From Mesodorylaimus sp. YZB2_4 (Eukaryota; Nematoda; Enoplea; Dorylaimida; Dorylaimidae), in the NCBI GenBank assembly GCA_030248295.1, contig JASANH010000446.1:1-64000 (forward strand): a DNA stretch of 64,000 bases. Direction: 5' to 3'. Every line of letters begins with the position of its first letter. The first letter of the stretch is position 1. The notes beneath the pieces are model-generated. The model was not told the origin of the DNA. It did no database searches and saw only the letters and a list, made by a program, of their open reading frames with translations. This document shows positions 1-64,000 of this stretch, piece by piece. The position numbers and the translations under genes were made by a program.

Positions 1-148
1 CAACGGATTAGTCGTTTCAAACTTTCTCAGTTCAGCTCTTAAGCGGAGGAAGTGGAAGTATTAACATTCAAATAGGCTCAAATGGAGTCGACGTTGCAGC
101 AATCTCGACGGAGCTGAAGCCACCGTCCAGGCGGCACGTCGAAACCTA

Positions 149-1156
149 TTGCTCAAATGGGTTGGACCAGAGCTTTATCGCCTCGTTCTGGATCATTTCG
201 CACCAACGCCTATAGCAGATGAGACATACGCCAGGATCAAAGGCTATTACAAGCCAGCCACCAATTACTTATTGGAGCGCGTGAAGTTTGGACAGTGTTT
301 TCGTCAACCAGAACAATCCATCGTCCAATTCACAAATCAGTTACGCTCAATAGCGACCGGCTGTCAGTTTGGTAACACATTGGAGGAGCGCCTACGCGAC
401 CAATTTCTTCTAGGTCTTCGCAATCCGAGTATGCAGGAGGAACTGTTTCGTCAGCATTCTCAGGTTACAGCGACGTGGGCGGACATTGGAAGAACAGCAC
501 TGACAATCGAGGCAGCACAATTACAGCGCAAGGTCCTTGAATCGCCAGGAGTGATGTCAAACGCGAGCACTGTCAGTAAAGTTTGCGCAAAGAAACCGTC
601 CAAGGTACTTCCAGCCAAACACGACACGAAAAAGCCAGCATCTGCATCAACCGGCGCACCGAGAGTGGTGGATCCGAACAAACAGTGCATGCGGTGTGGA
701 CGAGACCGTCATGGGAACGACAGCAAGTGTCCCGCAAAAGACAGCAAATGCAATGCGTGTCATCAGACGGGTCATTGGGAAGTCGTCTGCATCACCAGCG
801 GACGCGCCGTCAAGCCAAAAGCGGGACGCCCAGCTTCCAGGACGAATGCGGTTTCGTCAGCTCGAACTGAATTCTTCGTTTCAGACATGAATGCAACTGA
901 GCACGGAGATGAAAAGCGGTACATGATCGAAGTTATCATCAACGGCAACAAGAAATTGTCATTGGAATTCGATACAGCCGCAGTTCGGACAGTCATTAGC
1001 AAAGGCACCTGGACACGGCTAGGCTCACCTGAGCTTCGTCCAACGGCAAACTTGGGCGCATACCCAAGGTTTACCATTGAAATGTTGGGAGAAACTACAG
1101 TTCCTGTTTCTCTAGGCAATTGCACCTTGCAGCTTCCGTTAGCAGTAACAAAGTAA
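149..1156 (+). CDS. Gag-like protein with zinc knuckles running into aspartic protease
   Basis: 335-residue ORF of the LTR element. The N-terminal ~150 residues look like a retrotransposon gag (helical, with a FRQPEQSIVQF stretch typical of K02A2.6-like elements). Two zinc knuckles follow around residues 179-214: CMRCGRDRHGNDSKC, then CNACHQTGHWEVVC (C-x2-C-x4-H-x4-C). The C-terminal ~90 residues form the start of a retropepsin domain; its catalytic triad reads DTA (LEFDTAAV) where DTG or DSG is usual. The protease is completed in the overlapping -1 frame (GKDWI follows there), so protease and pol need a frame change near 1145-1156. No standard slippery heptamer is visible. The first Met is taken as start; the true start could lie upstream. 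Confidence 0.85.
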   Translation: MLKWVGPELYRLVLDHFAPTPIADETYARIKGYYKPATNYLLERVKFGQCFRQPEQSIVQFTNQLRSIATGCQFGNTLEERLRDQFLLGLRNPSMQEELFRQHSQVTATWADIGRTALTIEAAQLQRKVLESPGVMSNASTVSKVCAKKPSKVLPAKHDTKKPASASTGAPRVVDPNKQCMRCGRDRHGNDSKCPAKDSKCNACHQTGHWEVVCITSGRAVKPKAGRPASRTNAVSSARTEFFVSDMNATEHGDEKRYMIEVIINGNKKLSLEFDTAAVRTVISKGTWTRLGSPELRPTANLGAYPRFTIEMLGETTVPVSLGNCTLQLPLAVTK

Positions 1157-3933
1157 CTAGCAGTAACCACGGAATCCCACTTTTCGGGAAGGACTGGATC
1201 CAAGCGTTCAATTTGGAACCACAGAGCGAGTTTATCAAGCTCCAGTCAATACATCTGGCGAACGGTAATCAGACATCGGCGGCACCTACAGGACAGCAAA
1301 TCCAAATCGCACAGGACCCTGAGGTACCACAGCTGATCAAGGATTATGCAGATTTGCTCAGCGACAAACCAGGAGTGGTGCGAGGACACAAGGCAGCAAT
1401 CCATCTTCGGGACCACGCACGCCCTGTCGTTTTCAAACCACGGCCTGTACCTTTCGCAATTCGCCCAGCAGCAGACGCGGAAATCGATCGGCTGGTACGT
1501 GATGGTATCATCGAGCCGGTGGATCCCGCGGTCACAGCAGTTGAATGGGCATCCCCTGTCGTTTACGTTCCAAAGCCAAATGGCCAAGTACGACTTTGTG
1601 GCGATTTCAAAGTTTCAATCAATCCGTACATGATTGTGGATCCTCATCCCCTGCCACGGTTCGTCGAGGAGGTGGTCTACAATTTCCAAGGGTTCACGGA
1701 ATTTTCCGTGATCGACCTAAAGGACGCATTCCTACAGTTGGAATTGGATGACAAGTCACAGAAGTATTTGGTAATTGCAACGCATCGCGGATACTACCGT
1801 TACAAACGCATGCCATTCGGGATTAGTTCAGCGCCAGCAATTTTTCAGCACTTCATGGACAAACTTCTCAGGGGCATCGACGGAGTTTCCTGTCTGATGG
1901 ACGACATCGCAACTGGGGGCCGGACCAGAGAAGAGCACCTTCACCGGCTTCGTCTTATTTTTAGCAAATTGCGCCAAGTCGGTTTGCGCACACAGACTTC
2001 GAAGCTACGCCTAATGCAAAAGGAAGTCAGGTATCTGGGTTTCCGCATGGACAAGGACGGCATTCACCCAGTCTCCGAAGGTATTGAGGCTTTACGCAAC
2101 CTGCCAACACCCACCAACGCGTCAGAGTTACGCTCTTTTCTTGGATCGAGGAACTTTTATTCACGGTTTATTCCGAATTTGCAAAGCACTTGCGTCCCTC
2201 TTCATCGCCTTACGAAGAAGGGAGTCGCATGGAAGTGGACGAAAGCAGATGACGCAATCTTTAACGAATTGAAGAAAGCAATTTCATCCAAGGACACCTT
2301 AGTTCATTTCGATTCTTCGTTGCCAGTCATTCTCGCAACAGACGCATCCGAGCGAGGGGTCGGGGCCATCTTGATGCACAAATATCCAGATGGTACAGAG
2401 AGGCCAATTGCAGCGGTATCTCGTTCATTGAAACCAGCTGAGCAACGGTATTCCCCAATCGATCGCGAAGCATTGGGAATCATGTTTGGAGTCAGCCAGT
2501 TCCACCAGTATCTCTACGGGAGGAAGTTCGCTTTAAGGACGGATCATAAACCGCTCGAACGAATTTTTGGCGAGCACAAAGAAATTCCAAAATTGGCAGC
2601 ATCCCGCTTGACACGCTGGGCCATCACACTCAGCGCATACGATTACAAAATCGAATATGGTCCAGGCAAGGAGAATTCTGCTGCTGACGCACTCTCTCGA
2701 TTACCATTGCCATCTACGGAGGCAACGGAAATGGAAGATGGCGATGCGAGAGCACTTTGTCAACTACGCGACCTGCAACTTGAGGCATTACCCGTTACTC
2801 GCACGATGCTGCGCAAACGCACACTCCGCGATCCTGTTTTGGGAAGAGTGATCGCATTTCTGGAACGCGGATGGCCAGAAAAGAAGACTTTGCAAAGCGA
2901 AGTCATGCCATACTTCGATAGACGCATGGAAATATCTTTCGAGGACAGCGTCTTGCTTTGGCAGAATCGCATTATTGTACCTTCGTCACTACGCAAGTCA
3001 TTTCTTACGCAACTGCACGAAGGGCATCCAGGGGTTGTAGCCATGCGCAGTTTGGCCAGGCATGCTGTCTGGTGGCCAAGAATAGATCAGGAAATCGAGC
3101 ACATGGTGAAGACATGCACACCCTGCCAGGAGAATCGAACGAAAGAACCAGAGACACCAATCAACCCATGGAACATTCCAGATGGACCTTGGGAACGCGT
3201 GCATATTGATTTCACAGGGCCATATGAAGGCTATCATTGGTTTTTCGTTATCGACGCCTACTCGCGATGGGTCGAGATCTTTCCTTTAGCCAATGCGACG
3301 ACGGACAGAGTCATCAAAGTTTTTCGGCAACTTTTCGCCCGATACGGATTCTGCAAACAGATCGTGAGTGATAACGGCAGTCAATTTACGTCTGAAGAAT
3401 TTCGACAGTTTTGCAAATCCAACGCGATTATCCATATCCGCAGTACACCTTATCACAGTCGCACCAACGGCATGGTCGAAAGGGTGAGTCAAACGTTCAA
3501 ACGTCACTTTCGTATGATGGCGGACAGGTTTCCAGAAAAAGAACATCGCCTTCAAGCCTTTCTTTGGTCTTATCGCATCCAAGCACATTCGTCAACGGGC
3601 CGCACCCCAGCCGAATTGTTTCTTAATCGCAAGCCTGCCACATATTTTGATCGTTTGAAGCCCGATCCCCGAGGCAACATGGACACATCCATCACGAAGC
3701 AAAAATTCTATCACGATCGTCATACACGCGCCAGATCGTTCTACATGGGAGATTTAGTCTGGGTTTCAACCGACGGCAGTGGTTGGAAGCCGGGTCTCGT
3801 GAAGAAGCAGAACGGACCATTGTCGTACACAGTCGAAATTGAGGGCGTTGATCATCGTCGACACGCGGATCACTTGCGCTTACGTCATCGGCAAGGTGAT
3901 GACAGTGGCCAGGAGGAAGACGACGAGGCCTAA
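1120..3933 (+). CDS. Pol polyprotein: RT, RNase H, integrase (Ty3/gypsy)
   Basis: 937-residue frame in the -1 phase to gag. Order: end of protease (GKDWIQAF), reverse transcriptase (DLKDAFLQLELD, RMPFGISSAPAIF, catalytic LMDDI in place of the usual YxDD), RNase H (ATDASERGVGAIL, REALGI, RTDHKPLERI), then integrase with an HHCC zinc site (HEGHPG..H..CTPC) and catalytic D, D, E in HIDFTGP, SDNGSQF and GMVERV, ending with a GPL..TVEI chromodomain-like or GPY/F-type region. Translation begins by read-through from gag, so the Met at 1120 is only the ORF limit. The TAA at 3931-3933 is followed by about 97 open codons in the same frame ending in a KRKPPDRYRP motif typical of pol C-termini, so the stop looks secondary. 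Confidence 0.93.
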   Translation: MHLAASVSSNKVTSSNHGIPLFGKDWIQAFNLEPQSEFIKLQSIHLANGNQTSAAPTGQQIQIAQDPEVPQLIKDYADLLSDKPGVVRGHKAAIHLRDHARPVVFKPRPVPFAIRPAADAEIDRLVRDGIIEPVDPAVTAVEWASPVVYVPKPNGQVRLCGDFKVSINPYMIVDPHPLPRFVEEVVYNFQGFTEFSVIDLKDAFLQLELDDKSQKYLVIATHRGYYRYKRMPFGISSAPAIFQHFMDKLLRGIDGVSCLMDDIATGGRTREEHLHRLRLIFSKLRQVGLRTQTSKLRLMQKEVRYLGFRMDKDGIHPVSEGIEALRNLPTPTNASELRSFLGSRNFYSRFIPNLQSTCVPLHRLTKKGVAWKWTKADDAIFNELKKAISSKDTLVHFDSSLPVILATDASERGVGAILMHKYPDGTERPIAAVSRSLKPAEQRYSPIDREALGIMFGVSQFHQYLYGRKFALRTDHKPLERIFGEHKEIPKLAASRLTRWAITLSAYDYKIEYGPGKENSAADALSRLPLPSTEATEMEDGDARALCQLRDLQLEALPVTRTMLRKRTLRDPVLGRVIAFLERGWPEKKTLQSEVMPYFDRRMEISFEDSVLLWQNRIIVPSSLRKSFLTQLHEGHPGVVAMRSLARHAVWWPRIDQEIEHMVKTCTPCQENRTKEPETPINPWNIPDGPWERVHIDFTGPYEGYHWFFVIDAYSRWVEIFPLANATTDRVIKVFRQLFARYGFCKQIVSDNGSQFTSEEFRQFCKSNAIIHIRSTPYHSRTNGMVERVSQTFKRHFRMMADRFPEKEHRLQAFLWSYRIQAHSSTGRTPAELFLNRKPATYFDRLKPDPRGNMDTSITKQKFYHDRHTRARSFYMGDLVWVSTDGSGWKPGLVKKQNGPLSYTVEIEGVDHRRHADHLRLRHRQGDDSGQEEDDEA

Positions 3934-4252
3934 TCAGGAACCAGTGGCTTCACCGCAGTTCTTGCACGAACATTCCCCTCAAGCAACGTCGACAGACACT
4001 ACATACGGGCAGGACACGCTTCCAATACAACAGGGACAGGAAGCAACCCTGCAACCGCAGGTTCCCCAGGCAACAGCGTCAGAAGGAATGACAAAGCCAC
4101 CCACCAGCAAGGTCCAAACCGATCAGCCCGACGCGACCGCCCGTCAGCACGAGTTTCAGAAGGGTCAAAGTCGGTACCAAAACGTGAAAAAAGAAAGCCA
4201 CCGGACCGATACAGGCCGACATAAGCGAAGCTTTTTTTTCGATGGGGAGATA

Positions 4253-4462
4253 TGTGATGTAAACGCATTGGTAGTTTGCATACTTGCCAAGTCATAATCT
4301 CACGCCACGCTTACGCACCGCTTATGATTAGGCTACCGCAAAGGTTACTTCTACGAGAATGTTACCAGCTTCTAGCACTAGCGCAGCGCACCTACGGCTT
4401 ACTTGCTCTGCTTGTTACAGACTAGTAAAGTAGTTTTCTCTGCTCGGGTCTTTAACATAACA
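4253..4462 (+). repeat. Candidate 3' LTR
   Basis: Starts TGTGATGTAA right after the purine tract and ends TTTAACATAACA; the two ends form an imperfect inverted repeat with TG...CA termini, as expected of an LTR. Length 210 bp is short but within the range for this class. The partner LTR is outside the window, so this is inferred from termini and position only. Confidence 0.55.
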
Positions 4463-4472
4463 CAGCCGCGCC

Positions 4473-4625
4473 CCGTTCGTGTTCGTGTTCATGTTTTAGC
4501 ACATCACCAAACGCTTACGCGCACTTGAGGGTGAACGGGCGCGAACTTGCCGGCAACTGCGTACCTGGCGTGAGAGGCAGACTCCTACCCACCAGGTTGG
4601 GCCCAGCAGGCGGGCAAGTCCCCAG
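4473..4625 (-). mobile_element. tRNA-derived SINE, copy 1
   Basis: Read on the minus strand it has a tRNA-like head (A-box-like TGGTGG...AGTCTGCCTCTCACGCCAGG) and ends in a simple tail of repeated GAACAC/GAACATG units. Shares GGCGTGAGAGGCAGAC and GAGGGTGAA with copy 2 at 5195-5350. The B box is degenerate here. Confidence 0.65.
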
Positions 4626-4654
4626 CATCGACCGGTCCGCCGATTCGAGGGATG

Positions 4655-4860
4655 GATCGGTTTTCGATCTGATCCGACTGCTAGGTCGGCAACTAAAATT
4701 TTTCGCGCTTTATCTCGCTGGGAAATGATATAGTGAGGCATACTACACGTAAAGTGAGAAAATCCCGTTTTTTCTGTCAAGTCACCATTTAATCCCGCTT
4801 TAGGCGCTGCTTAGCTCTCCTGTGTCCTTTGGAGTGACCTGACGGAGAATGACAGCGAGG
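4655..4860. repeat. Dispersed repeat family, copy 1
   Basis: Aligns by eye with 21915-22110 in the same orientation: shared blocks include CGATCTGA, CTGGGAAATGATAT, AATCCC(G/A)CTTTAGGCGCTG and GGAGTGACC. Noncoding, with no recognisable element ends. Lies next to the SINE. Confidence 0.6.
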
Positions 4861-5194
4861 AAACAGAGCAGGCTGCCAAAGAGTCCACCCCCATGGGCAG
4901 ATCCTGTTGTCCATGTCAGCAGATTGTACTTGATTGTGGGCAGATTGTCAGCAGACTGCATGTCAAGCGACCGCCCTCAATACGAGAACAGGTCGCATGG
5001 TCGAAGACTGGTTCAAATCACGGAGGCATACCACATCAGCCACCCGTTTATCACAATTTTTTCTCCGAGTTGTCGCTCCCAATCATCGCAAAACCATCTG
5101 GTATAGTTGCCGAGTAGATGCACCCAACCTTTTTCAGTCACTTGCAGTATGAATGAGTGACATGACATGTTACTCTTAGGAACACGACATACTC

Positions 5195-5350
5195 TCATGG
5201 CACTCCTGTTTCTGTTCCTGTTTTATCACCCAAACGCACTCGAGGGTGAAGGATTACACAATAACTGATTTACGGGCCGCGAGTTGAACCCTCGCCCGCA
5301 ACAGCGCACCTGGCGTGAGAGGCAGACCCTATCCACCAGGCCACAAGCCC
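5195..5350 (-). mobile_element. tRNA-derived SINE, copy 2
   Basis: Best preserved copy. On the minus strand the head has GGCCTGGTGGATAGGGTCTG (A-box region) and GGTTCAACTCG (B box, consensus GGTTCRANYCC) at about tRNA spacing, then a unique body, then a tail of CAGGAACAGAAACAGG units. These are internal RNA polymerase III promoter features. The tail sits at 5195-5225. Confidence 0.75.
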
Positions 5351-5639
5351 GACACTGCGATACTGCGTGCATCAGGCAGACTGAAAAGGGACATGGCTGC
5401 TTTACAGTGTTGGAATTCTGACTGCTCCAATTCGCCACTATGGTCTGATCAATCACAACGCACTCGCCTCAGCCTACAGTATGCGGCAGGTTGCTGTAGT
5501 GGTTTTAGACTGATTGAAAGTAATCATATTACATATATCAGAGCTGACCCAGAAGTCACAACCAGACTGCTTTTTTCAGAAGCGGTTGTTCTTCAGTAAA
5601 ACCTCATTCACGCTTATGTTCATGAGCCTGAGACTTTTT

Positions 5640-5893
5640 AGGCCAGATAAACATTACTGTTGATCTTTTTTGGTGAGCACCTGCTCATCAAATCGAGACG
5701 TGTCTGTCTTTTTTCGCAAAGCAAGCTTGTTTAGCTAAATCCTTGACGAGACACACTTGCAGACTTTTTTGATGAGCCATAAGGACAGGGTAAGCTATAT
5801 GAGGACTCACGACAAGCTCAACTTGGAGTGTACGCATTTTCTGACAGCCATCGACACCACGGTTTCAAAAAGGAGAACTTATCTTCAACGAAA
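5640..5893 (+). promoter_or_regulatory. Conserved upstream region of small secreted peptide gene, locus 1
   Basis: Similar over ~250 bp to the upstream regions of loci 2 (15915-16165, minus) and 3 (17526-17765, minus). Shared words in order: GTCTG(T/C).TTT, AAGCAAGCTTG, GAG(A/G)CA.A.TTGC, GAGCC(A/G)TAAGG, a TATA-like GCTATAT at about 5795, and CAAAAAGGA(G)AACT just before the coding start. The TATA-like site about 100 bp before the ATG fits a core promoter; conservation this far upstream suggests regulation was copied with the gene. Confidence 0.55.
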
Positions 5894-6222
5894 ATGAACA
5901 TCTTTCTTTTTTTAACTATTCTGGCTATTTCTGGTAGGGCTAATCCTAAGCCCGCTTTTCGTTTTTCGCTAACCATATTGAATATTTCGTACGCGTTGTA
6001 GGTGCATACGCCAGAAAGATCGCTGACCCAGATTCCGAGTCCAGTTTGGTTCGGTTTGTAAGAAACCTCCGTGACATCAACAACTTGATGAACGATCCTA
6101 TGGACGGAGGACAGGAAGATGGCCCTCGAGCACCTGAACATTATGGAGACGGTGTAAGAGGTCCCGTAGCAGTGGTCCACCAAAGGAGATGGCCGCACTG
6201 GTATCCTTATATGCATTACTGA
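5894..6222 (+). CDS. Small secreted peptide, 86 residues, two exons (family locus 1, intact)
   Basis: Exon 1 is 5894-5933 and exon 2 is 6002-6222, joined by a 68-bp GT-AG intron. The product begins MNIFLFLTILAISGAYA, a clear signal peptide with probable cleavage after AYA, followed by ~69 residues. The conserved core has ADPDSE, VRF, then LRDINNLMNDP. The tail is rich in Gly, Pro and aromatic residues and ends WPHWYPYMHY. There are no cysteines. I do not recognise the family. Two diverged copies lie at 15.6-15.9 and 17.2-17.5 kb on the other strand, and their shared motif supports the reading frame. A secreted or hormone-like role is only inferred from size and signal peptide. Confidence 0.7.
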
Positions 6223-7216
6223 AGATTAAGATCGATAACTATTGGTCGAACGACTGAGCTACAGACGTGCTTCTGTATATGCAAGCAGTGATTAAAAGAT
6301 TTATAGCACTTGGCTTACTGCAGATACAGAAAATACACAAGCGTACTGTCATCAGCTACCATCTAAAAGTTCATGATTTCAAAATCTCAAGCTCCTACTG
6401 GTTTCTGATGATCACGTGACTTGTCCACAGACAACTCCCAAATACTAACTATATCCCTGTAAAAATTTCTTGGAAGCTTGAAATTTGAAATTATGATGGG
6501 GATCAATGGCGTCACCACCGCCAAAATACTTACCTAGCCACCGATTGCGTGATTGAAGCTCTGGCACACCCGATTTCGTGACGATGTCTTATCGTTGCCG
6601 TATTCTGTGTAGCCTTCAAAAAGTTTTGTCAAACTTAATACCCTACAATTTGTAAGATTCAATCACTTTGTTATGATAATCAGTCAACCGAACTGGCACT
6701 GCCAGAACCCACACTTACCCTACTTCTGCCAAACTGAGTAAATGAAGCAGAAATTAGCTGTCACTCTGCGCCAATGTGAGTCACAATACATTGTACCAAA
6801 TTTCACAGTTGGCTCAAAGCCACGAACCATATTCACCAGACTTCCTGAAACATGTGACCGGTTAGACATATTGTCTAGGATATGGTCAGCGAGTCGAAGA
6901 AAGGTGACAATCAGAGTGTTCACCAGCATTTCTGGATCTTCTGGAAAACAGTCCAGAAATGCCAAGCCGATGAAAATGTGTATCTCCTCTATAGGCCCTC
7001 CTTTTCCCTCCCACGACCTCGCTTCGCACTACGTCTGCCATGGACGACCATAAATGGGTGTCTACTGTGGTTGCTTAGCAGCAACGGCGCGCTTGCTCGT
7101 ATTCCCCATACGTGCGTGTCTGTGCCATAGGCTTTTATTCCGGTTTTATCAATTGGACAATGGAATCGTAAAATTTGTACAAAACAATACTGTGATTTTG
7201 CCACCCTTTTTCGGAC
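6223..7216. other. Intergenic, no supported gene
   Basis: Region between the small peptide gene and the forkhead gene. The short ORFs here lack convincing splice partners or motifs. It presumably holds the promoter and 5' leader of the forkhead gene, but I see no clear TATA or initiator. Confidence 0.5.
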
Positions 7217-9679
<2,463 letters not shown>

Positions 9680-11229
9680 CACGGGTACGTTTAGTGATTA
9701 GTCTGCTATGACTCATCGTAATATACCTATTTACAGTATTTTCTATTAAAAGTCGAATAAGGACTTTTGTACAGACTGTGCACTTGATCATTCGACTGTG
9801 ATAAATTAGCAGTGGCTTTAGACAGTGCAGTTCGATCGTTTATTCTCATCTGTGCATGAAAAGGGCAATAATTATTTTACTCATAATTATGTAGCATATA
9901 CTCTATTTCTTGTACTGCAGTACATTATGCCAGTCCTGTGGAGTTTTGTTCAACATTGACTCTTATTGATAAACATTTAGGCAGTATTTAGTCGTTATTT
10001 CATGTTTTTTTCTAATGATTGGCGAATAGGATTAATTCTGTGCCATGCAGCTTGCAAATTGTTTCATGACTTAGAAATCGTCGTGCCTGCAAGTGCGTTA
10101 TTTGACGAACGATGTGATTATTGAAATGTAGACTCGGTTGAGGTTCAAGGAAGAGATAGAAAAGTAGAAAGGTGAAAGGTAAGATAAAACGCTGAGGCAC
10201 AGAGGTGGGAGATGTGCCCGACTCAAACCCACAGGACCCTGAACAGTCTTCGCGGTATGAATATAAGAGACCCATTTCAAAGCCAACGTATAATCCGTAG
10301 GGGTCTCGTGACATTCCTCCCCCCCCCCCGGATCTGGTCTATAGCTATACTGGCAAGATGCCCCGATGCTCGGGAATGCTAACAATGGCATGACTATTTC
10401 CCAAATACCTCGTACCCCGTGCCTGCAGTCGATCTGGTGTTTGGTCCAAGCCGCATTCAAATGTTTCTTGACGATCCAGAGAGATACAGAACCTTCTGTA
10501 CTATCGCTGTCTTATTCAAAATCTTGTGTCTGCCAGGCAGCATTAGGGAGATAGAGAGCAAACCACATAGGTACCTGTGTGTAAAAACATGTTTGTAGCA
10601 AAGCATATACGAATCGTGCATTTGGTGTTGTGTTGTTTACGATGAAATTGTTGTCCCGGGCAGTCGGAAAAGCGTGGGTTGGCGTTCCTTCTTTTCCGTT
10701 CGCCAACTTTGTGGCTGCCAGGGCGAGGAGTTCAGACTAGCAAGGGCAAAGAACACCACTTGTAGTGTTTGCAAGAAGTTGCTCCACAGAAAGTGAAGTT
10801 TTTCGCAAAACCTTCATTCTCAAGTGAATGACTTGGAAAGACGATCTCATGCTATCTTGCGGCCATTTCAGCGGAGAAAAAGGATGCCATAGCTAGAAGA
10901 TTTCAGCCTGAGAGTTCTAATACATCTGGTCCATGTTACTGGAGGGTGTGGCGGCCAGTGCCAACGGCAGCCCGGCAAACAAATTTTCCGACCTAGGTGA
11001 TTACTAAGACACCGTTATGACGGGTTATGCGCTGGCGGTTACGCCCAGCTGCTGGCTCCGTACAGAGGACTGATTGCCAGTCGAGCCTGCACAGAGTCTC
11101 GACCACGTGCGGATGCAGTGTACACACAGAATTAACATGGCACAAGAAATTACAATGCTAAGTGCAATTACAAATTTAACTAATGTACTGTGATCAAATA
11201 TATTCTTGATATTTGTTTTAGGGTAAGAA
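9680..11229. other. Forkhead 3' flank and intergenic DNA
   Basis: Starts with AT-rich 3' UTR-like DNA (ATTAAAA near 9746). Around 10190-10240 is a GACTCAAACCCAC stretch resembling an inverted B box, possibly a worn SINE. A run of about 11 C lies near 10317-10330. No gene is supported. Confidence 0.45.
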
Positions 11230-14200
11230 CTATCCATGTCCACCGTGGCCACCACCACCATGACCACCACCTCCGTGACCACCACCGCCTCCGTGACCGC
11301 CTCCGTGACCGCCTCCATGACCACCACCATGACCACCGCCTCCGTGACCACCGCCATGACCGCCGCCTCCGTGACCACCGCCACCATGACCACCGCCTCC
11401 GTGACCACCGCCATGACCGCCGCCTCCGTGACCACCCCCACCATGACCACCGCCTCCATGACCACCTCCTCCATGACCACCGCCTCCATGTCCACCACCT
11501 CCATGACCGCCTCCAGCATGTCCGCCTCCTCCAGCATGGCCACCACCTCCTCCAGCATGGCCACCACCTTGAGCATGGCCACCTCCTCCTCCAGCATGGC
11601 CACCTCCTCCTCCAGCATGGCCACCACCTCCTCCATCGTGGCCACCTCCTCCTCCAGCATGGCCACCACCTCCTCCATCGTGGCCACCGCCTCCTACAGC
11701 ATGGCCACCTCCTCCTCCAGCATGGCCACCTCTTCCTCCGTCATGGCCACCATCTCCAGCATGGCCACCGCCACCAGCACGACCTCCTCCTCCACCGCGA
11801 CTGCTGCCAGCGTCATGAGCTATAGTACCTGCACCATGAGTGCCATCAGTGTGACTACTTCCACTATGAGATGCCCCGCCAGCGCTTGCACCTCCGCCGC
11901 CATGTCCAGCTTGACTGTCTCCAGCATGGGACGAGCGGGAAGAGCTGTGATCATTTCTGCTTCCACTACTGTGTGAATAAGTGGAAATAGATCTGCCTCC
12001 ATCGGAATGAGTATTAGACGACTGGCCACCATTGCCACCTGCGTGACTGCTCGATGATGAATGGCTACTGTCGCTGTTGCTTGATGATGAATGACTGCTG
12101 CTTGACTGGCTGTGGCTGGAGGACTGACCACTTTGCCCGATTTGAGTGTGACTGGAAGACGACTGGCCGCCGTGACTGCTACTGGAACCGTCATTGTGAC
12201 TGGAACTACTACCAGCATGGCTAGAGTGAATGATGCCAGTGCCAGCCTTTCCCGACTTGTTGCTACCACCACCGTGGGTTCCCTTGTCAGATTTGCCCCC
12301 ACTCAAATGTCCGGATCGAGATTGATCGCCTTGGTGGCCAGAGTGACCTCCATTCTTGGTGCCTTGATCGTGCTCGCGACTGCTAGTCGAGTGAGTCTCC
12401 TTGCTGTGCGCACGGTTTCCATTGCGTCCCCCACCATGCTTGTGACTACTAGTCGAGTGAGTCTCCTTGCTGTGCGCATGGTCTCCATTGCGTCCCCCAC
12501 CATGCTCGTGACCACTAGTCGAGTGAGTCTCCTTGCTGTGCGCATGGTCTCCATTGCGTCCCCCACCATGCTCGTGACTACTAGTCGAGTGAGTCTCCTT
12601 GCTGTGCGCATGGTATCCATTGCGTCCCCCACCATGCTCGTGATCATCATGGCCCGTATGATCCGCTCCGTGCTCACCGCCTGGCGCACTTCCTGTGTTC
12701 TTCCCTCTTGTACTTCCACCGCGTCTATTCTTCCAGCCACCAGCTTTCGGGTCGTGCCTTCCATTACGGGCTCCAGGAGCACACGCTGGTGGAGCAACTA
12801 CAACCACAGGTTGCGATATGGTGTGAATGACAGACGTACGGCCAAATCCTCGCGCTAGTGGAGGGCGGCTGAACCAAACATCACCCCAACCACTCGAATC
12901 TCTTCCAGTGTATTGAACCGATTGCCAAACTCCTCCAGTTCCACGAGAACCCGACGCTGATGTGACTGGTGGCGGTCGCGGGGCAGGCAAGGTCCTGCTG
13001 ACTGGCTCGTCAGACTGTCGTCGTCCGCATTGATAACACGGATCATCAGTACCGTCAGCGCACCAATTGTGCGTCAACTCAGCAGTGCATACAGTGTAGC
13101 GAAGTGAGAGCCCTCTGAAATACTCTAAGCTCTTTTTTGCAGCTGCACCAGGCAAGCTCACAAACTTACTGCGCTCCATCAACTCCAACGATACTCCGTA
13201 TGATTTCCACCGTTTCGATTCCGCCACTGATTTTGTTCACTCTCGGATTCAAGTCAAACGAAGTCTTCTTATTGTCCGTTTGGGAGTCCTTACAAGAAAC
13301 CACTCTAAAGCCACTGGCCTTACAGCACAGGGATTGTACTCTAAAAAAGTAATGGCGATAGACGAAAAGTACAATGATCAAACAGGGCGAACCTTCTCCG
13401 ATGTGCAGAAGCATCATACGAGCTTCTTAGTCCAGCTACGTACCAGGTGTCGAGAATGCTGCTAACACCAGTCGTTGGACACTGGTCCATCCAGTAGCAG
13501 TACTACAATGGGGGTGACCTGGTGCTACTTGGCTTCATCGAGTAAGAAGACTTACGCAAGGAAACACACCGGCATTCGACCCACACGTGACAAAGAGAAC
13601 TTGGTCTGAATATGGATGCGTTTTATCACTGCTCTTTTCTACTTGTCGCACGGAAATGATGCGCTGGCCAGTGCGACATATGTGACCTTGACGAGAGTAT
13701 GGCTCAGATTGAGTGAAGGAGGCTACTTGGCTGACTGAAAAGAGTCATTTTCTGGTAGTGTGAGTAGGAGCCTCCTTGGCTAGAAAACATTCCTTACCAG
13801 CTCCAAGGTACACCAATGGCAGGCCCCAGCCGTAAATTTCAGTGTCGCGGCTATGACAACCACTTCGACCCGAAGTCCGACTGCAAGACCATTTTTCATA
13901 GCATCCGTTGGCCTCGTCAAAGTCTGAATGATCGAATAGCGCCTTTACTAGCTGTCATGGACATGTGAACTGCAGCTACTGTACCTCCATCTCGAGTAGT
14001 CCAGTCGTTTTCCCACTCGCATACGCGGCTGTTGATATAATTACCACTGCAATGGAAACATGCGGCACTTTTAGATGGTCAAGGGAACGAGAAAGAACTG
14101 AGCGCGTGCATAACCATAGTTGGATTTTCCAGGATCACGACAAGTCTTACTTTATCGAAAGCGACTGAATTACAGCCCGGCGCTTTCCATTGTATCGCGC

Positions 14201-14884
14201 AGCACCCAGCTCTGCTTCTCTCCAAGGAGCAAACAACGATTCCTGTCCTGTGTAGCCGCAATTGCCACCGATCAGTCTTCGGTTATCGGCTCGGCAGCAA
14301 ATCAGTTGAATTCTAAAAAAAGGGGCTTGGTCAGGAGAAAGAGTCATCCGCGCTAGTGCGAGAAGAGAACCTTCTTTCTTTTCCGCTGGTAGCTCCGTCC
14401 CATTTCTCTCCGAAATGTTCCGAGCGAATGCCGGCCAGGTATTCATTACAATCGCAGTTTCTCTCGTAGTCATTCCATTCGAGGTCGTAGTAGAGTATAG
14501 GAATAGGAAGAAGCACTTGACAGCTCTCGGTACCCTGGAATAGACAATCTGAAGTGCGGACGCAGATACAATACGGCACACTGACAAAGGCACGTGGCGA
14601 ATCATCCAACGGTCGAGTACCCCGACCTCCAGTCTCACCGTGTCCGCATCCACGTTATCCACGAAGCTCTCGCACTCCACTAAAAATTTAAAATCCGTTT
14701 CATTGGTGGCTCCGTTGACGTCCCGTGTAAGCCGGAGTCTCGAAACGTAGTGTTTGCTTGGACAGACGGCATCAAAAGTTTGGGATGGACGCGTTTCGAT
14801 CCTCACTTTCTGACCGTTTCCCCATGACGCAAAGAAAAGAAAAAGCAAAAACGGAACTGGGAAACGAGTCCTCCACAAAGCCAT
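11230..14884 (-). CDS. Secreted protein with dermatopontin-like segments and Gly/His-rich tail
   Basis: Multi-exon minus-strand gene. Start taken at 14884 (MALWRTRFPVPFLLFLFF, a signal peptide). Exons are approximate: 14884-~14560, ~14545-~14345, ~14310-14250, a possible one at ~13930-13800, 13734-~13556, ~13525-13440, 13340-13170 and 13114-11230. The last junction (GCGCA/GTAAGT to TTTCAG/AGG) is firm and in phase. Several segments have the dermatopontin-type pattern of Cys, a turn, I..R.., then F.CC: FDAVCPSKHYVSRLRL, NCDCNEYLAGIRSEHF, CRTGQRIISVRQV, VQSLCCKASGFRVVSC. The last exon (~628 codons) is Ser/Gly/His-rich and ends in ~200 residues of GGHGGGGHGG-type repeats. Probably an extracellular matrix, cuticle or adhesive protein; the His-rich tail could bind metal. 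Middle exons are uncertain. Confidence 0.65.
11236..11800 (-). repeat. Low-complexity Gly/His codon repeat
   Basis: Direct repeats of CCACCATGACC / CCGCCTCCGTGACC type units on the plus strand, encoding GGHGG units on the minus strand. Unit length varies (9, 12, 15, 21 bp), consistent with slippage. It makes long artefactual ORFs in the plus-strand frames. Confidence 0.85.
12386..12649 (-). repeat. Coding minisatellite, four 66-bp units
   Basis: Units begin at about 12386, 12452, 12518 and 12584 (each starts GTCGAGTGAGTCTCCTTGCT on the plus strand) and are nearly identical. Each encodes 22 residues beginning KETHST and containing HEHGGGRNG in the Gly/His protein. The high identity suggests recent expansion or homogenisation. 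Confidence 0.9.
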
Positions 14885-15014
14885 GTGCCTAATGGAATGG
14901 GTGTAGAGGACGCGTCTCGTCTTAGAACTCGTTTTGTGCAACTTGGAATCGAGTGCATGTCACTGTCTTATAAGGCCTGTTCGATTAGGTTCGTTGTCGG
15001 CGCCCACGTCAGGA

Positions 15015-16165
15015 TCCAGTTTTTAATAAACAAAGCAGTTATTTCTCAGCCAGCCTTGTAAATTGTTAGGTCACTTTAGAATTGGCGAGCTTCAACGCCG
15101 TCTTTGACTTGAAATGACGTACAGCGGCGTGAACGGGCGTGCAGCTCATTACGATATCTACACTGCATGTTAGTCGAATATGCGAGTACAGTAGCTTTGG
15201 GCGTCGACTAAAATTTCGGCCAAAATGACAGATGAATTTCAGATGTTATCAGCATTTGTAGGGAAGTAAGCTTCGAAGGCACCGATACCTTTGTCAAGGA
15301 GATCGCAAATGTAGCGCTATCATGCCACTGCCTGTTGATCGACGCGCAATACACAATACTGCAGAATAGGCAAAACATGATAGCGAAGCACTTTTAAGGG
15401 TATTAAGCTCATGGGACCGTTGTATTGTGTCGACCCAGAAATAAGTCCACGTAATTTTATGGTAACTTTTTCCCAAAGTACGATATCTGACAGTTTCAAG
15501 AATTGACGCTCTTTCTAGATAAAAACCTTCCCTCAGTTATCTATCCCTTCATAATTCATCTAAATGAGCATCATGAGCTCAAAATGCTTACAATATCAGA
15601 TCGACAAAAACTACGGGAATAATGTATCTTATATATTTTACAAAATTCTGAAGCTTGGCGGATTTTAAGATATACATGTACTTTATAGATAATTTCCACC
15701 TGTCCGGCTACAGGATTGTTCATCAGGTTGCTGATGTCACGGAGGCTTCTTTCAAAACGAAGCGAGCGAGCCTCGGACTTTGGGTCAGCGGTCTCTCTGG
15801 AACATGCACCTGCAATGAGTGCGAAGAATAGAAATATGGTACGCAAAAAACAATAAACGGCCGGAGGGTCTTATCTGAAATAGCTAACATAGTCAAGAAG
15901 AGAATGGCGTTCATTTTCGTTGATGCTTAAAATATTAACTTCGCAGTTCTCCTTTTGATAGTCGCTGTGTCGAAAGCCGTCAGAGAATGGCTCACGTTAT
16001 ATCTGAATCCTTTATACTGTAGTCCTACCTTTCCTTATGGCTCCTTAGAAAAGTCTGCAACTGTGCCCCGCCAAGGATCTGATCAACCAAGCTTGCTTTA
16101 CCAAAAAACAGACTCATTTCAATTGATGAGCATGTGCCTCACATGAAGGGGCCACTTGTTAACAA
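15015..16165 (-). repeat. Tandem duplication, unit 1 (carries peptide locus 2)
   Basis: Aligns with 16485-17765 in the same orientation. Shared blocks: TTAATAA(A)CAAAGCAGTTATTTC near 15025 and 16495, CAACGCCGTCTTTG near 15092 and 16560, the peptide exons, and the conserved upstream region ending TTTGTTAACAAAT near 16155. The units are clearly diverged, so the duplication is not very recent. Confidence 0.75.
15571..15914 (-). pseudogene. Small secreted peptide family, locus 2 (donor site altered)
   Basis: Exon 1 (15914-15875) reads MNAILFLTMLAIS, as in locus 1. Exon 2 begins at 15809 after a TTGCAG acceptor and holds RETADPKSEARSLRF, then RSLRDISNLMNNP. The expected donor reads CAG/ATAAG instead of CAG/GTAAG, so normal splicing is probably lost; the unspliced frame leaves the family sequence. 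The C-terminal part after the core (from about 15700) does not match locus 1, and its end is uncertain. The upstream region (15915-16165) is conserved. It may be a pseudogene or use another donor. Confidence 0.6.
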
Positions 16166-17004
16166 ATACTAGTCCACGTATGTAGACCATGGGGGATGTG
16201 CTCTCGGATATAAACTCTCGGGCTCGCGGCGAAAATTAGCGTAATTAGGGTCAAGTCATGGATAAAAGCAGTCTAGCTGCGTCTGTGTCTGTAGCACTGC
16301 TGCTGGAATCCTTAGCCCGTCATAGGGTGTACCAGGACAAGCTAGAGTAGAGGGCTAAGCCACAGGTACGAACCCAGGCGGTCCACAACACCTCTCGTAC
16401 GGTTTATTCGCCACCTACACACAAGGGCCGCTCACAAGTATACTCACAGTCACAGAAGCAACCGCGCAACAGATCGCCTGATACAGTTTTTAATAACAAA
16501 GCAGTTATTTCCCAGCCAACCTTGTAAATTGTTAGGTCACTTTAGAATTAACGAATCTCAACGCCGTCTTTGGATTGTTAAAACGGCAAACAGCGGTGTG
16601 AATGGGCGTGCATCTCACTAAGATACGTAGTACATGCCCCAGAGGTTTATTCGAATGCACCAGTACTGTAGCTCTAATCGTAAGAGTGGCCGGAAATTTC
16701 AGCCATAATGATGGAGTTGAATCAGGAGATATTATCAGCATTTGAAGGGAAATCAGGTTAGAAGTCTCTAAGACCTTTGTCGAGGATGATATAGGACCTC
16801 TTTAAATTGCCGCGTCATTGTTATTTGTAATGTTAGAATGTTGGCAACATAGATTATTTATATTAATCATCTAACCTTTACGTCTATTCACGTATTTACC
16901 GTTTCTACATTTTATGTTATGGTCGAAACCTACTGTATACTGTATAAGCAACCCACTTTTCGAGGGTACGATGTCAGTAAAAGACCTAGCCAGCTGCCTA
17001 AAGG

Positions 17005-17096
17005 TGGAAGTATAGTTCGATGCGATGCGACGTTTTAGGCACCTTTTAACATTGCCAGTTCTCCCAAAAGTGTCGCTTCGCATCGAACTATACTTT
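17005..17096. mobile_element. Short MITE, copy 1
   Basis: About 92 bp with inverted ends: GAAGTATAGTTCGATGCGA at the left and TCGCATCGAACTATACTT at the right. The internal GACGTTTTAGGCACCTTTT recurs inverted in the copy at 62035-62146. No coding capacity, so it must be moved by another element. Confidence 0.75.
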
Positions 17097-17237
17097 GGGG
17101 GAAGTGGTTGCCTAAAGTATGCACATGCCGCTGCCTATGAATCGACAAAAACACAGTGCTGCAGAATAAATCACAGAATAAGTCAGATTACGCTATTGCC
17201 ATTGACTGCGTGCCGTGTCCTACCGGTAATCCTGTGA

Positions 17238-17525
17238 TTATTCCATGTATATTATCATGAAGCCCATGTGAGGCCATGAACCTCTACATAATTGATATGG
17301 CCACTCCTTCTGTTCTCCGACCACAGGATCGTTTATTAAGTTGCCAATCTCATGGAGACTTCCTGCAAAACGGATTGAGCTGGCCTCGGACTTTGGGTCA
17401 GCGATCTCTCTGGAGAATGCACCTCCGATGACTACGAAGTGTACGATATGGTAAAAAAAAGCACAAAACGGACGCAGGTCCTTACTAGAAATAGGCAACA
17501 CAGTCAAGACGAGAAAGGAGTTTAT
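17238..17525 (-). pseudogene. Small secreted peptide family, locus 3 (start codon lost)
   Basis: Exon 1 is 17525-17486 and exon 2 is 17422-17238; splice sites are usable (A/GTAAGG and CGGAG/GT). The position matching the start codon of loci 1 and 2 (17523-17525) reads ATA. The signal-like stretch is KINSFLVLTVLPIS and the core has REIADPKSEASSIRF, then LHEIGNLINDP. The C-terminus (GSWPHMGFMIIYME) keeps the WPH of locus 1. Without the start it is probably not made as a secreted peptide. The upstream region 17526-17765 is conserved with the other loci. Confidence 0.65.
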
Positions 17526-17765
17526 TTTCGTCGAAGCTGAAAATGTTAAATTCGCAGTTCCTTTTTGAATCGTCGTCTCGAGAGCAGTTGGAAAATGACT
17601 GATTGTGAGTTCTAATATAGCCTTACCCTGACCTAACGGCTCCTCAAAAACTCGGCAGCTATGCCTCGCAAATCTACTCAAACAAGCTTGCTTTACCAGA
17701 AAGCAGACGTCTCTCAACTTGTTTAGCTTGAGCTCGACAATAAAGCGGCCATTTGTTGACAAATG

Positions 17766-18287
17766 CGAGCGCTTCCACTTAAAGCTAGAAAAGATCAAGT
17801 TAACGCGCGTATCAATGAGGTTTTTTTTCCAAACAACCTCTTCAAAAAAAAGGCTGGTTGTGACTCCTCAGATAGTCAGCTGGTCTTCTGCTGTGTGCCA
17901 AGTGATTCCTGTGAACAAGAATCAAATTTTCAGCCCATGCTGATGCGACCAAGAATAAAGTATTCTGTTTCCCAAGATCAGCCAAAGTCTCATGGTACAG
18001 GACAACCATTCGTGAAGACATCAGTCCGACTGATTGCTTGCACAGTCATGGCAGCATTGACGTGCACAAGGTCGCAATTCACAGTTATATTGAAGCTGTG
18101 CACAACACATAAATCAGCGCGTTTTACTGCAAATTCTAGTAGGTACTGTTTTGGACATGGTAAAATATTGTATGGTGTCACTGTTAAATAATAAAGAAAT
18201 TCCGTTTCCTGCTCAGAACATCTCAGCTAGAGAAATAGGCTGGTATACAGTCACCAGGTCAAAACGCATTCCCGCGCATGCAAAGGC
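17766..18287. other. Intergenic, no supported gene
   Basis: AT-rich noncoding DNA beyond the peptide duplication. Plus-strand ORFs at 17719-18191 overlap the conserved upstream region and show no motif. A worn AATAAAG occurs near 18188. Confidence 0.4.
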
Positions 18288-18632
18288 AACCCGGAGGATG
18301 GTATTTTGAAAAAATGTCTGTTATCAGACAACAAATGGTTAGCCCCGCCACTGTATTCTGCCGAGTGCAGGGCGAAACTAGCTTGGCTGGGCTCCCGCAG
18401 CTTCGTAGGCGATTACAGGCAGAACTGTTTCCGATATGCGTACCTACAGTATATGTACGTTCAGTACGTGGACAGAACAGAAATCTTGGTCAAAACCTAC
18501 AAATTTCGCCGTGACAGCCCAGCCAATCTAGTTTCGCCCTGCATTTGGTTAGAATGCGGTGGCTGGGCTAGCCATTTGTTGTCTGATAAGAGACTTTTTT
18601 TGAGAATGCCATCTCTTTTTCGCCTCTGATTA
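18288..18632. mobile_element. Foldback/MITE-like element with ~100-bp inverted arms
   Basis: Left arm ~18296-18400 and right arm ~18510-18625 are inverted copies: shared words include GTCTGTTATCAGACAACAAA / TTTGTTGTCTGATAAGAGAC, GCAGGGCGAAACTAG / CTAGTTTCGCCCTGC and GGCTGGGCT. The spacer is ~110 bp. No ORF. Confidence 0.75.
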
Positions 18633-18765
18633 TGTCTATGGTGTAACAAAAGGTTCCGCGAGCTGCGGCATCGCCGCAATCCTGGTTTTTTAACCGCAAA
18701 ATATTCATTAGTAGAACATTTTTGACTCACTTCACAGAATAAGCAGTAGCAACAGGGATTCCAGA

Positions 18766-19477
18766 AATGCTAGCCCTCTCGCTTGTAGCTTTCGTGGCTA
18801 TTGCTGTTGATGTGTCTCCTTTCATCGTCGTCGTCGTCTTCCGTTTTGAGAGAAATTTGGCACGATCATTGGTAAGCCATACAGTACCTCAGTCCCAAAA
18901 TTTTGTAAATTTTTGTCGATTTGCTGTTGAGTTATGGGCAAGATAAATTATTCGCTCATTGCGCGTCTGTGCGGCTGGGCTCGGTTAAACACGACACTGG
19001 GTACCGTGCCTGTTGATACGCAGATTGTCTATGCCTAACATACGACCATGTCAACTTGCCGCATCAGGCTTGCCATCGACCTCACTGGCATTAGTCTGAT
19101 GTATGTCCGAATTATGAGACCACTCTTGTTCTATCTCTTTACTACGCTTTTCAATCCAGCATACTTCACTCAACTTTGTTAGCCTCCACGTCGCCCGTTT
19201 GACCATCACTGCTTCATGCACGACCAAAAGCAAATCAATGAGAAACAGAAAAATGCTAAATATACTGTAGATCAAATTACGCTAAAAATATGCACTTCTC
19301 TATTTAGGACTCTCCATACCGTACACACCGCAAACACCAGATGCTGAAGTTGACCAATTACGAAAAATAATCTCAGATGCTGCATTTGGCTTAGAAACCG
19401 AAGAAAAGCTGATTCTAAATGACATTAGCCACTTCATTCCAACTTTCGCTGAACAGGAATGGCTGGATTTCCAGTAA
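18766..19477 (+). CDS. Candidate small secreted protein, exons not securely joined
   Basis: At 18766 a frame starts MLALSLVAFVAIAVDVSPF, signal-like, running to a GTAAGC donor near 18872. At 19308-19477, after a TATTTAG acceptor, an open frame reads SIPYTPQTPDAEVDQLRK and ends TFAEQEWLDFQ with a stop. The simple join is out of phase, so one boundary is wrong or they belong to different transcripts. No family is recognised. Confidence 0.25.
19051..19275 (-). CDS. Candidate small secreted or membrane protein, 74 residues
   Basis: Single ORF beginning MIYSIFSIFLFLIDLLLVV, a strongly hydrophobic start that could be a signal peptide or anchor, then a charged region with one Cys (SEVCWIEKRSKEIEQEW). 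It lies opposite the putative intron of the candidate at 18766-19477, so at most one of the two may be real. No homologue is recognised. Confidence 0.25.
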   Translation of the reverse strand: MIYSIFSIFLFLIDLLLVVHEAVMVKRATWRLTKLSEVCWIEKRSKEIEQEWSHNSDIHQTNASEVDGKPDAAS

Positions 19478-19849
19478 CTTGATTACGACCCTCCGACTTC
19501 GTTTGATCAGTCGATTGCTGCGAGCCTGAAATGAAATGACAAGGGGATGGATGAGAGCAACTGCGCCAAGTGGTTTGAGCTGTCAAATATAATTGTGAAC
19601 CCTACGTAACATGAACCAAGGCCGCGTCATGCAAGTTGGACAGTTCACGCAAATTGTAGATGCCGGTGTCTCTTAACAATCGGCAATGTGAGCACACTCC
19701 TCTGCTAGGTTTATCTTCCTCTCAGGCACCCCAACGTCCCTGTCTGTGCTTACTGTAAGACTATTGCGAGAACTAGCATAGCGCGATTGAGTGTCTGTTA
19801 ACCTCTGAGGGAGCAAGACTCGCGCGTGGCGTCTGCAGTTACTATCTTA

Positions 19850-22800
19850 TCACTACGAAGCCTAAATGTAATAAATCCGCATAGGACAGGAAAAAGGTTG
19901 AAGTGCGTCTTCTCAGCAAACTTACCCGAAGATCGCGCGCTGGTCGGAAGCCATGAGTCAAAAAAAGAGTTGTATGTGAGACCAGAAAAGCTTGACTGCT
20001 CTGTGACGGGCGGGAAAGAAATTTTTGGCCAAGTAGCGGTAGTTGTAGACGAAATGAAAATACTGCTATATGCTTCAACTTTCGCTCTTTTCTCGCCGGT
20101 ATCACTGAAATGCGTAAGGGTCCTTTTTGTTACAACTACTACATTCTGCTAAGCATACCTGCAGCAAACGTATCCTTTGCGTTTTTGTTTAACAGCCCCT
20201 GTTGCCGTTCCTTGATATTTCTGAGAGTCCACAACAGCTTTCGAAGTCGCTTTATTCACTGATGGATTATACGCGAGCGGATATTGATTTACTGTTGCTG
20301 CACTCTGGTATAAGCTCTCTGTCCTAAAAATTAAGCAGAGCTGATCAGTCCCGACCACCATTGCTCCACCGGGCTCGTGGCCTGGTCGTAAGAAAGACGT
20401 CTGCCTTATATGCAAGTTGCGCGGTTAGGGGTCGACTCGCGGTCGGCTAATTCATTTCGCGTGCGATACGCCCCCTCACCCTCAAGCATTTGGTGATGTG
20501 TTTAACATGAACGTGAACATACATCTTTGCCCCATGAGACTCACCGCGTCGAGGAACCAAGTGGTAGAGGGGATGGCCTCATAATATTACCTCTGATCGT
20601 TTGCTTCCTTATGTTGCGCTGGCGTTCTAGTCAGTTGATGAACTTGATCCATTAACTGCTGAATCCGAGATCCGCAGTGCCGATGCGCCATGTTGAGGCT
20701 GCACAGCTGCTTTCTTTGATTTTCTAAAAATTAAAATTATAGCAGAAAAAAGTCTTTGAGTCTTTTAGAACTTACCACAGCTCGTTTTTAACTTTTCCAA
20801 CTCGCTACGTTCTCGAGAAAAAGCGAGACTTTTACGCTTTTTTTCCTCTAAAACACACAGAAGCGTGCCCCCCTCTTTGTGGTAGATAAAATACTTTACT
20901 GTAAGCCCTCTGGAGCAGCTTATCCTTAGCTTCCACTGCTTTTCGAATCCTTTCATACGATTCCTGGAACAGTGTTCGGCTGAAACATCAGTATTTCGGA
21001 GTGGCATTCATATTCTTACCGAAGTCTCTTTTTCAAGGTCAGCTTTCAAGCCATTGATTTCGCTTTGCAATTGTTTAATCTTCTCTTTTTCCACTGCATT
21101 CCCCGTCATGTTGGCCAACTGGTGAAGGCAAAAAGTTATAGGTTCTGTATCTGTTTCAGTGACCTCAAGAACTCTCATCGTAGCTCACCTGGTCCAGTTT
21201 TTTGTCTTGATCATTCACAATCGAATCGAGTTCCGCCATTTTGTTTTTCAACGCGTCGATTTCAGTTCTGAAGGACCAAAACGAGAGTTGTGGAAAAACA
21301 AGCACACAGGACAAAGTCTTTCCTTACTTTCTCTCCTCGCATTGCGCCTTCGACTGGCAACAAATTCAAAATTCAAACTGGTCACAAAATTTTCCATCTT
21401 TAGTCACATACTGTACCTCCAGAAGTTGGTTATCCCGAGCAGCTAACATCGATTTCAGCTCATCAGTCTGCGTTTTCAGACTTTCCAGCTCGGCCCTAGA
21501 ACCCACGTGTCTTGTGACGATGTGAAAGAAGAAGATAAAACTCACGCTTTAGTAGAGACTTCTTCCAACTGGATTCGGAGCTCAATCATCTTTTGTTCAT
21601 AGCTAGCCGCTTGTCCGTCGATGATTTCTCTAAAGAGTCTCTTGTTTATGCAATTTTAGCGAATAAAAGCTCTGATAGTGCCTATGATCAAACAAGCTTA
21701 CTCTTTTTCCCTGATTTGCTGCGCGAGGGCGAGCTTTGAGTTCATTGATTCCCGATATACGCTCCTCCATGTGGCCACTTCTTGCTCGAGCGACTTGATT
21801 TGGTTCTTGTATTGCTTAATCGTTGAGCTAAAATTAAAGCCAATCTACTACAATCATGATGACTGACTTTGGCACCACCCAGCATCGACTGATATGCCGA
21901 CCCAGGCCATATATTGGTCCCCGATCTGACTGGTGGATAGGCAATTAAAATTTTCCGTGCTCTATCTGCTGGGAAATGATATTGTACGGCATTTCAAAAT
22001 GAGCGAGTTCCTTTTCTCCTCAGTCGGTATTCAATCCCACTTTAGGCGCTGGTTAGTTCTCCTGTCCTTCGGAGTGACCCGATGGTGACAGGGAGGAAAT
22101 GAGCACGTTGACGAGGGCGTGATGCAAATTACTGTACGCCCTTCCAGTTAATATTTTATTTTATTGGATCGAGATCCAGGTCTAGCTAGGGGTGGATAGG
22201 TCGATGCGAACACCACAGAATAGTGAGCCTCCATTCTCTTATACATTGCGGAACTTAGAAAACTCAACAGGAAGCTTGCATTGTTACCATTCCAGTCGCG
22301 ATCACAGCACACATCCCTAATCAGCCCCCTCAGAAACTGCTGTAGAGTCTACACACCTAAACAAACAATAAAGCCTCCCGAGACCTTATTGAAACTTTAC
22401 ATAATTACTTCTAATCTAATGGACTACAAGTAATTAAAATGGACTGTCACGTTGCTGTCCGACGTGACCGCGTGTGGAGAAGAGTAATCTCGAGACCAAC
22501 CGCACTAGACGAGAATTATATTACGGTCCCCCCCTACTCTACACAGGTCGCCTGCTCTGGCCGTAGCCCTGGCGAGCAAGCTTTACAATAACGCACACTA
22601 CACTACATGATATCCACGCGGGAGATACAACCTCAACCGTGACAGACAATCAGACGGGCTTACATACCTCAAGTCGGGCATTTGTTGTGGACATTTTTCC
22701 TCGACCAATTCGTGATATCGTTTTTTCCACGATTCCACCTGTTGCTTACTCGATTCCAGTTCCTTGATCATATCATCAAGTGCATCCCGTGCATCGTGCA

Positions 22801-24064
22801 TCTGCGCTTGTAACAGCGTTTGCGCATCCAGGCTTTCCTCGAGCTGAAACGGCCCTTGGCCAAAACTCATCTGGTTTCCCCTGATGCCACCTCGGCCACT
22901 CGCATACTCCCTGGTCAGGCCAGAGGCTGGGTGCGAAGATTAAACACTGACAAGTGCGGGTATGGATTCCATGAACAGCAATCAACCCTGCATGGCTCGC
23001 CAGGGAGGTCGCCCAGGATAGCCGGGTTTGGGTGCTCCAACAGTCTCACGAGGAAGACCCGACGAGGTTTTTGTTATCAAGGGTGCAAAGTTGGGTCTTT
23101 TGACGGCTATCTTTCGGCCAAACCTTATCTGGTTCCCCTGGTGGCACCTCGGCTACTTCCCAGTCCCGAGTGGGTCACCCCATCAGTATGACACATTCAG
23201 ACAACGCTGACAAAAGTCTCACCTCTTTGGTCAGTTCGTTCACCCTCTTGATCTCGGTCGACTCCTTAGTCTGTGTGCTTGCTTCTATCTAGAAAGGATG
23301 TCTTGGCAAATTTGTTGAATAACACCTAGCATGGCTTACCGAAGTTTTATCAGTTTCTTTCGCACGATCAGATGACACCTCGTCCATTCTCTTCTGTTCT
23401 CACAAAATGCGAATCCTGCCGTTTCTCGAGTGCCACGCTTTGACATTGACAATGACGGGGCTGACCCCAAAACAGGTGTTCACAAAAAAACGCTCCGCTT
23501 GGGCCAGGGGTGGGGCGACCGCCAAAAGTTCAAAGAGAAGGGACGGCCTCGCTCGCTCTTGTCGGTGTGTGGGAGTCGTCTGCTTTGATGAAGGCATCGA
23601 CCCCCCTCTATCCCACACAGACGATTTACAGTATTGTCAGGCAGAGCTTTGATATGAATCATAGCATCGATCATAATCCTTAGTTTTATCCCTCTACTGA
23701 TAAACACGGGGTTGGGTTGGCCCCTTCGAAATCCTATCGCCCCTGACTTATAACCCCTGCACACTTGTGAAATATGCGTCACATACTGCACCCACCCGCG
23801 TTTTCATTTTTGCATTCATTGTTTTGCCCTTATTATTTTTGCTATCGCCAACAAAAGTGCCTGTTAATACGGGCCTAGTAGGAAGACGCGGACCCCTCGG
23901 GTCGAGCTCCCTTTGAGATCCTATTGGCCCGAGGTAAGAAACGAGGACTTATTTCGCATGTCGTATAGAGCACAGTGATTATTCACTTTGTCATCTCCAA
24001 GCACAGATACTGTGGTTTCGTTTCCTGAAGTTTTCCGCTTCTCTTCATATCTTTGCATTACCAG
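19850..24064 (-). CDS. Coiled-coil protein, many short exons, ends uncertain
   Basis: A series of minus-strand exons with good GT-AG borders: ~24064-23990 (LVMQRYEEKRKTSG), 23399-23341 (EQKRMDEVSSDRAKE), 23288-23223 (IEASTQTKESTEIKR), 22843-22678 (LEESLDAQTLLQAQ..KRYHELVEEK), ~21832-21705 (TIKQYKNQIKSLEQEV), ~21630-21546 (YEQKMIELRIQLEE), ~21497-21418 (LKTQTDELKSMLAARD), ~21264-21190 (IDALKNKMAELDSIV), ~21118-21021 (EKIKQLQSEINGLKADL), ~20985-20918, ~20853-20775, ~20725-20592 (IQQLMDQVHQLTR), ~20325-20163 (NPSVNKATSKAVVDSQKY..KRKGYVCC) and perhaps one below 20110. Heptad-like Leu and charge patterns indicate long coiled coils. No catalytic domain is seen. Not assigned to a family; start and end are open. 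Introns hold a SINE and other repeats. Confidence 0.6.
20365..20525 (+). mobile_element. tRNA-derived SINE, copy 3 (in intron)
   Basis: Head with GGGCTCGTGGCCTGGTCGTAAG and a B-box-like GGGGTCGACTCG, body with CCCTCAAGCATTTGGTGATG, and tail ACATGAACGTGAACAT. Same family as the copies at 4473 and 5195 but in the opposite orientation, inside the coiled-coil gene. Confidence 0.65.
21915..22110. repeat. Dispersed repeat family, copy 2 (in intron)
   Basis: Partner of 4655-4860; sits in the largest intron (21833-22677) of the coiled-coil gene. The rest of that intron is unannotated noncoding DNA. Confidence 0.6.
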
Positions 24065-25283
24065 CTGAAACTACTCTTTGTCTTTCCTTCTGTCGCAAAA
24101 GACAAAGATCGAGACGCGTGCACATTTGTGGTACAGCGTGTTTATTTGCATGAACCGTGTTTAGGACGGAGCAAATAAGGGATTTGTGGAGTCCAATCAA
24201 CCTACAAAAGGACAGAGCGGATAGCCATCCCGAAGTAGGCAATTCCTAAAAATTTGTCTAAAACGCATGCAGGTACACGCGCCAAAGTGATGATGACCCA
24301 AAATCTGGGGTCAACTCGAGCATATCTACTGTATGTGGAAGCTCGTTTTCCAACGAGCCGTCGTGGTGACATTACCAGCCTCATGAACGTTCCTGCAGTT
24401 GCAGTTGCACCCAAAAACCACCACCATCGGAGCCACTTGGCGAGCCGTACCTGTATTACTAGTATGATGATGATGATGATTATTATGATTATGCTGTTTA
24501 TTGACGGTCGTGTGTTTTTCTTTGAGCGAGCCAATAAACGTACAGTATTTTCAAGAAGGACTAAAACACTGGCCGTATACATCTTATGTCCGTTCTTCGA
24601 CAGTTTATATTACTGAAACTAGATACCGAACAATATGTCCCGATTTCGTCCCCCTCACTTACAGTATATCCCCGATTCAGCCTGTTTTGTGAAATGAGTA
24701 CCAATTAATCATTTTAAATTCATTTTTAACACGCATATTTTGATTTCCTTTTCGTAATTTGACCTTTCCTTATCTACAGATCAGTATCACAATCATTTTT
24801 CATAATTAATAAAAGTGCTAATACTGGTTCTGATATTACAGCCTACACAGACAGAGCCAGAGATTTTTGCGCGGGAAAAAGTATACAGTACACCAGACCT
24901 GTTTGGAGGCATTAGCCCCTCCTTGCATGCCCCAACTCTGAAATCCTATTGCCCGTGGGAAAATAAGTACAGTCGACATCGGATAATTGCAGCCGCTGAG
25001 ACGCCAAAAAGTTGCAGTAAGACGAAGTTGCAACTATCGTGCACTATCGTATCCTAGGTTCAAATACACGGGAAACATAGCTTGAAAAATCGTGGAGCGC
25101 CGCCTCCGCCGCCGCCGTTAGAAGTATCCGGATTTTGAAATAGTCCGAGGACGACTGTGGTAAGTTTACATCATGTACTGTACACGGTGTAAATGACCTC
25201 TGTCATCTTTATCCACAAGATGAACAAGCTAAACGCATTCCTGATAAATTTTATTTAAGTAGCGATCGTTTCACCCGACACTT
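24065..25283. other. Intergenic, small repeats only
   Basis: No supported gene. Short motif (G)AAATCCTATTG(G)CCCG recurs at ~23918 and ~24945, with a related GAAATCCTATCGCCCC at ~23729. A GAT/ATG microsatellite lies at 24464-24495. Several TACTGTA/TACAGTA words occur. Confidence 0.45.
24464..24495. repeat. ATG/ATT microsatellite
   Basis: Run of ATGATGATGATG followed by ATTATTATG units. Confidence 0.8.
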
Positions 25284-25447
25284 ATGCCTGCCTGCATCTT
25301 ACATCCTGCCTGCATGTCCTGCCGTCACTATGGCGCCCGTCTAAAACTCGACTCGGTCACCACCTGGTTCACGTTCTTGGACAACACAGAACACGATCTC
25401 ATCCGACAGCCATTCAGTCACCACCGTTGCACATCATCGATCACAGA

Positions 25448-27000
25448 TCACTTGGCGGGCTGGCCGAGCTTCGAGCCGAACACATTCATGAACACTTCTT
25501 GGATGATGGGGAACGAGACTTGACCCTTGTCGTCGGCCTTCGTCTTCAGCTGGGCCTTGGCCTGGTTCACTTCGTCCGCCGTGGCCACGTTGCCGCTCAC
25601 CAACTGCGCGAACACGGCGTCCAGCATCTCGATCGGCACCGTCACGCCCTGACCCATCTGCTTCAGTTTCTGAAAAGGGAATGCGCGTCAGCCGACACAG
25701 CCTCGTCTCGCCCAACCGAGTCCTTACCTCGAACACCTCCAGGAAGTTCATCTCGCCACCAGGGGCACCGGCCGCAACGGGAGACTTGGTACTGGCAGGG
25801 GCGGGGGACGCCGTCACGGGCGAAGCCGACTTGACTGTGCCGCCTGATTGCTTGCCGGAGGTCGGGGCTGGCTGGGCTGTGCTCTTGTCGATGATGGTAC
25901 TGAAATGAGAGCATGCTCTTTCGAGTAAGATTATGACCAAAGGGACTTACCGGAAGGAGACGGCCATGGGGTCCTGCTGGTTGATCGACCGCAACGTCAT
26001 GGCCACGCTCTTTTCTCGATCCAGTTCGGCCACGTTCGTACCGATGAGCAGGATGTTGGTCAGGTCTTCGATCAGGGCCCTCGCCGCCGGGTGTCCCGCC
26101 GCGTCCAGGTGCGTGAAGTTGGCTCGTTGCGGTCCGCAGGCCATGTGCCCCGCCAGGGAGGTAGTGATGGGCATGGAGGCGAATTGCTTGTCTTTCGGCA
26201 CGTCCACGATCTGAAACCCACAACTCGTCAGCGGCGATCAGGTAAAGCCGAGCACACGAGCTTACCTGGTAGTAGCCGGCCTTGGTCACGTTCTGCTGCA
26301 CGGGAGGCGCCTTTCCCAACTTGCGGTAGGTGGCCGCTCGACCGTCCTTGGCCGCATCCATTCGATCGGCGACGGCGTCCCAGAGTTGATCGGGCGTGAA
26401 CGTGGCGGCGGGTACCTTGGCGGTGATCTCGTCCACTTCGGCCGTGTCCACCACTCCGGAGCTGACCAAGGCGAGCACGGCGGGTTTGAGGACGGCTTGG
26501 GGCAGCGACATGATCTTGGCCAGTTCTTGCAGCACGTCGACGGTTTCTTGCAGCACCGGCTGTTTCGATTCTTTGACGGCCTCGTCCACTTTGCCCATGG
26601 CTGCCAGCAACGTTGGGCTCGCCTTCGGCTGAAACGGACGAGAGCCCTCCTTCCCTGGGGACCCAGACTCGTACAAGGCAGCTACTTACGTCGGACGCTT
26701 GCTTGACTTGATCGGTGGCCGCAGTGAACGGGCCGCTTTCGAAGTCTTTGCCGAGGGGCAGCTTTTGCTGGGCGATGCGTTGGAGACGGAAATGCGGTTT
26801 CAGGAAGTGCTTGCACGTCGCTCGAGCGTACGACACTTGGCTTCGCAACGACGGCGGGACCTGCTTGACCGTGGACAGGGCCTCGAACAGGGACGACAGG
26901 AACTGCGCTTTGTTGTGCAGGGCGATCGGATCGGGCTGAAAATGAAGAAACGAGTTACGAAGAGGAGATCGCAGAAAGGCCGAGGACTTACAGCAGCCAT
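25448..27000 (-). CDS. Orphan 423-residue protein, copy A
   Basis: Six exons: 27000-26992, 26935-26690, 26628-26266, 26210-25951, 25899-25728, 25669-25448; phases match and no stop interrupts. The first exon codes only Met-Ala-Ala. The product is mostly helical and rich in Ala, Gln, Lys and Val, with a Ser/Ala/Pro/Thr-rich linker around residues 300-345 (TSGKQSGGTVKSASPV). There is no signal peptide, membrane segment or motif I recognise. Conserved blocks between copies include MPITTSLAGHMACGPQRA and QQDPMAVSFR. Exons are GC-rich with C/G-ending codons, unlike most neighbours, which suggests high expression or biased conversion. It differs from copy B by a handful of conservative changes (e.g. 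Leu/Met, Cys/Ser, Thr/Ala, Ile/Val). Function unknown; likely cytosolic. Confidence 0.88.
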
Positions 27001-27197
27001 TCTTCGCACACTTCGGCTCGACGATCAACAAACTCACTCGCACACGACGAAGCGACTTCGACCGGGGGTGCTCACTTTCGAACAAGCGCTCACGACGGGC
27101 TGCGAAAGGAGGAATGACGAGGCAGGTGAGGAGCCGATATTCCAGAAATCGACCAGTGTAAAGTAGCTGGAAGTTTCCAATCAGAGTTTTCCTAGTG

Positions 27198-27207
27198 GTC
27201 ACGTGAC
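27198..27207. promoter_or_regulatory. GTCACGTGAC palindrome upstream of copy A
   Basis: Perfect 10-bp palindrome with an E-box (CACGTG) core, about 200 bp before the start codon of copy A, present at the same place in copy B (56658-56667). The sequence matches the CLEAR-type site bound by MiT/TFE factors in animals; USF- or MYC-type factors could also bind. Both arms are recent copies, so shared presence alone does not prove function. Confidence 0.4.
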
Positions 27208-27268
27208 TGAAGATTGTAAAGATCGTGATTGATGCTGGAAGGAAGTGCGCAGTGCCTCTGATCGAGTG

Positions 27269-27903
27269 GTGCCTGGTTCTGGGGGACATTACGTACGAAC
27301 TAGAGAATGATTCATACAGTAGACAACGCTCGTTTCGTGAGACAAGACGTCCGTCCTACAGCACCAAGCATTTTTAGCCGCCCGCATCAAATGATGTCTT
27401 CATTCCTCCCTTACAGTATGAGCAAAAAGGCGAATTCGAATAGACTACACGGCCTCCTTTGATGGGTTTTTCCTCCAAATAAAATATTCTTTACAACCAC
27501 GGACGAACACCCTATCTCAGTTTTGCACCTCAACTTTCTCCCTCCCATTTCGCACATTACAATTTCAAACATCGTTTCAAAAGCTACAAAGTAAAACCTA
27601 GGATACGATAACCACTATGGACCGGCACCACAAAATAAATTGACTAAATCACCACATATCACATAACCAAGAAAACAAAAGCATTAGCTGGTAGCATGTA
27701 CGATTCGACAATGAAACAGTATGATTCTAAACTGAGGAAGGGGGTACGTGATAAATACCGACAAAGGAGTTTAAATAAATGTATATATAGAAGCAGAATA
27801 AAGTGTGTACAACATGATGGAACGTCCATTTCAGCCACTCGCAACACGACTAAACTTGCAAGATATAGACCATAGCCAAATTTACAAAGCATGTCCTATG
27901 TTC
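27269..27903. other. Intergenic, no supported gene
   Basis: AT-rich DNA between the orphan gene and the 3' end of FBXO3; several AATAAA-like words (e.g. near 27635 and 27775) could serve either gene. No coding exon seen. Confidence 0.45.
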
Positions 27904-30900
27904 CTATCCCTGCAAGAAATCTGGAGCCACCATTTTATATTTGGGACATTCGATGCGAACCTCGGTCCCGCTTCCTATCTTCCTCATTGTAAAATGGCCG
28001 TGCATCGTTCCCGCAATGGTAACGTAGGACGTGCGAGAAATCCACGTGAACTCTGCCCCTGGTCTCATGACGGGATAATTGCCGACCACGCCAGGACCAT
28101 TGACAAGAGTCACTTCACCGTTCGAATCTGTGATGACCCAGTGGCGAGTTTCTAACTGGCATGAATCCGTTTTCGGAGCATCGTCTCTCATGCTCATTCT
28201 GCAAAATAGAGAATGCGAGATAACGGGCGATTAGTTAACGCAAAGACAAGAAACATTACGTTATTCGATAAAAGAAGTGGAATTCCCGTTGCTCCAATGG
28301 AAATGCAGCGCTACGCTCACGGAAGAATGCTGTACGGACTGTGACTTGATACGGCCCGGTTGCGCCTTCCGAGTTAAAATCGTACCTGGGAAATGAAAGC
28401 GAAGCAGGTAGCATCTTTGGCCAGCTCACGCCAACCCTCCATCCTCCTAGTCTTGCATCCGCGGCTCTGAAGGCGACTCATGTAGCACTGTCGAGCGGAG
28501 AACGCCCCTCGAACACCAGCCAAAAGAATCTCTTTTTCCCACCCACCTATTTACCAACGTTGACGCTGGACAGGATGCCTTCAGCGAGTGTGCTCCTTGT
28601 GGAAGGATACGCCTGAGAGGAAAGCTAAAGCATGAATTTGAGTTGATCGCCGCACGACCTCGCTCGTTTTGACTTCTGGTTGTCAAAAACGGACTGGAAG
28701 ACCCGGCTCATCTCCTACTCCAGGCAGGGCCATACCCATCATAGGTGTACTCGCATCGCAGGGAATGACAGCGTTGTCTTTATCTGGGAATACGTCTCCA
28801 GAGGCTGGAAGGACTCGACTATTTTCAATAAATAGGACCAGCTGAGCCCATCCACACTGCCTTCTATCCTGTGCATCACTTACTTCAAAAATCGATTGCT
28901 GACCACGGGATAGATCCTGGCCTTTTCAGCAAATGCATACATGTACTCGATGAAAGAGTTACCTGTAAAAAAGTTCTGCACTACTGTGTAACGTTAATAT
29001 CCTCCCTGGTCTGATGTTAAAGATCCTTACTGTATAAAAAGAATTCGATTCCGCCAGGATCCGACCCACCAATCGAAACCATGCATCCATTCAATCGTTC
29101 ATGTTCAGCATCGTGAGCGCACGTGGCGCGGTTAGGCGACGAGTCGATGTCTCGAATGCACAGGGCCACACCGCCATGCGTTGACATTGAAGGTACAGTG
29201 CGTTTGACTACCCAAATAAACGACAAGCAGCAGTGGCGTAGAATAGACGGATTCGAATGCCATAGCTGAGTCGGCTAAAATAAGAGTCTGCAGAGGTTTC
29301 AGAGCAGTAAATTAAGTCAACGTACCTGAGGACCACCAGCATAGTCATTCGTCCACGTGCAGAAATAGTCACCATAATCTTCTTCCTCATAAGCACCGAA
29401 CAAGCCCGCGAACGACCAATCACCCGCCTGAAATGTGCGACCTGATACATAATCTAGGCATGCGGACAAATCCCTAACGGTCTCATTATTGAAGACTTTT
29501 TCAAGAATGTTCAGCACCTTGCTCTCGTGAAAAGGATTCAAATTGAAAAAGGAGAACGTGCTGTACCTACCGTTATGGCTTGAGGCAACATTTGTCCATT
29601 GCACAGACGGTACGAACAACAATACTCCAACGGCAATCGTGCATATTCGCCCAACGAGAGCTGCACATTGTTCAGAATATCCTCCGAGGTTCCATCTGAA
29701 AACAGGATGCGCATGGGTTACCCATATTTCGCAAGCCTCGATTGGCTTGATACTACGGCGGCGGATTAGCGGATGGGCATATACTAAGGACTAAAGTACT
29801 AGCTAGTTTTTCGTTGCTCAAGAGGACAGTGGTTCGATCTACCATATCCCACAGGAGGGGAGAGTCCAACCCGAGAGAACTGGTAGAAGCTGCCAAACAA
29901 AGCAGGAACAAAGACACAACGGTATTGCACAGAGGCACTAACTTACCTCTTAGAAGCGAGGTATAAATTACGGGGGCTCGAGTTTGAGTGACATTGAATA
30001 TCTTCTGCCAACATCGACTAACACGACTGTAGCATTTGACGTACCGCCCAAAACGGGTGCACATTGCGCCATACATATCTTTCCATGTTGAGGGACCATT
30101 AGCTGGGATCCTAAAATCACGAAACCAAAAGATTTAACGCAAAGTGGCGATTTCCGGGCAAGATCCAGGTATAGCGAGCCCCGCGACTCTGGGGCTGGGA
30201 AGGGGTCTCCGAGCCCCATCGTGATGTGGCTGGGAAGGAGCTCCGGGCACGCTTGGCACGGGGCTCGGAACGGGTATTCCCTGCCACGTTGTGAGCGTGG
30301 CTGACTACCAGGCGGCGGTTTAGTAGTTTTCAGTTTCTGAGTGCAAATTAGCGTACCATACGAAGTACGGTAAGCGCAAACGTACCGAATGGAAAATTGC
30401 AAGTCCAAGTTCTTACAGGCTTCTGCCTAAAAGGGTAAAATGGTTCATGGATTTGGCCAGGTGAGGTCGAAGCTTATCCTTAGTGCCCTCGTTAGTGAGC
30501 GACCCAGCCTTCGACGTCCAAGCACTGCCAATGCCGCTTGTAGCTAATGATATTTGAAATGGTACCTTTAAGCTGCATATACTTCCAAATAATGCCCCAG
30601 GACCAGCCTGTGTTCGCAGACTGAACAGGATCCGTGCAAGCTCGACCAAGTCGTAAATCATCATCTGCAAACACTTGGATCTTCTTTCATGGACATCGAA
30701 TCCAGTACCAGTCACAGAAAGCTTTTTGCGCATCTGTTCATCGGCATGACTACCCAGACAAAAAAAGGCATTTTTGTCGAAAGTACATTTTCCGTCGAAA
30801 GTACATAGTCGTGAGTCCACTAAGTAACAGTAATGATCTCAGCCACGAGCCGCCCACTCAGATGCACTGATGGCCGTTGGGGTTTCGCAACTGAATGATC

Positions 30901-31514
30901 AACTACCAGCAAAGGAGAACATTTATCGGGCAGTTTATTCATGCATTGAGACTTCATCCGGCTATTGAGCTGATGGAGCATCAACTAATTTATGCGCTGA
31001 TACGGAGTCAGAAAACAAAAACGCCTATAATAACCTACAAATCGTAAATAAACCAAACCGCCGCCTGGTAGTCAGCCACGCCCACAACGTGGCAGGGAAT
31101 ACCCCTTCCGAGCCCCGTGCCAAGCGTGCCCGAAGCCCCTTCCCAGCCACATCACGATAGGGGCTCGGAGACCCCTTCCCAGCCCCAGACTCGCGGGGGT
31201 GAATATACCTCCAAGATTTGAACCCCAACTTACGATCGCCAGATGACATCAAAGGAACACCCAGACTCATATTTAGTATCGAACTGTAAACCTTACTCAT
31301 TTACTACCCAGTCGATTTCGCACAATGATTTCCAATGTCGCTCACTTGCAGCGAGGGTGTGAAAACGACGGGAAACAAGGCTGATCCTAGAATCCAAAGA
31401 TGACCATTCTTCAGCGGCTGTTGAAAACCATGCTCACCTGGCCAAATCCTTCGCTTCCAATTTGTGAAATAGGCGATCAAGTATTTCATCCGGCAGTGTA
31501 CTCATGAAATCCAT
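27904..31514 (-). CDS. FBXO3: F-box only protein 3 (F-box, SMI1/KNR4-like, ApaG)
   Basis: Ten exons, all in phase: 31514-31438, 31386-31308, 31283-31234, 30110-29947, 29695-29571, 29427-29326, 29274-29031, 28962-28884, 28385-28260, 28198-27904; 446 residues. FBXO3 is a substrate receptor of SCF (SKP1-CUL1-F-box) ubiquitin ligases. The F-box is at residues ~5-50 (LPDEILDRLFHKLEAKDLAR, LVSRRFHTLAAS). The SMI1/KNR4-like middle contains EYCCSYRLCNGQMLP. The C-terminal ApaG domain (~320-445) contains VTVRTAFF, SCQLETRHWVI, GPGVVGNYPVM and YKMVAPDF. The acidic C-terminal tail of vertebrate FBXO3 is missing; the protein stops just after ApaG. Exon 7 is the least certain. Intron 3 (30111-31233) carries a foldback element. 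Confidence 0.88.
30165..31205. mobile_element. Foldback element with ~155-bp inverted arms, in FBXO3 intron 3
   Basis: Arms 30170-30326 and 31046-31202 are inverted copies, GC-rich and highly similar: GGGGCTGGGAAGGGGTCTCC, GGGCACGCTTGGCACGGGGC, CTGACTACCAGGCGGCGGTT in one arm appear reversed in the other. The ~720-bp centre has no convincing gene. Both arms lie within one intron, so the pre-mRNA could form a long hairpin. Confidence 0.8.
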
Positions 31515-31604
31515 TTACTTATCAATGCAATCTATTGTGAGTACCGCTATCGCTCGCAAAAATCACAGACTGAAAAGTAGGCCCTATGTATATGCAGCTT
31601 TTGG

Positions 31605-33145
31605 GAGGGGCTAATCGCAGGAACAGGAACGATCCTGCGCGCAGGAACGGGGTCTAAAAGCAGGAACAGGAACGAAATAGCAGCCCATTGATGCTCAGGT
31701 ACAGTTTATTTTTACGCACGCTGGCGCTAATTACGAAAAATCTAATTGTTCGTGATTGAAACAGTAGGAGATAATTGATGGTCAGGTACAATAAGATTCG
31801 ATACGAGCTGGCGGCAATTACGAAAACGTTGAGTTACTAGTCAACAAAAAACAAGATCGCAATCAAAAAGCGTATTATTTACTTCTAGGGCGTGAAACCT
31901 ACAATCACAACAGTTTTTCGCGACCCACAGAACCACAGCAATTATCATTACGATGGTCCATTGATAAAATACTCGGTACTTTTGCTGTTTGGTCTCCAAG
32001 ATAGGTTACCTTACGATCAGGCTGATATTAGGCTTATGTTTAGTCTGGTGTAAGGTTAGGCTTGGGCTGATCTGCTGGAATAAGGCTTTTAAGCTAGCCT
32101 TATTCCAGCTTTTGCCTGAGGATCAAACGGCAAAAGCGCCTAATCCTCTACATAAACCGATCTACCTGAGTGTGGGTAGCTGACTGATTCTGTGGGCCAG
32201 AAATGTGTAGGTAACTAATAGGGCACGGGCTTTTCTCGAATTTCGTCTTCGTGGGCTCTAGCAGACACTTGGCGGTGCAAAATGGATGGCGATTGACCTG
32301 TCCAAGTCGGCGTGTGCGCGCCTAGTAATGACGTCATGCGAGGCCCGTGACGAATTGAAATAAAATGAAATACCAAATAATTTCTCGTAATATTCATTGG
32401 ATTCATTCACTCAATGGACAACAAGCATAAAATTTAAGCAATTTCAGTTTTTGAACAGCTTTTCGCTCCATTTTGTTTCAATTTTATTTTGTCGCGGGCC
32501 TCGCATGACGTTATTACTAGGCGCGCACACAGACTTGGACAGGTCAATCGCCATCCATTTCGCACCGCCAAGTGTTTGCTAGAGCCCGCGAAGCCGAAAT
32601 TCGAGAAAAGCCCGTGCCCTATTGGAAGCTTATAACGTACAGACGTAGAGATTTATACAGTACACATCAGGGTTTGGGGGTATCCATTTACTGGCACACT
32701 TCCAGTGCGTATAGACTGCCGGGTATTTCTAGTCATTCAGGATGACGGTATCATGGCAGAATAGTTCATCGTCGAAGCTGTTGCTCTTCGAGTTCAGTAC
32801 TCTTTTTTCTTGTTGCAGTTTCAAAATTGGACTAAAACTTATTATGACGGACCCGTCCGTTTACATATAGCACTTCAAAGTCCACGTCCTTCCCTCGATC
32901 TCAGTCTCAATCATTTTGTTTCTAGCTTACATCAAAATACACAGCGAAAAAACATTACAATGCACAGGACTCAAACTGAATACTTTTCATAATATGCGCC
33001 AATTCGAGTAAAAACACACTGTACCTGAGCATCAGTGGGCTGCTACTCTCGTTCCTGTTCCTGCTTTTACCGACCCCGTTCCTGCGCGCAGGATCGTTCC
33101 TGTTCCTGTTCCTGTTCCTGCGATTAGCCCCTCCCGCAGCTTTTC
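31605..33145. repeat. Nested inverted repeat, outer arms
   Basis: Outer arms ~31605-31745 and ~32975-33145 are inverted copies: GGGAGGGGCTAATCGCAGGA, GGATCGTTCC / GATCCTGCGCGCAGGAAC, and TTGATGCTCAGGTACAG / CTGTACCTGAGCATCAG. The arms hold GGAACA simple repeats. A partial direct copy of the inner part (GATGGTCAGGTACAATAAGA..GGCGGCAATTACGAAAA) follows at ~31777. The foldback at 32217-32626 lies in the middle. Confidence 0.75.
32217..32626. mobile_element. MITE with ~150-bp terminal inverted repeats
   Basis: Termini AATAGGGCACGGGCTTTTCT (32218-) and its inverse ending near 32624 continue as inverted copies for ~150 bp (TTGGCGGTGC, ATGGATGGCGATTGACCTGT, GCGCGCCTAGTAAT, TGCGAGGCCCG) around a ~100-bp AT-rich centre. 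A TA next to both ends may be the target duplication. No ORF. Confidence 0.82.
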
Positions 33146-33149
33146 GCCG

Positions 33150-34889
33150 TTTCTTGAGCTTTTGCCGCAATCTAGCAGACAACTTTTAGTATACTAGTTG
33201 CATGGCGCGCATATTTAAATATTATAAACTAGTACTGCTGAAAATTGATCCTTTCCCTTTTCTTATTGTCTTCCCGTTTCAAGTGCAATAGTGCAGAGAA
33301 CTGTATTGACCTGTACTAACAATGTACTCTGTCATGCCCTTCCGAAAACTGGCTTGCATATCATATAATTCCAGGGGGCACGTGCCTGGCTGACACCCTC
33401 TCGGTACTAAAGAGAAATAGCCGTAAGGTATCAACTTGGATAGAAGTCCTGCCGCAGACGAGGATTGTTAGGGAACACCGAACCCGCAGTTCTACTGAGG
33501 TGGCCATGACTGTTGTATCTTCCTGCACCGCTGCACTTTGGACAGGCGCTAGCTGCAGGCTTGAGACAGTCAATGTTCGAGAAAACCCATGCACAGGTGA
33601 CTGAGCAGCTGTCCCCTGCAGTGCAATCTGGTGCTACTTTGTGGCACATGTGCTGTGTGTGGCAGGCTAGAGCGGATAAGAGGTACTTCAGGCAGTTTTG
33701 ACAAAATGTGATGGATTATGCAGTTCATTCAACTGATTTCGAATGGAACTTTGGCGGGAAATTAAAATGCGCAACTCATTTTGACATCGAATCTCTACTT
33801 TATAACTGATCATTGTAATTTTTAAATCACCGCCCTTGCAGTGCATGGTCTTAGACGCCTAATGCTAAAGGACGCTCTTCGCCGGCTAATAACTCGAGAA
33901 CGGTTCGACGAAAATTTTTGATTTCTTGCACACATAGCAGAATCGGCCTAATCTACAATCGTGCCAATTTTTATCAAAATCCGTCCAGCCGTTGTCGAGT
34001 ATATACGCGATTTCTTGTTCAGGGGGAGAGGAGGAGGAGGATAAAGATCAGGCTAGCGCAACAACCAAAGGTCGTAAAGGTACAAATGTTGGTTTTTCTG
34101 AAAGCTTGCGCCTTCAGAATCTGCCTTCTGGAATTCGTGTTTTAAAAGCTTTAGTTCCTAAAAAGTGTTTCCTGAAGACAACCACTTCTTTTGCTTTTTC
34201 AACCCGTCGCTCGTCAGGTACTCCACAGATTTTGATAAAAATTGACACAACATCAACTGAAAGGGTCGCGGTGCAGGCGCCATTGATTGGCTACAGTAGA
34301 CTCAGCGCGCTCTCACCAAGATTGGTTTGGTGCACACGAATAAATTTGCCGATAATAAATTGAGAATATGTGAACGAATATAAATGATGTGGAAAGAATT
34401 TCCATGAGCAGGACATGTTCTATTAGATGTGGAGCTAATATTGTTGAGGAAAACTAAAGCTAATAATAACCTGATAAAACTTGCGGATCCTGAACGTTCT
34501 GTTTCAATGTCAGTTTCGGAAGATATACTGTAGAAGTTAAGACCACCCCGCGAATGAGCTAGTTCTCCTTGCGAATTACGAATCCTTACGAATGAGCTTT
34601 AGTTATTTTTCCTGCCGCCTGTATATCTGAGTACATATTCGAAAAATGCGCATTTCATGAGCAGGCACGGTAGTGCGGGTGAGAGTTTCAGACTATGAAA
34701 TGGTCGATCTGTAGGCGGTCTTTACGAGTAATTTCATGAGCGCGGGTTCACGTTGCTTTTTAAGTTCCTCTTCTTAAGTGGTTTGGAAGAAGGTGTATAA
34801 TAGTCATACAATTCTCTCAGTTGATCTATGTAGGGACAAGTGTTTTGGGCCAAACTAGTTCGTAGCAAAAAACGAAAAACGGTTTTATT
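33150..34889. other. Intergenic; one weak Cys-rich candidate
   Basis: Apart from the candidate at 33431-33700 I see no gene. A plus-strand frame from about 34020 (EEEEDKDQASATTKGRKG) follows a TTGTTCAG acceptor-like site but lacks partners and recognisable domains. Confidence 0.4.
33431..33700 (-). CDS. Candidate Cys-rich exon
   Basis: A minus-strand frame reads CQNCLKYLLSALACHTQHMC, continues through DCTAGDSCSVTCAW and DCLKPAASACPKCSGAG, then stops. About a dozen closely spaced cysteines in ~70 residues suggest a disulfide-rich secreted module. No start or signal exon is identified upstream, and no family is recognised. It could also be chance. Confidence 0.3.
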   Translation of the reverse strand, partial: QNCLKYLLSALACHTQHMCHKVAPDCTAGDSCSVTCAWVFSNIDCLKPAASACPKCSGAGRYNSHGHLSRTAGSVFPNNPRLRQDFYPS

Positions 34890-34985
34890 ATTTCCATAAA
34901 AGTCTGTTATGACAGACTCGAAACTTTTAGACCAGCCAATGCACGCAATGGAACCAGGGCCTAGGATGGCTGGTCTACTCGGCCA
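34890..34985. repeat. Inverted repeat flanking the MULE region, left arm
   Basis: AGACTCGAAACTTTTAGACC, CCAATGCA, GGAACCAGGGC and GGCTGGTCTACTCGGCC recur inverted at 37057-37148. The ~2.2 kb between the arms holds the SINE and the MULE remnant. Confidence 0.75.
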
Positions 34986-35281
34986 CAATTAAAAGGAAAT
35001 GTGGCCCAACATGTGAGGCACTGCACACAGCTTGTAATTGCTCGCACACATATTGTGTGTATGCATTGATATGTCGGCATCCAAGCCACAAAGCTTGTGT
35101 TTTGTGTAGGTAATGCTGCTGTTCAGACAGGTTTGCCAAAGGTAGCTGTGCTGTTCCGCACGAGCAACCTGCATACTGTATGCTAAAGCTGTAGCGCTGC
35201 GAGTAAAGTGATATTGCTTATCATTACATGCCTATGTTTCGAGGAGCACTGAAAAATCTTTCCCCCCTCCCTTCTTCCAGC

Positions 35282-35385
35282 TTTATGTTCATGCTCATGC
35301 TTAATCATATCAGTAATGACACACTCAAGGATGAAGGGGCACACGACACAGAATGATTTACCTGGCCGCGAGTCGAACACTCCCT
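35282..35385 (-). mobile_element. tRNA-derived SINE, copy 4 (truncated)
   Basis: Shares ACACTCAAGGATGAAGGGGC, ATGATTTACCTGGCCGCGAG and TCGAACAC with copy 2, and the tail-like ATGTTCATGCTCATGC; the A-box end is missing. Confidence 0.6.
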
Positions 35386-35434
35386 AGTAACAATAAGATC
35401 AAGCGCTACTACGCACAGCCCGAGAACGTCTCAG

Positions 35435-36905
35435 GCAAAAAGGGCGCATCAAAAAGGGCGCATGGATCAAAAGGGCGCAAGTAAATACCGAACAGTTGTT
35501 CTTTATAAATACAAAACTATGTCGAAGAAATACACGAGCGAAAAAGCGAAATCGAAATTAAACACACATCAAATTCAGTGTGGCATCAAAATCGAATACG
35601 CACTGAGTTGTTTGTCTTCGCTTGACCACTGGTTATTGCCTAGTGGCAGTTCCAGAGTTTAATTGGAAATATTGGATTACGCCTCACACCTCGCCGATTT
35701 GGTCAACCAACCCACGTGTCCTCGAAGTAATCGACGACGGGCTGCGCCTCTACGGGCAAATGATCTGATAATTCCTCGAAGGCATCGACGACGTCAATTG
35801 GCGGAACAAACGCCAGAGCTGCCAACATTCTCATTTGGAGCGCAAAATCTTCATCATTTGCGTATCGTATTTGCAATCGCGTTGCTTGAATTCGGCGACA
35901 TACACACTGCGAGAAATGGAAAAAGCATCCGCGGCGTGCCTTATTGGGAAACTCCGAAGCAAAGCTGTTGATTGATGCAAGCTCGAAATCGGTCATTATC
36001 GATTGCGGATTCCAATTCGGATTTAAATTTCTCAACTAGGCCAGCAGACGCGTATATGTCGCTTCAGTCTTATCTGGCAATAAAGCAAATACTGATGGAA
36101 TGACGTTATGGCAATCAACTCCGCGAATCGTATACAACTGCTCAAATAAAGGAGGTGCCGTTTTAAAAGTGCCATCCGCGAACCAATTAGGACTTCTTGT
36201 CTGCAACTCCAAATTGCGCTGTGTAGAAAAAACCAAAATTCGATTTGGACCCTGACCGATATCTCGTAGCAGGAACGGCTCACCTGCCAGTTTGTTGATA
36301 TTCAGGGGGAATAAGTACTTCTTCGAGTGAATGAGGGTTTGGTGAAGCAGCAATACCTCTGCGAACGCGTTGAACAGCTTTCTTCAAATATGGTATCGAG
36401 GGCAATTGACCTTGAGCAGCGGCTGACAAGCCAATTGCGGATGCAGCAATGACTTAATGAGTCGAATCTTGAGTGACAGCAGCTCGATCTTTCATATTAG
36501 CGATCGTTCTTTTCACGACTGCTTGAGCTGGATCGGGCGCATGGTTGTGATCGCCAGGCTGCTTTGTGATCGCATCTCCGGCTGTTTGCATTCGGACCAA
36601 ACAGTGGCCTTTGCTTTGCTTGTACAAACTACATTTCCAGTCGACTTTTTCTCCAATAGAACGTTCCTTTCGATAGATATATCCGTTATGCAAAAGCTGA
36701 TCATGGCCTTTTTAACTTCGCACGAATTCTAGAGGCATGATTCGAGAGTCGCCACTGACCAGTCGGAATGCACTATGCTATGGTCACCAGTCCATAAAAG
36801 GCGCACATGAAGCCGTGTTTTATCCTATGCGTCTTTGTTCCTTTATTACCCTCTTTTGCATTTCTGCGCCCTTTTGTATGGGCCCTTTTTGCGTGGACTC
36901 CCCGA
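35435..36905 (-). mobile_element. Mutator-like (MULE) DNA transposon, decayed
   Basis: Contains a FLYWCH-MULE transposase pseudogene. Ends carry inverted motifs: left GGGCGCATCAAAAAGGGCGC and right GGGCCC...AAAAGGGCGCA read on the other strand (36850-36895). Exact ends and target duplication could not be fixed by eye. Confidence 0.65.
35690..36720 (-). pseudogene. FLYWCH zinc finger-MULE transposase, inactivated
   Basis: Minus-strand reading: a FLYWCH-type finger (GYIYRKERSIGEKVDWKC..KGHCLVRM..GDHNHAPDP), a linker (LPSIPYLKKAVQRVRRGI, LEEVLIPPEYQ), then the MULE DDE region (GEPFLLRDIG, NWFADGTFKTAPPLFEQLYT, PSVFALLPDKTEATYTRLLA, IMTDFELASINSF, RGCFFHFSQCVCRRIQ). Lesions: an in-frame TAA at 36454-36456, a frame change near 36290 and an in-frame TAG at 36036-36038, after which the frame resumes. 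The product would have been a nuclear cut-and-paste transposase. Confidence 0.85.
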
Positions 36906-37056
36906 GAATTCGACACTGCTAGCCCACTTTGAGGACCACGAGCACAGGATTACATGATCCTCTGCTCATTGCCACGATCAGTCGTCATGTTGATATTCAT
37001 TCCGGAAAAGCAGCTTCTGCTCAGACATTTTTCCAAACCGTGATTGCGTTTAGCAC

Positions 37057-37148
37057 TGGCCGAGTAGACCAGCCATACCAAGCCCTGGTTCCACTCTGTG
37101 CATTGGCTGGTTTAAAAGTTTCGAGTCTGTCATAATAGACTTTTTTGG
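37057..37148. repeat. Inverted repeat flanking the MULE region, right arm
   Basis: Inverse of 34890-34985; see that entry. The rest of 37149-37754 is noncoding with no feature I can support. Confidence 0.75.
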
Positions 37149-37754
37149 AAATAATTCCCTGTAGCATGCTGTAATGTCCTGCTCTTTCCAACTAAAAAAA
37201 CATGACAAGGTGTCCATGGGGTGGACTACTGTATATCATTACTGTTGCAATACATACCACATTCCCTGAGGAATCTCTGAGAAAGAGTCGTTAAACCAAA
37301 TGGGTCCAAGGAGGGGAACTATACGAGGTGGAAGCCATTGAGAATTTACGGCACTGCAACACAGTGGCTCACAAAATAGGTGTGTGATTCATGGACGCCA
37401 ACTTGCAAGCATGTCACTTTGCTGTCCAATTCACACGCTCATCATCAAAGCACATAACTGATGATTCGAATAGGCCAGGACAAACCTAGCTAATTTCAGC
37501 TCGCCCACGTCAGACGAGGAGAATAGCATGGCGCGAAACAGAACTGGATTCGCGCTAAAATACAGTAGTGTAACTTTTGTTGAGACAGGGGCGGCGAGAT
37601 GAACCAATTTAAAGGGTGCTAGTCCATGAGTCAATGATTTTCGAGAACTCGAAAAAATCTAGTTTCGCCCACTCATAATCTGCTTTTTAAATAATGTATA
37701 AAACGCACTTTTCGATATATTAACGGTACAACCAGCCAAAGGCAACTGTGTAGA

Positions 37755-38541
37755 ATGTTCACTGCCGTCCTGATTCTGTGCTTATCCTTGTATGGTGCTG
37801 TACGAGGACATGATGGGACTGACCAATGGCGTTCTGATGTTGAACCGGGGGAGAGTGGAGCATGGACTCCTCCTAGGCTCAGTAAGTTCGGCCATCCGTG
37901 GACTCTGCCTGTACACCCCCAATCTACTACTTATAGGTTGCTCGACTACCACCAGCCAAAGCGCCAGTGACTTCGGCACTTGCGAAGTGGTCTTATCCAG
38001 CCTATCCGACCTATTGGAGTTAGAGAGTGCGAGCACAGTTCCTTCAGTGACACCTTCTCTACCACCAGAACCAACGAGCACATTCACCGTGGATCAAGAG
38101 AACAAGACCGAGTCAGAGCAGTCCGGCCGATTTAATCGATTTTTCTTACCACGTTCATTCGAGAAATTTCAAAATGAGCCTGATAATAGGACCAAGGTAA
38201 TATGCAATGCCGCGTGCACTGTCCAGTTATTACTCTGCATTTTTCAGATTTGCTGCGCTCTCCTCAGTTTTGAAGTCCTTCGAGACAGATGCTGTCAGCA
38301 GCTAAAGCAATTTTGTGAGGCAACTGCTGGACGACAGGATGCATGCTACTGTCCATCGGATGCACTGGCTCATGGATTGAGACCTCAGGCATTGACTGTC
38401 GAGGGACAGGCCTGCACATTCATGAACTGGCTGACTGGCACTGGAGCTGGTGGGGCTGACAGTGGTGGTGGAGAAAGCGGGTTTGGACAGTTGCTTGCAC
38501 GAGGATGGAACTGGTTGAAGAATGCTTTTTCCAACAGTTAA
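37755..38541 (+). CDS. Secreted Cys-rich protein, 226 residues, family unknown
   Basis: Three exons: 37755-37881, 37937-38196, 38248-38541. The signal peptide is MFTAVLILCLSLYGAVRG. The first exon encodes an acidic, Trp-containing stretch (TDQWRSDVEPGESGAW). The second is Ser/Thr/Pro-rich (mucin-like) with a possible N-glycosylation site. The third is Cys-rich (ICCALLSFEVLRDRCCQQL, CEATAGRQDACYCPSD) followed by a Gly-rich end and WNWLKNAFSNS. Both introns are short (55 and 51 bp). The second is a multiple of three without a stop, so its retention would add 17 residues. AATAAA at 38627-38632 is a likely poly(A) signal. No homologue is recognised. Confidence 0.72.
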
Positions 38542-38626
38542 AAGACTGATTGAAAACTAGTAAATTGGTTGCAATACGAGTATACTCTGATGCATGATTC
38601 CATGATTGTGTGCAAGATAATGTTGA

Positions 38627-38632
38627 ATAAAA
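38627..38632 (+). terminator. Poly(A) signal AATAAA of the secreted Cys-rich gene
   Basis: AATAAA about 85 bp after the stop codon of the gene ending at 38541. Confidence 0.5.
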
Positions 38633-38917
38633 ATCTAAATTATTCTTAGATAGAGGAATTCATAGCGTGCAATTTTTTCTGTTTCTTTTTTTGTTGACTC
38701 CTTAGTTATTGTAGTTTTATTATCAACATGAGCTAAAAATTAAAAATTTGAATTAGCGCGTAAACTGTTATGAATCTCTTTACCTGAACATCATTTGCTG
38801 CTAAGATTACTGTAGCGCGAAGCCCACCACGAAAATTTTGAAGTTATTCAGATTCATTTTACTCGATCGATTTGCAGCTACAGGTTTTTCTAGGTCTCAA
38901 ATTTGAGTTTGTAATTA

Positions 38918-41472
38918 ATGAGTAAAATGGACCGTGTTGGTAGCAGTGCTATGAAAAGTTTAGCCGCATATGCCGATTCGGACGAAGAAGACGATGAAAA
39001 TTTGTCGAAGCAGAGTGGTGCTGCCGATTCTGGAATGGACGATGACGACGCTCAACGATTGGACTCTGTTAATCGTCATAGAACTTTGTCCACCGCGGAA
39101 ATAGTGAGTATTTTCTATATCGCCTTGCCTTGGCGGGCCTATTTGTGATGTCACCTGTTCAGGCAGCGTAGGTTATCTGCTGTTGTTAGTCCCCGATCAG
39201 GTACCCAAGTAGGTACCGGGTGAATATTTAGGTCTGATTCGGATGTAACATGTCACCAGATCCCTGATCTGGCTAATTTGACCAAAAAAGTTTTGGGCGG
39301 TAAATTTATAAGTGCGCCTGTTTTTCCGGTGAATTCAAAACTGTAGCTGTATATTTTTCGGTTGTCATCCTCATTTGGCCGGTAAGGTACGATCAAATGA
39401 GGATGAAGTAAGATTATCGAATCTGTGATCGTTTTTCCGAGTGGAGCGTTTCTCCGATCTGTGTGTTTTCAAGGTGCTCTCGCGACTCAAATTTATTTAG
39501 GCAAAAGCACAACTTCCGGAAGCTCCGGACAGCTACGGCGAAGACGACGATAGTAATAGTGGTAAAAGGCACGTGGAATACGATGATGATGAGGCCGAAT
39601 TTCGTCGTGCTCCATTAATATCAGATGAATTTGAAGATTCTAACGACAACTCACGTTTAGTGGAGCCACCTCCGCCAGCGAGGCCGAAAGCGTTCCACAG
39701 TCCATCGCCCAGTAGCAGCCGTGGATCGACACCGCAAATTAGTAAGCAAATTTTCTTCATTTATAGAAGTTAGAACTGAGTTTTTTCTTGGGGTCAGATC
39801 AGCGAACGGAGTCGAGTTGTGTTGCTCACAATTCGTTTTGTATTTAGCCAAAGTCGGAAGAACGTCAACATTGCCACGCCAGGCCTCTGGTCTTGGATTG
39901 GTTTCTTATATGGCCGAGGAGGACGACGAATTTCATCATCGTCAATCCTTGGAGAAAAACTTTGATCAAACTGCAAAGCCGGTCAACCTTGCGTCAAAAC
40001 TAATTGAAGAACATCTCCTTTTGTCGTCGAACGAAGGCAGTATGGGCGGGGAGATATCAAGGCCAGGTTCGGATAGATCTCATAAATCTCCCAAAAGTGA
40101 AGTTACAACCGACGATATCGACGTGGATGAACTATTAGAAAAACCCCTAGAAGGTAAAACGTGCGGCTTATGGCCATTGAATTGCAATGGCTGATGTTTC
40201 TTTTGTTTGAGCTTGTGGAGCCTCTCGCAGCGTCGTCGGATCACCTAGCGACTTATCGTCGTATGAAAGTATTCAAATACCTCCTGCACCTGTTGAAAAG
40301 TGTTCAGAAGAGCTACAGGTTTGCATCTTTTCCATGATTTCCATCAGAGACCTATGGTCTTTCGTTTCAGGCTAAGTTTAGACAGTATCTGCAACGAAAA
40401 CGAAAGGACGGGTACAACTTCAACGCTATTATTCAGGCAAGAACGGACTTCCGAAATCCCAGGTGAGTTTTGCCTTTGTGGGATTCCTACCATACCTGCA
40501 ATTTAGGAGGCATGGGCGTGGGCCCTCGTCAACTTTGTGATTTTATTTTAAGTCCTGGCATAGCAGACTAAACCTTGGTGAGCAAACGACCAATCCCCCA
40601 TAGTGTAATGTGTGCTCTTACAGTCTTTTTCGGGGACTGCCGTTCTGCTGATCGATTTCCATCAGATCTGGGACTTTAAGTCAAGTATATGGGGCTCGCA
40701 GATTATCTTTTGTCAAACACCAGAGGTTGGGCTCTTCTCACTGTCAGACTAAGCTATCAGGAGAAAGCACCACTGGCTACCCTTACATATTTCTCCTTTT
40801 AGCATATACGAAAAACTGATCGAGCATTTTAACATTGATGAAGTTGGAACGAATTTTCCGAAAGATGTCTACGATCCTCATGGTTTCAAACCCGCAGATT
40901 ATTACGAGGAAATTTGTAAGTGGGGTGTTTAAGCGAGTTATCTGGGTCTATTTGAGTTGTCCTCGGATTATCTTACTGAAATCCTTTGCCCGGATTAGGG
41001 CGGTGGACTTGTAAGAAGAAGATCTACTAAGCCACAGGAACAGTCCCACTCAACGTGGTAGGCGCAGGAGATAAAAGGGCCGACCAAAGTCGGTGGGACA
41101 AAAACTTCGACTGGAGGAAGGCAAGTCTTGCGATTGTACCTGCAGCCGAAACATCAACCGGAGGGTTGACGTCCCCAGCCAGGGGACAGTATCGATCATT
41201 CTTTCAGACTCGCTGAGGTCCGCCAGGCCCGAGAGTTGCAAACGCAGCCCACGCCCCGTCCGCTACGATTAGTCTCCCTCCAACTAAACATGTTTCTGCT
41301 GGCAAGAGTTGACGAGAGAGGTATCATGTACTTATTGTCTCTTTTAGCCAAGGCGCAGCGAGTGATGATGGAAAAGTTGGAGAAAGGAACGGAGAAGGAC
41401 GTGAAACCGAAGCCGGCGGTTACAACTGGACCCCCTGAAGAAAAGAAGCGGAAATCGAAGTGGGATAACTAA
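38918..41472 (+). CDS. SAP30BP: SAP30-binding protein (HCNGP family)
   Basis: Seven exons: 38918-39103, 39501-39741, 39848-40153, 40212-40318, 40371-40462, 40803-40915, 41348-41472; 389 residues, phases consistent. A nuclear protein that binds the SAP30 corepressor subunit and has been linked to splicing. The acidic N-terminal start has [13 protein letters not shown]. The family core contains [70 protein letters not shown] and [19 protein letters not shown], ending with the KKRKSKWDN motif where vertebrate proteins continue. The C-terminal Thr-rich extension of vertebrates is absent. A three-residue-different Met (MDRVG) could also be the start. Confidence 0.92.
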
Positions 41473-41961
41473 GTGTGGTCGTTTTCTGTGATTACGTACT
41501 TGGACTGGATATTTGAGAAAGCTCTCGATTGGCTCATTTTTCGCTATGTGTTTGTGTTTTGTACATGAAACTCTTCATCATACATGGCTTACAGAGCGAG
41601 AACAAACCAACCTAGAGCCTAAATTTTAATTGTTCAGTGCGTGAGGAATACGTGCGACAGCTGTGAAGTAAATATGGATTTTGGACACTCTAATATCTTT
41701 GCATGCTGTGAAACTGAATTTTAGATGCAAATGCTTGTACGAAGCTGGGATTTGTATGCTTCTGTTGACTAAATTTGGCGTTTAAGCGAGCTTGTCAGAG
41801 TTTAAGTGAGTGAGAAATACTTACAAACAATACCGTGCGCACATGGAACTAGGTAGGTCTAATATCTATCTAGATATAAATATTCCGGTTTTTCATCCGA
41901 TTGATTGCATTTTTTGCGACATCTCGTCTTTCGGACTGTTTTAGAAATCGATTAGTGAGAA

Positions 41962-44900
41962 ATGAATCGTGGCGGATATTCTGGACGTGGGGCTCCCCCT
42001 AGCGAGGTAATGATGTTGTTCTTTATTGAAATTTGTAGGCTTAGAACAAGGAAAAAGATGGTGTTCTGTCTTGTTGCAGCAAAGCGCTTATCCACCAGCT
42101 CAACCGTATGGTTATCAAGCGCCGCCAGTCGCCCGTCCAGCTCCTCCATTCGATCCGTACGCTCAACCGGTAGAATACGGAAATGAATACGGTAGGAGGC
42201 GGATAGAAATTGATTTAGAAATACCTATGATTTGGATTTTGAGAGGATTAAGTACTAGTCAAATTTGAGATAAAAAATGATCACTGATTTAGAAAAAGTT
42301 ACCGTTCCACCAACCGGGCCGCCAATCATGCCCATACCGCCGATGCCGGATGTTTATGAAATTCCGGCTGGAGGAATCCCACCGCCTCCATTACTGCAGC
42401 AGCAACACAGTGTACCGCCCCCACCGCCAGTAGCTTCGTCAGGCGGAGGTGGTGAGTATCACCGAGGTGGTCGTGGTCATCGCGGAGGTCAAGGCGGAGG
42501 CGAACATCAGGGCGGTGGGGCTATCCCGGACGAAGTTGTGGAATACCTTCGCTATTTCAAGCGATGCGTCGAAGAACAGAACGTGCATGAGATCCATAAC
42601 TTATACGAATACGGGTATGCTATATTATCTTCAGTTGCTTAAATATCATAGGGTTTAGTTGCTAAGATTGCGCGAGAGCATGAAACCTTGCCGCACTTAT
42701 GCTGACGGGCAGAACTGCATAATCCATAAATTGTGAGGACAGGCATTTGCTTCAGGCTTGTAACAAATGGTTTCTTAGATTTTCGGATTTGACTGAGCGT
42801 TATTACCGCGAACGCTTCTGGCCTGATGGTGACCGCGTGGCTCAGGCAGTTGGTGCGGATTCGGAAATCTTCCTGATCCTGTATCGAGAATTGTATTACC
42901 GTTATGTCTACGCCAAGATTCAACGCGGTCCTTCGATGGAAAATCGATGGAATTCGTATCACAACTATCAAGCTTTATTCGGTTACATACTGAATGCGCA
43001 AAAGCCCGTCAAACTGAAACTACCCAATCAGTGGCTGTGGGATATCATCGATGAATTCGTGTACCAGTTTCAATCGTTCTGCCAATTCAAAGGTAACTTG
43101 GCCAAGCGCACGTCTGATGAATTGGAAGAATTAAGAACCATGGAAAATCAGGTACGTCTTATAATTGTGCTCACACCTTGCCTGATTTGTCTTCTGCCTG
43201 TGACCAAGTCCCAGCTCTGTTCAGATCTGTTTTCTACGCCTATTCACTAGTTTACCCACGGCCTGATCGTAAGGGAGACTGACCACAGATCTGGGTATGG
43301 CATGGGAAGAGTGGGTCTCTCACAGGTCAGTAACAGTGAGGTGTAGGCTACATTGCAGGTGGGTAGCCTATACTCACTATTCCTACAGGTAGCGTTCGTT
43401 CGGGATTGGGACCAGGATCGGGATTTTTGCACTTTTAATCCGATGTAGGTAACCTACAACCCACCCTAACTAGCCAGCAAATATAGAGCCAAAACTTTTT
43501 GCGCATTATTTATCATTGCATTCAAAATCATGAAAGCAAAAAACCATAGAATTAGTCACCAATCACCAATCAAATCCCTTCCTTCCTCCTTACCAGTTCA
43601 ATCATCCGCATAAGTTTCTCCAGCTTACCCTTCTGGAACACTCCCTTCCCGATCCCTCCTTCTCCCCTTCCCCTTCTTCACACATCTCCACAACATTCAA
43701 TCCCGACCACTTTTTATCGGGATCGGGATCCCGAACGAAGGCGACCTACAGGGTAATGGGATCTCTCCCGTTTTCTTGTGCTGGCTGAGATGAGCCTAGG
43801 CATCTTATTATCTGCCATCCTCTCTTTCATGTCTGAAACGTTCTCGTTGCAGATGTGGAATTTGTATCCCGTCATGAATATCTTGTATTCTTTGGTCAAG
43901 AAGTCGCAAATAGTCGATCAGTTATATGCAACCAAACATGGACGTAAGTATATATGCTATCTGAAGTGTCAATTGGTATACTGTTCTCGATTTTATTTCA
44001 GGAAACGTTGAAGACTTCACTGACGAATTTGGCGAGCATCCATTGTATTATCGACTCGGATATTTCAGTTTGATCGGATTGTTGCGTCTGCACGTTTTGC
44101 TGGGTGATTATTATCAAGCTTTGAAAGCAGTCAGTTGTTTGGAATTCGAACCCAAGGTATGCCTTTTTCTCGTGTGATTCGTGTTGGGCTGATTAGCTCT
44201 AAAGCCTTTGAGAGTAGGCTATCATTTTTTATGCTGTAAACGAGTTTGCTTCTCTCAATGACATCTTGTTGTAGGGATTGTACAACACGGTGTCGTCCTG
44301 TTTGGTCACTTTGCATTACTACGTGGGGTTCTGTCATATGATGATGCGACATTACCAAGACGCCATTCGTCTTTTCGTCAATTGTCTGCTGTTTATTCAA
44401 CGGACGCGTAATATCAGTCAGCAGCAGCAACAACAACACAAATCATGGCAGTACGATGTGGTAAGAATAAGCATGTTATTTGCGAGTTTTCGGGTAAAGC
44501 GCTTGTTTTCAGGTCTCGAAAACGAATGACCAATTGTATAGTCTGTTGGCCATCTGTTTATCGTTGCAACCGCAACGTATCGATGAAAGCGTACAATCGC
44601 AATTGACGGAGAAAATGTCAGAAAAAATGAGTCGAATGCAACGAGGGTAAGAGGAATGTGAGATCATATGTTGGAATGATTTAGTGTTGGGATTATAGAG
44701 AAATTTCTGAATTCGAAAGCGCCTTCTTAGTCGGATGTCCGAAATTTTTGTCGCCAACTATTCCAACCACGGAGGGCACTGCAGATAATAAGAATTTTGC
44801 GAAGGTAACTAAACTTTGTTGCTTACTGTGTGTGCGTGTGTTGTTATCAGTCATTTAGGAACCGACCACTCTTCAAGCTCGTGTGTTCATGGAAGAGATC

Positions 44901-45582
44901 AAGCAGCAGGCACTGATTCCGATTCTGCGGGGGTACGGTCATGGTGAGTTGTGTCTATACATGGTTCTAGAGCATGGTGTGTTTCAGGTATCTGAAACTG
45001 TATACGACCATGCCCGTCACCAAATTAGCATCTTTCATGGAAAAGAACGAGCCTGAGCTGTTGAGTTTTCTGTTGTCATTCAAGGTGAGTGGTGGTGAAA
45101 GGTTCTATTTCGCTTTTGATGACTGGTTCTTTTTAGCATAAAATGTGCGATGTGTCGAAAGACGAGAATGAGACGGAAGAGGAGGCTGCGCCGGTTGATC
45201 TTGACTTTTATGTGGATAACGTAAGTTGGATGCTAGACGGGTGCAAACAAATATTGAAATGAGGTTTTATGCAGGACATGATCGTTATCGCGGATACGAA
45301 AGTGGCTCGTCGTTATGGTGAATATTTTATCCGTCATATTCAGAAGCTGATGGAAGTGAGTAAAGGGTTGGTTCTGGGAGGATGGTATAGGTGTCTACAA
45401 GGCCAGATGCCTAGAAGAAGAAAAAGCATTTGAGGGCAAATGGCATTGGATTCTTGAAATGAAGACAGATACTTTCCGTGACAGCGTTTTAGTGCTATTT
45501 TGCATTTTAGCTGAACAAAAATCTGAAGAAAGTGAAACCACATCGTGGCGGGGCTGGTGCAACAACTGGTGGAAAGGCTTGA
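41962..45582 (+). CDS. EIF3L: Translation initiation factor eIF3 subunit L
   Basis: Fourteen exons: 41962-42006, 42080-42191, 42293-42614, 42779-43151, 43853-43943, 44002-44156, 44275-44460, 44513-44646, 44699-44804, 44859-44932, 44988-45084, 45137-45220, 45275-45355, 45511-45582; 643 residues with all phases matching. A PCI-domain subunit of eIF3, which recruits mRNA to the 40S ribosome. Recognised by LTERYYRERFWP, LYRELYYRYVYAKI, LPNQWLWDIIDEFVYQFQSF, YRLGYFSLIGLLRLHVLLGD, RHYQDAIRLFVNCLLFIQRT, CPKFLSP, LKLYTTMPVTKLASF and IADTKVARRYGEYFIRHI. The N-terminus is longer than usual: ~150 residues rich in Pro, Gly, Tyr and RGG-like motifs (HRGGRGHRGGQGGG), suggesting RNA binding. Intron 4 (43152-43852) is long and carries repeat DNA. 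It follows SAP30BP by 489 bp. Confidence 0.94.
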
Positions 45583-46253
45583 AGGGATATGACGATGGGT
45601 AGGGGTTGTTTTTGTTGGTAAAGAAACGTTTTGGAACGGATACGTTGATTTGGTAATAAATGGGAGTCTTGGAAGTGTCGTGAGAGCTTTCTAATGCGTG
45701 CCCAACGTTGTGCTGGGCGCGTTCTAATTCTAAGATTTGAATTCCCGCCATTAGAAGTAAGCAGGGTCGTGGCATGACAGCTGGCAACTTTGCTTGTGCA
45801 TAAAGTGTGCGCGAGAGCTGTCGCCAACAGTACATGCTTATTCTTGCTGCGCAAGCAAAGGTTTTCAATCCAGCTGTTATGCCGAAGGATCAATTTCGTC
45901 TGGTGTTTGGTATCCACACGTGGTTAGTTTCGGCAAGCTTTTTGTCTCAACCTATCGTACAGCTTCTACTCTTTTGAGTAACCGGACTACTTGGTGTGTG
46001 TGTGTGTGAATAAGGAATTATCAAGAGTTAGTTTGGGGTCAGAAAGAGGTAAGACGTGTCACCATATACAGTAGGTACGTGTTGTGTGGCGGAGCAGGAC
46101 AGTGCAGTGTGGGTGCAGAGGGGGTTGGTAGGATGTAGGGTGCAAAATATACAGAGCTAAGGCAGCACTGAGTCTGCACGAATATCGTGCGAAGCCTGTA
46201 GCATACATTGCACGTGGTTGTGTTTTGCAGTTTCGCTGGTGGGATAAACGACG

Positions 46254-49200
46254 ATGGATCTTCAACTGATTGCCATTGCTGTTGCGGTGATCGTGGTGGT
46301 ACTTATTCTATTGGCCTGCTTCGTGCTGGGTACACGCGAACGAACGTTCGAAGATGAGTTGGCCGAAAAGAAGGGACTGGGTATTTTGTTGTCTTCTGGT
46401 CAACACGGGAAATCGGCCGACAAACACAAGGACAAGCATAAGACGCATCACGATACGGGTGGTGGTACCAAAAAGAAGTCTCAGCAGCAGAAGTCGAACG
46501 AAGGCGTGGTTGCATTAGCCACGACTCAGCCGAGACATCCGAAGAAGGAAAAGGAAGAGAAAGAGGTAGGTCTATATGCTAGATATGTTTTGATGCGGCC
46601 ACTTGAACACCCGTTTATTCTTTAGAAACTTCAGCGACAGCGTTCAACTGGTTCTGCATCTGCCGAAGAAAAAGAGGTAGGTCGTATGGCGGTTTTTACG
46701 CAACGAGTTCTTTTATTATCGCCCATTTTAGGCGAAGCATCCGTCGAAGGAGACGACTCCAGCGTATCTCGGCGGCTCTGAATCTTCTCGTAGCCGTCAC
46801 TCCTCATCCGGCGAAGCTATCGCGAATACGGAAACGGCTGAAACGCATGGAAAGAAACAGAAGCGGCAGCAACAGTCGTCGAAGACAGTCGAAGAAACTC
46901 GCGATGAAAGCGATGAAAAAGCATCGGAACAAAAAGCGAGCAAGAAGTCTGGAAAGAAGAAACGCCGCGCCGATACGGATGACGCGGATGCTGGCGCCAC
47001 CTTACGCAGATCGTTTCACGAAGACCAAGATCAGGCTAATGCAAATGAACAGAATGGCCATTTGGACCACAAGAAACAAGACTCGTCGATCGCCAGCAAT
47101 ACTGATGACAAAGGGGATACATCGGTTTCGGAATCAGCCGCGGACCAACCTTCGAAGAAGGCTCAGAAGAAGAAGCAGAAGGCGGGTGGAAAACAACAGG
47201 AAGACGAACATCAGAATCAAGAAAACAAGGAAAATGTCATGGAAGAGCGTTATGAAAAGGTCAATGCGTCGGCGACCGCAGCGGCTCCACAGGCTAAACA
47301 GAAGGCCGCGAAGGGCACGGCGGCCAAGGCATCCCTTCATGATGGTAAGAGACCTCTTCAGGCAGGGATATCGGCTTTTACATTGAGGAGTTTGGGGGTT
47401 GGCAGGATTACGTCTTAATAGGGGGCATCCAGGCTGATTGTGAGAGTTCTCCGGTCCCGAGGTTTTTAGTTGATGAATGCGAAGTATTGGCAGACATGGT
47501 TGGAATGGTGCGTGTTTGCGAAACGTTTCTTTCTCTGCACCTATGGTGCTGCGCTGTACGTCTGCGTGTATATACGACGGATCTTTTCAAGGGCGTTTCG
47601 TCTAAAAGCACGGCTTGATGTAACTGCGTGGGTTGCCCCCGTACGCTGCTGATGCGCGGCCTAGTTTAGTTTGTTCAGGTGCATTGGTCGAAATCATGTT
47701 TTCCACCCGCTTTGTAGTAAATTTGTGCGCTTATCCTTGCGTTCTGTCGAATCGCGAGGGGATACTCATTCTCGCCGCTGCATTTTGCTTTTTCTTTGAT
47801 GCGCAAAGGCGTGACCCGAAAGTGAGAACGACTTCTGGGAGAGCGAGGTGGGGTGGATGGATTGACGTGCCCCCAGTGCAGTCCTTGAGAGTGACAAATG
47901 AATCTAAATGTCGCGCCCCCGATGCCTCTTACTCCTTATCTCAAAGTCTAATACGAGTCGTTTTTGCATTTTAGACAACAACTTAGACGTTATTATCGAG
48001 CAGTTAAAAACATCATCGTTGAACCATGCGCAGCTGGAATTCGTACTGAACGCGATCTTGAATAAACAAGAACAAGGAAGCCAGGTACGGCTAGCTTCGA
48101 TACGAACATTTATAAAGTCCTAATACTTGTCTTTTTCAGGGTGGACAAAAAAGCGATCATTTGTCAACCTTGAAAAGTCAGCTGGAGGAAAAAGAAAAAG
48201 CTCTGGCCCAAGAAACACAATTGGCCGCTAGTGTCAATCAGAAATTGAAGGAACTTCGGTGTGTGGTTTTTTAATCTTCTTATATGAGATGCATCGTGAT
48301 TGTCGATGTTCCTGCGTTTTAGCCAGCAACTGGATGTGGAAAAGAATCGTTATGCCACGTCTGAGCGAGCCTACCAAGAGCAGCTGGGCGTGAAACAACG
48401 TGATTTACAAGCGGCTCAACACAAAGTACAAGAACTGCAGGCCCAATGCGGCCAGTTGTCGGTTCAGAGTCGTCAAGCTCAAGATCAATTGTTGACATAT
48501 CGCAAAGCTCTCGAGCAAGCGCCGAATCCGAACCAATTGCAACAATTGCGCGAGGAAAGTCAGCGTCTGAAAGAACATCTGACTAGGAATGAGTAAGTCA
48601 AACGTGTTACATTTTGACTCATTTGCTTACGCAGTTCGGCCATTATTTACAGCCAAGAAGCGCACGCTCGCTCGGCGGAGGTGCAACGGTTGCGTCAAGA
48701 TATAGCGCAACGCGAAAGTCAATTGCATCAGGCGGAACAAAGATTCGTTCATCTTCAACAAAACTTGTCGATGCAAGAAAGCACTCAAAATCAGCAATTG
48801 ACCGAATATCAACAGAAATTGGCGGCTAAAGAACATGCGTACGCTCAAATGGAACAAGAATTGGCGACTGTTAAGCGGGAATGGAGCTTGTTGGAGACAT
48901 CTGTGCGTGAATTACGTCAACAGGCAAACATTGCTTCTCAGTTGCCGGCAGTAGAACGAAACGTGCGCTTGCAGAATGCTCAGGCAGTTGAAGGAAGCGA
49001 GGTAATTTACTAGTGTCGAAGATGTGAGCCTGAAATCTGGTATGTTGTTTTGTTTCAGGAAAAATTAAAGATAGAAATCAACGAACTGAAAACCTCGAAT
49101 GATCATTTGAGCCGCGATTTGCAAGCATCGAAAACGACATTGACCGATTTGGAGAAACGAGTCAAAGAATTGGAAAAGGAGTTAAAAGAAGCGCATGCCT

Positions 49201-52200
49201 CGTCGAAACGTCAAACTGAAACGTCTCAAAAGGAAGTGCACCAGTTGCGGGACCGTTTGGAAAAGGCGGAGCGTGAACGAGCTGATCTATTATCGGAAAA
49301 GGCTCGTGTAAGCGGTTCGTCGAACATCAACTCGGAAAAGTAAAATTTGTCTGAGAAGGGCGGTTTCTTAGTTTGTAAAGACGAATTGTTGTTTTAGAAT
49401 CGAAAAGTTAGAAAAAGCCCAAAACGAATTGCGTAATCAACTAGAAAATGAAAAGAAAGCACGTACGTCGGCGGAATCAGAAATTAATAAATTGAAAAGC
49501 GAACGCGATTCGGCTCTAAAGGCAGCGGAAGAATATAAAAAGGCGAGCAGGTGAGTAAATTTTGGTCAATGTTTAACGAGTAGCCTGTTTTTGTGGTGTC
49601 TGCAGTCCGTGTCTGATAAATCCTGGCTGAATGAATTTGCTCGTAATGTCCCATAATCGCACGATTTTGCATTGGTTAGAGCTGGGTATTTTCGAAATAC
49701 GATCGGTGTATGATCTCTAGCTATCGGGTTTGCATTGTCCCCCTCTTGTTTGCCGTTTTACGGGGTGATTTGATACATTTAGACAAGTAGAGCTTTTGGA
49801 CTTGCCCATGAGTGTCCTGAGTTTACCAAGTTAACTAATGCCTCTCGGTGATGCTTGCTTGTGCGTAAATGTTTGTCGGTTGTTGTTCGTCTGCTGGCGG
49901 TTGGTCGCGATTGAGTCGTTTTAGATTTTGGAATAAGGGTGACGATTCCCTCGATAGACGGGAGGTGATTTTGATTGGCTTGCTGTTGTTGGCTGCTGTT
50001 TAATTAACGCAATGGTTCGATCAGCTTGCACTGGACTACGGATAATAACTTGTCCTTGCATGTTGATCCGTCGCTAAATAAGGAGGCGTCGATTGTGGAA
50101 TGGTGATTGGACGGAAGTGCATTTTCGATTTTAGGTCTGTGTCCTCATCTGGAAGTACAGTAGCACAAAGGTCAAATTTGAAGCATGTAATATTGGAATG
50201 GGTAGCCGAACGCGATGATCCTGAATGGGATGGCAAAACACCCGAAAGCGTGAAACTGACTGGCACTTTTTGGGGCTGGGGCGAGCCAAAACCAATGAAA
50301 CAGATCAAAGAGCAAAACGGAAGCATAGATGGCGAGATGGGCCTTGCTAAGAGCCGTTACGTGGCTGCTCTTGATTTGCCTCCGGGTCGGCATGAATTCA
50401 AATTTGTGGTTGAACAGAAACACGGTGGCGCTCGTTGGCTGTGCAGTCGTCATTATGCGATGTGCGGGGATTCGTCGGGTGTTGAAAATAACTACATTGA
50501 CGTTGAGTAATGAAATTTGCGCGTTTTTCTGTCGTTAGATTGGGAGGCAATGTTTGGGCCGACTTGTTGACGATGATGGCGGCTATTCGCTTTTTTGATT
50601 GGTGCTCAAAATGGGTATAGTTAATTAACTCAGTGGGGTCAATGTGCTATGATTACTACGATATTGGATAGAAGTTGGGCATTCTGAGTTAGAATAAATG
50701 TGCAATGGTGACATAGATAAGTGGGTGTGTGGTTAGAAATAGGCTTAGGGCGAAACGTAGAGGATGCTACTAACTGTTTGAGAAATCGGCAGCCTCACAC
50801 GAGTAGCTACTAGTTAGGAGATAATGGCAGTTAGCGTGTCACGATGGTCATCGACTGATGGCCTGGTGTTTTTTCAGGGATTCGAAAAGCACTGTGGAAG
50901 AGACGATCACCCTTAAGCAGCCAGTTCAGCATCTGCAATCATCGGCCGGCAATAAAGACAAGAATGCGGAGGAATGGCGACGCCGGGCGACAGAGTTCGA
51001 AACCAAAACCAAAACATTAGAAGCTGACATGGAGAAGTTGAAGGAAGATCGTCGTAGTCTTGAACAGAAAGTTCAGGTGAGACGATATACTCTGTATGGT
51101 GCTATTTAAATGCAGAGTTTGAAGTTTTTAGAGCTTACAACAAGAAAATATCAAATTGTCCGAACAAGCAGCCTTAGCCTCGCATAATGGACATCACTCC
51201 GAGGTAAGCGATAAAATGGCTAGACACTTTTTCATTTACCCAAGGCCCTGTTTGACCACTCTGTGACGGGTCAAAGCGAATAAAAGTCCGCCGAGGTGGT
51301 CTCTAATGGGTTTGTGTAGCTTTGGGGCTATTAGGTTGACAACGGGGTGGGGATTTTAATTCACGCATGCTGTGTAGCTCAGCATTGGAGTTATTTGTCT
51401 GCTTGTTTGGCTGTTTAGGGAGCATCAGCGGACGCTCTGAAGATTCAAGAATTGAGCCTGACGCATTTGAATAAGCAGTTGATCAGCAAGGATGGTGAAA
51501 TAGCGTATTTGAAACAACAGCTGGATCAGCAGCGTCAAAAGAATGTGGTATGTTAATTGGCGTATTCTTCTTTGGTTGATCGCAGTACCGCGGTATATGA
51601 TTTTGTTGACAGGAATTGCGCGAACGCAATCAAAAAGTGGTGGAGGCCATGAACCAGTTGGAGGTAACTAGTAAGGATATGACGCAGAGGGCGGAGAAGA
51701 AATATCAAAAGCAGTTGGATGACCAAGAAAAGCAAACGAAGCAAATGTTGGCAAAACTCATTCCAGACGCAAAAATTCCAGAAAAAGAAGTCAGTTCGTT
51801 TCGAATTGGTTTTTTCGAATTTCTAAGCTTATGCTTATTTAGACATTCTTCGAATGGATCAAGGAAGTTCAACATATCGTTACGGAAAAGTCCAAGACGT
51901 TATATGTTGAAAAGAACATTCGAACTTCGGATTTGGTAAGATATTTTACGGCCTTGGTGGCCCGAGGAAACATTTCGTTTGATTGGTTTAGGAAATGCAT
52001 GGACAATCGAAACAAGTGAATACGTTGAGTCGTGAAAATGCGGACCTCCGTGCTAAACTCGATCGATTCCAGCACGCGTTTCATCAAGCTGTGAGTCTGG
52101 TTGTAGTTCGTATTTGAGAACGAGACTGCATGAAATGCTGTGCTTGTAGGAGGCGGAATTCAAAGTAATCGAAGGACATGCTGCCAAGCAAGAGACGGTA

Positions 52201-53596
52201 TGGCGTGAACGTGTAGCAACTCTTGAAAAGGAATTGGCGAAGGTATGAACTGGGGTGTGTATTATGCGGACGGAAATGAAGGAGCCCTTTTTGGAGCCAG
52301 TGCTAGCGAAGGGGTGGGAACTTTAGGCTTCCTGCTTAAATTAAATCAAGTGTGTGCTTGGGCAAAGCTTGGACACTGAGGGGTGATTTAAAGTACTGTA
52401 AATTTCGAAATCTAACTTGCAGAGTTGTATGCCTCGCTACTTTTTATGCTGAAATCTGCAGCTGTTAGCGATAATCTTTGGATCTATCCTCGTAGGGATA
52501 GGGCTGAAACATGCTTGGCTATCAGACCCCAGCGTGTAGGGGCTCACACATGCGCAAGGGACTCCCATGTTCGGAATTCTGAGTGTTAGCTGGAAGGAAT
52601 TGAGTCGAGGATCAGCTGATCCTTGACAATTTTTTCGTCGTGGGGACCGTATGTCCGCACGTGGGCTTATCATATACGGTTTTCTTTTTAAGGCGAATAG
52701 TGGCCACAATGTTGATCTGACTGCTTCGTCAGCAAAGGATACTAAAGAAATAGAAGTGAAACTGGTCACTTTGCATTCCTCGCTCGATAAATTAGAACAG
52801 GAAAAGACTGTGTTCAGAACGGTAAGAAGGGTTTTGAAAGAGGTTCCTGGTGGTCGTGTTTTATCAGTCATGCGGGAGCCTACTATTTCGGTTTCCCTTT
52901 TCAGGAATTGGAACGGTTGCGCGCTGACCTGGAGCACGAGCGTGTGGGCGCTCGCGATTTATCATCGCAAGTGGTGAAATTACGGGGCATGTTGAAAACG
53001 GGCCAAGACGCGTTGAAGCAAGAACAGGATACAGTGGCCCAGTTACAAAAGCAACTAAAAGCTTTTCAGGTGAGACGAATCAGCTTATGACTTATTGTGG
53101 AGTACGGCGGTATTTCTAAACGAGCTTTGCTTGAATCTTCTAGGCCAACGCTTCGGCTTCGTCTAATGACGCCAAGGTTACTATTTCCCTTGCTTTATAT
53201 CTGTTGGTGTTGTGTAAGGGGTGGATTGCATTCAGATAAAAGGGGTAGTCTATCGTAGCAGTATTGTTTGCACTGCGATTCGTGAAGCACTTATTTGTGT
53301 GTTGCCTGCACTTTGTTTTTATGTTCTCACTGGCTTTGTATAATCGTGGTTTCCGTTTTAGGAAGGTAAAGGCGAGAAACAGTTGCATGACGAATTGGAA
53401 GAAGTAAGCGGTTTTTTGTTGAGTGATCAGTGAGTCGCAAGCCTGGATTGATTTTCAGATACGAACGAAATTAGTGCAACGGGAGCAACAACTGGAGCGA
53501 GAAATGATGATCAACAAGCAGTTGAATAACAAGTTGGCGGCATTGGGTGTGGCGTCGCCCCCGGCCAGCGTGGGCAGCAGTAACGGCTCATTATGA
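46254..53596 (+). CDS. RRBP1: Ribosome-binding protein 1 (p180)/kinectin-like ER protein, full isoform
   Basis: Twenty-one exons: 46254-46565, 46626-46676, 46732-47344, 47975-48084, 48140-48258, 48323-48592, 48653-49001, 49059-49339, 49398-49550, 50878-51076, 51132-51203, 51419-51547, 51613-51789, 51843-51935, 51992-52090, 52150-52242, 52693-52821, 52905-53069, 53144-53176, 53362-53403, 53459-53596; 1208 residues, phases consistent. An N-terminal anchor (residues ~5-26, IAIAVAVIVVVLILLACFVL), then the family motif RTFEDELAEKKG, a Lys/Glu-rich linker (~40-310) without the decapeptide repeats of mammals, then LKSQLEEKEKALAQE and a coiled coil to the end (EMHGQSKQVNTLSRENADLR, GMLKTGQDALKQEQDTVAQL). 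p180 anchors ribosomes and microtubules at the rough ER. Start is the first Met before the anchor. An alternative terminal exon is described separately. Confidence 0.88.
50135..50510 (+). CDS. Alternative terminal exon of RRBP1-like gene encoding an AMPK-beta/CBM48 glycogen-binding domain
   Basis: Lies in the 1327-bp intron after exon 9. Acceptor CGATTTTAG/G; incoming phase 2, the same as exon 10, so exon 9 (AG/) can join either. The exon encodes RSVSSSGSTVAQRSNLKHVI, then a glycogen-binding domain: VKLTGTFWGWGEPKPM, YVAALDLPPGRHEFKFVVEQ, ARWLCSRHYAMC, VENNYIDVE, stop at 50508-50510. Residues matching the sugar-binding face of AMPK-beta are present: Trp in FWGW, Lys in FKFVVE, Trp in ARW and Asn near the end. 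The isoform would be 877 residues: ER anchor, linker, half the coiled coil, glycogen-binding module. A separate nested gene from the Met at 50100 is possible but would put its start in the intron just before the acceptor. Confidence 0.75.
50693..50698 (+). terminator. Intronic poly(A) signal AATAAA
   Basis: AATAAA 183 bp after the stop of the glycogen-binding exon and 180 bp before exon 10. It would allow a transcript ending inside the intron. Confidence 0.6.
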
Positions 53597-54709
53597 AATA
53601 GGAAGTATTGGGGTTGTATGGGCAGGCGAGAAATGTGATATGTTTGTGTTCGGAGTTACGGTACTCTTGTTTTCCTTTTTGATAGGACTTGCGGGCCTCA
53701 GACGAATTGTAGGGTCGTGGGAGCATGGATTAACAAAGGGTTATACTGGTTATTGAGAAACGTATCGCGTAATTCGCTGCCAAATTTCATATGCTTGGTC
53801 TGTGCGTGGGAATTATATTAGGAATAATGTTTATTTAGGATTACAGCACGAGTTATGAGTGAGCATTTGCATTGTCGGGTTTATGGTATTTAGATAATGT
53901 TATGTTTGGTGTTGTGTTTGTGCTGCATCTGCTCTGAGCATATAGGGAGCGTCGGAGGCGCCTAATGATTCGGTGTTGGCTATATTTCTGGTTGCCAGTT
54001 GAATGCGCCCATAACGAAGTACGTATGAGGAGTGTTGTTGGTGCGACTAGGTGGTGTCGTACGGGGACAAGAGGGCAACCACACATATTGATCGTCCCAA
54101 ACTAGAGTGCCATGTGCAAGCTGCAGTGACCCATCGAGACTCGTGCATTGATATGGGGTCGATGAGCAATTAGGCGTGGCGGTAAATGACTGCCGCTATG
54201 CCGTACTGCGAAACTCAGAGAGCGGAGGAGTAAGTGCAAGATGTTAGGACGAAGACCAAGCGGCCACGAAAAGGAGCCTGCGATGGTGAAGCGAAGCGAT
54301 ACGAGCTGGCCACGATAGTCCTGAATATGGTAGAGTAATGCCCACAGGCTTAAAAAAAATGCGTGGCTGGTGAGAGCTTTGTGGTTTTGTGGGGGTTTGA
54401 GTGACATCCTTTGCAACTTCAGAATCACTGCTTGCAAGTCTGAACTACCGCGACAAGGTGAGGGTGGGAGCCAGACAATGGCAGGGCGTTTTGTCGGTTG
54501 CTATGCCGTGAGACCACGTCTCTGCCGCCTCCGCCTGCCCCGACTGCGATTCAGCTGTGACGTGCCGCCCAGCTGGCGTTGATGAATGACACAACACACC
54601 AAGACTTTGCCAGCGAACTGTTTCAAGTCTGCGAAGCGTGGACGTATCAGGCACGGTTCATACGCATGCATACGGCGCAAATCATCTGAGAGGACATGGC
54701 AGTCACCGA
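53597..54709. other. Intergenic between convergent RRBP1 and TTBK genes
   Basis: 3' UTRs of both genes are expected here. No coding exon is supported; ORFs on both strands are short and featureless. Confidence 0.5.
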
Positions 54710-55916
<1,207 letters not shown>

Positions 55917-56606
55917 CGCCCACACGACACGACCGCACGCGCACAGTCCCGCTGATCGAATGACTCGCATCGACTGGGTTCCAGTGTGATGACCTCATGT
56001 TGTAAAGTCATGTGCAATACTGTAGGTACTGAGGAGATGGGAAGAGGAAGAAGGCACCAAAGAAGGCCAGCCAACCGAGGCTTCCGACCTGCGGTGTTGC
56101 AGACATATCATCCCTCGGAGTCTCCTATCTGGCGGCTCTGTGCAGAGGATCGATTGCCGCCCGAGCGAGGACAATCAAATAACAGTAACAAACAAATAGG
56201 TACCGCAAAGATGCCACGAGTGGAGAGACGGAAGTCAAACAAGGGGATAAACCCAGCTATCCAACACCGACAGAGTGCACAGCCCAGCCGCCATCGTCCG
56301 AGGAAGTCGGTGTCCAGTCCAGGATGACCTCACTTTGAGGTGCTCCTAAAGACGCTGCCGCTGCCGCCCTTGACATGCTAGCTTGCACAGCCATGCTTGA
56401 CTGCCCACTGGCTATAGGCACTTCCGCTCATAGGGACTGCCTATAGCCAGAATAATTTTTAATGATCTGGAAGGCAGGTTTGATCTCTATAATAAACATG
56501 ACCGTTGTTGAGTTTACTGCGGCTGCTATGTCTGTGTATGTGAAAGCTACTTCCCCAACTGACTAGAGTCGAACCGCCCAAAAAAATATTTTCAATGTAA
56601 CTCTCC
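55917..56606. other. Divergent intergenic region with a repeat fragment
   Basis: Between the TTBK kinase and orphan copy B. At 56288-56347 is CCATCGTCCGAGGAAGTCGG and GAGGTGCTCCTAA, and at ~56403 GGCTATAGGCA; all recur near 59510-59655. Probably a piece of an unclassified dispersed repeat. Confidence 0.5.
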
Positions 56607-56657
56607 TAGGCACTACGCACTTCCTTGCAGCATCCTTCGCGATCTTTACAATCTTCA

Positions 56658-56667
56658 GTCACGTGAC
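56658..56667. promoter_or_regulatory. GTCACGTGAC palindrome upstream of copy B
   Basis: Same palindromic E-box and position as in copy A (27198-27207), ~200 bp before the start codon. Confidence 0.4.
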
Positions 56668-56862
56668 CACTAGGAAAACTCTGATTGGAAACTTCCAGCT
56701 ACTTTACAATGGTCGATTTCTGGAGTATCGGCTCTTCACCTGCCTCGTCATTCCTCCTTTCGCAGCCCGTCGTGAGCGCTTGGTCGAAAGAGCACCCCCG
56801 GTCGAAGTCGCGTCGTCGTGTGCGAGTGAGTTTGTTGATCGTCGAGTCGAAGTGTGCGAAGA

Positions 56863-58414
56863 ATGGCTGCCGTAAGTTCTCGTCCCGCCTCCCGTCTTGT
56901 CGTACCAACTCGTTTCTTCATTTTCAGCCCGATCCGATCGCCATGCACAACAAAGCGCAGTTCCTGTCGTCCCTGTTCGAGGCCCTGTCCACGGTCAAGC
57001 AGGTCCCGCCGTCGTTGCGAAGCCAAGTGTCGTACGCTCGAGCGACGTCCAAGCACTTCCTGAAACCCCATTTCCGTCTCCAACGCATCGCCCAGCAAAA
57101 GCTGCCCCTCGGCAAAGACTTCGAAAGCGGCCCGTTCGCCGCGGCCACCGATCAAGTCAAGCAAGCGTCCGACGTAAGTAGCTACCTTGTACGAGTCTGG
57201 TCCCCAGGGTAGAAGGGCTCTCGTCCGTTTCAGCCGAAGGCGAGCCCAACGTTGCTGGCAGCCATGGGCAAAGTGGACGAGGCCGTCAAAGAATCGAAGC
57301 AGCCGGTGCTGCAAGAGACCGTCGACGTGCTGCAAGAACTGTCCAAGATCATGTCGCTCCCCCAAGCCGTCCTCAAACCCGCCGTGCTCGCCTTGGTCAG
57401 CTCCGGAGTGGTGGACACGGCCGAAGTGGACGAGATCACCGCCAAGGTACCCGCCGCCACGTTCACGCCCGATCAACTCTGGGACGCCGTCGCCGATCGA
57501 ATGGATGCGGCCAAGGACGGTCGAGCAGCCACGTACCGCAAGTTGGGAAAGGCGCCTCCCGTGCAGCAGAACGTGACCAAGGCCGGCTACTACCAGGTAA
57601 GCTCGTGTGCTCGGCTTTGCCTGATCGCCGCTGACGAGTTGTGGGTTTCAGATCGTGGACGTGCCGAAAGACAAGCAATTCGCCTCCATGCCCATCACGA
57701 CCTCCCTGGCGGGGCACATGGCCTGCGGACCGCAACGAGCCAACTTCACGCACCTGGACGCGGCGGGACACCCGGCGGCGAGGGCCCTGATCGAAGACCT
57801 GACCAACATCCTGCTCGTCGGTACGAACGTGGCCGAACTGGATCGAGAGAAGAGCGTGGCCATGACGTTGCGGTCGATCAACCAGCAGGACCCCATGGCC
57901 GTCTCCTTCCGGTTAGTCCCTTTGGTCATGATCTTACTCGAAAGAGCATGCTCTCATTTCAGTACCATCATCGACAAGAGCACAGCCCAGCCAGCCCCGA
58001 CCTCCGGCAAGCAATCAGGCGGCACAGTCAAGTCGGCTTCCCCCGTGACGGCGTCCCCCGCCCCTGCCAGTACCAAGTCTCCCGTTGCGGCCGGTGCCCC
58101 TGGTGGCGAGATGAACTTCCTGGAGGTGTTCGAGGTAAGGACTCGGTTGGGCGAGACGAGGCTGTGTCGGCTGACGCGCATTCCCTTTTCAGAAACTGAA
58201 GCAGATGGGTCAGGGCGTGACGGTGCCGATCGAGATGCTGGACGCCGTGTTCGCGCAGTTGGTGAGCGGCAACGTGGCCACGGCGGACGAAGTGAACCAG
58301 GCCAAGGCCCAGCTGAAGACGAAGGCCGACGACAAGGGTCAAGTCTCGTTCCCCATCATCCAAGAAGTGTTCATGAATGTTTTCGGCTCGAAGCTCGGTC
58401 AGCCCGCCAAGTGA
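56863..58414 (+). CDS. Orphan 423-residue protein, copy B
   Basis: Six exons: 56863-56871, 56928-57173, 57234-57596, 57652-57911, 57963-58134, 58193-58414; 423 residues. Same exon lengths as copy A. All splice sites are intact, though intron 4 uses GTTAGT here and GTAAGT in copy A, and intron 1 is clearly diverged while exon 2 differs at only a few residues. Both copies therefore look functional and under protein-level constraint. Domain content is as for copy A: no recognised family, Ala/Gln-rich helices, a Ser/Pro/Thr linker, and C-terminal GQVSFPIIQEVFMNVFGSKL. Orientation is opposite to copy A, ~29.6 kb away. Confidence 0.88.
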
Positions 58415-58524
58415 TCGCCGATCGATGATGTGCAACGGTGGTGACTGAATGGCTGTCGGATGAGATCGTGTTCTGTGTTGTCTAAGATGGTGAACCAGGT
58501 GGTGACCGTGTCGAGTTTCAGACG

Positions 58525-58590
58525 GGCGCCATAGTCAGGGGAGGTGATGCAAGCAGCACGCAGGATGCAGGCATAACTGTCTCGCGGCCG
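58525..58590. repeat. 3'-flank repeat, copy 1
   Basis: GCCATAGTCAGGGGAGGTGA, GATGCAGGCAT and GGCCGCAGTGG recur at 59165-59235 (GCCATAGTCAGGGCAGGTGA, GGCCGCAGTGGG). A related stretch ends arm A near 25284-25345. Confidence 0.65.
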
Positions 58591-59164
58591 CAGTGGATGC
58601 CACACCAGACTGCTTGCCATGAAGATATCAATCTGCGATCTAGTCATCCTATGTGCCGTGCCGTGCTGTGCGTGTGATGCGAATGTTGTGCTCATGTGTG
58701 ACAAAAATGCGAGGTGATAAAAGATTTGCGCTCGGGAACACTTTCTCACAGTAGGCTCGTATCTCACAGTTCAGTGAGGTCTATAAATCTAAACGTGACC
58801 AGGTCAAACATCGATAGCTGTGTTAGCCAGAGTGGTTTAAGAATCAACGATGCTGAGTCAACATGCGCCAGAACCAGGACATGCTTGACGTAGACCGCGT
58901 ACAATAATAAGAGTCGCAGGAGACGTTTCTGGTGACGCTCGTCTCGACCTTCGCCTAGGGTTTCTTCGCTCCCTTCAGAGACATCTTGTAAAGGAAGCTC
59001 GAAGCTCATAACAATTTGAAATGTAACAGGGAGGGAAGTCTTTCCCGATCGGCAGCAGAGGCGATGTTGGGATCGGCCCAAAATCAAAGATCGCGGCATC
59101 TAAATTTTAATCTGCGTGTATACTAGGAGCTATTTGTGGTACATGAGGATGCCGTCGCATTGCC

Positions 59165-59235
59165 ATAGGCGATGCCATAGTCAGGGCAGGTGATGCAGGC
59201 AGGCATGTGTCGGGTGGCCGCAGTGGGTCAGTGGT
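59165..59235. repeat. 3'-flank repeat, copy 2
   Basis: Second copy of the repeat at 58525-58590. The surrounding 58591-59700 holds no supported gene; 59500-59655 repeats part of 56288-56420. Confidence 0.6.
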
Positions 59236-59739
59236 CGATGATAGCACGCTGATAGAGGTCGATCGCTATGAGAGTAAAATTCATCAGGAATGCTTTGAGC
59301 TTGTTCATTTGGTGGAGAAAGATGACAGAGGTGTTCCGCGGGTACAAAATGCGGCACATGTCGGATTTTCATATTATTCCTGCGTGTATTTTCTGTCAGC
59401 TGGCCTTCTGTAATATGCAGGCTATCTGTATCTTTAGGCTCTGATATAATTAATCCGAATTCCCCGAATGTTGAAAACACAAACACCGACTTCTTCGGAC
59501 GATGGCGGGCCCATCGTCCGAAGAAGTCGGTGTCCTGTCCAGGATGCTCTTGCGTGGAGGTGCTCCTAGTGGAGACACGCAGAGGGACAGGGCTGTGGGA
59601 CCGGTCCCCGAACAGCCCTGCTTATAAGGTTTGACTGCTGACCGGCTATAGGCAAAAGTAGAACGTGTTTATTCGCAGAGGTAATTCGTGTCACTAGTGT
59701 CCCGGATCGAGGCCTGGTGTTAGCTGCTAAATTTGGAGC

Positions 59740-62700
59740 AAGTCTTTTTTGTTTGTGGGTGTATATGCGCCAGCTCAGGAGCAAGCCAGAAAGGATTTAC
59801 ATGATGAATTATATGAGACGACTTTGCAAAGGTTTCGGTATCGTGATGCAAGTGTTTGCCTCGGCGATTTTAATTTTGTAGAAACTAAAGAGCTTGATCG
59901 CAGTGATCCCACAAATTATCCAGAGGTGGGCCTGAAAGAATTCCGAAGATTTTCTTCAAAATTCAAAGCTTGGGATATTTTTAGAGTGCGTCATCCTAAT
60001 GGTCGTGAGTTCTCTCACCTCGCCCATACCACCAAAACGCCGACTTGATAGAATCTACGCAACTGAAAACGTGGTGAATTCTTACGTAAAGCACAAATTT
60101 TCAAATACGGGCCTATCTGACAATAAAATCTTTGAGATGGAGTGTAATTTTTCTTTTGCGAAGGCAGTACAAGGGCCTTGTTATTGGAAACTGGATGTAC
60201 TTCTTTGCAAAAGAAAAATTTTTGCAAGAGTGCGTGAGAAGTTAACTGCATGCACTGCAAGGTGTAATATGTCATGCAACTGATGAGGATATCTTGTTAC
60301 AATGGGAGCATTGCAAAATAGAAATAGGAGATCTGTGTAAGGCAAGGAAAAGGACTGTAGAACTACAGTAGAAAACAGAAAAAAACGTCTTTGTCTAGAA
60401 AATGAGCTGGAGAAAGCAAGGGAATTATGGGATATGCACAAAACGAGTGAAATTCTAAAAGCCGAATATTTGGATGTGCGTGATAGGCTTAGGGCTTTTG
60501 ACAGGGAAGAAGTTAGGAAGAAGCTGGTGAAGACTTACTTTAGGGATCTAGCCACGGACCAGGTTACACTGACCACTGCTAAACTTATGCAAAAGAATTC
60601 GGCTGAAAGTAGAACTGTATGCCATACGTGGGGAAGACGGGTCTTTGTATGCAGACCAGCTCGAGGTTATCAGGGAGTTAGGAGGCAGTATGTTCACGAG
60701 CTTACGGAAAACTGACGAAAGTGCAGCAAAGGAGTTTTCGAACCAGCCTCCATATGGGATGGCGAAGGTAAGGGGAAGACGAGGTAAAGGATGCCATGCG
60801 CTCTTTTCAAGGGAAAAGTCACCTGGCAGTGATGGGTTGCCGATAGAACTTTATACATTTTTCCTGAACGAAATGTGATGGATATCGAGCAGGGTATATG
60901 GAGCTTCATCGAGGCTGGGCTGGGCTATCTTCCTTCTAGTTGTTATTTTGGAATAATTTCGCAGCTTTACAAAGTCGAGGGGAATAAAGTGCAAAGATCT
61001 AGCTGGAGACCTTTGACCATGCTGAATGTTGACTACAAAATCTTAGCGAAGATTCTTGTGATGAGGTTGAGGAAAGTACTGTAATGGCTCGAATTGTGCA
61101 TCCTGACCAGACTTGCTCTGTGCCGGGAAGGGACATTCGAGACGGGGTCGTGACGCTGTATAATGCTGTATGTGCGCGATACTTCTCTCAGCTGACCACA
61201 TGACCGCCTTTGACATCCTACAGTAGAATGGGAGTTTCTCCGCTTTGAAGTATTTTGAGTTAGGTAAAGATTTTCAAAATTGGATCAAGGTCATTTATAA
61301 AGCAGGGGTGGTAACGACGTCGGTACAAGTGAACGGGTATATATCTTCGCCTTTTCACCCAAGCAGAGGGATAAGGCAGGGCTGTCCATTGTCGGCTCTA
61401 TTGTATGTGCTTGTGGCAGAGACTATCACGAATTACATCAGGAGGAAAACAACCATAAAAGGAGTACATTTACTTCGGCAGGAACTAAAAATTAGCAATT
61501 ACGCGGATGACACGAGTTTTCTGGTGACTGACTGTGTCTCTATAAAACGCATTTTTGGAGTGTACGAAAAATTTAGGAAAGCATCTGGGGCAACGGGAAA
61601 AAACCAAAATTGTGTTACTTGGCTCGATGAATCTGGCTGATTTAGAGCAAGACCTGCAAACTTTTGTGGTCGAGCAAGTAAAGGTTTATGGTTTTTTGAT
61701 TTCCAGTGCGGAAATGGAAATAGCAGCAAAATGGTCTTCAGTGCGCGAACATATAGGGACACTAAGCAGCAAAACACCGCATAGCGGTATTTCTTTTTTT
61801 GGTAGAATTCATGTTGTAAACACGTACTTTCTCTCGAAAGTATGGTATTTAGCGTCCATAATCGCACCTGAGTCTGATCTCCAGCGATATATTGAAAAAA
61901 ATATCGATGGATATTTCTGGTATCCATTCAAAGCAAATATGGTAAACAAGTATATTTTGAAAAGGAGAAGACCAAGGCGGAGTGGCTTACCCAGATGTAG
62001 GCACAAAAGTGTTAGCCTTCCGCTTAAGCACGAAGTATTGTTTGATGCGATGCGGCACTTTTGGGTTAACTGACAGTGTAAAAAGGTGCCTAAAACGTCG
62101 CATCGCAAGCTTATTTGACGCATCGCACCGAACTATACTTCCAGCTTTAATGCTTCTGTTGCGTGGACTGGTAGCCAGCCAGGAAGCAGCTTGGCACAGG
62201 AAGTTTTAAATTTTTTCTTTGAGAAAGTGAAATACGCAAAACTCAATCAGCTGACTAACATAGCAGTACCTCGACTGTATAAAGATATCCGCACGCCTGT
62301 TATAACTGCCAAGTTTTGTCCAAGAGACCAGGGTAGTGTGGGATTATACACCAGAACATATCCGCTGAAACACGTCAAAACCAAGATACAGTATTTTATG
62401 AGCACATGATGGGTAGTAAAGTGGGCAAGGCCACCCTGGCCATGCCAGGAATACGGGAAAGCAAAGTTGGGAAACGACTTGATTGATTTTGGGGCTTACT
62501 GGAAGTTAACCAGGACCAAGAATGTTGACGGGCTGACACGTAGTTTACACTTTGGCTACCTACATAAAGCTTTATACACAAGAAGTAGGGTTTCTAAATT
62601 CGCCGAGGCTGAAGCAAATTGTAAATACTGCATGAATCACTGCATGTAATGACCCTAAGGATGTTCACCACGTTTTCGTCTCATGTCCACGGGCAGTAGC

Positions 62701-63150
62701 ATTTTGGAATAAAGTGGAGAATTTTCTTAAAAAAATAGATCCAGCTATCACCATGGGGGCTGAAAACAGGGTTTTCGGGACAGTAGGTTCGTCCAACAAG
62801 TTTGCCACCTCAATCGCAAACTTAGTTGTGCAGTCAGCACAGAGGTGCATATGGTTTGCGTGGGTGGACTACAAGGAGGAGAATGAGATGGTTGACATGT
62901 GGAAATCACTGCTCAGAAGGCTGAAAGTTTTGAAAGAAAGAGCGAGGTACATCTTACCGCATAGTGAGTACAAGGTGCTTTTTGTAATGTCGTCTTTCTG
63001 TAGGGTTCTATCGTTGTATGAGTAAAATATAGGTGCGCAGTGGGGAGAGAAAAGAATGGGACAATTTAAAAAAAAAGAAAAAAATAATAAAATACCGAAA
63101 TACAAAATTGAAAAACAAAAAATTTATAAAATATCCAATAACATAAAATA
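59740..63150 (+). pseudogene. Non-LTR retrotransposon (Tx1/L1-like LINE) ORF2, decayed
   Basis: Fragments of one ORF2 in shifting frames. Endonuclease remnant 59749-60045 (VGVYAPAQEQARK, VCLGDFNFVETKELDR). Linker 60434-60860 (GEDGSLYADQLEVIREL-type sequence near 60625, then KSPGSDGLPIELYTFF). Reverse transcriptase 60980-61640 (WRPLTMLNVDYKILAKIL, HPDQTCSVPGRDIRDG, GIRQGCPLSALLYVL, catalytic NYADDTSFLV). Thumb and C-terminal region to ~63025 with a late Cys motif (CKYCMNHCM). Multiple frameshifts and stops, and a MITE at ~62035-62146, show it is dead. The order and the VPGR..RD motif resemble Tx1-type L1 elements. An A-rich tail lies at ~63066-63130. Confidence 0.85.
62035..62146. mobile_element. 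Short MITE, copy 2, inside the LINE
   Basis: Same family as 17005-17096: AAGTATTGTTTGATGCGATG at one end, CACCGAACTATACTTCC at the other, with AAAAAGGTGCCTAAAACGTC inside. Its insertion breaks the LINE reading frame. Confidence 0.7.
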
Positions 63151-64000
63151 GGAAAAAATAGAACTGCTGAGGACTCTGCCTGTTATTGTCTTTGTTGTGA
63201 AAATGGTCGAGTTTTGTTTGTTGAGGAGGTACTAATCGTAAGAGGAGAGCTATGTCTTCACTTATGAAGCTAGTATGGAGCTAGTGTGCGTGTATTTGTT
63301 TGTAGAATTACGCGTTGCACAGAGGTATATTCGACTAGTGAGGATGCTTGTAGATATAGCAGTTAAGCTGACCGTAAGAGGGTGAGATCAAACTGGAGAT
63401 AGCAGCTCCTACATTGGTGCCAATTTTCCTTTCTATTCGCTTATATTGTTTGGTTTACCAAGATCGCAAAGAATATAATGAAGATGCCCAAACTAAACGA
63501 TAAAAAATGTGATAAATTGATAAAATTTGAAGTTGGTGGTTTTCGTAATTAAAATACATATGACACAAAAAAATAGGCAAAAACGGGCTTCGGCCCACAA
63601 AAATTTTTTACAAAAAACCTATCATCTGCCTGAACCTTTCCTGTTAGTGCCAAGTAAAACTGTAAGATCGAGCTGTTGCGCCTAACATCCACTGCGCTCC
63701 ACACAACATCGGAAATGGGCACTCTTCCCAACAGCAGATGTGCTGGGACGAGTTTTTTTTCGAGGGGCTATTCAGTGCAGGAATTTTGGGACTGCTTTCT
63801 CAGGTTCCAAGTCCGCCCATAGACATTTTTCTTCCTCAAAATAATTTCAGTCATATTGGCTAGGCACTGTAAACCACATCGTAGGCTCCTGGATAAGAAA
63901 GAGGCACTCTGGAAAAGTCTCCGGCAGATTTAGGAAACAGTGCACTTGGCGCAATCTAGTATATTTCGTCCTTTGGAAAAATCGACAATTAAAAACTGCA
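63151..64000. other. Right-edge noncoding DNA
   Basis: AT-rich; no gene or repeat I can support. A short hairpin-like GGGCTTCGGCCC occurs near 63580. Confidence 0.45.

Follow-up and report, generated by a model that had tools for sequence, protein, structure and literature searches.

A candidate alternative last exon that may place a CBM48 glycogen-binding domain on an anchored coil-like protein of a dorylaimid nematode

To our knowledge, most work on how glycogen is held at the endoplasmic reticulum (ER) has concerned Stbd1. STBD1 (genethonin-1) is a vertebrate ER-linked glycogen-binding protein that combines an N-terminal membrane anchor with a C-terminal glycogen-binding domain. In mice under ER stress, ER structures that contain glycogen are reported to depend on Stbd1 (PMC7648618). 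The DNA analysed here, a window of 64,000 nucleotides that forms the start of contig C139 of Mesodorylaimus sp. YZB2_4, raises the question of whether one gene may encode both an anchored coil-like protein and, through an exon lying in its ninth intron, a shorter form ending in a glycogen-binding domain, as a preliminary description of the window proposed. If true, alternative splicing would have produced an ER-anchored CBM48 protein as a distinct solution to the ER-glycogen problem, and the ER-glycogen link would become testable in worms. All genome searches reported below cover the 145-Mb assembly of 1067 contigs. The cuticle collagen N-terminal family PF01484, a marker of nematodes, matches this assembly at 133 places and has no match in any of 14 control genomes, as befits a nematode. 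A search with Chitin_bind_4 gave no match here or in any control and carries no weight.

The splice sites of the host gene were picked by eye with the reading frame as guide. The features of the locus to which we refer throughout are the following.

46254-53597, plus strand: host gene, 21 exons encoding 1208 amino acids, with a frame open through all 20 junctions
46254..49550, plus strand: host exons 1-9, 2258 coding nucleotides ending in phase 2; junctions read open
49398..49550, plus strand: exon 9, common to both forms, with donor AG/GTGAGT and a phase 2 end
49551..50134, plus strand: upstream part of intron 9, whose sole genome match is its own copy
50135..50510, plus strand: coding part of the proposed alternative last exon, comprising a codon split with exon 9, a short linker, AMPK1_CBM (CBM48) and a TAA stop
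50511..50710, plus strand: proposed 3' UTR with AATAAA at 50693, and a GT-rich stretch at about 50720-50735
50878..53597, plus strand: exons 10-21 of the full-length form, open frame

Exons 1-9 encode an N-terminal hydrophobic anchor, a Lys/Glu-rich linker and the first part of a coil-like region. The hydrophobic start is confined to the very N-terminus: the KD-19 maximum is 3.53 at residue 6, and windows of at least 1.6 begin only at residues 1-14. Arg residues, followed by the Lys/Glu-rich linker, come directly after the anchor. Under the positive-inside rule, basic residues flanking an anchor mark its cytosolic side, so the long part of the protein should face the cytosol, where glycogen is. 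When the protein is divided into 17 stretches of 70 residues each, six of them surpass shuffled sequences in heptad periodicity (p < 0.05), most strongly at 701-840, and a Pfam scan of the host protein returned Filament below its cut-off plus weaker matches, and nothing else.

The short N-terminus, apparent single N-terminal anchor, Lys-rich linker and putative long coil recall the layout of p180/RRBP1 and kinectin. As to the p180/kinectin-like character that had been attributed to the host protein, the layout is suggestive of it, and the protein has no p180 match in Pfam: Rib_recp_KP_reg (PF05104) is absent from the matches of its two pieces up to E 10. A search of the genome with that family likewise gave no match, with the controls equally silent. 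The resemblance is thus one of layout, and 'anchored coil-like protein, p180-like by layout' seems the apt label. We know of no CBM in p180 or kinectin, and none is described for a p180-like protein in the open literature that we searched. According to PMC9804665, both proteins occur in some metazoa only, with origins placed before D. melanogaster for p180 and before D. rerio for kinectin; on that placement, kinectin would not be favoured for a nematode gene. In studies of glycogen itself, RRBP1 and kinectin are not named in the main text of an adipocyte glycogen proteome (PMC3622581), and RRBP1 is reported as raised in polyglucosan body disease samples in one of the papers PMC10683643 and PMC11087507, from which we draw no conclusion.

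The domain in intron 9 had been assigned to the AMPK-beta/CBM48 family, and the profile check recovers just that: the 50135-50510 open reading frame matches Pfam AMPK1_CBM (PF16561) with 45 bits against a gathering cut-off of 26.8 (E 1.2e-11), and its predicted fold is nearest to the AMPK beta CBM. The sugar contacts of AMPK beta1 include two Trp, a Lys, a Leu and an Asn, among others. In aligned exon numbering, Trp48, Lys89, Trp101 and Asn118 line up with the AMPK-beta-like gene on contig C428, and Ser stands in the exon at the place of the sugar-contact Leu of AMPK beta, which we count against the proposal. Unlike AMPK beta, the exon carries extra insertions and lacks the AMPK-beta C-terminal part. 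It shows no CBM20: up to E 1, Pfam returns AMPK1_CBM and Androglobin_II and nothing more. The codons of the exon look like those of a coding sequence. Scored with the table of the host gene, their synonymous choice gives 0.026 per codon, a value that only 1 of 2000 random back-translations reaches (mean -0.175, sd 0.067); the host gene, itself the training set, scores 0.163.

Searching the genome with the PF16561 profile identified seven places, namely the exon in the window and the following.

C28 and C428: two AMPK-beta-like genes that, by reading, possess the C-terminal AMPK part
C19, about 183671-184915 (L002:403-1647): RING protein with a C-terminal CBM
C70, about 245161-250979 (L015:3662-9480): TDP-43 N-terminal domain, then coil-like exons leading into CBM48
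C29 (L013 about 1890-2430), minus strand: two neighbouring stretches, probably one gene

The C70 locus bears most directly on the window. Its splice sites were again picked by eye; on that model, the frame stays open across six consecutive exons and their five junctions, leading from a coil-like stretch to the CBM, and the CBM exon is entered in phase 2, as is the exon in the window, so that this genome likely offers a precedent for a coil followed by a CBM. The two genes differ in that the CBM exon of C70 appears as an ordinary last exon. At C19 and C70, two scaffold-like proteins of this genome have a CBM48 at the C-terminal end.

Several other features of these loci were observed in passing. 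Upstream of the coil-like exons of C70 lies a TDP-43 N-terminal domain (PF18694, E 1.9e-21), an adjacency only, and just past the CBM stop (L015:9481-9694) another frame encodes, by eye, a hydrophobic stretch and then basic residues, a possible tail-anchor-like alternative end of the gene. The C19 open frame has zf-RING_UBOX and zf-C3HC4 over cut-off and AMPK1_CBM at E 2e-18, together with an extra Cys/His-rich stretch that has no B-box match in Pfam; the protein is possibly a glycogen-directed E3 ubiquitin ligase, on a theme like that of malin/laforin. The C29 stretches adjoin Cys-rich open reading frames.

How the exon in the window might be reached is indicated by its splice signals. Exon 9 ends in phase 2 at AG/GTGAGT, and both frame and donor agree with this earlier description, as they do with the further claim that two acceptors, at 50135 and 50878, are in phase with it: when exons 1-9 are joined to 50135-50510, the frame runs without interruption to a stop after 877 amino acids, and exon 9 joined to 50878 continues to 1208 amino acids. 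None of the other 19 introns of the gene is as long as intron 9, which measures 1327 nucleotides. With a matrix built from the gene's own 20 acceptors, the acceptor at 50135 (attttcgattttag/G) scores 10.2, the highest of the 66 AGs in intron 9 (runner-up 7.1), and lies inside the leave-one-out range of the true acceptors (-2.0 to 14.2); among the 3695 AGs of the window's reverse strand, 15 score as high. The exon 9 donor, itself among the training sites, ranks first of 109 GTs scored. Since 4 of the 20 introns of the host gene are in phase 2, the match in phase would arise by accident with a probability of about 0.2 to 0.33 and is by itself modest.

The signals of an alternative last exon are thus present in the DNA, with an in-frame acceptor after a common donor and a stop inside the intron. 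As regards the 3' end, AATAAA does occur at 50693, as had been described, 183 nucleotides beyond the CBM stop; given that 9.7% of shuffles of the 367-nucleotide stretch contain this hexamer, the poly(A) part of the proposal is only suggestive. In the other introns of the gene, AATAAA occurs once in 2389 nucleotides. Downstream of the full-length stop, AATAAT at 53823 is the sole match to any of 11 hexamers within 500 nucleotides, and AATAAA and ATTAAA are absent from the 1 kb that follows the stop.

A search of 5.8 billion proteins gave 38 candidates, three of which are relatives at E <= 1. These three, P0002, P0003 and P0004, all come from a source marked lgn, where each is a single sequence whose contig is 1519-1718 bases long, and all score above the AMPK1_CBM cut-off. 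P0002 has 57% identity over 98% of the query, P0003 58% over 88%, and P0004 67% over 72%; P0004 begins inside the domain and is hence mute on the acceptor place. Many residues of the CBM domain are invariant among the relatives. At the acceptor place, both relatives that extend upstream (2/2) have Phe-Arg, which, with codons deduced from the protein, would read TTY-AG/G, an acceptor of the same phase.

This conservation of the domain makes two explanations less likely. One is a dosage switch, in which splicing in of the exon, with its stop and early 3' end, serves mainly to reduce full-length protein, and the domain is carried along as a passenger. As a matter of general knowledge, a stop-bearing terminal exon within an intron can set dosage in this way, but a passenger would not need a domain conserved at 57-67% with many invariant residues, and we regard this explanation as improbable. 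Even less credence can be given to a decayed or freshly inserted, unused copy of a CBM exon. The DNA flanking the exon in intron 9 matches only itself in the genome, with no other copy, which would suit such an origin, and a repeat search in the intron found only a single 16-nucleotide pair, taken as chance; against it stand the intact open reading frame, the coding-like codons and the conserved relatives.

The strongest rival to an alternative last exon is an independent small gene on the same strand, nested in intron 9 and encoding a soluble CBM48 protein, either unspliced or with a first exon of its own. The unspliced version would begin as follows.

50100..50134, plus strand: start of the rival unspliced nested open reading frame, with an in-frame ATG, 10 more codons and 2 nucleotides before the acceptor

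The ATG at 50100 has G at -3 and +4, a fair context, and would open a frame of 136 amino acids. For the spliced version, the intron contains 21 first exons, each an ATG plus a donor, that are able to join 50135 in frame; as the donors at 49899 (score 5.4) and 49674 (3.5) fall within the range of true donors (-0.1 to 9.1), donor strength is no bar to a nested gene. The length of intron 9, the greatest in the gene, also suits such a gene, as does the best alignment of P0002: in BLASTP it extends 14 residues beyond the acceptor place on the upstream side, which speaks against a clean boundary there; the alignment of P0003 begins exactly at Phe-Arg. Yet likeness upstream of the acceptor place is no better than in shuffled sequences by local alignment (p 0.14 for window-P0002, 0.68 for window-P0003 and 0.55 for P0002-P0003), and the possible start codons differ among the window, P0002 and P0003. 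In the unspliced version, moreover, the strongest acceptor of the intron would sit unused within the open reading frame, and if a leader were trans-spliced directly onto 50135, the domain would have no in-frame ATG ahead of it. A search for SL1 RNA gave no match in this genome or in any control and is therefore uninformative on trans-splicing. The evidence weakens the nested gene, which we consider unlikely while still giving it real weight.

Two further searches addressed the exon in its host context. Among fusion-length proteins sought with the CBM region, 0 of 250 candidates reached E <= 1, and a search for the host gene in relatives with a peptide spanning exons 9-10 gave 0 of 18 candidates at E <= 10, so that no relative with the CBM exon inside the host gene was found. 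Scans of genome contigs and viral contigs returned 53 and 55 pattern matches, respectively, 0 of them confirmed.

On balance, we consider it reasonably probable that the host coil gene uses the CBM48 exon as an alternative last exon. This part of the earlier proposal is favoured by the strong in-frame acceptor, the Phe-Arg in two relatives and the layout of C70, and is qualified by the weight left to a nested gene. The main reading draws on evidence of sequence, namely the gene model, the domain, the frame, the strength of the acceptor, the conservation of the domain and the residues of the two relatives at the acceptor place. We infer that exon 9 would be spliced to 50135 through a junction 49550-50135 and that the transcript would end after about 50700 at the putative poly(A) site. 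The resulting short form of 877 amino acids would begin with a very short tail and a single membrane anchor, continue through a basic linker into part of the coil-like region, and end in an AMPK-beta-type CBM in place of the remaining coil. Of the common part it would retain 752 residues along with the anchor, and the 1208-amino-acid form would lack the glycogen-binding domain.

One gene may in this way yield a plain coil form and a shorter glycogen-binding form. If the short form is oriented towards the cytosol, resides in the ER and binds glycogen, each of which we take as a presumption, it would link glycogen to the surface of the ER, in a manner similar to that of vertebrate Stbd1; the placement in the ER rather than in another membrane is an analogy drawn from the likeness to p180. 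The role of ER-glycogen tether as a whole is accordingly put forward tentatively, as somewhat short of an even prospect. More tentative still is the wider proposal that, in nematodes of this group, a choice of alternative 3' ends has given rise, independently of Stbd1, to an Stbd1-like ER-glycogen tether built on CBM48, with a switch in splicing and polyadenylation that sets the amount of ER-held glycogen.

The comparison with STBD1 is one of a shared plan, an N-terminal membrane anchor with a C-terminal glycogen-binding domain, reached with different parts: STBD1 has a CBM20, no long coil and a gene of its own, whereas the short form would have a CBM48 encoded by an alternative last exon. Laforin is another CBM20 glycogen protein. 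It is listed as absent from C. elegans in PMC2714694.

Elsewhere in the window, adjoining the host gene at 54997-55994 on the minus strand, open reading frames resemble, by eye, a casein-kinase-type protein kinase. Further on, at 56108-56329 and 59181-59634, open reading frames on both strands contain, again by eye, a repeated stretch such as DTDFFGRWR, which is perhaps part of an inverted-repeat mobile element.
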